From: Tetmemena sp. SeJ-2015
Taxonomy: Eukaryota > Ciliophora > Spirotrichea > Sporadotrichida > Oxytrichidae
DNA length: 64,000 bases
Assembly (NCBI GenBank): GCA_027382625.1
Contig: JAJKFJ010021923.1
Coordinates: 186,001-250,000 of the forward strand
Reading direction: 5' to 3'
Part shown: positions 1-64,000 of the stretch, piece after piece
Numbering within the stretch: the first letter of the stretch is position 1
Layout: each line of letters starts with the position of its first letter
Notes under the pieces: generated by a model
What the model was told of the DNA's origin: nothing
Database searches by the model: none
Seen by the model: only the letters and a program-made list of their open reading frames with translations
Made by a program: the position numbers and the translations under genes

Positions 1-422
1 AAATAGTTTAAATTTAGTTTTAATTAAAATTTAATGTTTTTTATTTCGAAGATAGCTTAAATTATATTTTAATGCTAAATAATTTTAGTTGCTTGAACAT
101 AGAATGTGACTAGAAGTGATTATGAAGATTGTGAGTTTATTTGATTCTATTCTCTATCTTCTCGATCTCTGCGAGAAGGTAGTTTTTTGAGATTTTGATA
201 TACTGCTAGCCTGCTTTATTAGTTTTAAGCTGACTTTGCTATTGCTGTCTTCTCTAATTAAAAGCACTGGTGATTCTGATTGCAGAATTTTTCTTATCTT
301 GTTGCATGATATTCAAGGTACTTTGCACCTTCACTTACTCCATTTGGTAGTCATTATACTTATCTCCACTCAGATCCTAAAGCTTCAGATTACTCAAGCT
401 CCTAGAATCAAAATTTTATAGC
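1..422 (-). CDS. Q-rich protein, partial (runs off window start)
   Basis: On the minus strand a frame with TAA/TAG read as Gln stays open from about 422 to the window edge. It contains short charged and Gln-rich stretches (for example MEQVKVQSTLNIMQQDKK and NYLLAEIEKIENRIKQ), the latter suggesting a short coiled coil. No family is recognised. The upstream side (422-600) is AT-rich and lacks a clear start, so the first Met seen (about 342) may be internal to an MDS. The 3' part lies outside the window. Confidence 0.45.
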
Positions 423-1035
423 ACTGAAATATTTTCCAATTTAAAAGCCAGGAAAATATTTTATTAAAGTGTACAGAGCTATCCAAATTCAAATTGTCAA
501 ATCAATTTCAAGCAACGTTCAATTTCTTTTACTAATTATAATTAGCTGTTTAATTTAAATTCTATAATTATTAATTTAAAAGTTATTAATATTTAATAAA
601 TTAAGAATCATTATTCCTTTGATTGGTAGTTTTGCTGTTCTTCCTGCTTATTTGCTAGCTTTCATAATTTTTGAAATAAAATAAACTGGTTTTTGTTTAT
701 TTTTATTTTGGTATAAGTTTTTAAATTTAGTATTAAATATGTAAAATTCAAGTCAAGTTCTTAAAAAGCTCTTGAGAAATTAGCAAAGAAAACAGTTCAA
801 ACTCATATTAAGAACAATTAATAAGCCATGAAATCTTAAAAATCAATGAAATTTAAAATAACAAATAATTCAGATTCTGCAATTATAGTAATCGGCCATT
901 TCAATCCAACGATCAAAATCTATAATTCTTATAATTATAAATGGATTATAATACTCATTCTCAATAAATTATTTAGTTTTGTATTTTTATTATATTCAAA
1001 TTAGTTTACGATATAATGATAAAAATATTTCATAA
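423..1035. other. AT-rich stretch without recognisable gene
   Basis: Very AT-rich, stops in all frames even under the ciliate code, no repeat or motif that I can recognise. Probably intergenic or IES sequence. Confidence 0.4.
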
Positions 1036-1039
1036 TTGG

Positions 1040-2130
1040 TAAGCTTGCTGTCAGTAACCACGGGTCTTGAAACTACTTCAGTTGTCTTAATTTTGGGTAC
1101 ACTTGCAAATTAACTTTATGATAGATTGTTTACTTATTTTTCTTAATAAGTTGGCAGATTTGCCAAGTAGTCGTCAACCTACCCTATAATTTGTCTCTTA
1201 GGCATGTTGGATGAAGACAGCCTTAAATAATAAATATTCTTTCTTGTTAATTAAGAGCGGATAACTTACTAAAGTGAGATATACTTGAAGCTGGTCTCGC
1301 ATTCAAATAATTTTTATTTAGTTTGGATATAATTACCATTTCTATTTTATACTACAATTATTTAATAAGGAATTTAAGCTCTCAGAATAGTTTTATATGA
1401 AGTTTTAATTTAGATTGCTATCTTTTGAAGGAATATTTAGGAAATAGTTAGAGCCCAGATCAGCCTGGCTAATCTCAGTAACAGATCTGCCATTCAACTA
1501 TTGATTAATAAGATTTTAGTTGCATTTTTAATTATGCAAATCATTATTTTTGAATCGTGATGGCTAAAGAATTTAACAATTATCATAAATTTATATTTAT
1601 TATAATTATCCATAAGTTATTTATATTTTCTCAAATTGTATAAATAATAGAAATACTCAATAAAAAAAATAAAAATATGTGAGAATAAAAGAAGTTAGGA
1701 ATGCTCATTTTATATATTCTTGACTGGGGTATCATTCATTTCTTAGGTGTTTTAAATTGAAAATCAAGTGTGAGTTTTGTCTTCATCTAAAACTGCTTGT
1801 AGGACTGCGTTCTCTGAATATCGCTTTGCAACAAACATTCTTAATTTTTGGATGCATTGGAAATAAATTCATTGATTTCCAATTAAAAATACTTTAAAAA
1901 TCATCAATATGATTTAGTTTATGTGAAGTTAAATTATAAATAAATAGTAAAAAATCATCATAATAATAATTGAAAATGCAAAAAGGTATTCTTGCTTTAA
2001 AGCAAATGCAAGTCAGGAGATATACCATAGTCAATAAGCTCTAATAAATACAAACTGCTACTCAAATCCATAATCTCTCAGTTATAATTTAACCATAACT
2101 TAAAAAATATTTTCATTAAAGCTCATATTC
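1040..2130 (+). CDS. possible IES-broken coding region, helical-repeat-like
   Basis: Three plus-strand pieces look coding: about 1040-1290 (VLILGTLANQLYDRLF), about 1435-1545 (EIVRAQISLANLSNR) and about 1775-1890 (LHLKLLVGLRSLNIALQQ), with AT-rich sequence between them. The amphipathic Leu/Ile/Ala pattern resembles ARM/HEAT-type helices, but no family signature is visible and parts of the opposite strand are also open. The pieces could be MDSs of one gene, possibly scrambled. I could not find pointers that join them. Confidence 0.25.
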
Positions 2131-2639
2131 TTAATAAAAAAAATTAAATACACAATTAATTATTATTTTAACGAAAAATAGAGATGCCAATTTAGAGAAC
2201 TATATTTGAGGGATAAAAAGCATTTAAGATGAGGAATCATCACCCCTTTAATTTTCTTCCTTCTTAGTTTTTGCTAAAAAATTAGGGTGTGTTATTTTAT
2301 CATCCAATTAAATTTATACTAAGTTCATATATAATATCCTTTAAATATTGTTTAAAGTATGTTAAATTTATTAAAGCTAAATTTTTATTTGGCATTTACA
2401 TTCAATAAAAAGAATAATGAAAAAAATATAAATTTAAACTCAAGCTCATTAATTTATAAGAAACAAAAGCATAATTTTAGTTATTTTGTATACTTTAATT
2501 TAAAGAGGGAAATTCTAACTGGTAAGTTATGTTTAATGACATATCATTAGTTTAGAAAGGATATTGAGATTTCTTATCTATAGTTTTTATTTAATTTGCA
2601 CTTAAATTATTCTGAAATAATTAAATGAAATACATATTG

Positions 2640-3540
2640 CAATTATAAAAAGGGTGAAAGAAATAAAACTTCTGAAGAAAAAAAATATATGCTCTTTTCT
2701 GATGGAACATTTTACCTATGAACTTGCATATTCTTAAAGCGTTCTTCTTCATTAAGTGGGATTTACTTTTAAAGCGCGGTCATTACTCTTTTCTAAGAGC
2801 CTCTTTGATTGAGGTCTAGCTTTTCTCTCGTGCCTAAACTCATCATGACAGAATGACCAAGCTCGTCTTCTTCAATAATTTCCACGTCTTAATTAATTCG
2901 GCCTAAGTATTCCTTGCTGAAGTTTTTATTTTATTGATAACCCTAGAATATAAATAAATTGCTTTTCTTGCGGTTTACTCATTAAGTTTGATTGTTTCAC
3001 ACCCTGCTCCTAATTTACTCTCTCCTGTTATTTTCCTTTTCCCAAGAACATTAATAAATTTTTATCTTAAGAGTAAAGCTGTTTGAGGTCTTTGTTGCTA
3101 TTTGAGATAGGCAGAACTGTTGCTGATGCCTCCACCACTGACTCTGATGACTTTGTAAATCTTTTTCCTGTGTGCTAATGTGTGAGGATCCTAGTTTTAG
3201 TAGTACTGCTTGTAATCTTGGCTGGACTGCACATCGGTAGGAATACTCTGAAACTACTGCTGCTTGTTTCCAGTCAGAAGAGACCCAAACTTATTCTAGG
3301 AGCCTAGATTCCTGGTTGAACTTACTAAACTCCAAAATTTAATCATCTATAATTTATTAGTGCTTCTTTAGGTTTACTAATCCTTATTGATTTTAGTTTG
3401 AGTTTATTTCTACATTTACCGAGAGGCCATTCATTCCTAAATTCTTTTGCCCTTTATCTAAGTTTTTATCTTGGGCTTTTATTTGTGACGAAACTTTCAT
3501 ATTTATCTCAATGTTAGTAGATCTGAAAAATAAAATAAAA
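2640..3540 (-). CDS. Q/S-rich protein segment, probable continuation of the gene at 3707-5022
   Basis: A minus-strand frame starting near 3515 (IEINMKVSSQIKAQDKN) is open for about 170 codons with many TAA/TAG Gln codons. A second frame near 2925-2700 (KEYLGRINQDVEIIEEDE, then SVMMSLGTREKLDLNQRG) follows after a frame break around 2935-2975, where a GCAAG direct repeat flanks AT-rich sequence. Composition matches the segment upstream on the same strand, and only about 170 bp of AT-rich sequence separates them. They are therefore probably one gene interrupted by an IES. No domain recognised. Confidence 0.45.
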
Positions 3541-3706
3541 TCCTTTTTCAAATCTAATATTAAACTTATATATCTACTTGTTGAATCTTGATTTCAAGAA
3601 ATAAAATAACAACTCTAATTATATCATTGATCATCATTTATTTGATTTTAATCTCAAATACTATTAAATTGAAACCGCAAGTCTCTCTTTCTGAGTTTTG
3701 TAGAGA

Positions 3707-5022
3707 TCAATTGTGCTCAGAACTTCTCAAATTAGCCAGAGAGTATGATCTTTTCACAAGCTTGTTAGAGAGCTTTTAAGATCCTGCCCCTAGATAGTTT
3801 TAAGAAACCCTCTTAAACTAAGGATCTTAAAACTTTAACCTCTGCGATTCTTTACTCTTAATTCTCAAATCAGAATCGTCATGGCAACCCTTCTGCTAAA
3901 TCTCTACTGTGAGTTTTTCATAAGTTTAGACTCTCTCACTGAAGTTTGCATCTTAACTCTTCTGAGGCCCAAAACTCTTTCCCAAGCTTTTGCCTTGCCT
4001 TCTGAAATGGTAGCTCCTCCTCTATTCTTAAAAATAATACTGCATTAGCTAGCTTAGAATCAACCATCCTCCTCGTGGGACCTTCAACTTAGCAAGACCT
4101 TCTTTTGCTATGCAAATTCTAGAAAGCAATCTATCTCTAGTCTGGGACTATTTATTGATTGGATGATGGGCTTGAAGATTTTGCCTTTGATCTACCAAAT
4201 AATTCTTAGACTCTTCTTATTATAGATGCAGTGGCTCATTTCCGTTGCTTAAGAAATCTCCATTTGTATGAAGCAAAGCTACTTAAGCACCTTATTTAGT
4301 ATTAATTAGTTTCACAGATTAGTTGCTTTTCTCTCTATTGATTAATGGGGTGTTCATTTAACTTTTACTGTTTGAGTTAAAAGTAGAGGAGCTTTCTGAT
4401 ACCAGTTAACTCTAATTTAGATGTGTGGTGCCATCGCCTTTCCCCTCCTATAATTTTTATACTTAAGACTTAAAATCATAGATCATTATAAAACTGCAAG
4501 GTTCCTGATTCTCTCTTACTAGAAGTGGAAGTTTTGAGAAATGGATTTTCAAGAACTTTAGTAGGCTGCTAAAATGCTTGGAAAGTCTAGCTCACTCTAA
4601 TTTTAGAGCCAGCATTTGAGTTCCTTGACTCTTTCAACTCCTCTACAGGTAAAAGAGGATTTGCTCGAGATGGGAAGAAGCTGATAGTTTGTGATTTATT
4701 TCTAAGCTGTTTTTTCTTCTTCTCTTCAAGTGCAACATCAATGACAGTCCTCACTAATTTAGCAGAGTACTTTGTGGGGTTGGCATTGCTAGAGTAGATA
4801 ATCTTCTCCTTCTTAGATCTGAAGAACCTTCTGTTGTTAAACTCAGAGATTCTTGATTTTTGTCCACTCTCTTATGTCCATTTTTTTAGTGTTGAGACTT
4901 TTTCTTCTTCCTCATCTTCCTGGCCTTCTAAATCAGATTCTGGGATTTTGAACAAAGCAGCAGGTTCCTCTAATACAATCAAATGAATTCAATAACTTAC
5001 AAAATCTAGAAGACTTTTTCAT
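3707..5022 (-). CDS. hydrophilic Ser/Gln/Lys-rich protein of unknown function
   Basis: ATG at 5022-5020 opens MKKSSRF, followed by a GT-AG intron (5000-4970). The frame then continues QEPAALFKIPESDLEGQ and an acidic EDEEEEK stretch. A frame change near 4450-4490 is explained by a small eliminated segment or intron (repeats TTATA and ATGAT lie there). The second frame then stays open for about 240 codons to TGA at 3709-3707. Composition is Gln, Ser, Asn and Lys with no hydrophobic segment. The family is unknown. The TGA at 3707 may itself lie in an IES, with the coding segment at 2640-3540 being the true C-terminus. Confidence 0.55.
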
Positions 5023-5249
5023 CATTCTTTAAAATGTAGATTGCCCAGGCATATTAATGGTATCACCAAGTCAGTAAAACATTTTGTTCCATTAAATTAA
5101 CAAATAAAAAAATACAAGTTTTGGAAGATGAACTTTATCTTTTATGCTTAACTTTGATTTAATTGTATTTTAAAAGTATTTTTTAGATAAAAAGATGAAC
5201 TCTTTCACAGAATAATCTTAGATTTATTTGTTGACACTTTTACACTTTT

Positions 5250-5738
5250 TTACAATTTAAATATAAGCATTTGATATTTTAGTTCTCTTGATCTTTGCTC
5301 TTTTTGGCTTTGACTTGTTGCCTTTGTTGGAGCTTGTGCAAGAAACTCACATCTCTTTGTGATTGAGCAAGCAGGAAGTCGAGTTTCTGAATATCCTGAT
5401 CGCATGCAGATTGAGCAGCTAAAGAATAATACTAAGATTTCAGTTGATGAAATTACCTTGATGCAATTTATAGCTCTATTCATAAGGTTGAAGGGATCTA
5501 GGGTTTTGTGAAGGATGGACTCCACCTACTTCAACTTCTTGAGCTTGAAACCTCTTTTGAAGGATCTGTCGCAGGATAAGCAGCTTTAGATTTGCAGATT
5601 CGCACTCCCTACCAATTACAAATCAGTCTTCCCAAAATATCCAAATCAATTAACCTTACTTGAATCGCGATAGCAGTCTGTGCAGTACAAACAACTGCAA
5701 TCAACCAAAACACAACCTTGATTCACTATATTTAATTA
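5250..5738 (-). CDS. small spliced protein with coiled-coil C-terminus
   Basis: On the minus strand two likely GT-AG introns (about 5662-5612, and about 39 nt near 5456-5418) join three coding pieces. One frame reads ECESANLKLLILRQILQKRF, a Gln/Pro linker, then IQKLDFLLAQSQRDVSFLHK and a basic tail. This frame is preferred because removing the second intron keeps it open. An alternative frame stops at 5349-5347. No start codon is visible in the preferred frame, so the 5' end may lie in another MDS. No family recognised. Confidence 0.4.
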
Positions 5739-6215
5739 TATTCAATTATTTTATTAAAACATTTTCTTATAATTATGAAATTAATATATTTTTTATTAAA
5801 AAATAAATTGATTTTCTATATTGAGTTACAAGAAATGTTAAATTACCAATGCATATTGCGCATTTGAACTTCTGTGAAAAACTTTCCATTTCAGCTAACG
5901 AATTTTCTAATTAATTTAAAAATTCAATTTTGATTTAACTCTTCTCTCCTTCAGATGATTATTATGGTCTAAACAAATACTTCTAAGACTATCATATTAA
6001 GGGTTTCATCTTATTTTTAAAGTTTATAATTTATTGAATATTTTTTATACGACAATAAATTAATTTTTTAATTGTTAAGTTGCTTGATTTGGTGGGAAAC
6101 TTGTATTAAAATTTTATTAATGAAGCAGACAAATATGTACGTTAAAGATTTAAAAAATTACTCCTTACCTCGAAATGTGAGGTTCGACCTCACCAAGCAA
6201 TCCAACTAACTTAAT
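5739..6215. other. AT-rich spacer with a strong hairpin
   Basis: No reading frame of note. It contains a perfect 6-bp stem with a GTTCGAC-type loop at about 6177-6193, and AGTTGCTTGATTTGGTG at about 6078 pairs imperfectly with CACCAAGCAATCCAACT at 6190-6206. See findings. Confidence 0.4.
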
Positions 6216-9200
6216 ATGCAAACATATCCCTTCCAGAAGTAAGTCTCTTTCCAATTCACCAATCCTCACTATTTTGGAATTCTTAAACTTACAGTCTTTG
6301 ATACTTTGAAATTTAGAAAATTAACCTTGACACCTTGACTTTTGATTGTAATTAAAGCTCTTTTTATAGTTTGCAATTAGTTTCTCCAACACAAAAATCA
6401 CTCAGATCTCCAAAGACTTCTTTAAAAACATTCAATCAGTATTCTTCAAACACTAAAGTAGCAACTCCCTCCTCCTCTTCTTAACTTCAAGCACCCACTC
6501 CAAGTTCACAGATAATTGACTTCAAGAAATCAAACTGGGCTTCTCAGTCTAAGTTGCAGGACTTCACTTATAACTCCCAGCTAAAAAGGTCTCTCAAGCA
6601 AATTACTCATGCAAATTCGTCCTCAAAGAAGACTAACTAGCTACTCAAAAATGCTCGAAACACTTCCAATAACAGCACTCACAACTCCAATTATGTCTTT
6701 ATATTTTAATTCTAAAGCCAAAATCAAGGACATCTATTTATTTTTACGCTCTAGAATTGTGCCAATCAGCAACTACGAGATCCATCACTAGTCTCTCCGC
6801 TATTTATACCTAAAAATTTAATCAAAAATTAAATTATAGGGGGGGGACGGAAGTGCACCTCCACCCCCTTTTAATGGTCAAAATCGCCCAAAAATCTACC
6901 TTAAAGGCCGAAATCGGCCAAAAATGCCAAAAAATTAAGAGTTTTTGGCCTTCGAAATTTCTCTTTGAGGGTCAAATTTCATGATTTATTTTTTTCAAAA
7001 ATTCTCGCAAAATTTTTGTGTTCAAGTTTTTTATAATTTAAACCATTTGAAAATAATTTAACTATTTTTTAAAAATAAGGAAAAATTTTGTAAGATATTC
7101 AATCAGTACCAGACAAAAATTCTAAAATAATTTTAAAAGAAAACAAATATAGGCCCTTAATTTTTTATAAGTTAAATGAAGCCATTTAATAAGATATCTA
7201 TAAAATATAAGTTACGAGAACGGAACTCAAAAGAGAAATTTTTTTTTTATAGAAAATTTATTTATTTAAAGAGAACTAAAAAGTGCCATTTAATTCAAAT
7301 CAAGAAATTATCTAAAAAAAGCAGGAATAAGGTTATCAAACTCCCTGATTTAAAAAGGAGGGGAAGCTCTTTGCACAAATTCATTTTATAAAAGATAGCA
7401 AGCTTTATTTACGATTTTGATAAAAAAGCATTTAAACTTCTAGAAATCATTGAAAATACTTCCACCTATTTTTATAATAATTTCTTAAGCTCACTTTTTT
7501 TTAAGAAGAAAAATAAAAAAAAGGAAAAAAATTCAAAAGTAAATTCAGTCAAAATTTAAAAGGTGATTTGAGTCCCAAAAAACAATTGAAAATATTATAT
7601 CCAAAAAATAAGTTCTTGATTAAAAAAAAAAAAAAATTTTTTTGCAAAAAATTTAAATAATGAATTTAACCCTCAAGAAATTTCAAAAGTTTCAAAAAAA
7701 CTCTTAATTTATTTGGCATTTTTGGCCCAATTTCGGCCTAATGGACGATTTTTGGGCTATTTTGACCATAAAAAGGGGGGGAGGTGCACTTCCGTCCCCC
7801 CCCCCCAAATTATATATTAAATTGAAATGGATTTAATGGTTCGCTGTAAAGTGTTTCAGAATTATTCAATAATTAGATTCAGTATCAAATTCTAAGAACT
7901 TTAAATTTTTGCAACTCTAGTGTGCTTATTTTGAGTTATAAGAGACATTGGTTTCATAAAAAAAGAATTGTGATTACCTTAAATTGTGTAAATAATATCT
8001 ATCTACTTAGAGGGGCTATCAAGATGATTAAACAAGAAACTCATATTATTTTTAGATAAGCAAATCGAGGAGTGCTTAAGTTTTTTTTCAAATGTCACCA
8101 AGTTGCAAGTCTTCATTTATTGATATAACCAATTTCAGATTTAAAATAAAGTTTAAACTATATTATTTTAACAAAGCTAAGGAAAATGCATTCCCTTGCT
8201 AAGATGATTCAATCAGAAATATAATTTAACTTATAAAGATAAAATCATAATTAAATAATTTTAAATAAAAACAATATATTAGCTGTCCATTAATTTGCTT
8301 ATATTAATTTTGTTGAAATGAAGGCCTGCTGTTGAAGTAAGATGGATTCAATATAATTTAATATAAGTTACGAGAATGAAGAACTGAAAAGAATGAATAC
8401 TGCTCTGTCATTTTATGATATAGAAAGAGATAAATTATTTATTTAAATTGACTGCAACTCAAAACAATGATGCCATCATTCCTCAACATCAAACATTTAT
8501 CATAGAATAAAAGCAGGAATAAGTTAATCAAACTCCCAAAAATAAGATAAGAAAATCAATAGGAGAGGTATCAGGCAGGAGAAGCTCTTCAAGCAAGCAA
8601 ATTCAGTTCTAGGATCTTACAAATCGATCAAATTTATATTCCATTTTTTTCCTTTATAAATAATCAAACGTAAAGCAAATCCAAGAAGCATCCTCTCGAA
8701 AATACTTAAATTTCATTTTTCATTTTTAATAAATGCTAAATATTTCTGTGTATTATAAATATCAAACATTTAATTTTATTAATTTATGAATACGATACAT
8801 AAAAATCAAAAGCTGCAACAAAGAATGAAAAATAGAAAAGCAAGAAGAGTAAAAATTCTTCAAAAGTTACAGTCAAGTCTTTGTTTGATTCGTCAAATCA
8901 GGCCAAAATGCAAAGCAATTAGAAAAATATTATAGTGCCAGAGAAAAGACTAAGTTCGTAAGATATTAAACATGATCCATTAACAAATAAAATATTAAGT
9001 TTAAAAATGTCAAAATAATCTCTAATAAAAAAAATGATTTAAAAGTTTTCAGTCTTATATATTTTTTAAGCAAAAGTATTTAATAAAATATATTGCTTTT
9101 AATTTCTATAAAGAAGGTCATTCTTGGTCTGACCAAGAAATTTTATTCTGATTCTTTGTACTATTTACAGTTTGATTGAAACTTATGATGACTTTTTAAA

Positions 9201-10500
9201 TTAAAAAATTTTAGTTCCTCTTTTCAATAATTAAATTAAAAAGAATTGATTTTCATATAACATATTTTTGTTGATCCCCAGTTTTTGAACATATAAAAGG
9301 ATGGGAATAAAAACTAGGAAGTGTAAACAGTGAAAGTACGGTTATTTATAATTATGTTTGTTCTCTCCTCGCAAGCAATAGGATAAACCTCAAATTGTAA
9401 TAATTTCAGATTCCCAGCATATTTCTGATTCAAGGAAAACTCTCGCTCACAATTCTCAAATATAAAGCATCATAAAAGATAATCCCTTCACTTCCAAAAA
9501 GAAAAATTATTATTTAATGTTGACGATCAAAGCAGCAATCATAGCCTTTCATTTTAATTTTAAACATAAGAAATATATATATTTGTATCCTTTCAAAGAG
9601 AACCTCATCTTCCGATCACAAGTAAAACAACAAAAATAAGTTGATTTAAAAGTACGAGAACCCCATAAAATAATTACTAAAGAAATAGAAACTCAAAAAA
9701 GATATAAAAGAGATAAACAATGATACTATAGATTCATCTTAGAGCAACTTTTATTCAGCAGAGCAGTTAAGAACTCCAGAAAAAGGATTTTTAGTAAATG
9801 AAATAAAACCCTTTGAGATTAATGAGGATTACTAATCTTAGCTTGTACCTGAGCATAGGGTATTTGAAGGACCAGCTAGAGATAATTCAATAAAGATTCA
9901 AGAACCACAAATAATATCCAAGAATATCTAGATTATTCATCCTTATATAAATAATGTAAGAGTTATTTTGAGTTACGAACCTTTTAAAAAGTCAAATTAT
10001 TTTGCAAAAAGTGAATTTCAAAGATTATATTTAGTAATTTAAACTAATCAACATAAAATAACTTCGTCATATTAACTCGATGATAAATTAAATACCTAAT
10101 CTAAAATACTTCACTCTAATCATTTTTCTTTATAATCAGCAATTATATTTTATGGTTATTAAAAATATTAATTTCAATTGAGAAAATTTTGTTGTATAAC
10201 AATATAATTTTAATGATTTTTTTAGTAAAAAATGAATTGAATTGGATATTTGCGAAATAATTTTTATCCTGAGAAGTTGATAGTGCCTGAGAGTTAAAGT
10301 GAAGAGCTTAGCAATTATAGAACTTCTATTATGAAGCACGAGATGATGACCAAGCAACTCAAGGTACAAAAAAAGAAACTTTCCTTTTTTATAACAGCTT
10401 AGCTAAATCATGGAACAGACTGAAATCAAAACATCTAACACTTCCTTTATTATTCCTAGAAAAATTTAAATTAAAATAACACATTAAAAATTTATTCTTT
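6216..10500 (+). CDS. Ser/Gln/Asn-rich protein gene interrupted by a transposon-like element
   Basis: ATG at 6216 (MQTYPFQ) is followed by a GT-AG intron 6239-6369, after which the frame reads QLVSPTQKSLRSPKTSLK and a Ser/Thr/Asn-rich stretch to about 6810. Coding character resumes on the same strand at about 8360 (ENEELKRMNTALSFYDIERD), 8790-9040 (KVTVKSLFDSSNQAK), 9350-9500, 9620-9950 (VFEGPARDNSIKIQEPQI) and 10250-10470, the last with a 34-nt GT-AG intron before CTTAGCTAAATC. AT-rich IES-like blocks separate these pieces. No catalytic domain is seen. No TGA stop is clear before the next gene starts at 10646, so the end is approximate. It could be two genes. Confidence 0.45.
6831..7814. mobile_element. 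968-bp terminal-inverted-repeat element with 8-bp target duplication
   Basis: The element spans 6839-7806. Its ends are G-run/C-run followed by ACGGAAGTGCACCTCC on the left and the reverse complement on the right. The inverted repeat continues imperfectly for about 130 bp, including TGGTCAAAAT, GGCCGAAAT and GCCAAAAATGCCAAA. The octamer AAATTATA lies immediately outside both ends (6831-6838 and 7807-7814), the expected target-site duplication. 8-bp duplications are typical of hAT-type and some other DNA transposons. No transposase-like frame is present, so it is probably a non-autonomous (MITE-like) element. It lacks the C4A4 telomere-like ends expected of the TBE elements of Oxytricha. Confidence 0.85.
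7165..7480 (+). pseudogene. gene fragment inside the inverted-repeat element, related to 8330-8720
   Basis: The interior of the element resembles host sequence 1.2 kb downstream. Shared strings in the same order include ATATAAGTTACGAGAA, AATTATTTATTTAAA-like sequence, AAGCAGGAATAAG followed by TTA.TCAAACTCCC, and GGGAAGCTCTT. In one frame the peptides KSRNKVIKLP (element) and KSRNKLIKLP (host) match. The element copy is degenerate, with long A and T runs. Confidence 0.65.
7815..8325. repeat. non-coding stretch containing one copy of a dispersed repeat
   Basis: About 7995-8150 resembles about 55620-55775: shared pieces are AAGAAACTC.TATTATT, TAAGCAA.TCGA and GAAGTTGCAA-type sequence before TTCATTTATT/CCATTTATT. 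Otherwise AT-rich with no supported gene. Confidence 0.45.
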
Positions 10501-10645
10501 AAAAATAATTAAGGATAAAATTTAAAAATAAAGATTCATTGTTATTTATTGAGAACTAACTATACTTAAAGTTAATTTTAGCTCTCATTTCATAAATTAA
10601 AGTTTAAGATGATGAGATGAACTCATATAAATTTAATTGCAAATA

Positions 10646-13600
10646 ATGGATAACAGGAATTAGTAGAATGTGAACAAGTCTCAAAGTTTTGACATCACAG
10701 GCAACAAATAGCAAAACTCAATTTACTATACAACTACTACTGCTCAAACCACAACTTAAATAGGAACTTAGAGACAACAATTCGACCTTATCTAGAACAA
10801 AGGCTAAACCTATTATGAAACCACAGACAAATAGAGTTTCCCTTACAAACAGCAATCATCTTAAATTTCAGAATAGGCTGAATAGCGATCAGACTAGAAT
10901 TCTCAATCCACTTCCTCCGCTAAGTTTAAATCTGATTCTTCATAATCTGCCATCAAATTCATTTTTAATTTCACTCAAGTCAAGGTCATCATACAGTAAG
11001 AAGTCAAGAGCCAAGATTCAATGAATAACTAAGAAAAGTAAATCCTCCAAGAATAACAGCAGCAACTATAACAGGAGATCAAGTAGCTTTCCTCCTGCAT
11101 TTTGAGTTTTCAAAATATTTTATTGTTTGAGCTCATCAGATTCTCATCAAAGCTAACATAGAACTGAGATTCAAATTTCAAGAGTTACTAGGAGTTAAAA
11201 TTAATATATAAATTATTTATATCTCATTCCTTTTATTAACTTATTTAATGAGTAAAAGTCAAGATAAGTCTCAGTATAGGAGATTGAGGTCAGACAGAAA
11301 TGCCAAAATATTTAAATCTTCAATGATAAAGGCCAATAAAACAGTGCAGAGCTTAACTTAAAACAATAGCTCGGAGAGTCAAGAGCAAACTCAACAGCAA
11401 ATGCAAAAAGAGAGCTCCTCTGGTTCAATAGACACAATCAAAACTTTCCTCACATTTTGGCCATCTTACTTTTTGCTTGAAACAAAAATAAACATGCTTT
11501 TCAGTTTTTCCTTTTCATTTTATTTATTGGTTATGATGAAATTTATATTTCATTTTAAATAACTATTTATACTTCTCCCCAGAATTTATGGGTAAATTCT
11601 AATAAGAATAGGAATAGTTCCCAGCTATGATTGAGGGCTCTTTTAAAAAAGGCACTGAGGAAATGAAAGATTCCTAAATTAATCCAGTAGAAGAAGAAAA
11701 ATAATGCCACAAAGTAGAATGAGGATAACTTATATTGGTCACTCCCTAATCCAGATCAAATTCAATTCTAAAATAGAAAAAGCCTAGACCATCAAAATCT
11801 TAACAGAGAGCAAGACTCTTTACAATTCTAAGTGGAATAGATGAAAGACGACTTGCTTAAGTCAATCCCTCAAGTCAAAACAATTAGTCTAAACTCCTTC
11901 CGTCCCAAAACTGTTTCCTTGCCATCCCCAGAAAAGATTCTGCTCTAAACTTGCAAGATCAGAGAGCTGTTGAATACAATACTACTACAGCTAGATCTTT
12001 AAAGTAGTCGGATATAAATAACTACCTAGAAGTGGAGAGATCCCAAGCTAAGAGCCAGTCAGTCTCTCCTTAATCCATATTTAAGTCTGAGCAGGTAGAC
12101 TTAACCAATAACTAGGTTATTAAGAAATACGAGGAGATATTGAACAAGTTAGTCACTCAATACACTAAGATGCAAAGGCAACTTATGGATCAGTAGTCTA
12201 AAATCCATACAATTATTTTTAATCCAATCCTCAGAGGCGTTTTGGGAACAGAAACTATCAAGTATGTAAAACTAACTCTAAATTATTCACAACGAGAACA
12301 ACCACCTCAAAATTGCAGCTCAAAAAGAGTTAAATATCAGACTTGAAGAGAGATAGGCTTTTCAAAAGTTGAAGTAAGCAGCTGCACATGAAATATTATC
12401 GTATATAAACTTAATTATTCCTAATAATATTAAATTTTAAATCATTCTTTTAAGAGAATTTATTATTTTAGTTAATTATTATAGGAAAGATATTCGCCAA
12501 ATATTGCATGTCATGATTTTGTATTTTTATAATTTACTGATACAGAAGTTGATGCATTAAGATATGGAAATGAAGAATAAGAACAGCATACTGCACGAAA
12601 GCAATTTACTATTTTCATGATTAATTTGTCATACGAGAAAGTACTGAAGAGCCTGAAAGGAGTCGTTGATATAATCTGAGACTGAGAAGCACTAAATTGA
12701 AAATGAAAACAAAAGACTCAAACTTCAACTAGAAACTCTGGAGGTAGAAAATTAAAGGTTCAAGCAGGCCAAGCTTCTCCAAGACAAGAAGAATTCAGAG
12801 ACAAAAACTGCCCAAGATTAATTCCAAAACTTGATTGCTCAGAGAGATACTACCTATCCAGCACTAGAGTCAAGATATAATCAGACTCAAGGACATAGTC
12901 AATGAGTTATAAACTCAGATTTAAAAGGTATCGATGGAGAATAGCAGTCATAGGAGGGAATTGGAGCTATTCAATATCTAAAAGCAGCAAGAAATGCTCA
13001 AAATTATGCATCAATAACAAAATCATAACTAGCTTCTAGCAAACTTTTTATTTATAAGAAAAAAAATTAATGTTAACTATGTGTTAATTAATTAAAACTT
13101 ATCTGATTGCAATATAAAATTGCTATTTACGAAAATTTTAACTTCAAAACATCTTATCTTTTTTTAATTCTAGGCTAATATGAAATAATATATCCACTAC
13201 ATTTTTTTAATGATTTTTTATTAAAAACAGGGTGCAGATTTCTCAATAGAATGACAGCTTGCAAAGTTGGAAGTTGATTAATGAAGAAACAATGAAGAAT
13301 ATTACGCCCATTAAAAATAACTTAATGAGTTTGGACTAAGTTGGAAATGATAGAATGGGCATGCACTCTCAACTGAGTGACTACTTATTCTTTGATGAAC
13401 AACTCAAACCAGAACTTTCTACACTCCCAATGCTAAAACTCATTTGGATCACTCTTTCAAAACTGCATTTCAGCAATTAACTTGGCGGTTTCAATGATAT
13501 GAAGAGCCTCACTCCCTAGAAAGACTTACTGGCTAATGTCTCTGTGGAGAGGAAAAACCAAGCCAACAATTCATCATTCAGTCAATTAAGCCATGAATTG

Positions 13601-14093
13601 GGTTATTGCTCAGCTTTTTAATTTATTAAATTCGAAATTACAATTTAATAAATTAGATCTTAAAAAGATGAATAGTTTGATTAGCATTTACCTAATATAG
13701 CAAAATATTTATTTAATTATTTTATACAAATATATGCCTTAAAAGTTTAAATAAGCATATAATACTAAAGATTTTGGAGGGAGACAAGTGGAGTGCAAGA
13801 GCTTATGATAATCTTGCGGGAATAAGTTAACTTCTAGTTCAGGGCCAGAGGACTCCAAACACTAAAACTTCTTAATCCATTCTGTTCCAAAAAGGCAAAA
13901 AAGATCTTTCAGACATCAAGCCCACGCAAATCAACAAAGTCCAACTGCAATTGCTATCAGACAACTAAGATTTTATTCCAGCGGCTGGTATTTAATCCAG
14001 GGATCTCAACAGGATATATCATTTATTATTATGTATAATAAGGATCTAAAATAAAACTCTGTGCACTATTAACTCTAGCTCTTAAATTTACTG
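10646..14093 (+). CDS. large coiled-coil protein, N-terminus Gln/Ser/Thr-rich
   Basis: ATG at 10646 opens MDNRNQQNVNKSQSFDITG and a Gln/Thr-rich N-terminal region. A resolved IES (11107-11131) restores the frame into SSSDSHQSQHRTEIQ. Later pieces run through heptad-rich helices, for example VIKKYEEILNKLVTQYTKMQ (about 12120-12190), IENENKRLKLQLETLEVEN (about 12690-12750) and RRELELFNIQKQQEMLK (about 12955-13010). A less helical C-terminal part follows (QLSDYLFFDEQLKPELS, WSARAYDNLAGISQLLVQ). AT-rich blocks at about 11210-11260, 12400-12540, 13025-13230 and 13620-13770 are probably IESs. The last open frame reaches TGA at about 14093. Likely a structural or cytoskeletal protein. Family not recognised. 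Confidence 0.6.
11107..11131 (+). other. IES, pointer TTTGAG
   Basis: TTTGAG occurs at 11101-11106 and 11126-11131. Removing 25 bp between them (one copy retained) joins the Gln-rich N-terminal frame to SSSDSHQ, bypassing the frame break. Confidence 0.75.
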
Positions 14094-14227
14094 ACTAAAT
14101 ATAATCCACTGATAATGTAGCTACTTAAATATTTTTAAATTTTTAATCATCATTCCCATTCATGCTCCTTAATGAAATCTTAAAGCAATAATAATTGAAG
14201 TTAACAATTTAAAATAAAACATTTGAA

Positions 14228-15121
14228 ATGGAATACCTGCCTGAGAAGAGAAGGACCTAGAAGATCCAAGTTCTTAAAAAGGAAGAGAAGACTAAGAACT
14301 TTAGAGAATACTTGGCAGATCAAGGAGTAGTTCTAGCTCTAGTTAAATGTAAACACTCTACTTAGGATATCTCCAACACTATTTATTAAAAGCAGATGAA
14401 TCTATTTCTTGCTCTATTTTCATAACTGAAATATTTACCAATCTGTAGACATACTCGCTTTGAGAAATTCAGACCCAAAGCCTGAAGAGCCAGTTGAACA
14501 CTTAAGAGACTACTTTGGTCGCTATAGGGATCCCATGTGGGACGTGGTTGATCAGCTCACTGCTGAAAACTAGGAGATTTAAAATGTCCTTCCTGAACTT
14601 GAGAGTAGAAGACAAGAGTTAGAGGTTAAAGTACAGGACGAGAAAAGATTCAATAAAATCAGAGAGCTCTTCATGTTTGTGGACACAGAAAAAACTGTAA
14701 GCCTTATTGTGCGATTTATAATTCACTTTATTAGGACCTTGTGAGTGTGAAGATTATTGTTCAGAAGTTGAGTGGATTTGCCAAATTTGATCTGGACTAG
14801 AAAATTGGAGCTAGAGGCTTCTTCTAATGCGTTGAAGGCTCTTTACTTCTCCAATTTGTAATTATTAATTTCAAAGCATAAAAATTAGTATTTTCATATG
14901 AAGGTAGAAGGGGACACTCTTTCAGGAGAGGCAGTTGACTAAAGTATTTCAGCTTCCTAAGGTGCTCTCCCCAAGTTAGTGCTAAACTAGGAGAAATACG
15001 CTAGAATAGTGGAAGTCTTGGAAAGAGCATTCAGAGATAACCAACCTCCTTTCTAAGGCGATCTTGAAAACGAACTCTACAAGCAGCTTATTGCTAAGTT
15101 TAGAGAGTATTTCTCTCAATG
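14228..15121 (+). CDS. MYCBP (AMY-1)/FAP174-like protein with extended C-terminus
   Basis: ATG at 14228 gives MEYLPEKRRTQKIQVLKKEE, then NFREYLADQGVVLALVK. A GT-AG intron (14349-14448) splices to YILALRNSDPKPEEPVEHLR and then LTAENQEIQNVLPELESRRQ. This follows the order of c-Myc-binding protein: a helix ending in 'RYLxxxGVxxxLxKxLxALYEEPxKP', then a coiled coil. The Chlamydomonas orthologue FAP174 is an axonemal protein. Two more introns (about 14698-14735 and 14861-14906) lead to about 100 extra residues ending KFREYFSQ and TGA at 15119-15121. That tail is not part of the usual roughly 100-residue family and I do not recognise it. The first Met fits because it follows AT-rich sequence. Confidence 0.75.
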
Positions 15122-15259
15122 AATTTTAGTTTTAGCAATATTTACTTAATTTGTTTTAATGGCGAAGAGTTTATGAAATGTAATTTTGGGAAAAGCAAAA
15201 CTAAACATAAAGAGAACAACCAGATATATATAGTCTTATAAGCAGTAAAACAATCCTCT

Positions 15260-16128
15260 TCAGTTGTTAATTTCTTCCATGTAATCGTACTCCTCCATTC
15301 TGTAGGTATCAATACTTTGATCTATGCCTGCAACGCTCCCACTAGTCAATATATCCACATCCTTCATTAAATAATACTGAAATAATTATCATTAAGTCTC
15401 ATAAATCTCTTTTTAGTATAATAAATGCTTTACATTTGGCAAGAAGCTTTTAATTTGTAAATTTGCACTTTATTATTCATGTTGTTAAACTGATCCTCAT
15501 TGAATTAGTCATTGTTGTTATCAATAAGTTCTTCAATGTCATCCATTTGCATGTTGTTGTGGAGACTATTGGGCTAGTTGTAGCTTTGTACTTGAGTCTT
15601 TATCTTTGCAGGCTCTTGCTGCTGCTGTGAAGCAGAGTTAGCAGAGGGTCCTTCATTCTTAATGACTTGGATTATATCATCTTCCTTTGGTTTGCTACTA
15701 GGCTGAGAGGATCCCTAAGCTTTCAAAAGTCTCAGCATTTGAACCAGAAGGGGTGCACTCTTGTCGTTGCCACCTGCTTGCATTCCTTTGATGCCGCTCT
15801 TTTGAGCGAGATCATCTCTGGTTTGCTAGTCCTGAGAGAGAGCGACCTCAGGCAAGTAGGTGCTGAGAGTGTACTCCATTCTGTAGAACTCTAGATATTC
15901 GCGTATCATCTAAGCAATCAACTTGGAGATAATTTAAATTAGAGTCTTCGTTCTCGTGCACCTTTTGAGCAGTGGGGTTCTGCCACTAGAAACCAGTGTT
16001 TTATTTCACTTGCTGATCTGCATGGTCTCAATCGCTTGGAACACTCTGGCGCGGAGTTGGGCTCTTAACTGACTAAGGGTTCCTTCGTCTTCAAGGGTCT
16101 AGATAACAAGGTTTTTCAAATCGTCCAT
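15260..16128 (-). CDS. FOP/FGFR1OP-like centrosomal (basal body) protein
   Basis: ATG at 16128 opens MDDLKNLVIQTLEDEGTLSQ followed by LRAQLRARVFQAIE. This matches the N-terminal dimerisation helices of FOP-family proteins (LVQTLExxGxLxxIKAxLRAxVFxAxE). A 24-nt GT-AG intron (15986-16009) splices to NGRTPLLKR, then LIAQMIREYLEFYRMEYTLS, which is the LisH-like second half. After that come a Lys/Ser linker, a short Gln run (QQQQ) and an acidic tail. An IES (15368-15480) is excised before KDVDILTSGSVAGIDQ. Stop TGA is at 15262-15260. FOP organises centrioles and basal bodies in animals, and a basal-body role is inferred here. Confidence 0.8.
15368..15480 (-). other. IES of 113 bp, pointer ATGAA
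   Basis: On the gene strand ATGAA occurs at both ends (plus-strand TTCAT at 15363-15367 and 15476-15480). Precise removal joins QFNNM to KDVDILTSG in frame. The removed part is AT-rich and would otherwise add an unrelated peptide and a TGA. Confidence 0.85.
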
Positions 16129-16415
16129 GAAAGTGAATCTAACTTTAAATTTAAATTTATAAATTAAACTCTCTACCCAAATATAATCTTAGCCATTAAA
16201 TAACTATATAATTTAAGATCATAATTTTAATTTATTCAATATATTCTACTAATTGTTGAATCTTATTCATTAGAGAGAGAGAGTTGGTTTTATTATTTTT
16301 TGTTGTGAATTATTTAAATTTCTCTTATAAATATGAAAATAAGCAGCCTATTTGTGTATGTATGACAAACGGGTAAAATAATTCATAATTCAAATTTTCA
16401 TTGATTGATTCATAA

Positions 16416-17915
16416 ATGTCTTCCTCCTCCTCTTAAACCTAGCATCACAATAGGTCTCAAGACAGAGCCAAGGACTCTGCTAAATTTTATAATGGCACTG
16501 AAAATGAAATAGTAAAGTCTTCAGGATCCTTTGTCAAAGAAATTCAGAATCAGCAAATTGAAAACAGAGTCATCCGCAGAATCATTCATAATAATCAAGA
16601 GAACTAAGCAGTGATCATCATAATTTCATTTTTAAATAATAGATAATTTAATTAAGTGGCCATTATTCTCAAATTTAAATAAGGTTTTCAATTAAATTTA
16701 AACCTAAAATATAACTTTAAAACTCAAAGATCATATAATTTATTTTACAAATTGACGATAGCTGTAAAATATATTTATAAACAAAGGAATTATATATTTA
16801 AAGATTAATTTAGCGTTACATAAGTTGACATAAATCCTTTTAAATTGTGTAATAACTCTTCAGTTATTGTAGTGAGTGGGTAAAGGCCTCCCCTAGCGAG
16901 AAAATCGTAAGCAACCCAAAGCCAGAGAGTAACTAATGACCAACTATTCGGAGGGCTTAACTTACAAAAGTTTGAGTAGTTTCACATTCAAAACAGAGAG
17001 TTGCTATAAACCAGCAATTCTAAGAGGACAGCCTAAACACCAACTAATTAATAATCTTATTGCCAGCTACCTGCTGCTCTAACTTAAAATCAAACGCCCA
17101 CAAGTAACTCCAACGATAATCGCATTTCATAATCATCCTAAAATAGGGAAAGAAACAGATCACTCTCTAAGAGAATTTATTATAATTAGTGATCGTAAAA
17201 TGAACAACACTGACTTTATTCAAGATCAAGATGACGAAGTAAGCTTTGAAGACTAGTTCAGAAACGCTCCCAATCTCAAGCAAATGAGACTCACCAAGAT
17301 CAATTATAGTTTTCTATATATTGCATTAACTCATAATGCTTTATTAGATCATTGATATTTTCAAGAATGACAATTTTATCTATAAATAAGAGAAAAACTC
17401 AATCTATACAAATAAGTTATCATTGATAGTCTATCAATTTAAAGATTGTCAGATTTTAGTAATTTAAGATGATATTTTATTTGAATTGCAAATTTAATTA
17501 TTTGATATTTTGTATAAGATTAGTGAATCTGATATTCAATTTGAATAGAGCATGCGAGCATCAAAGACAAGAGTTGTATCTGCGAAGCCATTTTGCGGGA
17601 GCAGACCAACAAGTTCAACTCGCAGAAATTCTAATAGTTAAATTCCTTCCCTTTTCAGGAGTAACAGTGCCATTAAGCAAAAAGAAAGTGATGTAACTCC
17701 AATCCACTCAGCTAATAAAGAGCACCATCATCATAATTAGTCTGCCATTTAACCTCTAATTGGAAATAAGTAAAACATATCAATTCAAATCAAGAGCTAT
17801 GAAAAGCCTCCCAGAAATATACTTTCTGCTAAGTCTAGCAATAGCCACCTTATTGCTGCTGGACTCAATATTGTTTCCAAATACATAAATAGCAATAAAT
17901 CAACTAAATTATTTA
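16416..17915 (+). CDS. Ser/Gln/Asn-rich region, possibly N-terminus of the carboxypeptidase gene
   Basis: ATG at 16416 begins MSSSSSQTQHHNRSQDRAKD and continues NGTENEIVKSSGSFVKEIQ. After AT-rich breaks (16625-16850, 17315-17530) the coding pieces read LNLQKFEQFHIQNRELLQ (about 16960-17010), MNNTDFIQDQDDEVSFED (17201 on) and a basic Ser/Thr-rich part, MRASKTRVVSAKPF (about 17550 on), to about 17910 (SNSHLIAAGLNIVSKYINS). No domain. Same strand and immediately upstream of the S11 peptidase domain with no TGA-plus-new-ATG boundary visible, so both may be one gene. This is an inference. Confidence 0.5.
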
Positions 17916-18355
17916 CTATATTTTCATAACTAAAACTTGCGCTTTTGTTTTATTCTGATAAATAAATTTAATTTTTAAAAAGTTTAAAATATATTTTCAT
18001 TATAAAATATTGATTAAATTTATTATATATTGTAGGAATTGACAAAAAACTGCTTCATTATAATTTTTTATTTAAAATTTTCATTAAAATGTTTAATATA
18101 TCTTAACAGAACATCTTTGATTTCAAATTACACCGACTTAAAATGAAAGATAGTATTATTTCTCCCTCCCATTAGTGATATTTATCATAAAATTTAAGAT
18201 TATATTTATATATATAAATTAGATTATAAAAATAAAACATATTTAATTTATTTCCTGCTTAAAATTTAACTGCTAAACTAAAGAAATTTAATTACATGTC
18301 AGACAAGTAAAAATAAGAATTAATTGCTTTTTTGTTTATTGAATTTAAGTGGGAA
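17916..18355. other. AT-rich block, probable IES or intergenic
   Basis: More than 80 % A/T by eye, stops throughout, no motif. It separates coding sequence on the same strand. Confidence 0.4.
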
Positions 18356-18359
18356 CTAA

Positions 18360-20058
18360 TAAGAAGGCAAAGGAAACAAAATAAATAGAGCCAGAAGCAG
18401 GTAGTCAACCGAAGAATCCTCCAATCATTATATTGGAGGTCAAAATGCCAATATTAGCAGAGATATATTATTCATTCAGCACCCATTTATCTCAACAGGC
18501 TAGGAAGCCAGCTTTTGCTATAAGAAGCCTCTTTTTTAGTCTTTTTAATGAAATTTAGATAAATAGCTTCCAAATTATCTATAATTGGCACTTGGTCAAG
18601 ATCGTTCCCTGGGATTTAATAAATAAGTAAAATTACCTTTTTTCAAATTTTCTAGCTATACTCGGTTGGCAAGGAGCACTTACTTTACCAAGTTTTAACA
18701 CAGATGAAAAGAGCTGCGTCCTCATTCGTCCAAGCTTTACAGTTGGAAACTCAAAATTTTTTGAAAATATGGGCTGAATGAATAATACTATAAAATTAAG
18801 GACAGCATAAACTTCTAATGAGATAGTAATCGGAGTGCATCGAAGACAAATATGATAAAGAAAACTCAGACAACTTAGATCCTCAAATTTCAAAGCAAAG
18901 CTCTTAAAGCAAGGTTCAAAATTAACCATTCGACTATCTCAACAATAAACTAAATAATCCCAATTAAGATTCAACTACAGATAAAGCATAGGACAATAAT
19001 GTTGCAGTAATTTGTAGTCAGGCAGAGCGTTTGCGAAGACTTCACTCTATCCAAACTAATATTCCACTGCCTCATATTACAGCATAATCTTGGTCGATAT
19101 ATGATGCAAAGGCTTTGAAGTTTTTAAACGGAAAGAAGGAAAACTATAAAAGAGAAATAGCTTCTCTAACTAAAATGATGACTTTCTACACTTGCCTTAC
19201 TCTTATGCAAAAATATAGCATCGATGAATAAACAATAGTAACTGTGTCTCGATGTGCTTCTCGTACCAATGGAACTTAAAATTAATTTTTATAGTGACTT
19301 CTGCTTGTTTGAGAGAAAATGACTAGCTAACAATAGGGCAATTATTTTATGGATTGATGCTCCCCTCCGGAAATGATGCCGCTTATTGCTTAGCAGAATA
19401 CTTTGGAAATTTCCTATACGAGAATAAGTACAAATCAGATTAGAACTAGGTATCAAGTGTGACCAGTTTCCAATTTCAATGGTCGATAGTGAGATACTTT
19501 TTAAAAGAGATGAACCTAAATGCTCTCAAGCTGAGAATGATGCAAAGCTAATTTGATAGTCCGCACGGCCTAGCTAACAAGCATAACTACTCTACAGCTG
19601 CAGATGTCTGCTTGCTAGCTGTGAAATGCATGACTCTTCCCAAGTTTAGGGAAGTGGTCAACACGATTGAAATAAGATTAGATAATTTTTTTTCTTTTAT
19701 TGAGTTCCGCACAGAAGCGAAGAGCTCTCCTCTAGGCAAAAAGTTGACAAAGTATCATTGGGAAAATACAAACAAACTACTGGGGTAGGTGGATGGATTT
19801 GTTGGCTGCAAGACAGGCATCACCAACCCAGCAGGTCCTTGTTTCTGTGGAAGCTATGAAAAAGACAACAACAACCTCATCATAGTAGTTCTTTGTTCTA
19901 AGAGTATGGAATCTCGTTGGTTGAAGTTCCCAAAATGGCTGACTGGGCAGTCCGAAAGAATAAAGCCAGCTAGTCACAATAAGCTTTGTTATCGGGTAAT
20001 TAAAGAACAGGCAGTAGAACTAGAGCTACAACAGGAAGGCCAGATTCGAATTAAGTGA
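18360..20058 (+). CDS. D-alanyl-D-alanine carboxypeptidase-like serine peptidase (S11 family)
   Basis: From about 18970 the frame reads into SWSIYDAKALKFLNGKK and then REIASLTKMMTFYT, carrying the S-x-x-K catalytic box (SLTK). After a resolved IES (19278-19300) it reads GTSACLRENDQLTIGQLFYG and LMLPSGNDAAYCLAEYF, carrying the second-motif SGN. The third motif KTG is in VGCKTGITNPAGPC (Lys codon at about 19809). Order, spacing and flanking residues match the DacA/DacF-type penicillin-binding peptidase fold. Stop TGA is at 20056-20058. Pieces upstream of 18970 (about 18380-18545 and 18645-18780) are coding-like but not conserved. In bacteria these enzymes trim peptidoglycan. Ciliates have no such wall, so the substrate here is unknown. 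Bacterial origin by transfer is an inference. Confidence 0.8.
19278..19300 (+). other. IES of 23 bp, pointer ACTT
   Basis: ACTT at 19274-19277 and 19297-19300. Removal turns a broken frame into the family motif GTSACLRENDQLT. Confidence 0.85.
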
Positions 20059-20520
20059 ATCAATCTACAGATAGTTATCATAGAAATTAGAGCATCGAAG
20101 GTAATTTTAAGCCTAGCACCTAGTAGCAAAGCAGATTTAATAGAATCATTTGATAGATTGAACTGATATAGCTCGTTTAATCTGCAGTCTACAGCTCTTT
20201 AAATTGGTTGCATGGAGTACACTCAACTTGATATGACCTAGACATAAAACATAATTTATTCAATTGTTACTTATACAGCTTCTTAATAGATTTTTATTAA
20301 GTTTCAGATGAACTCGATGATTATGATAGATATAATTGATGCAACAACGCTAACTGATCAAAATACAATTAATTTATATTTTAGATCAAATTTGGTTGCA
20401 ATATTAGTAAATTTCGCAAAAGTTGAGAGAGGTGCTGTTTAGAGTTAATGATTAAATAAATTATAAGTTATTAATACTAAATTAAGGTAAAGAGGAGCAA
20501 ACTAACTTATTTCATTTATT
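20059..20520. other. intergenic, no supported gene
   Basis: Downstream of the carboxypeptidase stop. Short open pieces exist but none with clear coding character. Confidence 0.4.
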
Positions 20521-20524
20521 CATA

Positions 20525-23500
20525 ATGTCCTACGCAGCAAAGTCCCAAACACAAGGGGCTCAGCTAAAATCTGGCTAATACAGCGTAAGTTATTTATAAT
20601 TCCAAGCGATTTAAGTCTAAAATCCATTTAGAACGGATTCCAGTTCTCCCAAGGAGGATTTAGCGCAATTAGAGAAGAAATCATTGACAAAAATGTAAGT
20701 GAAAGAACAAATACTAAAATATGTTCAGTCCTGATGCGAAAGTTTTACAACCAATTTCGATATTCACCTCTGAGATTTGTATTGTAACTTTAATATAGGG
20801 AGCGCTTTTTAAGTTGGGTACTCACACTCCAGCCTATCAGTTAAAGCAAGAGACCTATGTTCCTCGATCGGAAGCTATTGATTTAATAAAGCAGGTAAGT
20901 TGAAACTTCCTTTTTATAAAGAAAAAGTCTATTTTTGGAACTGTTGCCCCCTATTCATAACTGAATTTATAAAGTTTTAAACGGCATATATCCGAATTTC
21001 AGATTAATTTTATAATGCAACTTAAATTGTAAAATTTATTTCATGAGCAATTTAGAAATTATTTATAATTTTCATTTTTGAGGACAATTTTTAATTTAAA
21101 AATTGTCAAGTAATGAGTATAAAATAATTAGGGCGAACTTAAGTAATAAGTTAGCTTTCCTAAGTTCTTGCTCTTAATTATATAGCAAAATAAGAATAGA
21201 ATTTAGAATCAATTTTTAACAGCTTATTAGGAAGTAATATAAATTTGACTGTTTCATAATTTAAGTTTAATTCTCAATAATTTTCCAAGCCAAGACTCTA
21301 AATTTGTATCCCTTGTTTGAATTAAGTGAGAGTGAACTTGTTAATTATAGATTGAGCAAGAAGCAAAGAATAGAATAGATTAGTACAAGGAGTTCACAAT
21401 CCAATTGAAGAGCAAGTACGATCTCTTCGAAAAAGAGTCACACGCCTACTACTACGACATCATAGACCAGCTAAAGTTAAAGATAAGTACCCACGTTGAC
21501 CAGAAGAAAGACTTGCTTGCAAAGTTGTCCATGGAGAAGCAAGACTACGAAAAGTGCATCTCAGAATTGAACTAAAAGATCCTAGGTGGACACATGCAAC
21601 TTGAGGCATTTTCAGAGCAAAATGAAAAGAACCAGCGCCAAATATCCGCAAAACAGGATATCATCTATGATCTTGAGAGCAAGCTAGAGAAACTTACTTA
21701 AGAGCACGAGTAGCTCCTTAATAAAGAGCCAGAGAAAGTTTTTGTGGAAGTAGATAAGCTAATCTATGTGGACAAACCAGACGACAATACAGTCGACTAC
21801 TCTGAATTTGAGTAACTGATCAAATGGAGAGCGGATAATAAGGAGATGATCAAGTATTGGTATCAGCAATTCTTGAGAGATAATGGCAAGCCTCCTGAAC
21901 TCTCAGACTTCAAACAGTGCTAAGGTCTCGTGAATCACTATATGGAACTCAATCACAGATACACTGATCTCAAGCTCAGACTCCTCAGAACTGAAAACTA
22001 CAAGCCAAGAGTGGAAAAGTTTGAATGCCACATTTTATCATGATTGCTTTTTGTTCTAACCTCCTGAAGTTATCAAAGAGATAGTCGTGGAAAAAGTAGT
22101 AGAGTATGTCAAAATTGAGGTGCCAGTTGAAGTTCCAGTTTACATTCAAGCTGAAAAAGCTGATGAAAAACCATTGGCTCCTAGAATGGGAAACTTTTTC
22201 TCTGAAGCTCCTCAATAAGCGAATAATGATGCGGAGCTGAATAAAATCACCAGTGAAAAATAGGCTTTAGAAATGACTCTTTTAGTATTTTAGAAAGTGA
22301 AATTGAAGCCTACAAATAAGATTTGGAGATGAAGGAGCTAAGAAATAATGAGCTATAGGAAAAATCACAGACTAGAGCAGATGCTGTAATCAAATGTATC
22401 TGAGGACTAGCTCCTAGACGGATTCAGAAGAGAGATAGCAACTTAAAAGGCACTCGTTCATGATAGAGATACCAAGATTGACTAACTAATCAAGAACGAG
22501 AAGGAGTTAAGTGATAAGAAAAAGAGATAGTAATGGACCTCCAAAAATTAACCAAGGCCAATAAAAAGACTTAGAAATAGAAATGAGGATCTGGCCAAGT
22601 AATTGGAGGAAGCTATGGCAAGACCCGAAGAAGAGCAAAAGTTAGATCCTATGGCTGGAATTACTCAGCATGATTTCTCTAAGCATTTGAATATGCCGGA
22701 GAACCCTTTTATGCCAAATGAGTCTGCTAGATCTAGTATGATGATCGAGCAGTAAAAAGCGCATCATGATGCTGAGCTCAGTCAAATGGAAAATGCTTAA
22801 AAACTTTTGCGATTCCAGTTAGACGAGTTGAAGAGATAGAACGAAGACTTAAATACCCAAATTGAAATTCTGAAGAAGGTCTCGCCTGGAGAAGTCAAAA
22901 TCATTGAGAGGAAAATTGAGGTACCTATTGAAATTGAAAAGATAGTCGAGAGGATTGTGCACGTTCCTGTTGAAGTAAGAGTAGAAGTCCCCGTGAAAAG
23001 TGATTCTCAAGCTTCCCAAGCTAATTAAGTACCTTCTTAAAATCCTCAAAATGCTAATCAGAGCATTTTAACAGAGAAAATAGAGGTTTAGGATATTTTC
23101 TCAGATAGAACTCAACATCAAAATCAATCCGTGATCACCCAAAAGCCTGCTGAAATTCATCAACAATAGCCACTAATAATTTAATCCAGTTAGAGAACCG
23201 AAATTAATCCTATGGATACTTCATTTGTGAAGAATTTACAAAGCGATGCTCTATAGAAGGACAATTAAATTGCAGTACTATCTGTATGATGATTTTTAAT
23301 CTATCTCAAGAAGTGTAAGATCTGAAACTGCAGCTTCAAAAAGAGCCTAGAGTTGAAATTAAAACCGATAGAGAGGCTGCTGAAAAGGTTTTAGAGTTGG
23401 AGAAGCAGGCAGCTCTGTTCCGTTAGAAGTTAGACAAAAAGAAGCAAAAGATAGCTCTTTATAAGCAACAAAAGGCTCAATTAGAGAATGACTTGCAGCA

Positions 23501-25452
23501 ACTTAGATAATCAAGCACTTCAGAGGTCGATAAGATTATTTCGGAGTATCAAAGTCAAATAAGAACTCATGAGTCAGAGATAGAGCAACTCAAGAAGGAA
23601 AAAGAGAGACTCATTCATGGTGGACAAGAGAGTGTTGCAACCATCTAAAAAGCTCATGAAGAATAAGTTGCTAAGCCTTATAGCCAAAAACAATAATGAA
23701 GTCTAGCAAATGAAACTTGCTTAACAAGAAAAGGATCAATAAATAAAGCAGAGAGAAGATATAATCAACAATCTCAGAGTGTAGCAAGAGCAGGCCAGCA
23801 ACTCTAACACTCAATTCTAAAATAAAATAGCACAGCTAGAAGCTAGCATAGTTGAAAAAGAGAAAACTGAAGCTAAGATGGTAGACAAGATAGGATAGCT
23901 AAGCTAAATGGCTGGAGAGGCAGCCAATCTAAAATTGGAGGTTGAGAGTTTGACTTCAGAGCTTAATGGCATTAAGAAGGATCATCAGATAATGGAGGAA
24001 AAATTCAAAGAGGAGTAGAAGAAAAGAAAGTAACTTCACAATGAATTGGAAGACTCAAAGGGTCAAATTAGACTTTACTGTAGAGTTCGTCCTCTCACAA
24101 AAGCTGAGCTTGAGAGAGAAGAATCAAAACATATGGCTATTAAAATTCAAGATGAAATGTCTCTCCACATTACCAATAGAAACGGACAGATCAAGAATTT
24201 CAACTTTGACTCAGTGTTTGGTCCTAAGTCAACCTAAGAATAAGTCTTTGAAGAAAGTAAGAGGTTGGTGCAAAGTGCGATCGATGGTTTCAATGTGTGT
24301 ATATTTGCATATGGTTAAACTGGTTCTGGAAAGACTTTCACTATCCAAGGAAACGCTGCTAATTATACTTATAGTTTAAAGTTTGTATTGAGTTTTAATC
24401 CAGGTCTTACTCCTCGAACTATTTAAGAGTTGTTCGACTTAGTAGGATAAATGAACATTTACAAGATTGCACTGAGATGCTACATGGTTGAATTGTACAA
24501 GGATGATTTAAGAGATCTGCTGTTACCTAAGAATTCAGTCAAGAAGAACTTGGAAATAAAGGAATCTTCAACTGGCTAGGTAGTTATAAATAATGTAACG
24601 GAGGTTGAACTGCACACTTCCGAAGACGCTAACAGAATTTTCAACTATGGACTTGAACATAGAATTATTACTTCTATTTTGTGGAATGACAAGATAAACC
24701 AAGATGAATGAGGCAAGTTCTAGATCTCACTTGATCTTCTCTCTTGTGATTGAGGCTTTCAACAAGCAAACTAAAGTTAGAACTGTGGGTAAGCTGTCAT
24801 TTGTGGATTTGGCTGGCTCAGAATCTCAGAAGAAAACTGGAACTGACAAAGAAGGAGCAGAAGAAGCAAAGGCAATTAACAAGTCACTGTCAGCCTTAGG
24901 AAATGTGATCGAGGCTCTTTCAAAGGGATCCGCTCACGTACCATACAGAGACCATACTCTCACTAAGGTTATGAGAGACTCCCTTGGAGGAACTGCCAAA
25001 ACACTCATGTTCGTCAATATAAGTAAGCCATTTTAAGAAATTAATATAAAATCAATGTGTCCCCCTCGGTGTATAACTAGTAAGAAAGTATAAATTCCAT
25101 GGACTATGCAACTCGTGTTAAGAAGATTAAAAATCAGGTCAAGATTAATGTAGAATCCAAAGAGACATCGGGTCTCAAGAAAATGGTGCAAGGTCTTGAG
25201 TTCGCTCTAGACTAATATAAGCAACTGCTACTCAAATCTAACATGGCATCAGAGCTTGAAGCGCTGCAGAAGTTAAATAGTTTATTTAAATAAATAAGTA
25301 ATTGTTGAGTGTCCTTCCCTAGGAGCAGCTTGATAGTGGACCATCTACTAATAACCTTCACAAAGAGGAAAGCAAAGAGGAGGAGGATGAGGAAGAGGAT
25401 GAATGAAAGAACCGATGATAGCATATCTTCTCACCAGTCTGATGAAGAGTAA
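20525..25452 (+). CDS. kinesin-14 family motor (C-terminal motor domain)
   Basis: ATG at 20525 (MSYAAKSQTQGAQLK). Three GT-AG introns (20585-20631, 20695-20798, 20895-21350) lead into about 700 codons of coiled coil from 21351. The motor begins near 24040 with the kinesin-14 neck HNELEDSKGQIRLYCRVRPL. P-loop AYGQTGSGKT is at about 24306-24335, switch I is MNEASSRSH (24704 on), and switch II is VDLAGSE (about 24803). A C-terminal MDYATRVKKIKNQ follows at about 25099. Four resolved or probable IESs cut the motor and tail (24364-24399, 24666-24687, 25019-25056 and near 22028-22060). The acidic tail ends at TGA 25403-25405, or about 25450 if a GAATGAA slip is removed. Expected to be a minus-end microtubule motor for spindle or cilium-related transport. 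Confidence 0.93.
24364..24399 (+). other. IES of 36 bp, pointer TAAT
   Basis: TAAT at 24360-24363 and 24396-24399. Excision joins FTIQGNAA to NPGLTPRT, the conserved region after the P-loop in kinesins. Confidence 0.9.
24666..24687 (+). other. IES of 22 bp, pointer GAAT
   Basis: GAAT at 24662-24665 and 24684-24687. Excision yields GLEHRMTRQTKMNEASSRSH. Its spacing between GLEHR and MNEASSRSH equals that of canonical kinesins. No GT-AG boundaries are present, so it is not an intron. Confidence 0.93.
25019..25056 (+). other. IES of 38 bp, pointer TCAAT
   Basis: TCAAT at 25014-25018 and 25052-25056. Excision gives LMFVNVSPSVYNQQES, the standard kinesin 'VNISPxxxNxxET' block. Confidence 0.92.
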
Positions 25453-25602
25453 ATTATTTCTACACTTATTTTATTTGACAAGATGAATATCTCTGTTAAT
25501 TTTAAGACTGTTTATTGCTCATATACATGCAATTCACCATCACCACAAATTAAGAGAATTTATTTATTAAAGTTTGAAGAATGTATAATATATTAAAGAA
25601 TA

Positions 25603-28002
25603 ATGAAAAGAAACCGAAAGCAAAAGCAAAAGGCAGATTTAAAGCATGAGAAAAGATATTTAATTTGTTTATTGCTATGAGAAGATGTTTTTACAGAATG
25701 AGCAAGAGAGTATGCTAAGGCCTCCTAAAAAGAGTTCCTAGTTCCCTAATGAGTTGTAATTTTATAAGTTGGCTTTCAACTAGACTCCTCTTCTTATTTT
25801 GTATTTCTTTACAAATACCCAGAGTGCAACCCAAAAACTGCAAAGAATATAGCGATAAAGCTTTTATAAAATGAGAGGTTCTACATAAAGACATTGCCAC
25901 TTAATGAATGTTCTTGCTCTTGATCCTCCTTTTGAAGAAGATTTCTTGACTGTAGCCACTTTTCAAGCTAACGCTTCAGCCTCAGAGGTATGTAATTTAT
26001 ATTAAGTCATCATCTTTATTACATTAAATTTTATTTAAAAATTGATTTAAAATTAAGAAAATAAATCAGTAGATTTTTGGAAGTTCAACCTCTTCATTAT
26101 TCCGAGTCAAATTATAATATCAGATATTTATTGAGTTTTAAAGAATAGCATGAAAGTTTAGTGGTAGTCTATAAATTTATTTGCTGAAATAGTATCAAGC
26201 AACAAATATATGTAGTGAGTGAATTTTAGTTTTAAAAATTATAAACAGGATTATAAAAATACAAATAAAGGTGGAATAATGGAAGCTTAGAATCTTTTAA
26301 TCAGAAAGAATACAATGTTATATACTCTAAAAAATTAAACTTTTGACCACCATCTTTGAGTTTATTTTATCAATTTTGAGCTGAAAAGAGAAAAGTCTTC
26401 ATTAGCATGATTTTACTCAAAATATGATGAAATCCTTTGTGGACTAATTTTCAATTTTAAACTCTAACACTAAGCAATAGAAGAAATGTGTGTGATAATA
26501 TATGGCATGTGAGGTATTTCTTCAGTACAACTCCTTTATAATCAAACTTATCTATATAATAATTTTTGACAAATCGATTTTTAAATTTTGTATTTCAAAT
26601 TTACTGAAATAAGTTTACAAGCAATTTAAATGAATATCATTTTTTAAATAAGAATAAATTCTATATTCCTAATTTTAGGCTGTTTCTCTTTGATTCAGAA
26701 TCCTATAATTGAAACTTTTAAATTATGGAACTAATAAAACCATTAAATAAATATTTTACAATATTAGAAACTGGAAAAGGAAATCAGAGGATAACTATAA
26801 GTTCCAGGGTAGTCGTAGCTTTAACTAAGACTTTTGGGGCTAGATCAAGTAGCAAGAATCACAATAAGTTTCTGAAGTTTAGATTGAAGATGAAAGTAGG
26901 GGTTTGTTAGAAATAATCATTTTGAAGAAAGGATATCTTTTGTAAAAAATGGAGAAACCAAACTGAAAATGCTAATTAACTCGATTAAGTTAGATTGTAA
27001 AGAAGGAGAGCAGTTTATAGACCGCCATTTTGACCTGATTTCTGAGATAGGCTAGATATTAGCAACGTCCTCTGAGTTAGTTCAAGAACTCAATTAATTT
27101 TAACTTATGAGGGAGGTTAGAATAAAAGAGTCAAAGTTAAAAGACTTAATGGAAGTAGGCTTACACTTAGATCAGCAAGCTGCAGGCAAACAATAATTAA
27201 AACAGATTAATCAAAAGTCCAAGGTACTGGATTAAAGCATTCCTTAAAAGAGTGGATTAGCATCCATTGAATTCTCAGGACCTTAGTTTTCTAATGCAAA
27301 TTCATAAACATTATTAAATATGTCTGTTTAAAGATAATTTAGGCCAACAAAGGCAGATGTCCACGATATCAACTGGTTAAGATGCTTTTGGTATGATGGA
27401 TGAAGTTACTGACTACTAAAAACTGACTGTTTTTAATTAGGGAGAAGAATAATTCAATTTAACAAAATCCCTTAACAAAACGCAGTTTCAAAAAGCAGAT
27501 TATAAAGTATACGAAGATGTAGATGACTACTTGAAGGATCTTTAGCAAGAAGTTAGCAAAAATGAGAATGCTAAAAGAGAGTTGGATGAGGTGGATTATG
27601 ATATATGGTTCTCTAGAAATCAGGATAGCCTGATGGCCGAATCAATTTCCAATAAGCAAAGAGAGACCAATAAGTTATATTATTTTTTAAGTTACAAGTA
27701 GTCTATATGTGAAGAACATAGATAAAAAGGTTGAAAGAAAGGACTTTATTTAACTGATTCTTCCGTTTTTCGATAATGATCAAAGCAGATTAGATGCAGA
27801 GGTTGAAGTTATAGTAATGCAGAAGGGAAAGATGAGAGGGCAGGGCTTTATCAATTTCAAAGAGATAGACAAAGCAGTAGAAATCTTCGATGCATTGAAT
27901 GGAATAGTTATCGGCCAAAAGCCAATTAAGCTTGAATTTAGTGCAAGCAAGAGATTTAAATCCAATGAAGCTATAAATAAGACTTCTTAAGAGCAGGATT
28001 GA
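25603..28002 (+). CDS. RRM RNA-binding protein, resembling U11/U12 snRNP 65K (RNPC3)
   Basis: ATG at 25603 (MKRNRKQKQKADLKHEK) joins MFLQNEQESMLRPPKK after removal of an IES (25653-25683). A long AT-rich part (about 25990-26700) is probably IES. Later coding reads INSIKLDCKEGEQFIDRHF (about 26970), a central Gln/Ser linker, YEDVDDYLKDLQQEVSKNEN (about 27508) and a C-terminal RRM from about 27700. That RRM carries SLYVKNIDKKVERKDFIQLI (RNP2-like) and KGKMRGQGFINFKEIDKA (RNP1-like), then FDALNGIVIGQKPIKLEFS. Stop TGA is at 28000-28002. The long loop between RNP2 and RNP1 and the MRGQ-F pattern recall the C-terminal RRM of RNPC3. That assignment is tentative, but the RRM itself is clear. Confidence 0.75.
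25653..25683 (+). other. IES of 31 bp, pointer ATGAGAA
   Basis: ATGAGAA at 25646-25652 and 25677-25683. Removal fuses ADLKHEK to MFLQNEQES in frame and bypasses an in-frame TGA. Confidence 0.8.
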
Positions 28003-28211
28003 TAATTAATCTTAAGTTTACACTTTTATTTCCTATAAGTATCATTCAATTATTTTTTATGTATATTTTAATGAAATCATAGTAGTCTTATTAATTTCTC
28101 TAATTATTATTTCATACTTTCTGTCGAGGATAAAAGAGGAAAAATCTCGCCAAAAATAAATTAATTATAAGATTATAAAGAAGCAATTGCATAAGAAAAT
28201 AAATAGACATA

Positions 28212-31200
28212 ATGGAAGGAAATAACTACATTTCTCTAGCCAAAAACTCGAATAGCCCAAAGTCTTTACAGTCTTAAGGCACTTTTCAACATGGGATGGA
28301 GCCTAAGTTAACTCACTAGCTCTCTCGAGACTACATTCACAACCCTGGTTCTCCACAGTCTAATTCCGTCTTAAATTATGGAAATATCATCTAGAATAAA
28401 GATTTAGTAGAACAGCAGGAGATAAACACAAAATCAAGTAACATTTTATCGAAATTCCAAAATAGGCAAGAGATATCTTATGCTAAAATGCAAGGAAACG
28501 AATGAAGGCAATTAATTTCTGTCCAGCCAGAAGATAAATAAGAAAAGGGAAACAAGTAATCTCGAACTCCTAATATCCCAGATGACTTTGGCTCATAAGA
28601 GGGAGCACTTGATTTTAATAGTTCTATCAACCCAACCGCTAAAATTAGTTGAGCACTTTAGAAAATTAGCAAGAGGGAACGATTGAAGGCACTATGATAA
28701 CTTAGTCCGTTAATGATATTGTTTATGTTAGAATCCATATTAAAAATAGCTTGAAAAGTGACCAAAATTAAATTCAATTAATAATTTTTACTTTTTAAAA
28801 TACATAGTTTAAATTTCTTTGAAAGGGAGACTTGTTGAGTTTTTTCTCTTAATCATTATAAGAATAATGAGGATTTTGCTTTAAATAGTTAATCTCATTT
28901 TATTTTATTTGGCAATAAGAAGGGAGAGAAGCATTCTGCTTCGAATATTAAACCAACTCAAAAGATTAAGAGAGTGTTGATTACCACTAAGAAAATGAAT
29001 ATAGAATTCATGACTCCCAGATTAAACAGCTAAAGAAAACTATATCGTACCTCAAGAGTAGAAACAGCTTCACTTCCTTCCACTTAAATAAAATAATTTC
29101 ACTTTTCTTATTTCATTAGATCATTAAAATACTTCTTATAATCTTCAATGTGGAACTAAAATAAATGTATATAAAGTATGTTATTTTATATTATGAATAT
29201 AGCTGTTATTTTATTTAAACTTAGGATTTATAGAATTGAGGATCTGTTGATTTTCAGAAAACTTACTAAAGTGTGGACATGCAGTATCCATCAATTAACT
29301 TGTCGAGAGGTTGAATGAGATCCCAGCAATCTTAGTTTTTGCGAAAAGGTAACTCCTCTATAAATCATTCCCCCAAGTTGGATAAATACGTGGTCAATGA
29401 TTTCACATCCACAAATTCAGGAGTTGACCCAGAGACCAAGCAAGTTGTTTTTGAAAGGGGAATGGGATTTTTATAACTCACCAAGATTTCCAGACTCAGA
29501 AATAAGGACGCTTAAATTGAAAAGATCATAGCAAATAAGATTATTACCATAATATAAATGCGAGTTTAAAATCTTCAATTAAAAATACATAATTTAAAAT
29601 TTGCAAAATAAATAGAGAAAATATATAACTTCTATTATTTGAGGAATTATAAACTTACATAAAATTATATTGGAATATCTCATCTCAATAAAATTAATCG
29701 TAGTACAAATCTGATAATCAAACTGCATTTAGAGAGCTGTTTATATAGTTATTTTTTAGTTAAGCAGGTATAAAATAAACTTCGTAATAAGAAAACGGCA
29801 GATTAAAACCTTATTCAAAATTATAGAACGGATTCAACAAGAGGAGCAAAGACTGAGCTCCAACTTGAAAACTAAGTAATTCATAATACAGTATAAAGAG
29901 TCTAGCCTTTTAAATTTGTACAAAAAGAAGTTAGTTTAGTTTTATATAGAAAGGGAATAAAAGACGAGAAGAAATACAGTTTTTATTGTGTATTTTAAAA
30001 TGAATAAACAGACCTAATGAGAAAAGCGCTATTAGAAGGATATTATGACAATCAAGAAACTCATTTGAAACCAGTTCCTGAAAGTATTGGTTCCTCAGAT
30101 GGCTTGATTATAGACATAGACAACACGACATCAAACAAACTCAATTCTAACAACCTGCATCCCTAAATTTCTCCAATAAAGCTAGAAAATTAAAAGTCTT
30201 AAATAGATTATTTTAAATGATGGCGAGAATAACAATAACTACATAAATAGTTACGATGTTCGCAAAGGTCAAAACTATGACAGGATTTTGTATGATGATC
30301 AAGAAGAAGAAAACTCTCCATAAATTTCAGTTGGAAAGATGAGTAAACAGGCAGAGGGATAGGAGTCCTCTGACTTTCATATCAGCCCTGTCCCATAAAG
30401 AGGAATTATAAATAATCTCAGACTTCATAAATTAGCTTCAGAAGTTATTAAATGGATGCTTATTTTATCAGGAATTGAAAATTATAATTTCTCATTATAG
30501 TTTGCCTACAAGTGGAATTTACTTTAATCAGATGTCAAATGCTGTATAAACAAATCATAGAGGATTAAATCACAAAGTATCATATTCAATAATATTTTCT
30601 AAATTAAGTACCTGTACGAAAAAATACGGGGGATTATAAAGTCAATATCTTCAAGATAAGGACTCCAGGCCCAGAGAGTTTCGGAGAGTAGAAGGTAGAC
30701 AATTCAAATATGGCGCAGAGTAGTTTAAATGTAAGTTTTCAAATTTTAAAACTAATTTAGAGGGCTTAGTTTTTAAGTGATAAAGAATACTACAGATTGA
30801 TGAATGAGCTACAATTTTAGGATGCAAAACAACCGCATAAACTATCTTTACTTTAGCATAATAGCCATCAGCAAAGTCATCATAAACTAGGACTAAAACA
30901 GGAAATGCTTTCTCCAAAGTTCACACCTTTAATAGGCCTTTTTAAAAAGCTAACAAAGTATTTCGTTAGCATGAAGCCTCTCTTCGATGTTTGCATCTAA
31001 CTTATTCATAAGAGCTGCTTGTTAAATTATGACGATGTTCCAGCTGCAATCTACTAAATTATGACAGGTAGAGAAAAGACTCAATTTGATGATACTAATC
31101 AAAGTAAATTACTTTGTTACATTTTTAAACTCTTCAATTTTAGATTATTCATACTGTGAAATTTATAACTCCTGTTTGGAATATATGAGGCAGCAAAAAG

Positions 31201-31870
31201 AAGAGCAGGCTGAATTAAAGCATACCCACGATCATTAGATAAATCAACTGCAAGTTGAGATGAAAATCAGAGATGACATGATTTCTAGAATGGAAATAGA
31301 TATCTAAAGCTTAAAGGAGATCAATAGTTCTTCCGTCTACTAGCAATACGTTTCTCTAGCAGAGCATGTAAACTTTCTCATATGTTGATTACTCTTATTT
31401 TTTAGAACTCATCTCTAATTAAGGAAAAGAATTAACTGCTTTTCAAGGTAGAAGAGCTGAGGGATGAAATTTCCTAATTGAAGGTCAAATTTTCACGATC
31501 TAATGATGAACTTATCAAAACGCAAAAGTTGCTCACCTATACCACAGATGACAAAGATAGGCTAGAGTCTAAAGCTAAGCACTATAAATCTAAAATCAAC
31601 AAACTCAAAGAAAAGATGCAGAATGAATGCATTGATAACTCCAATTTTGTGGCAATAGTGACTAAATATCGGCAGATTATTTCATAGTTAGAAAACTAAA
31701 TTAAGCAAGAGGGAGTTATCAGAAACCAGCTTTAGAAAAACTTAGATATGATACAGTTGCATCAAAATATGTAAAGCTAATAGAGCCCGAACAAGGATCA
31801 AACTTCTAGAACTCCTCGCAAACTACCTACCAATTAAATTGGATCATTTGAGCAAAGTAAAAATAATTGA
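28212..31870 (+). CDS. coiled-coil protein of unknown function
   Basis: ATG at 28212 starts MEGNNYISLAKNSNSPKSLQ, a Ser/Gln/Asn-rich N-terminal third. Coding pieces continue at 28830-29090 (KPTQKIKRVLITTKKM), 29310-29540 (QVVFERGMGFLQLTKISRL), 29815-29960, 30015-30470 and 30690-31860. Two GT-AG introns (30731-30760 and 31368-31405) are clear. The C-terminal 200 residues form coiled coils (VEELRDEISQLKVKFSRSND, SKINKLKEKMQNE). Stop TGA is at 31868-31870. Three in-frame TGAs with coding on both sides (about 28503, 28650, 29316) imply unresolved IESs or gene boundaries. Family not recognised. Confidence 0.6.
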
Positions 31871-31983
31871 GATTTTCTTTATTATAATAATTTCCAAGTT
31901 TATTCTAAAATCATAAGGCTTACATTTTTATAATGAAAATTTAAGGAGCTAAATTTAGAATTACAAAATTTATTTTTTTCCAA

Positions 31984-33419
31984 AATGAATAGTGGTAACA
32001 ATAATAATCAACAAAGCAACGACAGCAACAATCCTTAATTAGCTTCTGTCTCTAATTTTTTCAAGCAGCAATATGACAAGGAAACTTTTAAAAGAGAATG
32101 GAAAGAGAAATCAAGAGCCCTCTGGCAAGTAATGCCTTTTCTTATTCAGTAAGATTTTTAATGTACTTATCCATATTGCATAGACTGATAATCAGTTGCA
32201 AGATCTCTCTCTATATCGCATCTTTCTTCACTTCTTAACTCCAGAATTATCTGAGCAACAACGTATACAAGGTACTCTCTTCGTTTTAAGGTAAAGAGCA
32301 ATAAGAATACACTTCTTAATCTAATAATGAATTATAGTTTGGAGACTGATAACTTCATTCTTTGTGACTGATTCTCTTTTCGAGGTATTTATTTTACAGC
32401 TTTAATGGAGTAATTTAGTTACTGATAATTACTCCGTTCTATTTGGTTCGATACCTCTTTAAAAAAGAGTACTATCAAGGCACATTAGCAGGAGTGCTAT
32501 AATTTGGAGTTACAGGTAAATATTCTTAGCTTAATCTTTTAAGGCTGTTTGTACAATTTGATACTTTGCCTCCTCAGAATGCCCCTAATTGTGATATCAG
32601 ATGACATGAAAACTGTTTAGGAGCATGGACTATTTTCTCTTGTCATTTATAATTTGCATTTTAATTGATCATGATTGAGATTTCTATAAAGTTACTCCAA
32701 AGTTTAGATAAAGAAACTGAGTAAGCATTCTTTCTCACATTTTTCACATGTTGACTGCTGATCTAGTTTGTGTCTGATGAATTTATCTAATCGCTATGTT
32801 CTCCCAGTATTCTACTTTTGGGCTGTGTTCTTTATGAATGAGAATCTTCTAAGTGTAGCCTCAGTCTTTATTCTAAGTTATGCAATTGCTTCTAAGAGCA
32901 TTATGAACTACACAGAACTTCATATCTTAAAATCATTTTCATTTTTATTTTAAACTCCCTGTCGAAAAGTTAAAAGCTCTAGAGAGCAAGACTATGTTCA
33001 TTTTCTAAAGAATTTCCAAGTAAGAAAGAGCGTTTTTATAAATACAACTCTAATTATAGACTATATAAGTGTTGACTAGGGAATTGAAAACTACGAGCAA
33101 AGTACCGATGATCTTGCAGGATTTGACAGACAGCAAATTACAGGCAGAGTTTCTTCAACGCAAGGAGGTAAATTCCTTCCAAGAAGCAACAGAAGAAGCA
33201 GTTCACAATCAAACCTTGAGTATACTAATATAATTTAAATTGAGACTGATGTATCTTAAAATGAAAATGGAGGGACCTAAATGGAGGCAGTTTAGATGAT
33301 AGATCGATGTCTAGATTGCTACAGATATAAGGCTCCTAAAATCAATCATTCGAAAATATCGATGAGGAATAGTAGCAAGTTTGAAAACTATCAAGCAAAG
33401 AAGTTTTTAAAGATTTGAA
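31984..33419 (+). CDS. multipass membrane protein of unknown family
   Basis: ATG at 31984 (MNSGNNNNQQSNDSNNPQ) opens an Asn/Gln-rich N-terminus, then FKREWKEKSRALWQVMPFLI. Hydrophobic segments follow: LYRIFLHFLTPEL (about 32215), a helix in VIQLLIITPFYLVRYLF (about 32415), a helix in the 32650-32760 region and YVLPVFYFWAVFFMNENLLS (about 32798-32857). A likely intron or IES lies at about 32515-32577. The C-terminal tail is hydrophilic (ENYEQSTDDLAGFDRQQ) and ends at TGA 33417-33419. Frame changes between helices imply several short IESs not resolved here. Confidence 0.6.
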
Positions 33420-33872
33420 AAAAATATATGTTTCAAATAATCTAATTTAATATCATATGCTAACATGTTTGAATTCATATTTAATTTAATCTTGCTGGGT
33501 AATCAAAGTTCTAATTATAAAAACTAGCTCATTAAAATTAAATGGCTAAAAAAATGCTTCGTAAAAATTATATATTTCTTGATTACATTAAATTATTTAA
33601 ATTCGATTTAAAAAAATAAAAATCCTCTTTGTATTTCACTTTACTGTTTTCCAAGTATTTTATTATCGATCTAATATTGAGAATTTGATGAAAATATCGT
33701 GCCCAGGATGATGAGGAAGCAAAGGATGGTAAACCTTTTCAATTTTAGGATGCCTATTGAGCCATTATGCAATCTCGAGGCAATTCTTTTGTATTCTTTT
33801 TACTCTAATTCTCAAAGTTTGAAGTCCCTCTCTTATCTAAAATCACCCCATCTCATTTAACTCTTAACCAGA
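33420..33872. other. AT-rich spacer
   Basis: No supported gene. Leads into the foldback element. Confidence 0.4.
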
Positions 33873-34847
33873 TAAAGATGAATCGTTGGATTTTAAGAAG
33901 ATATGCAAATGTGCAAGAAATTCATGAGAAATAAGGTGCGTTCTATGCTATAATTGCTCAGTGTATTGACTCTTGACTCCGTGTTTTTTGAACATTCTAC
34001 TGCCACTGATGGAGTTCTCTCTCTGAGTTTAGCACCGATTCTTACTCACTTTTTCCAAGGTATCCGAGATAACATGACTGCTCTTCACTGATATGCTCGA
34101 GAACTTTCGACTAGGTATTTCGTATACTTGCTCTACAGAGGTTACCAGTTCGCTGGAATTCTTAGTTTTTGTTCATCTTTTCTGTCATTATTCTCAGTTA
34201 TTCACTGCTGTCTTCCATTTTAATTGCTAAAATTGAAATGAATAAAGAAAACTTAATTACTCTTATTTATTTAGTCTTAAAATTAATTAAGAATTCTTAA
34301 AAGTTAATCTCTTTTAAGGCAAACATTCTTAATGTAGTTCTTAAATGATATCTCTATTAAAGAAAAGGCTTATTAGGGATCTTATAAATTTTAATCAGAG
34401 TCTTAATTACTGTTTGCTAATTCTTAATTAATTTTAAGACTAAATAAATAAGAGTAATTAAGTTTTCTTTATTCATTTCAATTTTAGCAATTAAGAATGG
34501 AAGACAGCAGTGGAACTAACTGAGAATAATGACAGAAAAGATGAACAAAAACTAAGAATTCGCAGCGAACTGGTAACCTCTGTGAGAGGCAAGTATACGA
34601 AATACCTAGTCGAAAGTTCTCGAGCATATCAGTGAAGAGCAGTCATGTTATCTCGGATACCTTGGAAAAAGTGAGTAAGAATCGGTGCTAAACTCAGAGA
34701 GAGAACTCCATCAGTGGCAGTAGAATGTTCAAAAAACACGGAGTCAAGAGTCAATACACTGAGCAATTATAGCATAGAACGCACCTTATTTCTCATGAAT
34801 TTCTTGCACATTTGCATATCTTCTTAAAATCCAACGATTCATCTTTA
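33873..34847. mobile_element. foldback (long inverted repeat) element 1, about 975 bp
   Basis: Left arm about 33873-34295 and right arm about 34419-34847 are nearly perfect reverse complements (a few 1-2 base indels seen) around a loop of about 120 bp. Outer ends read TAAAGATGAATCGTTGG on the left and its complement on the right. No transposase-like frame and no clear target duplication. The inner about 250 bp is nearly identical to the centre of the element at 49977-50955, while the outer arms differ. Type is a foldback or MITE-like family. Confidence 0.85.
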
Positions 34848-34966
34848 CTACAAAGCAAATAATTAATTAATTTAAATAAATATTGTCCAATATTTTTATA
34901 ATTTATTTAATATTATATTTTTATTAAAAATAACGTTTTAGCATAAGGCTATAGCATTTTACCTTA

Positions 34967-35275
34967 TTTGATCTGCTCCATTCTTTGGTATAAGTCTTAT
35001 TGATTAGTGCAAATACTCCTCCCATTGAATCTGAATGTCCATTTATATATTTAGAAGTTGAGTGCACAACGATGTCTGCTCCCAAATTAAGGGGATTTAA
35101 ATATACTAAAAATTATATAAATATATCTGTAAGAAATAAAAATGTTTATTTAAATTGCATAGTTTATTTATATATTGGATTCTAAAAGTAAGATAGGAAT
35201 TGATTTTACATCATAAAGTAATCTTACACAAAATATAGGAGAGCAGAAAGTGTTATCAACTATCAGTAAAACTTT
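34967..35275 (-). CDS. MDS 5 of the scrambled PLP enzyme (PLP lysine)
   Basis: Starts at pointer AAAGTTTTAC (plus-strand 35266-35275) and reads [18 protein letters not shown] intron follows (35229-35106), then [20 protein letters not shown], the Schiff-base lysine context. It ends at pointer ATCAAA (plus-strand 34967-34972). Confidence 0.9.
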
Positions 35276-36795
35276 AAAATTAATTGCATCTTCAATAAAA
35301 AACGGATCAAAATATTAATTAATTTAATAAAGGATATATCTTAATAAATTTTAATGGAAGATACTTTTACAAAATAAAGCAGAGAAGGCTTTTCTAGAGA
35401 AGATAAAACTAATGAAGATGGGATTGAAACATAAATAGCAAAGCTAGAGAATGCAGAATTTTGTTTAATACTGAACAGTGGTGTGAAATATCAATTGGAT
35501 CTATCCTGATCGATTTAAAATACTTTCCTTGAAAGGTCCTGAAAATCATTTGACCGAAATTTAAGAAATATTATCAGCTGAAGATAGCAGTGTTAAAGTA
35601 TGATTGATAAATTATATAAAAAATTTAAAGCACAAGAGAATTAAAATTTAATAAGTTGAATCAATTGTAATTTTTAATTTATGAAATAATTTCGCAGTTT
35701 ATTTTTCAAATTTTTAGAAATTTTCTTCCTAGATACGAGTAAGTCTACTAGAAATTATCTTGAGCAGATTTTTTTGACATTAGTTAGCATATTCTTAGAA
35801 TACGTTACTTAATTATTATAATGTAATTATTGAAGTATAAGCTCTAAATGTAAAAAAAAATAACAAAAATATTAAACTGCCTTAGATCTCTTAGGAATAA
35901 AACTCCACTCAATTAATTAATTTTAACACCATTTTTCAAGGATTTTTTACAATACTTCATTCTCTTTAGATGGTGTTTTTAGACACTCCCAGCAATCCTC
36001 AATTGAATAATCAATTTGATTTGATATGCGGATATAATAAAATAGTTTCTTTTGTAATATGTTTTTGAGTTTATTTCATAATATTTTGCTGAATGCCTGT
36101 TCTAAATCATCATTACATTTGTATTTAAAATATAAATGATTCATCCCTCAAATCTGAAGCGTTTTCTATTCCTATTGAGATTCTGAATAGGTTGTCTTTT
36201 ATCCCCATTTATGCTCTCTGCTCAGGACTAAAATATTAATCAAACAATTATCAAATCATCATAGAAGCTGTTAAAACATAAAATATATGAGTGATAGTAT
36301 CTCAGGGTTCCTCCTAAGTTGTCTATTGTACTTTAAATGCCTCCAAGGCTCACTCCGTACTGAAAATATTTAAAAGACTTTGCTAAATCACAGATCTTAT
36401 CAATTAAATAAATTTAATTTACTCTAAAAGTTGTGATATCTTTTTTTAAATGTCATCACTAAAAATAGTCAAAAGTTTACTATCTTTACCATTTAACCTC
36501 AAAAGAAAAGCACCCACAATAGCCTCTTGCTTGTTTGATGAAAAAAATAAGATATATAATATAAACTAAATAAAATCATTTATTTTGTAAAACTTTGAAC
36601 TTTTGACACAGCTTCCCAATTTCTTGAATATCATAAATCTCAAGAAGAGGATTGCATCATTTTCTTATCTCTAATCAAAGGATAGATCTTTGAGAGTAAG
36701 TGTCGCGTGCCAGCATAGAAATCGTGTTGCACAATAATTTATGCTCCAATGGGGAGCTATTATAGAACAACTTAAATCGCACTCACACCACTGTT
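34967..36795. CDS. scrambled gene: cystathionine gamma-synthase/lyase-type PLP enzyme
   Basis: Six macronuclear-destined segments (MDSs) on both strands encode consecutive parts of a Cys/Met-metabolism PLP enzyme. Genomic order is -5, 1, 3, -6, -4, -2. Adjacent MDSs share pointers: 1/2 AACAGTGGTGTGA, 2/3 GATCTATCCT, 3/4 GCAATCCTC, 4/5 AAAGTTTTAC, 5/6 ATCAAA. Read in order they give [55 protein letters not shown], the PLP-lysine motif [12 protein letters not shown], then GVSLGGIQST and FRISIGIEN. This is the standard family order: substrate loop, ETPxNPxL, VDNTF, HSxTKYxxGHSD, SLGG, RxSVGIE. The N-terminal 40 or so residues, including most of the YSRxxNPT box, are not found nearby. The C-terminus near 36110 is also uncertain. 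The enzyme class makes or splits cystathionine in sulfur amino-acid metabolism. Confidence 0.9.
35354..35486 (+). CDS. MDS 1 of the scrambled PLP enzyme (most 5' piece found)
   Basis: Reads EGFSRE, a tandem GAAGAT repeat that may bound a 15-bp IES, then [15 protein letters not shown] and LILNSG. Ends in pointer AACAGTGGTGTGA (35474-35486). The ATG at 35354 may be internal. Confidence 0.85.
35498..36000 (+). CDS. MDS 3 of the scrambled PLP enzyme, with a 372-nt intron
   Basis: Starts at pointer GATCTATCCT (35498-35507), reads [25 protein letters not shown] intron (35598-35969) is followed by [10 protein letters not shown], ending in pointer GCAATCCTC (35992-36000). The intron is far longer than others here and may hold an IES. 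Confidence 0.88.
36110..36539 (-). CDS. MDS 6 (and later) of the scrambled PLP enzyme, C-terminal part
   Basis: Starts at pointer ATCAAA (plus-strand 36534-36539) and reads [20 protein letters not shown]. After an IES of 44 bp (36399-36442, pointer AAGAT) it reads [21 protein letters not shown] further interruption at about 36235-36290 precedes [23 protein letters not shown] is at 36112-36110. The last residues do not look like the usual C-terminus. Confidence 0.82.
36587..36655 (-). CDS. MDS 4 of the scrambled PLP enzyme (69 bp)
   Basis: Bounded by pointers GCAATCCTC (plus-strand 36647-36655) and AAAGTTTTAC (plus-strand 36587-36596). Reads [20 protein letters not shown]. Confidence 0.9.
36679..36795 (-). 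CDS. MDS 2 of the scrambled PLP enzyme (117 bp)
   Basis: Bounded by pointers AACAGTGGTGTGA (plus-strand 36783-36795) and GATCTATCCT (plus-strand 36679-36688). Reads SGVSAIQVVLQQLPIGAQII, then [18 protein letters not shown]. Confidence 0.9.
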
Positions 36796-36933
36796 TTTAA
36801 AGTAAACAAAATGGTGGTATTAAACTTCAATATTTGCTTAAATTTGTGAATGGAGTAAATTTCAGATCCAAATGTAATTCCGAGCTAAATAAATATTAAA
36901 TATGTGCTTAAAATACTCTTATTTTTTATTATA

Positions 36934-39155
36934 ATGATTGAATAAAAAGGAGACTACAAGCAATTGGATTCGCTCTATAATTTTTCCAACCAAGCCTCAA
37001 AGCCTATCTTAACAAAAGATAGCCTAAATGTGAAGTCTGAATTTCCAGGAAGTTCAAAGGTCTTTCTTTGGCTGATGTTTTTCTATGGCCTTGGAAATCT
37101 ACTCCCTAATATGGCAGTGCTAACAGATCTAGACTATTTCATTCACAAATATGCTGTAAGCGCATCTATCCTATCTATCTTTTTGTATTTGCAGTATTTT
37201 GTAACACCTTTTGATTAATTTGTTGTGTAGCCGATAGGTGGGAAGCCTGATTTCATTTACAACATGATAATAAACTTCTCATTTGTGGTTGGATAAACTT
37301 TGGGGATCAGACTAGTTTACAGCTTTTCGTATCTAATGAGACTGTACATCTATCTGATTCCTTTGATTCTAATATTGGCGGCTTTTCCCTTCATTATCCA
37401 ATATACCGAGCTAAATCTAAGTTGGATCCTTTCCAATATAATTATGGGTATCATAGGTAAATATTCCTTACCTTCAACTAACTACTAATTTGATAGGAGT
37501 GTGCTTAGGAACTCTAAACTCCATTTTCATGGGAATCGCAGGACTAATAGAGCCCAAATTTATAGGTGCAAATCTTTAAGGGTGTGCCTTCAGTGCACTT
37601 GTAGTTAGCTTTATTCGATTAATTTGCTTGCTCTCTTTTGACAGCAGTATCGAGATAAACTATTTCTATTCCACTATTCTATACTTCGCACTTAATGTTC
37701 TCATTTATAACTATGTGTATTTTTTAATTATTTTGTGTATCATTTTAGTGGCGATGACATTAACTCTTCCGGTAAGAAATTATTTCTGTTTCTTTCTTTG
37801 AAATAAACACGCCTTTTTTTAAGAATCTGATTGGTGTTTATATCTGTTACTTATCTTAATATAGTTTTTCATAAATTCCACATACGTGCAGCATTATCTC
37901 AATAAAAGAAAGAATAACAACAACTAAAGTACTGAAAATGATAATTAGAAGTTGCTTAACTAAGAATCAGTCAACTACGGTAGAATTAGCCAAAGGCCAA
38001 CTACTCCAAATCAATTTAATTTGCATTAATTTGCTGGAAATTAATAATCTTTTAAAACTAAAATTCTAAAAAAATAAACTTTTAAAAATTAAATAAAAGT
38101 AAATTTTTGAGATGTAAAATAGTAGGAGAATTTATTTTTATCTGATTGAAATTAAAATTTTAAGATTTATTCTTTATAAGCAATATCTTATATAATAAAT
38201 TTAGGTTAACATTGATAAATTTAATTTTAATTGTTTTAATATTTTTGTCGTAATATATATTTTTAAGACTCCAAGTAGAGAGGATATGGGAAACATTAAT
38301 TTGTCCACAAATTTGAGTCAAAATTTAGAGTTTAATCCTGACTTTTCTCCATCAGCTTAAATAATATTATATATAACATAGCTAAGAGTTTACCATAGGT
38401 TGTAATTTCATCTCTACCTGGAGATAATGAGAAATAGAATTTACTTTCAGATTATAGCTAATTTATATAATTTATAATTTATTAACAATTTTGCTAATTA
38501 TCTTAATTGTCTTATTATGAGTATTAATTTAAAAAGTAATTAATCATTATAATCCATCAATAGTAAACATAGAAGCCTATCGCTGAATAAAGTTATTCGC
38601 CAAAACTAGAATACACAGTTGTGATTTAGAAGATTTGGGTGGAGATCCTGTTTATATTTATAAACTTTCTGATTACATTCCTTCTCTACCCTAGCATAGT
38701 ATACTCTGGAAACTTAAGCATTTTCAAATCGGCAGACTGGAGGATTTTTATATTCAACCTAATGTTCAACTTGGGAGATTTCTTAGGAAGAACCTTTGGA
38801 AGATTTAGGCACGAATATCCAAGGCCACTTTATGTAATTGGAATCTCCTGCAGAGTAGTTCTAATCGCTTCTACTTTCCTAATGGGGTTTAATCCCTCTA
38901 ACGTATTTTGGGGAAGCAGTGCAGTGATTATGATTAACGCTACCTTGATAGGTTTGAGTAATGGATTCTTTGTAGTGGCAGCTGGAAATAGTTTTCCCAA
39001 TAAATTAGAAAACCACGAAAAAGAGTTTGGAGGATTTATCATTTCCATGACCATCAATCTTAAAAATGGATTGTTTTTGGAATTTAAATCTTGGAATCGC
39101 AATAGGGTCAATGATAAGTCTCCTCGCCTTCTAAGACATCTTCACATCCAATTGA
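36934..39155 (+). CDS. equilibrative nucleoside transporter (SLC29/ENT) family protein
   Basis: ATG at 36934 (MIEQKGDYKQLDSLYNFSNQ). TM1 context reads FFYGLGNLLPNMAVLTDLDY, like the ENT 'G..LLPWN' box. Five more hydrophobic helices run to about 37770, interrupted by a 40-nt GT-AG intron (37457-37496). A long Gln/Asn-rich intracellular loop with AT-rich IES-like blocks spans about 37800-38630. C-terminal helices follow, with NLMFNLGDFLGRTFGRF (ENT 'FNxxDxxGR' signature, about 38755) and LIGLSNGFFVVAAGNS (about 38948). A resolved IES at 39062-39092 restores LGIAIGSMISLLAF. Stop TGA is at 39153-39155. Expected to move nucleosides or nucleobases across a membrane. Confidence 0.87.
39062..39092 (+). 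other. IES of 31 bp, pointer AATCTT
   Basis: AATCTT at 39056-39061 and 39087-39092. Removal joins SMTINL to GIAIGSMISL in the last transporter helix. Confidence 0.9.
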
Positions 39156-39210
39156 ACACAATATAAATACTATAAACACTATATTTTCCTCTTAATTTCA
39201 AATAAATCTC

Positions 39211-40341
39211 ATGGTATCTGATAGAAATTACGAGCTTTATAAATTTTTAATTAATGGAAAACAGTTATTAGATGCAATCAGCTTAAGCAAGCAATTAAGG
39301 ACTTTAAATCTAGAAGCATCCTTAAACTCATCACACTTAAGGAATCTCGCCAAATCAGCTACTCAAGAAAAGATACAAGATTAATGAACCGATAACTGAT
39401 AAAAATATAAATAATTATGATCTGATGAGACTGAAGTTGTGTTTGGTTTTGATCAAATGTCTAAGATGCCCAAAAATTTGAAGATAATGATTAGAATAGT
39501 AAGAAATAAAGTAGAATTTGACAGATAAGTAAGCCTATTCAAAAATCTAAGGTCCCCTTATGTGAGCACCCTTCTTGATTACTGGGAAGAACAAGGGATA
39601 GGATTTATTGTGCTGGAAAGAGGCATCTACTCAGTTGATTAGTACTTGTCAGAAATGCAAGGTAAAATAGACTTAGATACGAAGAAATACATTCTACTGG
39701 ATATGATTTCATCTTGGCTCTTTCTTTTCTAGTATGGTTAATATTAATTAAGAATTTATAAGTTATTACTGCGAGTTCAAGCCTGAAGATTTCATGTGGT
39801 ATTCTGGAGGACACTGGAAAATCGTAAATTGCACCAATATCTGCACATTTTAGGAAATCTAGCCCATTCCAACAGGAGGATCTTAAGGAGAATCTGATCC
39901 CAACCACATTGAATTCATTCATGTGGAACCTTAAATAGTATCCAAAATTATCAACTAAGTTGTTAAAATTAGATTGATTTTAACTTTGAGCACTCGCAAG
40001 TATTGCATGATCCTGAGGTTCCTATTTAAACTCTTGGCATGATGCTTTTGGAGCTGTTCTTAATGTCTCCTATTCTAGCAAATAAATCTTATGAGGAAAT
40101 GGTGGAGGACTTGAGAAAGGGAGCACTCATGAGCTTTGTAAGCACAGAGGAAGATAAGAGCATATTCGAAATACTAAGACACATAATACTCCAAACTTAG
40201 CACGAGAGAGAAGAGCAAGAATCTATAATAAAACATGTAGATGCTCTTGTAAAGCAGTGGAATCAGGTAGGAGGTGCACCCTCAGCTGATGAAATAAAAA
40301 AGAATCTTGGAAAGTATATAAACAAAGCTGGGGCATTTTGA
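39211..40341 (+). CDS. protein kinase-like protein, probable pseudokinase
   Basis: ATG at 39211 (MVSDRNYELYKFLINGKQ). The N-lobe-like part reads KIMIRIVRNKVEFDRQVSLF and SPYVSTLLDYWEEQGIGFIV. The catalytic-loop region after an IES (39741-39765) reads YYCEFKPEDFMWYSGGHWKI, then VNCTNICTF. The first stretch aligns with HRDLKPEN, but the catalytic Asp is replaced by Glu and Asn by Asp. The DFG position reads NCT. The C-lobe has VPIQTLGMMLLELFLMSPIL and ends in a helical tail, TGA at 40339-40341. Loss of the metal-binding residues suggests a pseudokinase. Frame changes at about 39390 and 39970 point to more IESs. Confidence 0.72.
39741..39765 (+). other. IES of 25 bp, pointer GTTA
   Basis: GTTA at 39737-39740 and 39762-39765. 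Excision yields LFQYGYYCEFKPED, restoring the kinase catalytic-loop alignment. Confidence 0.75.
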
Positions 40342-40477
40342 GAATTATATGAAAATATTGAAATATAGAAATAGTGTTTTACAGCCTTATAAGATTGTTT
40401 AATTTTTCTTCGAAATCAATATATATATATATATCAATTTATTTTTAGAGGATAAAAGTACAGGCCTGCAATCAGAA

Positions 40478-41520
40478 ATGAGAGAGAGTAGCACATATTC
40501 CACATACAGATAAAGCAATAGCTCAAAAGAGATAGATCCTTCGCATAATTTTATTACTGGCCCTCCATTTCTCTAAGCTGAAGGCAATTTTATACTTGAC
40601 TGACTTCTTTAATAGTATAGTAGGTTGTGATTACCAACAATAGAGGTTTATGTATCAAAAATATATAATAAAATAAGAGTCAAGATACTACTCATGGTGT
40701 ATATTTTCTGGTGCTTTTCCTCAATTCTTTGGTTATAATTAGAGCTGCCATTTATGCTTAATTTCGTTCCAAAGGGAATGCATATCTCTGAGCTGGATAA
40801 AGGGATCGACAGATCAAATATTTGATGCATTTCCATTCGAAAGATTTGCTCTCCCTGCTCTTTCGATTAAACCCCGATTATTGCGGCAACTGTGCACACT
40901 ATAGAATATATTATTTCTTAATCACTCTTACTCTTAGTTTGAACCTACTTGAACGTATCAAACACATTTTAAAAAGAAGAAGCATGTTCTATCATAAAAG
41001 TTGCATTGAGAAAGGCTTTAGAAGTCAGATTCTACTAAACTACTTGCCCTTCTTCTTCTAGATTATCTTCATCCCCGCCTACTTCACTTCGAATGTCTTT
41101 CAAGTCTATCACTGAACCATTTTTAGCAAAATACAATGCAATAAAATGAAAAACTTATAGCAGTGGGAAAATGACCTGTTTCAAAACTTGAAATTGTAGC
41201 GACATCTACGATTTGCATTTTAAGTATTCTGTTCATGAATTCTCCGTCCAAAAGCAGGAGGTCGACATTAGTTATGTTCATCAAAGAGCTGATATCTATC
41301 GATGCCTCTCCCTGCTTTGTATTAAAGAAACTAGTAAGCTTTGGTACTTTAACTGAAGCATTAAAATATATATTCATCAGTAGCGTCTATAGGAAGTATT
41401 TGCCACTCTCCCATAAATTTCTGAGAGTATTGAGGAGTATTCAAGAGTTAGTTTATCTACTCCTAGATTCTCTGATACTCATCTAGAATCCAATTTATGG
41501 TTCTAAAGTGTAAAGTTAAT
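40478..41520 (+). CDS. putative membrane protein, IES-broken
   Basis: ATG at 40478 (MRESSTYSTYRQSNSSKEID). Coding-like pieces at about 40820-41115 include IYYFLITLTLSLNLLERIKH and ILLNYLPFFFQIIFIP. About 41180-41360 reads LEIVATSTICILSILFMNSP. Hydrophobic segments suggest several membrane helices. Part of the opposite strand (41123-41377) is also open but less convincing. Stop not determined. Family unknown. Confidence 0.4.
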
Positions 41521-41905
41521 TCTTTAATTTAATCTATTACATATTGTCGTCAGCAGGTCGGATGGTGTAGCTCGTTTAGTTGTCTTAATCAATCCCGTTA
41601 ACATTATCAATTTATGATAATGATTCTTAGAGCCTAACCTTGGCAAGTATCGTCAGTATTAGCATAAGACTTATATTTGTGATACATTTTTTCTTTGTCA
41701 TTTTTCCTTATTATATTTTAAATGAGTCATGATTTCGAAATTATCAATTTATTTTCAATCCCAACATCATAATTAATAGAATTATATTTTGAAAATTAGA
41801 GTGAACTCAGCAATTTCTTAAAGAAGCAATTGATGATTTATTAGAAAGATTTAATCGCATTTAATACATTTACTTCAAGAGATATAAAACTTTTATTTTC
41901 ACTTC
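41521..41905. other. gene-free stretch, uncertain minus-strand open segment
   Basis: Both strands have open stretches around 41540-41640 (minus: LIMLTGLIKTTKRATPSDLL), but no family or start is seen. The rest is AT-rich. Confidence 0.3.
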
Positions 41906-42001
41906 ATGAGTTGCAACTCTGAACAAGAGCAAAAAGAATTCGTCAGAAATTATAAGGACTAATAAAGTTTAATTAATATCTACAAGGAAATTTAAAGCTG
42001 A
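41906..42001 (+). CDS. short ORF or lone MDS, unknown
   Basis: ATG to TGA reads MSCNSEQEQKEFVRNYKDQQ plus 11 more residues. It has coding-like composition but lies just downstream of a minus-strand gene. May be a first MDS of something else. Confidence 0.25.
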
Positions 42002-42036
42002 ATTGATTTAAACTGATTGGATATTCGATTATTACA

Positions 42037-43182
42037 TCAGCCGTCGATCTCAATTGCGGGGAGCACTCTTCTACATACTGGGCACTCAAGCTTAATCTTC
42101 ATCCAGTTAGTCAAGCATAATTTGTGGAACTTGTGATCGCATGGTGTTTACATGAATATCTTAGCCCTCGTGCTCTATCCATTCGACAGCTGCATGTTTT
42201 CGTCCACTTCAAATCTCAAGTTGTGCATACAAACCACACAGTCATCATTTAGATAATTTATTAAGAACATTAAGATGAGAGCTCTCTTATTCTAATTCCT
42301 CACTTCTAGAGCTGTCTAGTGGAATTACTTCACTTGCACCCGCTTCTAAATCATCTACGTCTCTCAATTTTCTCTCATAGTTGTAGCCGTGTGTTTTGAA
42401 TCTGCTTGGTATGAAATATCTAGGACCTTTGAGTTGCTAAAGAATCAATATTCCCACCTAAAGAACAGTTTACACGATTTTATTCATTCAATTAATTAAC
42501 TAATAAGACTGTGCTGGAAAAAATATTAAAGTCCACTTTATTCTCTAATGAATAATTAAGAACTTACGATCGATCCAATAACTAAAATGTAGATGAGTCC
42601 AAAAGATAAGCTTGACTCTATTTACATGAAGTTATCTGGATATCCCCAAATGTAAAGCGGCACAAAACTTATCAACGCCTAATTACTTATAGCAAACGGC
42701 AAGTTAGGTGTGCATCTCGAACGATAAAATTTTTTTAAAAGATTTTTGACATTGACAATAATTTGAGGAACCCAAACTAAGCCAGTAAAAATCGTAATGA
42801 GAGTCTTAGACAGCACAATAATTTGGAAGTAAGTGATCATCATGAAAGTTACTATGTCTATAGCAAATTAGAAAAGAAAGTATTTTGTTACAATATAGAA
42901 CAAAAAAGGCCATTAAACTTCTTTTCATTTCGTCTCTGCTTAGACCTCGATCATAGTTACTAAGCGCTCTTAGCATAATAATTAGTCTGCTTTAGAGAAC
43001 GAATCCTACCATGAAAAACCAAAAGCAAGGGATCAAGAAGTATGAGAATATTTGCTACAAATAGTTAGAGTTTGAATTAAGATGATTACCTAAAAGTACA
43101 AGAAAGTCTTTTATTGATAATTATCATAAGAAATAAAGGATGAAATAAATTCAGTTGAAGATGACTTCGTTATTTTAGCCAT
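42037..43182 (-). CDS. membrane-anchored RING-H2 E3 ubiquitin ligase, Tul1/FLY-like
   Basis: ATG at 43182 (MAKITKSSSTEFISSFISYD). A 35-nt GT-AG intron (43089-43055) leads to QIFSYFLIPCFWFFMVGFVL and about five hydrophobic helices, including FAIDIVTFMMITYFQIIVL and LVWVPQIIVNVKNLLKKFY. The conserved 'WVPQI' stretch before the last helices is typical of Tul1/FLY-type ligases. The C-terminus after an AT-rich interruption (about 42465-42560) has GYNYERKLRD and a RING-H2: CVVCMHNL, PCDHKFHKLCLTNWM, ECPVCRRVLP. TGA at 42039-42037 lies 14 residues after the last Cys. An in-frame TGA near 42254 implies an IES just before the RING. It is shorter than fungal/plant members because the large lumenal domain is absent. 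Likely role is membrane-protein quality control in the Golgi/endosomes. Confidence 0.82.
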
Positions 43183-46100
43183 GAGAAGGCTACTTCTTGA
43201 CTACTTAGCCCTTGAAGGCGGGTCTCTCTAATTCTCTTTAGAGTGCTCTAGGTGGTGAGATCATCTTAGATTTGACTAACTATGTTTAGTTAGATGAACT
43301 CCTTTGCCTGTCTGCTTAAGTCCCAGGGAGTAGCTGAATTAGATTCTAATTGAGTGAGTTATTAGCAAATGAATTTGCCGTAAGTAGGTTGGCTCCACCT
43401 TGAATCATATTAAATCCATTACCAGTCAAGTTGCCCTGCATATTCAGCATTATAAAGCAGCATTATAATTTTCTAAAATAAATAGGTTGGTTACAAGCAG
43501 TTTAGTTAATCAATCATTTTTATTAAAATACATACTAAACCTATGCAACTTTTAAGGATTATTTCTGGAGCTTTTATCTCCGGTTAGAATATTGTTGCTC
43601 ATTAAGCCAGAGTTTTACATCTATTACAAGTTAACTAAGTTGGTAGTGTTGTTGTTAATTCTCTGACCAAATAGAGATATCTAGTTTAATAAATTTGCAG
43701 GTCTCCCTCCAATTTGAGTTTATCCGACTATCATTTTTAAAGAATGAATAGACCAATAAATAAGTGCATGATAATTGTAATAAGTTTCTGCTTTGCTGCA
43801 TGTTATAAGGATCAATAGCAGGTTAAGTAATTGGCTAGAGCTATTCATGACTGGTTTGACCAACTAGATTAGTGGAGCCTTGAGTGAAGTAGAATTAATT
43901 GTTGCTTTGAATTGCTCCTAAGCTAGAGAAGACATTTGCTTCCCCTTGAGTTCCATTGTGAGTTGTGCTTAGCAACACACTATTGCTGCCTTATCCTTAT
44001 AAATATTGCATTATACTTTATAAGAATTAATCCTAGAGATGAGTCCTTTCCTCCTCTCTGTTAAGTGGCATATTGCTGAAGCTTCCTTTGCTACTAAGTA
44101 AGTCCCAGTTTAGGATCATAAACTGGCGTCAACTTTCCATAGACTGATGAAGAATGCGATTCCAACTCAAAAGGTTAATGCTATTGATTCCTCGCAGGAG
44201 TTTTTGGAGGAGTGTTGTGATCCATATTAGATGGCTCTGCCTGTGCCTTGCCAGAGAAAATATTTGTTGAGTTGGCATTGTTTTAATTTCTAAACTTCTA
44301 TTGCAAAGCCTCGTGTATTTCTTTGGTGCTGGAGCCTCTAGGCTACACTTAAGTAAGCCTCTTGCTCCTGCCTGCTTAAGATAAACTGCTGACTGCATCA
44401 ACTGAATGATCTCTTCTTGATTGATTTTCGTAGATATTATTCTTAGAGTCATTTCCTTTTTCTGTCGCTTGAGGTAGACCTGCTCCACCGATTGCAGTTC
44501 CAGTAAAGGCTCCTGAATTACCAGCTAAAACTATCGACATGTTTGCGGAAGAGCCTATACCTAAATATGGATTGTCCATAGACTAGTTCAGACTCTAAAG
44601 CTGCCGATATTGTTAAGAAATTTGCTCCTCATTTCTTCCCTTATAATTTAAGATTAGAAAATATTGAAGCCCTTGATATCATTCTTTAGCTTAAATCTTG
44701 TCTGACTCTTTCCATAAATAATTTTATAATCCTTCTTTACCTCTAAAACTTTATTTTTCCTATTGGATTGAACCTGTTTGATCTTTACTGTCTTCGTTGC
44801 TTGGCAAATTTTGATGCGTTTAACTGCTTTTGACGCTACCTTGTGTAGTTGTAAAATCTTAGTCTTCTCTAAGTTCTTCTCTGATTATACTGCTTGCATT
44901 TCTATTTAGAGAAAATAGTAAAAAAGATTTACTATTTTGGTTGGTCTGCTTATCCATGATCCTACTCTGCTTTTTCAAATAACTACTTCCTATTCCTGTA
45001 GTTGCTGCAGAACTTCTTTAGTTATTGATTCAGTTTGTCCTCTTTGAGATGCTAATTGACTCGAGACAAGCATGGGGAAATTGTTGGAGATATTTGCTGC
45101 CTCAAAAGATGTATTGTGAGGTACTTGCAGAAGATAGTTTAGATGAGAAGATGATTAATCTTAACTACCAGTAAGACCTCCTAATCCCATTGAAAGTTGC
45201 ACCTGAAGTTTATCATTCTCCTCTTTGAAGCTTTTGCAAATTTCAATCAACTTTCTGCATTTGTCCTTTTAACAAAAAACACACACTAAAATATCTTCCA
45301 TACGTCTACTGCTTAAGCATCTGCACCCTCTATAAGATGTAACTCATGTCTTAAGGTCTCAAGTTTATTCATCGCTTCTGACTTCATTTTAACCTCCGAC
45401 TGATACTTCTTTTTAATATCTGCTACCTCGTTATTTTAAGTCTCTCAATCTGCTGCATTTAAGCTCCTAGTAATTTCTCTTTTGACTGAAGTTCATGGAT
45501 CTTGTCTTCTTTTGACTCAAGCATGTTTAAAACTTTGGGCAAGTTTAAGTTGTGCAATACTTCAAACTCTCTTGCCTTACCTTCCAATTCCTCCAAGCGC
45601 TTTGACTTTGTCTGCTTATAAAATACATACTTCCTTTATAAAATGGCTTTGATAATCATAAGTTTATTGGATGAGCTTAAGTTTTTCTGCCCTCTCTTTT
45701 TTGAGCTCGTCTTTGACTTGCTCGATTATCTTTTCTTGGGTTACTATCTCTTACTGAGCTTACTCCAGTTCTCTCTTTAGAATCTTCTCTCTCTTCTCTC
45801 CTTCTGCGAGTTGCTCCCAAAGAAGGGAGTTAGAGTTGAGCTGATCTCTAAGGTTGTCAAGCTTATGCTCATACTTTTAATTGGTTAGCACTGTTTTAAA
45901 TCTGTCAAAGATTCTCATCTTTCTAATCACTTCTTGAAGCTTTATGACTTCTTCAATATAAGAATGATGATTATGATGATCAAGTGAATTTAATAATCTT
46001 CTTCTCTGGACTCTTTTTCATTTTACTTGAGAACTTCAAACTCTTTCATCATTCTCTAAAAGTAACTCTAATCACCGAGGCTCAATCCAACTCCTACACT

Positions 46101-46688
46101 TCCTAGTAGCCCTTGATTCTAAGTTTGACCGTTTGAATTGGTAGATAAATTTTTGATAGTCAAATTGTTAATGTTTATAGTAGTGGCTCCCATGCCACCA
46201 AGCATAGAAGTCTGTGTTTAAAGAGCACTATAATTAAATTTATTGAGACTATGATTGTTAGACTTTGAAATGTCTTTGAAATGCTCTGCCTTGCTCTTCA
46301 TGAGAGAATCAATGTTGTTTACGTTTTCCCTAACATCAGCCATGACCCTTGCATTTACATTTGCTTAGAATTCAGCGAACTTTCGCCTGCACTCCTGCAA
46401 CTCCATTTATCTCTAGTCCAGTTCTCTTTCAAACTCAAGTCGCATCTTTTCACTCAGCTTTTTCTCCATCTCAAATAAATTGTCCTTTATTAGCCTGAGT
46501 TAGCGAGTGGAGGTGTCTAACTCATAAACAAGCTAATTGCCCTTAGAGTAGACCTTAGTGCGAATAAGTTTGTCAAGTTAATTCTTTGAGTGTTTCAGCT
46601 TCTCTTCCATGTTTAGGAGCTGCCTGTCTTTTATGTATATCAAATTCTCATATTAGACTTGCTAGATAGCATAATTATAATTCTGTTA
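43151..46688 (-). CDS. coiled-coil protein with Gly/Ser/Gln/Asn-rich C-terminal half
   Basis: The frame begins upstream of about 46680 (YENLIYIKDRQLLNMEEKLK). It continues as coiled coil to about 45250: LIKDNLFEMEKKLSEKMRLE (about 46455) and REKILKRELEQAQQEIVTQ (about 45770). After many short frame breaks the C-terminal half is low complexity, with GIGSSANMSIVLAGNSGAF (about 44560), GTQGEANVFSSLGAIQSNN (about 43930) and GGRPANLLNQISLFGQR (about 43710). One frame ends at TGA 43153-43151, overlapping the first codons of the RING gene. The alternative frame (RLQGLSSQEVAFSWLK) has no stop before that gene. Nucleoporin- or golgin-like architecture, but no signature. Confidence 0.55.
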
Positions 46689-46984
46689 AATTTGTTTTCT
46701 TGGACAAATTATTATTAAAATATTTAGCAGAATGAAGAATTTTATTTAAATACTCTTCGAGAACAAAAAAAGGGTTTATATGAAATCTAAGAAACCAAAA
46801 ATCGCTTGTCTCATATTGTATTAATTAATATAGATATTAAAGAGATATAATTTAAAATAATGCTATTATATTAAGGAATGGACAATAAAGAAGTTTCATA
46901 ATAAATGAGATAAAATGTTTTTTAAATAAATACGTTTACTTAAATTCGCTAAATAATTAAACTAAACAAAATAGAATAAAATTG
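46689..46984. other. AT-rich spacer
   Basis: No supported gene between two minus-strand genes. Confidence 0.4.
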
Positions 46985-49876
46985 TTGATAGCAAAAGTCT
47001 CACATCTTGACCGCATCTCTACCTCTCCAAATTTGATAAGAGATCTGCAAGCTTCTTCAATGCACTCATTTAAATCCTTCTATGAAATCACCATACCTAC
47101 TCCAGATGTGATAGTCTCTATCTCTAAGCATCTATTCCTTATTTAGGTCAAGAATTAGAAAAATGATATGTTTAAATAATTTCTGAGCAAAGCTAACTTT
47201 ATTGATGATGTCAAGATGATTTCTTTTGTCTACCTTCTAATCTCTGGTACTCGCGAATTGCTAGCAAGGATGGATATAGAATTCAAACTATTTCCCATTT
47301 AACTCGAATGCCTTAGCAAGCGCAGCACTTTCCCGATCAAGCATTTTAAAGGAGGAAGAAATCAAGAATCTTTGTACCTCATTGGAAAGGACTTCGATTT
47401 CTACTTGAGCCAGCTCCAATTAACTAATCACATTCGAGTTCTAGCCTTCGTCCTTTTTCTTTAATGAAAAAAATTTATTCTAATGTAATTAAACTTAATG
47501 AGCTATTGATCTGTGAAGAGTTAAAGTTCTCTCTGCCACCTTAAGGGTTAACTCTTTTTGCCTGTTCCCTTTCTTGCCTCTTTATCTTATTGATCTAGTA
47601 GTCGTCCCATTTTGTATTAATTTTCCACTGGACTTCTTCTCCATAAATTTACTATAGACTATTGAGCTCCTTGAAGTCGATTGGTACTGGTTAATCACCC
47701 AACAAGATCATTACTATCTTTTTCAGCTGCCTAGACTTCAGCAAAGTTTTCAAGTACTGTTTCTTCTCAAATAGCAAATCAAAGTACTTTATTTGCATAA
47801 AATAAGATAAAGTATTGATTGAGGTTTCCGACAAAATACTGATCCTCATGATTGAACTTATATCGTAGGTATTCTTTAAGCTGCTAATCAACAGACACAA
47901 AGTTTGAGTAGATGTATCTTCTCATATTTTTATCGACATTCATGAGTTCAAGGTCTAAAAAGGAGTAATCTCTAGGAGGGAATCTGCCCATGTACACTTT
48001 GTTCTTTTTGAAAGTCTTAAGATTTATTGAACTCTACTCGAACATACTACAAAGTAAATATAATACATACTACTAATCAGAGTGAACTCTGAGGGTGCTA
48101 AAGCATTTTCATCGATTACAGGCTGAACACTTCTTTTCCATTACTCATAGTCAAATTTAGTGCTGCTTTCGTCCAAGTATTGCTGATTTACTCTTGTAAT
48201 GGCGTTATTAACATGAAACCCGTTTGAGTAGGTAATTTTAGTATCATTAAAATGAGAGAGTGAGGTTATCAAGCTATTTAGCTCAATCAATTCCTTCTAA
48301 GGCTTTAGTTAGTTCACTCCGTTGGCCTCTTTCTAATAAAATGATTGAACTTGAGTAAGACTCGCCAGCATACCATAGAAAGAGAGATGAGCCTACTCAT
48401 TTAAGAACAAGGCTGCATTCATAATGTCTTCATTAAGCTCAAGTTTATACATTATGACTTCAAACTCCACAAATTTATCCTTAAGAGACTCAAGTTCTTA
48501 GTGTAATGTAAGTTTATATTTCTTTTCTTTAGCGATTCTTTCAATAACAAACTTAGATAACTCATTTTTGTATCCTATGTTTGCAACGACATTCTTTTTG
48601 GATTCCAGAGACTACTTGGACTTGGTGTCAAAAGCTTAATTTTTTCCTTGTGGAGATTTATTACTCATTGGAGTCAACTCAGTTGCCCCAGATGGTCCTT
48701 TTCTTGGTGAAACCATAGCTGATGGTTACTAGCTTGACTAATTAGTTTAATTGTTGAAGAGTGATTCATCGCTTTCTTCCCAAAAAGGTATACCACTTAA
48801 TACGTTATGCTCTAAAGTTGAAATAGTCTACGCTTAAGATCCAATTTTGTTTTAGAATAACTCAAGATCGAAAAAGTTCTAAAGTGATGTGAAGTAAAAC
48901 AGTAAACTTAGCAATATCGGTGATTATTAAGCTGTTAACAGCTAATTGGAATTGAAAATGTATTGATAATTATAGGCATTTTCAAATTCAACAAACCTTG
49001 CCTTTTCTTTGAAAATAGTTTCTGTATCACTTAAATCTGCAGACTTTAGCTTTGGCAACCTCATCCTTATAACTTTATGTTAAGAATTCTTAGCGAAGTT
49101 CGGGTGTATCTTCTTCGTCTAAGAGTTAATTTCGAACTGAAATAAGTGACTAAGATTCAGCTGTCTCACTTAGTCGTAAGTGCTTGGCAATTTTATGATC
49201 TCTTTAAATGAGGGAATCCTCCATAATCTATTAATTTTCCTTTTAGTCTTATCTAAGAACTTCAACTGCTTTGAATTCTCATGATGCTCTACAGAATATG
49301 CAGCGCATTGGTATTCAACTTAATAAAAATTTCACCATTAGTTGGTGCTCCGAATTCGAATAAGTTAGACTCTTTTGGGAGTAAATATGATCTCTTCCTC
49401 AGCTAGTCGCATTAAATCAAAAGCTGAAGTTTGACTGCATCCCCGTATACCTCTGCCAAAATATCCTAGCAGAAGTCTTATAAAAGTGACAGTCTAAAAG
49501 TTCTTATCTTCCTTAGTTGAGTTTCATGTTTTTCTTTGGTCTGAATTATATCCATTCTGTGCTTTTGGAAATGCTTCTCAACGAAGTTTCTGTTTCTATT
49601 CTTTCTTGCAATTATGTTGTAGTAAATGTCGGCTATTCCTCCTGATATTTGGGAGAGCACTGTAGATCTCTCATTCATTAAATTTAAATTCATATGGAGC
49701 TTCTTGAGATTTTGTTCTAGCAAATTAGAGCCACTTAGCTTCAGATAATAGTCGAAAGTTGGATTGGCTACTACCCATCCTCTAGAAAATAATTCTAGCT
49801 CACTTAGGTGTCTTTAAACATTATCAAGAAGAACCTGATTTGTTCTTGTGGCAACAATAAGGGCCTAGAGATTCAT
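46985..49876 (-). CDS. large unknown protein, mostly helical
   Basis: ATG at 49876 (MNLQALIVATRTNQVLLDNV) runs open for about 180 codons (GWVVANPTFDYYLKLSGSNL, SQISGGIADIYYNIIARKN). IES-broken pieces then continue to about 46990. Recognisable stretches are MGRFPPRDYSFLDLELMNV (about 47990), YKFNHEDQYFVGNLNQYF (about 47860), KQYLKTLLKSRQLKKIVMIL (about 47755) and EACRSLIKFGEVEMRSRCE (about 47055). No catalytic motif or membrane helix was seen. The layout resembles large tethering or scaffold proteins, but I cannot name a family. Confidence 0.5.
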
Positions 49877-49976
49877 AATTATTATAAATAAGGCTTTTTT
49901 TAAAAAAAAAGTTAAATTAACTTCTTATATATCACAAGTAAATGACTAGCTAAATATTTTTCTTGTTAGCCATAAT

Positions 49977-50955
49977 ATAAAGATGAATTTGTGGATTTAA
50001 AGCTGATATACAAAAATGCAGCAAATCTACGATAAATAAGGCTTCCCATAAGCTCTAGCTGTGCAGTGTTTTGACTCTCCTCCACCTCTTATTTGAACAT
50101 TTTACCAATTCTGAAGCCATTCTCTCTCTGGATTCTGTACATATTCTGTATTGCTCTCTTTAGCTCAATCGAGATAACATATCTGCTCCCTACAGTATTG
50201 TCACTGAAATTTCTACTTGTCATTAGATCTACTTACCTCTCATTGAAGTTGTCAAATACCCAAGAATTCTTAGTTTTCACTCTCCAATGTGGTTGTCATT
50301 TTAACTCTGTTCTCCTTGTGTCTTCCATTCTTAATTGCTATAATGAAATTGAATTAGGAAAACTTAATTACACTTATTTATTTACTCTTAAAATTAATTA
50401 AGAATTCTTAAAAGTTAATATCTTTTAAGGCAAACAGTCTTAATGTAGTTCTTAAATGATATCTCTATTAAAGAAAAGCCTTATTAGAGATCTTATAATT
50501 TTTATTCAGAGTCTTAATTATTGTTTGCTAATTCTTAATTAATTTTAAGAGTAAATAAATAAGTGTAATTAAGTTTTCCTAATTCAATTTCATTATAGCA
50601 ATTAAGAATGGAAGACACTAGGAGAACAGAGTTAAAATGACAACCACATTGGAGAGTGAAAACTAGAGAATTCTTGGGTATTTGACAACTTCAAATGAAG
50701 AGGTAGTAGATCTAATGAAAGTAGAAATTCAGTGACAATAATTAGGGAGCAATATGTTATCTCGATTGAGTAAAGAGAGCAATACAGAATATGTACAGAA
50801 TCCAGAGAGAGAATGGCTTCAGAATTGGTAAAATGTTCAAATAAGAGGTGGAGGAGAGTCAAAACACTGCACAGCTAGAGGCTTATGGAAAGCCTTATTT
50901 ATCGTAGATTGCTGCATTTTGTATATCAGCTTTAAATCCACAAATTCATCTTTAT
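49977..50955. mobile_element. foldback (long inverted repeat) element 2, about 979 bp
   Basis: Outer ends ATAAAGATGAATTTGTGG and complement. The arms, about 49977-50405 and 50535-50955, pair almost throughout, with several small mismatches. The loop, including the tract from TTCTTAAAAGTTAATATC to TTAATTATTGTTTGC, is nearly identical to that of the element at 33873-34847. It is the same length class, with no protein-coding potential recognised. Confidence 0.83.
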
Positions 50956-51245
50956 TATGAAAATAGCTTTTTTTTTTTACATATTTATTAGTATTCAAGG
51001 CAGAGAACAGAATTTAAAATTTAAATTTAAGATTCACTAACAAGCTACTAGGAAATACAATCAAATAGAGAAATATAAAAAGTATATCAATTAAGTTATT
51101 CAGCCAACTAAATAAGATTCTAATTTATTCCAAATGGTCTAAAATAGAGCCTTATAAATTGTTTATATGACAAGTAACTTACATTTTGCTTTTGCAATAA
51201 ATAATTTTGGAAAAAAGTTTAATTTAATTTTTTATTATCTTTTTA
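50956..51245. other. AT-rich spacer
   Basis: No supported gene. Confidence 0.35.
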
Positions 51246-51430
51246 ATTCAAGGATTATTTAATAAATTTATGTGAATAAGATTCATGAGCTCATACATAG
51301 CAATTGCTCTCAATTCTTCTAGACCAAGTGGGCATATCATAGCTTTATAACCATCAGGGTCTGAGAAATTTATAGATGATAATAAGCATATAATCTTATT
51401 GCAAATCAATTGTTTAGGAACGGGATTCAA
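51246..51430 (-). CDS. orphan coding segment
   Basis: Minus-strand frame ending at a TGA near 51250 reads NFSDPDGYKAMICPLGLEEL and RAIAMYELMNLIHINLL, helical and protein-like. No upstream part of such a gene lies next to it, because the plus-strand gene starts here. Could be a displaced MDS or the C-terminus of a scrambled gene. Confidence 0.35.
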
Positions 51431-53990
51431 AGAGCAGACAAGTCAAAAACGACCAACTATCCAGTTTACAAAGCAATAAAAAGTTTAAAACATCAGCTTC
51501 AAAACCCAACATTCACAGCTTATTTAGTATTAATTTAAAGCAATTACAAACCAGTGCCTACTAATAAGCAAATTCCAACTCGCAAAGAAACTGCAACTAA
51601 TTAAACCTTCAATATCCAAAACCAATTGGACTCTAGAAACTCAAGAGTTAAATCACACAAGAAAACTACACAAGCAGCAACTCAGGAAGATGTTAGAAGC
51701 AGTGCAGGAGAAGAATCTAAAAGCACAGCTTAAGAATATCCTTAGTTAAAATTCCAACAGCAGACAATTCCTCAAACAATAAGTTCATTGCAAGTTGTAA
51801 TCAAACTATATCACTGCCAGACTACAGCCAAAAAGAGCAAGAGATTTTTAGAGTCAGTTCTCAAGTCAGATAAGAAGAACTCATAGAGTAAATTTGATGG
51901 AATGCAAAAGCATCCTCTTCTTTTTCCTAACAACAAGATAAATGATTAATGTTCATTTGGAAAGCCACAGTCATTCTAAAGGTTTCAAAACAATAAAGTT
52001 GCTAATGGAAGGAACAATGGATAGAACAACTTCTATCTAGGAGCTTAAAGCTCAAATTATTATACTAAATATAATTATTTATTAGGTATACACTTAGAAC
52101 TAAAGCCACAAAGATTTATGTTCGTTTAGCAACTAAAAGCGCTTGATTAATGAGGAAAAGAGTTACCAGCAGTCTGTTTATAAAGGCAAACAATAATTAA
52201 GTAACTCTAAGAGAGCAAGTGATAGTTTTTCTCGTTAATAAAATTGCTTAAGCGGAAGCAAGTCCAATAGAAATATTTAATAAAATCTTCATTTAATGCA
52301 TGAAATATGATTTAACATAAAATAATTATATCAAGGTCTTTATAAATTTCTTATAAATATCAATAAAAGATAAATTTTATATTTTCCTTTTCCTTTTTTA
52401 ATATTTTTTTTATAAATAATAGAAATTTGCATCAAAATGAATTTAAAAGATACAGTTAGAACTTCAAAGTATGCTCCGATGAAACTCTAACCATCGATCC
52501 TTATTCAGATGTGTATGATTCGAACTAACTTCCTAGAGATAAATGCAAGCTAAACAAGAATTAAAGCTCGAATGCTAAACAGAATTCAATCCACAAGTCT
52601 CCTTTATAAGTAAAGAAAGCTAGTCCTTATCTAAAGAGTTCTAAATCTTAAAGAGGTGGAATTGCAAGTGGGCTATAGATCTATCAAGAAAATCTACAAC
52701 CAGCAAATTTAAATACACTTGATGTCTTCTCAGTCCGATCTTCAAATAAGTTTAACAAAGATACAAATTTTTTTTAAAAAAAAGATATTGCTAACTAAGT
52801 TTAGGTTTGTCATTAAAATTAGTTTAATTATAAGAGTAAAAGACCATTTTGTGTTTAAATTGCTTATAAAATTTAATACATCATAAATTTATAATTATTG
52901 CACAATAGCTCCCAACAACTGAGTGCTTCAAAGAGTTCTAGATCCATGATAACTAGTAGTAAATTCATTGCCAAGGAATATAGGGAGAGGCCAAGCTTCT
53001 TAGTGAAAAGAAGTGTAAAAGATTTAACTGTGCCAGTAGATTTCAATCTATAGTCTGAAAAAAGAGCTCAAGAAAGGTCGCAAAGCAAAAATGAAAGATC
53101 AAGAGCTACCTCACAAACTAATGTCAATAATTTAAGCATGTCCGTTCTTACTCCTCATCAAACCTCAACTTAGTGCTTCGTCACAAGGAGAGCTTCTCAC
53201 AATGAAAGAGTTCCCAGTACCAAGGAAAGAAGAGGAATCCCAAAGCCAAGTAGTTCTGCACAGCATTCTCACTCTAAAAATAAAAGCTCTGGCTTTAACT
53301 AGGGTGGATTTGATCAACTATTTTTTAGAGAGAACAGCACCAAGTTCAACAGAGCAAGCAACAATTACAACTCTATCTGCAATGTACAGACTATTAAGTA
53401 CAATCTTAATGAAATGCATCATGAATCTAAGTATTAGAATTTTGTCATTGAAGAAGAGGATCCATTCAGATAGAGTATCTAAGAATATGACTAGAGCATT
53501 TAATTGTAGAACAATAATCAAAATGACATGAGCAATCTAGACGATATTCTAAGATACTCAAGGGACAACTTTAATTTTTCCAAGTCGAGTCTTAGAAGAG
53601 ATGATAGTCCAAAAGGGGAAGGAATCTAGCAGGAAAGCTCGCTACTTGATCGCCTTATTAAAGAGTATGACTTGGAAGAAGTTTTTAAACGCTCATTCAG
53701 ATAAAAAGATAGAGAAAGCGAAATTGATGACACTCTTTTGAAGATACAAAACTAACACTCAAAATTAACAATAGATCAATACTAAATCTAGCGAGAGTCT
53801 TTATGCAGTCTAGATAGTGATTGGCTTCAAAGTCTTTAGACAAAGGATTACATAGACTTTATGCCATAATAATGATTAAAGGTAGAAGATATTCTCAATC
53901 CAAATGAAGCAAGAAATGAAGTAATTCTGATAAAAGAAGCTTCTCAATAAAGACTAAGTTAAATAGTTATGCTTGGTTAAATTAAACTCT
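51424..53990 (+). CDS. Ser/Gln/Asn/Lys-rich protein of unknown function
   Basis: Plus-strand pieces read DSKSRQVKNDQLSSLQSNKK (51426 on), PTNKQIPTRKETATNQTF (about 51558 on), KKSKRFLESVLKSDKKNSQ (about 51832) and EEKSYQQSVYKGKQQLSN (about 52160). A C-terminal acidic part reads LDRLIKEYDLEEVFKRSFR (about 53645), DSDWLQSLQTKDYIDFMP (about 53815) and VEDILNPNEARNEVILIKE (about 53880). AT-rich breaks at about 52060-52140, 52260-52470 and 52760-52910 look like IESs. Start and stop are not fixed. No domain seen. Confidence 0.45.
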
Positions 53991-54252
53991 AAATTTTTCT
54001 CAGTAAAGTTTCTATCGCTTCTATAAATCTTTCTCTTTTTATCTTCGTAGAAATTCTTAATCGTTCTTTTACTCTACAATTAAATAAGATGAAATATTTT
54101 ATACCTTCTATGATCTAGGTCAGGAATTATTAAATTGATCTAATTAAATTATTCGATAATAATTTTAATCTTTACCTTCAATTATTTTCTTTCATTTCTT
54201 ATTAAAAAATATTATTTTAGCTCTTATATTTTTTAGAAGGATTTGTATTTCA
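53991..54252. other. AT-rich spacer between convergent genes
   Basis: No supported gene. Confidence 0.4.
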
Positions 54253-55230
54253 TCACATTTATATGATATTTTACATAAAACATTGACGAATAAAACTAGA
54301 TATATTTGAACAATAATCTGTATTTTCCTTTAGTTTAGTTAAAGCCTCCATGGTAATATTCATAAAATTTTATCTGCCTTCAGGAGTTTGAGAATCATAA
54401 CAATTTTGGTCGTTTGCATCTAGTTCTTTATTTATAGAAGTTTGATGGACAGTTTTCTCTTGACTTTGACCATCTTAAGATGCCTCAATCCTTTTTATTT
54501 CTAGTGAGAGAATTTCCATTTTATACTTAGAATTATTTACAACCTTTAATTTGCTTTAATATAACTATAAAATACTTTTAAAGCATCTTTACCTTTTGAT
54601 ATTAATGAATTTATTGAATTTGACAAAATATGTTTTTTTATTATTCTATTACAACTTAATTCAATCACTGGGAGCATTCATAATTAGGTTGTGTTATTGA
54701 TGGTCGATTGTTGCGCTGCCTGAAAATTAAAACTATAATTAAATTCCATATTTCTAATCTGGTTGATATCTATTTCGCCAGAACTTTGGTTAGAAGAGAA
54801 GTCTAGTTTATGCTTTTCGTAGCTCTGAGTTTGTCCCTCCAATATCATAAAACTGCTCTGGTTGTTTAAAATTAACTCTAAAAATAATTAAAGTTTGGGA
54901 GCTCGTAGTTGCCTTGAAGAGTCTACAAATATTTCCTGTCTCCGAGGATGGTTCCATCTATTGTAACTTGCTTGTAGTCTACTATGCTGTTGTTCTTTTT
55001 CTTTTGCAGTTTGAATTGTGTATTCAATATATAAAATAACATAAACGTCAAATAGTATAAATTATGATGGATTGGGAAGTCCGGAAATAGTTCCAATCTT
55101 GTAACGGCTGCTCCTCTTTATATTGTTTATACCGTTTTAAACAGTTTCCCTTCTTGACGGGTGCCCATAAATGTTGAATAATCTTATGTCGTTCGCACTC
55201 ACAAATCATTGTAAAGAAAAACCATGTCAA
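54253..55230 (-). CDS. unknown protein, short basic N-terminus
   Basis: ATG at 55230 or 55209 reads MICECERHKIIQHLWAPVKK and continues YKQYKEEQPLQDWNYFRTSQ. Further pieces are NSIVDYKQVTIDGTILGDRK (about 55000), ILEGQTQSYEKHKLDFSSN (about 54845) and MEILSLEIKRIEASQDGQSQ (54518 on), to TGA at 54255-54253. AT-rich interruptions at about 54530-54660 and 55010-55060. No family recognised. Confidence 0.45.
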
Positions 55231-55600
55231 TTAAAATTTGGACAATAATACTCATTCTGTTTTTATTACAGATTTTCTTAAATAAAATAATATAATTATT
55301 TCAAGTTAATATAAATTTTAGTATATTTAAAAATTATTTAGTCAAGAAGGTAATCAAATTAAATAAGTCTGAAAATATAGATGAAAATTTAATATAAAAG
55401 ATAATTAAATTATCTATTAAATTAAAATTTTACAAATCAGCATCAGTTGAAGGGTGTCGAATATAAATAATTATTAGACCATTTGATTCAACATAAAATT
55501 TTAAGAACTTTTTATCCTTGTAACATTTTTGTAGGAATGCTCAGTCAAGAGTTATAAACAATCAATAAGTGATGAAGATGAAATTACTATGAAGAATAAT
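55231..55600. other. AT-rich spacer
   Basis: No supported gene. Confidence 0.35.
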
Positions 55601-55614
55601 GCGAGCATCATATC

Positions 55615-55790
55615 TCGCTGCTGAGAGGTGCTAAGAAGATTTTTAAAGAAGAAACTCGTATTATTATTTGTTAAGCAATCGAACAAGCTGCAGAATAGGG
55701 GATGTTTGGCCAATTTCTACTGCCACGAAGTTGCAACTCTCCATTTATTATTTTAATCAATTACCGATTTTAATTAAATTCTCAACTATA
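55615..55790. repeat. dispersed repeat, second copy
   Basis: Similar in order and spacing to about 7995-8150 (AAGAAACTC.TATTATT, TAAGCAA.TCGA, GAAGTTGCAACTC before an ATTTATTATTT tract). No coding role seen. Confidence 0.45.
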
Positions 55791-55839
55791 ATATCTAATT
55801 ATTTTTTAATTAAACTAAGATTCTTATTACTACCAGGAT

Positions 55840-56590
55840 TGATGATGGAGTAGTTAATAGCAAATGGTGACGCCCCACTTCCAGGTGGTTCTGAATTTTG
55901 GTTAGCTGATAACGCAAATATTTAATTGTCATTAGGGTTGAATAGTCCGAGATGCGGTAGAATGTTTATAGGTTTTCCAATACCTATTTTTGCAAATTAA
56001 CTTGGTTGGATGTTTATAGTCGGCTGATACTACTGTCTGAGAGTCACTTAATTTTAAAACTAGTTCTTCAGAGATTTCTAGATTTAAATTATTTATGATA
56101 ATTAATATTGCAATTAAAATATATTATGTTCTTTTTAATTATTTCTGTGATTGTGAATTCTTGAGTGTGGTAAATGTTTTATCTTGTTGAGCTAATTCAA
56201 AGGGTCTTAGGTTTTACATATTCAAGTACTTGGCTTTTTTATGGAGAGTAAGTGGATAAAATAAATATGGCATCTCCAGGTTAATCTTTGAAGCTTTCTG
56301 AGGGCTGTTCAAAAGGTGCCAGTCATTGACATTTTGGAAATGTTTGCTTGTCTATGGCCTATTAGTGGCTCGAGGATAATTTACCCTCCTTTTCTAATGA
56401 ACTATTCTTGTGTAAAATCTGGATTAAAATTAAACAATATTGCCCTGCACATCTTAAATTTCTGTGTTTAGTCCAATTTCAAGCAGACTTTGATTCTTCT
56501 TGTCCACTGATTGGTCAAATGAGTTGTTTACTACACGAGATTTTTCAGGCTTGCTTCCTAATCTTCTTGAACCCTATTGATTAAACAATC
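55840..56590 (-). CDS. unknown Ser/Asn/Gln-rich protein
   Basis: Minus-strand frame from about 56575 reads GSRRLGSKPEKSRVVNNSFD, then DVQGNIVQFQSRFYTRIVHQ and NVNDWHLLNSPQKASKINLE. After AT-rich sequence at about 56080-56150 it reads GIGKPINILPHLGLFNPNDN (about 55980) and EPPGSGASPFAINYSIINPG. No domain. Start and stop unresolved. Confidence 0.45.
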
Positions 56591-56889
56591 AAATAATTAA
56601 TTATTTGAAGAAAAAAGTTGAATATTGCAATTTTAAATAAGAAAATTATACATCATCATCTTGAAAGGTTAAATGGCAAAAAATTAAAATATATAGCACT
56701 TTTTTATTCGAAAAGGAATATCTAATTTTTAAGTATGAGTTTTATTCATTGATCTAATTTTAAATATATTGAAAGCCACAATTAAAAATGAGAAGTGCTT
56801 TTATACATTTTTATTGTATCATCCGAAAATTTATAACTATAATATCTCGAGTATTAAATTTAATACTTTATTTTAACCAATAAAAAATA
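56591..56889. other. AT-rich spacer
   Basis: No supported gene. Confidence 0.35.
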
Positions 56890-58837
56890 TTATGGATTGA
56901 TTAAGCCTTTTAAAGGTCTTAGGCTACAAATAGACCTAGCCTGAAATAGTAGCTCCACCTTCTTGAATATCAATTAACTGTTTAGATTAATCTACTATCT
57001 GCTTATGAAGATATATTCCCCCAATTCCAGCACCACTACCTCTCACCTTATTTAAATGCCAATCCTCAATCGCTTTCTATCTTTCCTCTTCCTTTTCCAT
57101 TCTCTTTTTATCATCCTATAATGTTCTTTTGTTCTCCTCTTCTAATTTCTTTTTCATCTAATCGATTACTCTTTGCTTTTCTTGCCTCCTCTTTCTTTCT
57201 GAGTTATTCCTGCAATTACTTCTTCCTTTCCTCTTCCTCCCTTAAATTTTGTTCCCTCTCACTCATTTCCCTTTTCATTTGCTCTAGTTGCTGCTTTCTC
57301 TTTTCCTCTATTCTCTTCTGAAATCCCTCTTCTGCTCTTCTTCGCTTCTCTTCTAATTCTTTCTCACTTTGTTCTCTTTTCTATTGAAACTCCTTTAGAA
57401 TCCTCTCCTTTCTGAGCGCTTCTTCTTGCAGAAACACTTCCTGCTTTTAAACAGCTTCATTCTGCTTTTACATAATATAGTCATTCACCTTATCTTCATC
57501 TTGGGATGATTAATAAATAAAGATTTTTTATTCAGATTCAAGCTCGAGAAGTTGGCTGAGACTATTTTTCTTAGTTTTAAAGTATAGCTTGAAGTCTTCT
57601 ACATCCATCATTTCCAAACAGATGGAGCTGAGCTAAGATTCTATTTGCGCTAAATGCCTCTTAGCTTCTTCATTAGAAGATTAATGAGATGATACTAGCA
57701 AAGAACTAACTTTCAAATTCAAATACACAAGTATATCAAGCACACAGTTCTCAAAGGACTTAGATCGTAATTTATGGCTCTCTAACGTCTCTCCAGGGAT
57801 ATAAAGCTTCTTTTAATTCAAACAGAGAAGCTTTGAAAGAACTTAATTTAAATTTACAAACTTGTAAGGCTATGGATATCAACTTAGACCTCTACTCTAG
57901 ATTCGTTTCTCCTTCTTCATTATTTGAAGTTTCTTTCGCTTAAAATAGCTCCTCCTTAAAAATCTGTAGGTTTTAATGTGCTATAGCATAAATAGTCTGC
58001 AAATGCTTTGAAGGGAAATTCAAAAGATTCATTATGTATACCTTTTTGAACTAGAAATTCTTGAACATGCTTATTACGCTTTCCCTAGTACTCCAATTTT
58101 AAAATGACACTGGCAAAATGTTATCTTGCTAGCTGCTATCCATCAGATTGAAAATCTTGTTGAATGAGAAATTTACAAAAAATCATTTATAAGTCTTCTT
58201 CAGTAAAGCAAGCATAGTTATAATTACTTGCAAGGGAATTCAGTGCGCTGAGAGAGTCTTGATGTTCTTTTTCACTGAAAATCTCCCAGTTTTTAAGTGT
58301 ACCCACTATCTTGTTCAAAGCTGCATTGAAATCTCTCTTAAAGTTTGCACTTTGCTAGTTTAGAGCTAATTAAATATAAAATTAAATTCCTAGCTGCTAC
58401 TTGCTCCACCACTGTTTTAAATTTGTTTGCCATAATTTATGGTTACAACTGAGACTCCTCTAATGACTCTGGAATTTAATCTCGCTGAGATAAGAATTAC
58501 TATGCCTATTGTTATTGAAGACTAAACTTTGCAAAGCTAGTCTATGACATCGAATTTATACTCTTGGTTAAGGTGAGCGGTGGCTACATTTTAGAATAGG
58601 TTGCTTTTGGGGAGAGTCTTGGTTTTAGAAGCTTAGACTAGTCTCTTAAGCTGTAGGGACTGCTCATTTGTAGATCAATGAGCTTTTTATCTTACTAATT
58701 TTCTGCTCCTTCAAAATTATAATATAAATGAGTATGAGGGGCTATGGTTTTATTTCGTTACTATTTTCTCTTTTTAAGTATGGCTGGTTTGCTATGTCTA
58801 AGCTATTCGAGCTACTTTATTGGGTAGATACCTTCAT
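56890..58837 (-). CDS. protein with long charged coiled coil, unknown
   Basis: ATG at 58837 (MKVSTQQSSSNSLDIANQPY). After a probable IES it reads LIDLQMSSPYSLRDQSKLLK and a Gln-rich stretch. The middle part, about 58350-57900, is globular-looking (NKIVGTLKNWEIFSEKEHQD, FCKFLIQQDFQSDGQQLARQ, FPFKAFADYLCYSTLKPTDF). About 57480-57100 is an uninterrupted Glu/Lys/Arg/Gln coiled coil (ALRKERILKEFQQKREQSEK, LEQMKREMSEREQNLREEE). A conserved-looking tail reads AIEDWHLNKVRGSGAGIGGI. Such helices are common in ciliary microtubule proteins, but the family is not identified. Confidence 0.55.
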
Positions 58838-59279
58838 CTATTTTCCTTCGTAAGTCTATACCCTAGCTTTAACTGTAAAGAACAATAAAATTAAAAATTG
58901 AATGACCTTAAAAGTATTTAAATATATTTTAACTTATTTAATTTCAACATAAGCAATTAGTAACAATTTTAGGATATTTTTTAAATTCGTTTTTGAAGAC
59001 TTATTTTCATGAGTTAATTGAGTATAGTTAAAATGATTTATGTGCTTAAGATCGAAATTTCTATATTGAAAAAATGAATTCAAACTTAGTTAATTGCTTT
59101 CATTAAATATTAAGAAGTCTAGAAATGATTTTTATAGATTCTAAGATAACTGCAGATCGAGGAGGCAATCTCAATTTTAGCTGTTTAAAACTCTATTTCA
59201 AATATTAAAAATTCATCGCTTAAAAGATTTGGTTGATTGCATGTATCAAGTATAAAGCAAGCTTTTATTTATTCATTTT
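58838..59279. other. AT-rich spacer
   Basis: No supported gene. Confidence 0.4.
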
Positions 59280-60703
59280 GCTATAAGTTTATAAATTAAT
59301 ATAAAAATAAAAAGAATCTCAAACTCATTAGATGGAGAAATTTATTCATTCTCAGGCTTAAATACAGGGTCGAGCACTATTTCAAACATATCATCTATCA
59401 TTTTAGGGAGTAAATCCTTAATATAGTCGTTTGGAATTCCCAAGTATGGATTCGTATTCACTTCAATTAACCACACTCTCATATCTTCATCAATTAGGAA
59501 GTCGAATCCTAAAAATTCAAAGCAATTTTTCCGCTTGTTAGGGTTTAATGTCTTCTTAAATTAATATAAAAATTAGTGCACAAAATATATCTTTGATGAG
59601 TGATATACATCCAGCATTAGATCCTTAATCCTTTTTATAAAATGTTCCTAAACGTCTATATTTAACTCTGGAAACTCCTTATCAAGATACTCTTGAAACA
59701 TTTCATAACCTATTGTGTTCCCATCTTCATGTTTTCCATAGTTATCTCCGTACTTCTGAAGACAGTTATTTGTCAAATGAACATAATTATTTTCATTAGC
59801 TAGAGAATAATCATCTGAGCTGGTTCTTAAATATCCTTTCTTATAGAAGTAAAACTCATTTTTATGAGTGGCTATCGCCCATACTCTAATATCGAATTTT
59901 CTGCCCTTAAAGAGCAAAGGCTTTTCTATATATTTCTAAATGACCCAGTAAGAAAACATTGGCCTTGAGGTTAGAAATTTCTAAATGTCCTCTAGTTTGT
60001 TGAAAATTTCTATGCCTCTTCCTTGATTTAAATTCGCAGGTTTAACTAGCCAGTAATTCCCCTAGCAATGCTTCTAAAACATAAAATAACACTTTGGGGG
60101 TATTCTTTCTTTATTCGAAGCGCCGTCATTCCTACTAAAGTCTATAAATCTGGAAACAAACTGATGGTATTCATAAGTGTCGATAGAGGAAGATACAACA
60201 AAAGACGTTGGAGTAGAGTCAAATACACTGTAGCCATTTTCAACTATATATTAGTTAATCTATGCTTTTTTACTTACTGGCTTCTTATTTATCTTTGTAA
60301 TATTGCTTCAAAGTTCTTACTAAGCCCGTTTTGGTAGTGATACCTCTTATATTTTCCAAATGATTTATAACGTATGTACTACCTCTCTCTGGATCCCTCA
60401 TTACTCTATCGATATGAGAGTACATCTATACTTAAATAAAGAGGAGTGAATTATTTACCCTTAAATTGAAATTAGTTGGCCTCCAGATGAAATTTGCCTT
60501 ATCGAGGGAATCATCTTTAGGGGATCTCTCTAAACTTTCCGTACCGCTACATGGCTTCTCTGATGACATTCGGACCATTACCCGGATAAACCGTAAAAGT
60601 ATAGACTGTTAAAATATATTAGAAGAAATATTGGGTGAGAACTAGGATCCTCTCTTTTATGCTGATCGTTATTGTTTTCTAATTTTGTTTTCGTGCTCGA
60701 CAT
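59280..60703 (-). CDS. tubulin-tyrosine-ligase-like (TTLL) enzyme
   Basis: ATG at 60703 (MSSTKTKLENNNDQHKRED). After a probable IES it reads TFTVYPGNGPNVIREAMQRY and LDKANFIWRPTNFNLR, the N-terminal TTLL pattern. Then LVKPANLNQGRGIEIFN (the KPxxxxxGRGI ATP-binding segment, about 60040), LLFKGRKFDIRVWAIATHKN (59917 on) and NNYVHLTNNCLQKYGDNYG. The C-terminus has FEFLGFDFLIDEDMRVWLIE and VNTNPYLG, the acid and Asn that bind Mg-ATP. These residues indicate an active ATP-grasp amino-acid ligase. It adds tyrosine, glutamate or glycine to tubulin, and which one cannot be told. An IES of about 30-40 bp near 59560 interrupts the frame. End extends past 59336 to an uncertain TGA. Confidence 0.9.
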
Positions 60704-61255
60704 TTGAGGAGATTGATGAATTTAATTCCTTTGCTACTATGGTTGAGACAGGTGAGTAAATGTATTATAATTGAGATTTATCACACTCTCAAATTATCTT
60801 AATTACTAAAATTATAAGTTATATTCAGTAAAAATGATGCATCTCTTTTTAAAAATGTTTATATAGTACTGTTCGTTCCTATTTTGTATTGCGGGCAAGA
60901 AATTCAGTTTACAGAGAGAAACTAAACTTTTTTTAAATATTACAACATTTTTTAGATATATCTCATTTTTAGGTGTAGGTATGTTCAGCTTTTAGGTATG
61001 AATTTCAAAAAATTTAATCTATAAAAATATGGGGATATTTTACATTAAACGGCCTTCGAAAAAGATCCGCAGATAAATTACTATGCATAACTTCCATTGT
61101 ATAAAATATTCTATTTATAATTTTAATACATGCTAGATATAAATTGAATTTTATACATTATTAGTCGCTGACATTAAAAAACAACCTACTTTAATGATTT
61201 TATAAGAATTTATAATTTCCGATTATCAATTAGTAATTCCCTCCTCAGATTTTAA
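60704..61255. other. AT-rich, no supported gene
   Basis: Lies where the C-terminal AAA5-AAA6 part of the dynein gene would be expected if it were collinear. I see no such coding sequence. Confidence 0.45.
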
Positions 61256-64000
61256 TCTTCAGAATGACTTACCTCTAGCAGCTTTGCAAGCTCTGGCTAT
61301 GTTTTCATACACAAAATCAGTGTTTTCAGTAAGCTCTTCCAGCTATTGCATACTCTCAGGCTCAAGTTGAGTGTGATCAAAGTTTACTAAGATTTCTTAA
61401 AGCTTAGGGTTTCCAAGCACGTGCTTGCTAGTTGCAGCTGCCCAATAGTCTTTGGTATAGCCAATTCCATCCTTAGCCTTGAACTTTATTGGCTCCACTT
61501 TCAACAATATGCAGACACCTTCCATAAGTAGTTTAACTGCGTTAGGAGGATTCTTCAAAGTCTTTAGCTCATTTATTTCAACTTTTGATAGATTTTAAAG
61601 TGCTGCAATTGCACTAAATAATTCAGGAGTAGCCTTGTTCAAATTAAATTCACACTCTTCTTTAATCTTCTCTGCTTGTTCCCTTTGCAAATTAAAACAT
61701 ATTATTTAATATTAAGCTAATATAATTGAATTTGCAATTTAAAAAAATTAACTAATAACAATGAGAAGTTAGAAATTCTTGATTGAAAGTGGAGTAAGCT
61801 AATTTAAGTGACTGTTTGTTTTATAAAATAGATTATATCAGGAGTAATTTATTCATCAATAATAATTAAATTATTATAAGCTTATGCATAATAAACATGC
61901 TTAAAAGAAAATTCTCCTCTTGCCTGATCTCTATGGCTGCAGAAGAAGGCTCTCTTCACCAATGAAACAGACAGATTTAAGGCTAACCAATGTATTAAAT
62001 CCCAAAATAGCTAAAATCTTTTTTACCCTAAATGGGCTTGGGCAAAATGTGAAATTAAGAGCGTTGATGGAGCGTGAAATGATTATTAGAGTAGAAGTGG
62101 TCCTTCGAACTAAAAACTGTATCAGAGAGAAAAAATTTTTACTCTTTAGATGTAATAAAAGGGATAAATAAGAGATATGTAGATTCAGATGGGAGAGTAG
62201 TTGAGGTCTAGAGCTATTTTCAACTCTGGGCAGTAATAAGGCATTGAAAAATGTATTGGCAAGAATCAATTTAGGATGGAAAGGATAAAATTAATGCACA
62301 TTATTATAATGGAGAACTCTCAAATTGCAATGGCAAATTTAACGGAAGTTTGGTAGATACTAGCAAAATACTAAAGTTACAGATTTAGCAAATTCTTAAA
62401 AAACTTAGTATTTTAAAAAAAAAAACCAAAAGACCAAAAGATTGGAAGAAATTGATCTGCAAATGATGATGCACAATTGGAATTCATCAGTGAAAGGATA
62501 AAGACTTTAATTTTATAAACTGGTAAATATCTAATTAAGGGTGCTACTACAACAGTTGCATTAGGATAAGGAACTTAAAGTTGTCTTTAAATTGAAGATA
62601 AATATTCACACCACAGAGGATAAGGTTCAAAGACTATCGTGGTTATGGGACAGTAGTTTGCTATTTTGATCAATGTAAAATTGAAAGCACATATTAAAAA
62701 CTGTAGTCTATTACTCATAAATAAACAAAAATTAAACCAGCAGCCACAATCTTATTATTTTAAGTCTTTCAAATGACCTTTTTTGAATTCTATGAGCGCT
62801 TTAAACTAAATAATTATATTAAAAATATCTACTCATATAGCAATCAAAAATCCTGCAGTTTATAGTTAATTTTTTTTTTGGTGCAAAATTAATTATATTA
62901 GCTTAATAATTGAGCTCCTATTCTTCTTTCATGAGCGCATCTCTTCGCTTTCCTACTTTGATGTGCTGCTCTTTTAAGTTTTCCAGTATCTTTTCGAGCT
63001 CAATCTGCTTCTCAATCAGCATGGGAGAATTATTCTCCAGTTACTCTTGGAACTTTTCTACTTGTTCTTGGGTATTCTTGAGCCTTTCAAGGCCAGTTTC
63101 ATACCTTTCCTGCAATTCCTTGAGACTAGTGCGCTTTTACTCGAATAGTTCCTTGTAGGTATTTATGTAGTCAATGAATGAATGGGGAGTGATGTAGAGA
63201 TAATGCTGCGTTTCCTAGAGATAGTTCTTAGCCATGGCTATGGTATCCATGTGTATTGAAATCGCAATTTCCAAAATCATGTCTCTGTTTACAACTTCAT
63301 CTTCCTTGAGAAGTGTCTCAGCAACTTCCTTATAGCCTTCAGTCGGCCAGCTATCCATCCAAATTATAGTTGAGCAGTTTACTATTGACTTGAAGTTTCT
63401 TATTCTTGCACGTAGATTAGCCCCAGTAGGAGTGAAGTTTAGCAACACTTTCAAGTTCTCTCTACACTTTTGAGAAAACTCAGCCAAAACTATCTAATTA
63501 TTCAGAGCATTGCCCTTATCAATAGCTGTAGAGGCTGAAGTTGGACCTCCAACTCTCATGTTATAGTTATAATTTAAACAGATAACAATTTAATTTTGTT
63601 TTGACAAAAAATATATTTTTACTATAGGAATAAGAATAAAGGATGTTCTCAGCTACTAAGAGAATTTTTTTCCATTTATAATGGTCAAAAAGAAAAAGAG
63701 AAATAAACATCCATAAATAAAGGGCATTTAAATCAATTTTTTATAAGCCTTCTCATTTAAATGTTAAATTCTTTTTATTGAGATACTTAATCTTACAATC
63801 AACCTTATTAAACTTGATTATTTTATTAAGTCCTAATTTAATGTTTAAACAATCAATAGTTTACTATATGATGTTCTCGTATTCCTCTTTTGTAAATATG
63901 CCTTGTATTTCTCCATTATTTACAAGGGTATTGATATCATCAAGAAATTCCTCCCTTATAATTTCGTTGTGCTTCAAATGGAACACTACTTCCTTATGAT
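61256..64000 (-). CDS. dynein heavy chain, partial: AAA4, stalk and microtubule-binding side
   Basis: At the window edge the minus strand reads EEFLDDINTLVNNGEIQGIF (about 63940), the AAA4 'FLEDINxLLNxGEVPxLF' block. After an AT-rich break (about 63560-63820) it reads FSQKCRENLKVLLNFTPTG and SIVNCSTIIWMDSWPTEGY (63487 on), the AAA4 C-terminal signature. Next are SIHMDTIAMAKNYLQETQHY and the stalk coiled coil CC1 to about 62890. After a 1.2-kb break, 61690-61260 reads QREQAEKIKEECEFNLNKAT and NELKTLKNPPNAVKLLMEGV, then GYTKDYWAAATSKHVLGN. These are the helices flanking the microtubule-binding domain. The rest (CC2, AAA5, AAA6) is not downstream in the window. Force-generating subunit of axonemal or cytoplasmic dynein. 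Confidence 0.92.
61700..62890. other. insertion within the dynein gene, with plus-strand coding-like pieces
   Basis: This 1.2-kb block separates two dynein pieces that should be nearly adjacent. It is partly AT-rich, but about 62160-62700 on the plus strand has short MORN-like stretches (YYNGELSNCNGKFNGSL, RFKDYRGYGTVVCYFD). It may be an IES carrying MDSs of another gene. Confidence 0.4.

Follow-up and report, generated by a model that had tools for sequence, protein, structure and literature searches.

Pieces of what looks like one conserved enzyme lie out of order and partly inverted in the 64,000-nucleotide stretch analysed here (hereafter called the window), which raises the questions of whether they form a single scrambled gene, how far it extends and whether it is intact. 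We hold with high confidence that this is a micronuclear locus of an Oxytrichidae-like spirotrich, with one scrambled gene for a Cys/Met-metabolism PLP enzyme, joined at pointers. The genetic code is of the hypotrich type, with TAA and TAG read as Gln. Translation table 6 gives 260 open frames of at least 120 residues in the window, compared with 5 for table 1 and 21 for table 10. A silent CAA/TAA difference separates the window from a partial second copy of the locus (contig C5192, see below). The window is ciliate germline DNA, and its code and scrambling fit an oxytrichid. No CCCCAAAACCCC was found in the window, and Rfam gave no match there at gathering score.

A family profile was generated from 100 of the best 120 listed matches (of 7532) of a protein search and run on six-frame stretches of the window. 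The query of that search was a 301-residue protein that contained a wrong 5/6 join, and only the 8000 candidates sharing most words with it were scored; none of the best 120 of the 7532 matches exceeded 43% identity. The profile matched the following places:

35333-35485, plus strand: profile positions 20-75
36813-36682, minus strand: profile positions 66-109
35913-36008, plus strand: profile positions 118-149
36653-36588, minus strand: profile positions 145-166
35278-34981, minus strand: profile positions 163-179 and 177-218
33836-33690, minus strand: profile positions 238-286 (E 3.3e-12)
36536-36143, minus strand: profile positions 288-310, 306-332 and 341-371

Four of these matches are weak when taken singly (E 0.055, 0.062, 0.098 and 1.3). 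Together with the pointers, the matches place the gene segments in the order -5, 1, 3, -6, -4, -2, with the even segments 2, 4 and 6 grouped in one orientation, the odd segments 1 and 3 in the opposite one, and segment 5 beyond these. The initial annotation had proposed this very order and orientation, on which profile matches, pointers, reading frame and three paralogs agree. It had also confined the gene to 34967-36795. The match at 33836-33690 lies outside that interval and extends MDS 5 to 33684, so that the corrected interval is 33684-36795. The segments and their internal features are as follows:

35354-35486, plus strand: MDS 1, from the start codon to pointer 1/2 (profile positions 20-75, Met position, pointer)
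36679-36795, minus strand: MDS 2, holding pointers 1/2 and 2/3 (profile match, pointers)
35498-36000, plus strand: MDS 3, holding pointers 2/3 and 3/4 (second half by profile, E 0.06)
35598-35969, plus strand: GT-AG intron-like gap of 372 nt in MDS 3
36587-36655, minus strand: MDS 4, holding pointers 3/4 and 4/5 (profile match, pointers)
34846-35275, minus strand: first part of MDS 5, beginning at pointer 4/5 (profile, paralog alignment)
35227-35182, minus strand: intron of 46 nt in MDS 5
35176-35093, minus strand: IES of 84 bp with pointer AATCC in MDS 5
34962-34848, minus strand: intron of 115 nt in MDS 5
33684-33874, minus strand: second part of MDS 5, ending in pointer 5/6 (profile E 3.3e-12)
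36076-36544, minus strand: MDS 6, from pointer 5/6 to the stop codon TGA (36078-36076)
36489-36459, minus strand: intron of 31 nt in MDS 6

By the pointer coordinates, MDS 1 is separated from MDS 3 by 11 bp (35487-35497) and MDS 4 from MDS 2 by 23 bp (36656-36678), exactly the distances first reported. Odd-even scrambling with inversion is borne out by pointers, frame, profile and paralogs; the introns and further IESs had gone unmentioned. The profile score alone does not fix the internal structure of segments 3 and 6. The first half of MDS 3 (35498-35597) lacks a profile match of its own, and its placement relies on pointer, frame and paralogs. In its stead the pointer-aware alignment favoured a 6-bp AGATCT jump to 35886, and the profile was undecided between the two (mean 315.0 versus 315.6); the segment was chosen because of its 10-bp pointer and because paralogs A and B have the intron that follows, with lengths of 47 and 71 nt, at the equivalent codon. 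Within the 372-nt gap, 35725-35760 encodes a stretch that resembles VFLDTPSNP from the true exon and may be a decayed duplicate or a chance likeness.

In MDS 6, comparison with the second copy identified three IESs, with pointers AAGAT, ATAT and GATGA. Most of the structure of this segment was settled thanks to C5192, in which the segment 6 intron is 32 nt long (31 in the window) and only GAT of the AAGAT pointer is common to both flanks. The intron and IESs of MDS 6 differ between the two copies, and the coding parts remain in frame. A C-terminal reading through TASMM scored 3 bits better on average, yet it is not conserved in C5192 and was rejected.

The five scrambled junctions carry these pointers:

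35474-35486, plus strand, and 36795-36783, minus strand: pointer 1/2, AACAGTGGTGTGA, 13 bp, two occurrences in the window
36688-36679, minus strand, and 35498-35507, plus strand: pointer 2/3, GATCTATCCT, 10 bp, two occurrences in the window
35992-36000, plus strand, and 36655-36647, minus strand: pointer 3/4, GCAATCCTC, 9 bp, two occurrences in the window
36596-36587 and 35275-35266, both minus strand: pointer 4/5, AAAGTTTTAC, 10 bp, three occurrences in the window, two of them at the locus
33694-33684 and 36544-36534, both minus strand: pointer 5/6, TTTTCATCAAA, 11 bp, two occurrences in the window

The first four words, of 13, 10, 9 and 10 bp, had been called correctly: each is exact and found at both ends of its junction. 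Among 19885 random pairs of zones, a common word of equal or greater length occurred 6 times for junction 1/2, 187 times for 2/3, 671 times for 3/4, 187 times for 4/5 and 51 times for 5/6. These control zones were 61 nt long and placed from the profile matches, or set by eye for the starts of segments 2 and 3 and for the 5/6 end of the initial annotation. Mismatched pairs of segment ends and starts (n=30) shared a longest word of 4-9 letters in 28 cases, and of 44 and 32 letters in two pairs whose zones overlap. Pointers at scrambled junctions in the window (9-13 bp) exceed those at non-scrambled junctions (2-5 bp) in length.

Translation of the pointer-joined segments keeps the family frame intact across junctions 1/2, 2/3, 3/4 and 4/5, and segments 1 to 5 form one open frame from ATG 35354 to SDSMGG, where a deletion described below interrupts it. 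All five scrambled junctions of the window restore the frame, the 5/6 junction as judged from the sequence and a pointer-aware profile alignment. Frame restoration had been claimed for every junction, which stands for 1/2 to 4/5 and fails for the 5/6 join that was then proposed.

That proposal places the end of MDS 5 at 34967 and has it meet segment 6 directly, with the 6-bp word ATCAAA as pointer. The word is indeed present at both places, but it occurs 114 times on the two strands of the window and brings segment 6 into the wrong frame, and a match of 6 bp is expected by chance: 13843 of the 19885 random zone pairs share a word of at least 6 letters. The direct join leaves out profile positions from about 219 to 286, of which 238-286 are matched at 33836-33690. 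The two readings that use it score 184 and 227 with the family profile, against 293-334 for 48 other variant readings, and the paralogs join this middle piece to segment 6 by pointers of 11-12 bp. We therefore give the direct join next to no credence and retain the 11-bp pointer. Pfam PF01053 likewise scores 336.5 bits with the corrected, paralog-guided reading (X at the two lesions), 304.9 bits with an earlier provisional reading that had some 29 residues out of frame, and 170.7 bits with the reading of the initial annotation.

A pointer-aware profile alignment of the window scored 250 with all jumps allowed and 142 with forward same-strand jumps only. The paralogs scored 281-326 versus 161-199 under the same two regimes with a profile of the window protein, runs that are partly guided since that protein is itself a reconstruction, and 219-256 versus 154-184 with the family profile. 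Among the controls, the highest score was 22.7 for 12 random stretches of the window and 21.8 for the four loci reversed. Lenient penalties gave many chance pieces, and the penalties were raised. At the strictest setting, the alignment favoured a 5-bp TTTTA pointer (34929 / 33842), which was discarded when the paralogs placed an intron and a palindrome there instead.

These paralogs, A, B and C, are three tandem relatives on contig C2893 (locus L032). On one strand their segments follow the order 2, 4, 6, -3, -1, 5, i.e. the minus-strand order of the window, and the five scrambled junctions recur in all three within a few codons of those of the window. In paralog B, segment 2 is split by an IES-like jump. 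The pointer lengths compare as follows:

Pointer 1/2: 13 bp in the window, 12 in A, 9 in B, 9 in C
Pointer 2/3: 10 bp in the window, 6 in A, 7 in B, 9 in C
Pointer 3/4: 9 bp in the window, 12 in A, 12 in B, 11 in C
Pointer 4/5: 10 bp in the window, 10 in A, 8 in B, 11 in C
Pointer 5/6: 11 bp in the window, 11 in A, 11 in B, 12 in C

Taken singly, the 6-bp pointer 2/3 of A and the 7-bp one of B do not exceed chance expectation. In paralog C, the 9-bp pointer 1/2, GTTGCTCTG, was picked by hand, the program having taken a 5-bp jump, and the program also made extra jumps inside segment 6. The pointer words differ partly or wholly between copies, as would be expected from pointer sliding, a process credited to DuBois and Prescott (1995) in the available text of PMC9797194.

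Contig C5192 (L034) corresponds to positions 43757-35994 of the window, with 95.6% identity over 7.8 kb. It retains every even-segment pointer, its introns and IESs differ, and 163 codons show 8 silent and 3 amino-acid changes relative to the window. At 35994, inside pointer 3/4, it leaves the window sequence and turns into a repeat, so that only its even half could be compared. This part (L034:7783-9000) contains the repeat, with 17 matches in the genome including itself, the others at 76-95%, and an array of GGCTCACT-like units. Further copies of the paralog A region are found on contigs C4497 (99.4%) and C507 (95-98%); both start at one and the same base (L035:1 and L036:1), within pointer 1/2 of A's MDS 1 (L032:2815). 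Contigs that start inside a pointer, such as C4497 and C507, or diverge inside one, such as C5192, are what joined macronuclear reads branching the assembly graph at pointers would produce. A non-scrambled, contiguous relative on contig C1923, identical on C3577, is 39% identical over its best stretch. Two family members without in-frame stops, with frames of 414 and 409 residues, are present on contig C3464, which is perhaps a bacterial contaminant.

Could the order of segments be an assembly error, or the pieces unrelated gene fragments? The assembly is fragmented (5213 contigs, 146 Mb), C5192 changes into a repeat within the locus, and the first base of both C4497 and C507 falls in a pointer of paralog A. 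Misassembly would nevertheless hardly yield frame-restoring repeats of 9-13 bp at five junctions, and the order recurs in three paralogs on another contig, whose five junctions fall at nearly the same codons. The agreement of the paralogs makes an assembly error or a set of unrelated fragments very unlikely and indicates that scrambling came before the duplications. During macronuclear development, the segments of the scrambled gene would be joined by recombination at the pointers, with 1 and 3 inverted relative to the rest, and the AATCC, AAGAT, ATAT and GATGA IESs and a TA-flanked palindrome would be deleted, to give a gene whose predicted product is a PLP enzyme some 360 residues long. After duplication of the already scrambled gene, the pointers of each copy would have shifted by a few codons.

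The palindrome interrupts segment 5:

33873-34847, no strand assigned: palindromic element (inverted repeat) of 975 bp, bounded by TA on either side and immediately following the intron AG in MDS 5

A second copy is found in the window at 49977-50955. The element is palindromic over nearly its full length (~0.98 kb) and belongs to a family of ~0.94-0.99 kb with TA at both ends and the form TAAAGATGAA...TTCATCTTTA. Alignment shows that it is absent from the corresponding site of paralogs A, B and C: the window reads intron ...GTAG, TA-element-TA, TCTGG, and the paralogs read ...TAG, two bases (AC or TG), TC(T/C)GG. Because the paralogs lack it, we regard the element as an insertion at the first bases of the exon. 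The target TA was probably duplicated upon insertion, since length and frame match the paralogs only if one TA is kept. The element would then be excised as an IES, with TA as its pointer, and it looks like a newly made IES.

One arm of the palindrome has at least 74 genome matches (40 of the 151 first-look candidates were scored). We compared 22 copies, 2 in the window and 20 elsewhere in the assembly (L059-L078). TA flanks both ends in 20 of the 22 copies, which are aligned end to end; the other two are L075, aligned only partially at one end, and L077, cut by its contig. The arms within a copy are 97-100% alike (21 two-armed copies), and 20 copies are 63-93% identical to that of the window, gap columns excluded. 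L065 and L066 have the same flanks, and L060 and L077 appear to represent a single locus twice. The flanks of L068 and of L073 are also inverted copies of each other, which may reflect a fold-back in the assembly or else an inverted duplication of larger extent. Each reading frame of the 440-nt left arm has a TGA somewhere among 20 copies.

The ends of TBE transposons are CCCCAAAA. The palindrome differs from TBEs in being palindromic over nearly its full length and in that its copies examined end in TAAAGATGAA or similar, without CCCCAAAA. TBEs encode a transposase and two further frames; the left arm of the palindrome shows no conserved open frame. It resembles the transposon-derived IESs of hypotrichs (TBE, Tc1/mariner type), as presented in the available text of PMC9797194, as a repeat inside a gene with TA ends whose removal with germline DNA is probable. 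A further inverted repeat, with arms of about 165 bp at 84% identity, is present at 6839-7803 of the window.

The initial annotation had assumed an intact gene. Alignment with paralogs A and B instead revealed two lesions in MDS 5:

35009-35022, minus strand: site of a deletion of 1 nt, by comparison with A and B
33843-33845, minus strand: in-frame TGA, a sense codon in A and B

Each may be real decay or a consensus error. The locus might thus be a scrambled pseudogene, once functional and now decaying in MDS 5, with other paralogs doing the work. MDS 5 carries all three changes, the deletion, the TGA and the 975-bp insertion, none of which A and B have, in line with decay. Against it, the two copies of the even segments show the 8 silent versus 3 amino-acid changes given above, the joined frame is open from the ATG to the deletion, as are the even segments up to the stop codon, and the deletion itself may be a consensus error. 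In addition, an intron ending at TTTTAG (33842-33837) would skip the TGA and, with the deletion, hold a frame, although this reading, made by eye, introduces some 17 foreign residues and finds no support in the paralogs. We view a decaying pseudogene as a genuine possibility, somewhat short of an even chance. No other close copy of segment 5 turned up in the assembly, where the matches were the segment itself and one of 79% over 95 nt in C2893, and a 258-nt query of joined segments 1-2-3 matched only separate germline pieces of the germline assembly.

The encoded protein belongs to the Cys/Met metabolism PLP enzyme family (PF01053), with its 336.5 bits set against a cut-off of 27; paralog A scores 314 bits. 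VDNTF and HSTSK are found in the window, and DNTF and HS(T/A)(S/T)K in A, B and C; we take the Asp of (V/S)DNTF and the Lys of HS(T/A)(S/T)K to be the PLP-binding residues of the family. The best NCBIfam model is TIGR02080 (cystathionine gamma-synthase, equivalog), at 270.1 bits versus a cut-off of 504.55, and the protein remains under the cut-offs of all 25 NCBIfam models listed; therefore, no exact enzyme name is given. The cystathionine gamma-synthase/lyase type first assigned is accordingly upheld at the level of the PF01053 family, by score and motifs, and not as an exact enzyme.

Compared with the cystathionine gamma-synthase and gamma-lyase family, the fold family and the Lys and Asp motifs are alike, whereas the four scrambled copies have a short, unrelated N-terminus. 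An N-terminal Y-S-R of the family reaches the active site of the neighbouring subunit; the window has FSR, and no such motif was seen by eye in A, B or C. A Met precedes the (I/V)A(K/G)LE motif by 27 residues in the window, 31 in A, 27 in B and 29 in C. ATG 35354 was taken as the putative start codon because all four copies have a Met there and lack the canonical N-terminus. An additional N-terminal MDS, thought to be missing, is unneeded with this start, which the paralogs back; no convincing profile match to one was found within the window. A 5' non-coding MDS may also be present.

Odd-even scrambled genes of ciliate germlines were reportedly described by Chen and colleagues in 2014. Odd-even scrambling, longer pointers at scrambled junctions, an association with paralogs and transposon insertions in IESs are documented in three species in the available text of Feng et al. 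2022 (PMC9797194), which counts scrambled loci by the thousands in E. woodruffi. Relative to Oxytricha trifallax, Tetmemena sp. and Euplotes woodruffi as described there, the present locus is alike in its odd/even MDS clusters and inversions, its scrambled pointers longer than the non-scrambled ones, its tiny IESs between odd/even neighbours and its local paralogs, and is not different in kind. What it adds is one multi-copy case in which four paralogs have all five scrambled junctions in common. Our literature search for a cystathionine-family gene scrambled in Oxytricha found no paper on the gene; the palindromes and paralog-shared scrambling were compared with the available text of PMC9797194 only.

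Scrambled genes being common in these ciliates, the locus alone is one more example, and its value is comparative. Pointer sliding can be measured inside one genome, across four paralogs and five junctions. The palindrome, present in one copy and absent from three, allows the states before and after to be compared for a mobile element that turns into an eliminated sequence within a gene. We lean, by a modest degree, towards a history in which all four copies of the family owe their inverted odd-even layout to a scrambled ancestor and one of them has newly gained an IES through a TA-targeting palindrome at an exon edge, so that pointer sliding and IES birth would be seen side by side.

Elsewhere in the window, a gene with a Nucleoside transporter domain (PF01733, 47.5 bits) lies to the right of the locus at 38342-39478 on the plus strand. 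Long table-6 frames encode a Kinesin motor domain at 23326-24708 (plus strand) and a dynein AAA_8 region at 62630-63973 (minus strand).
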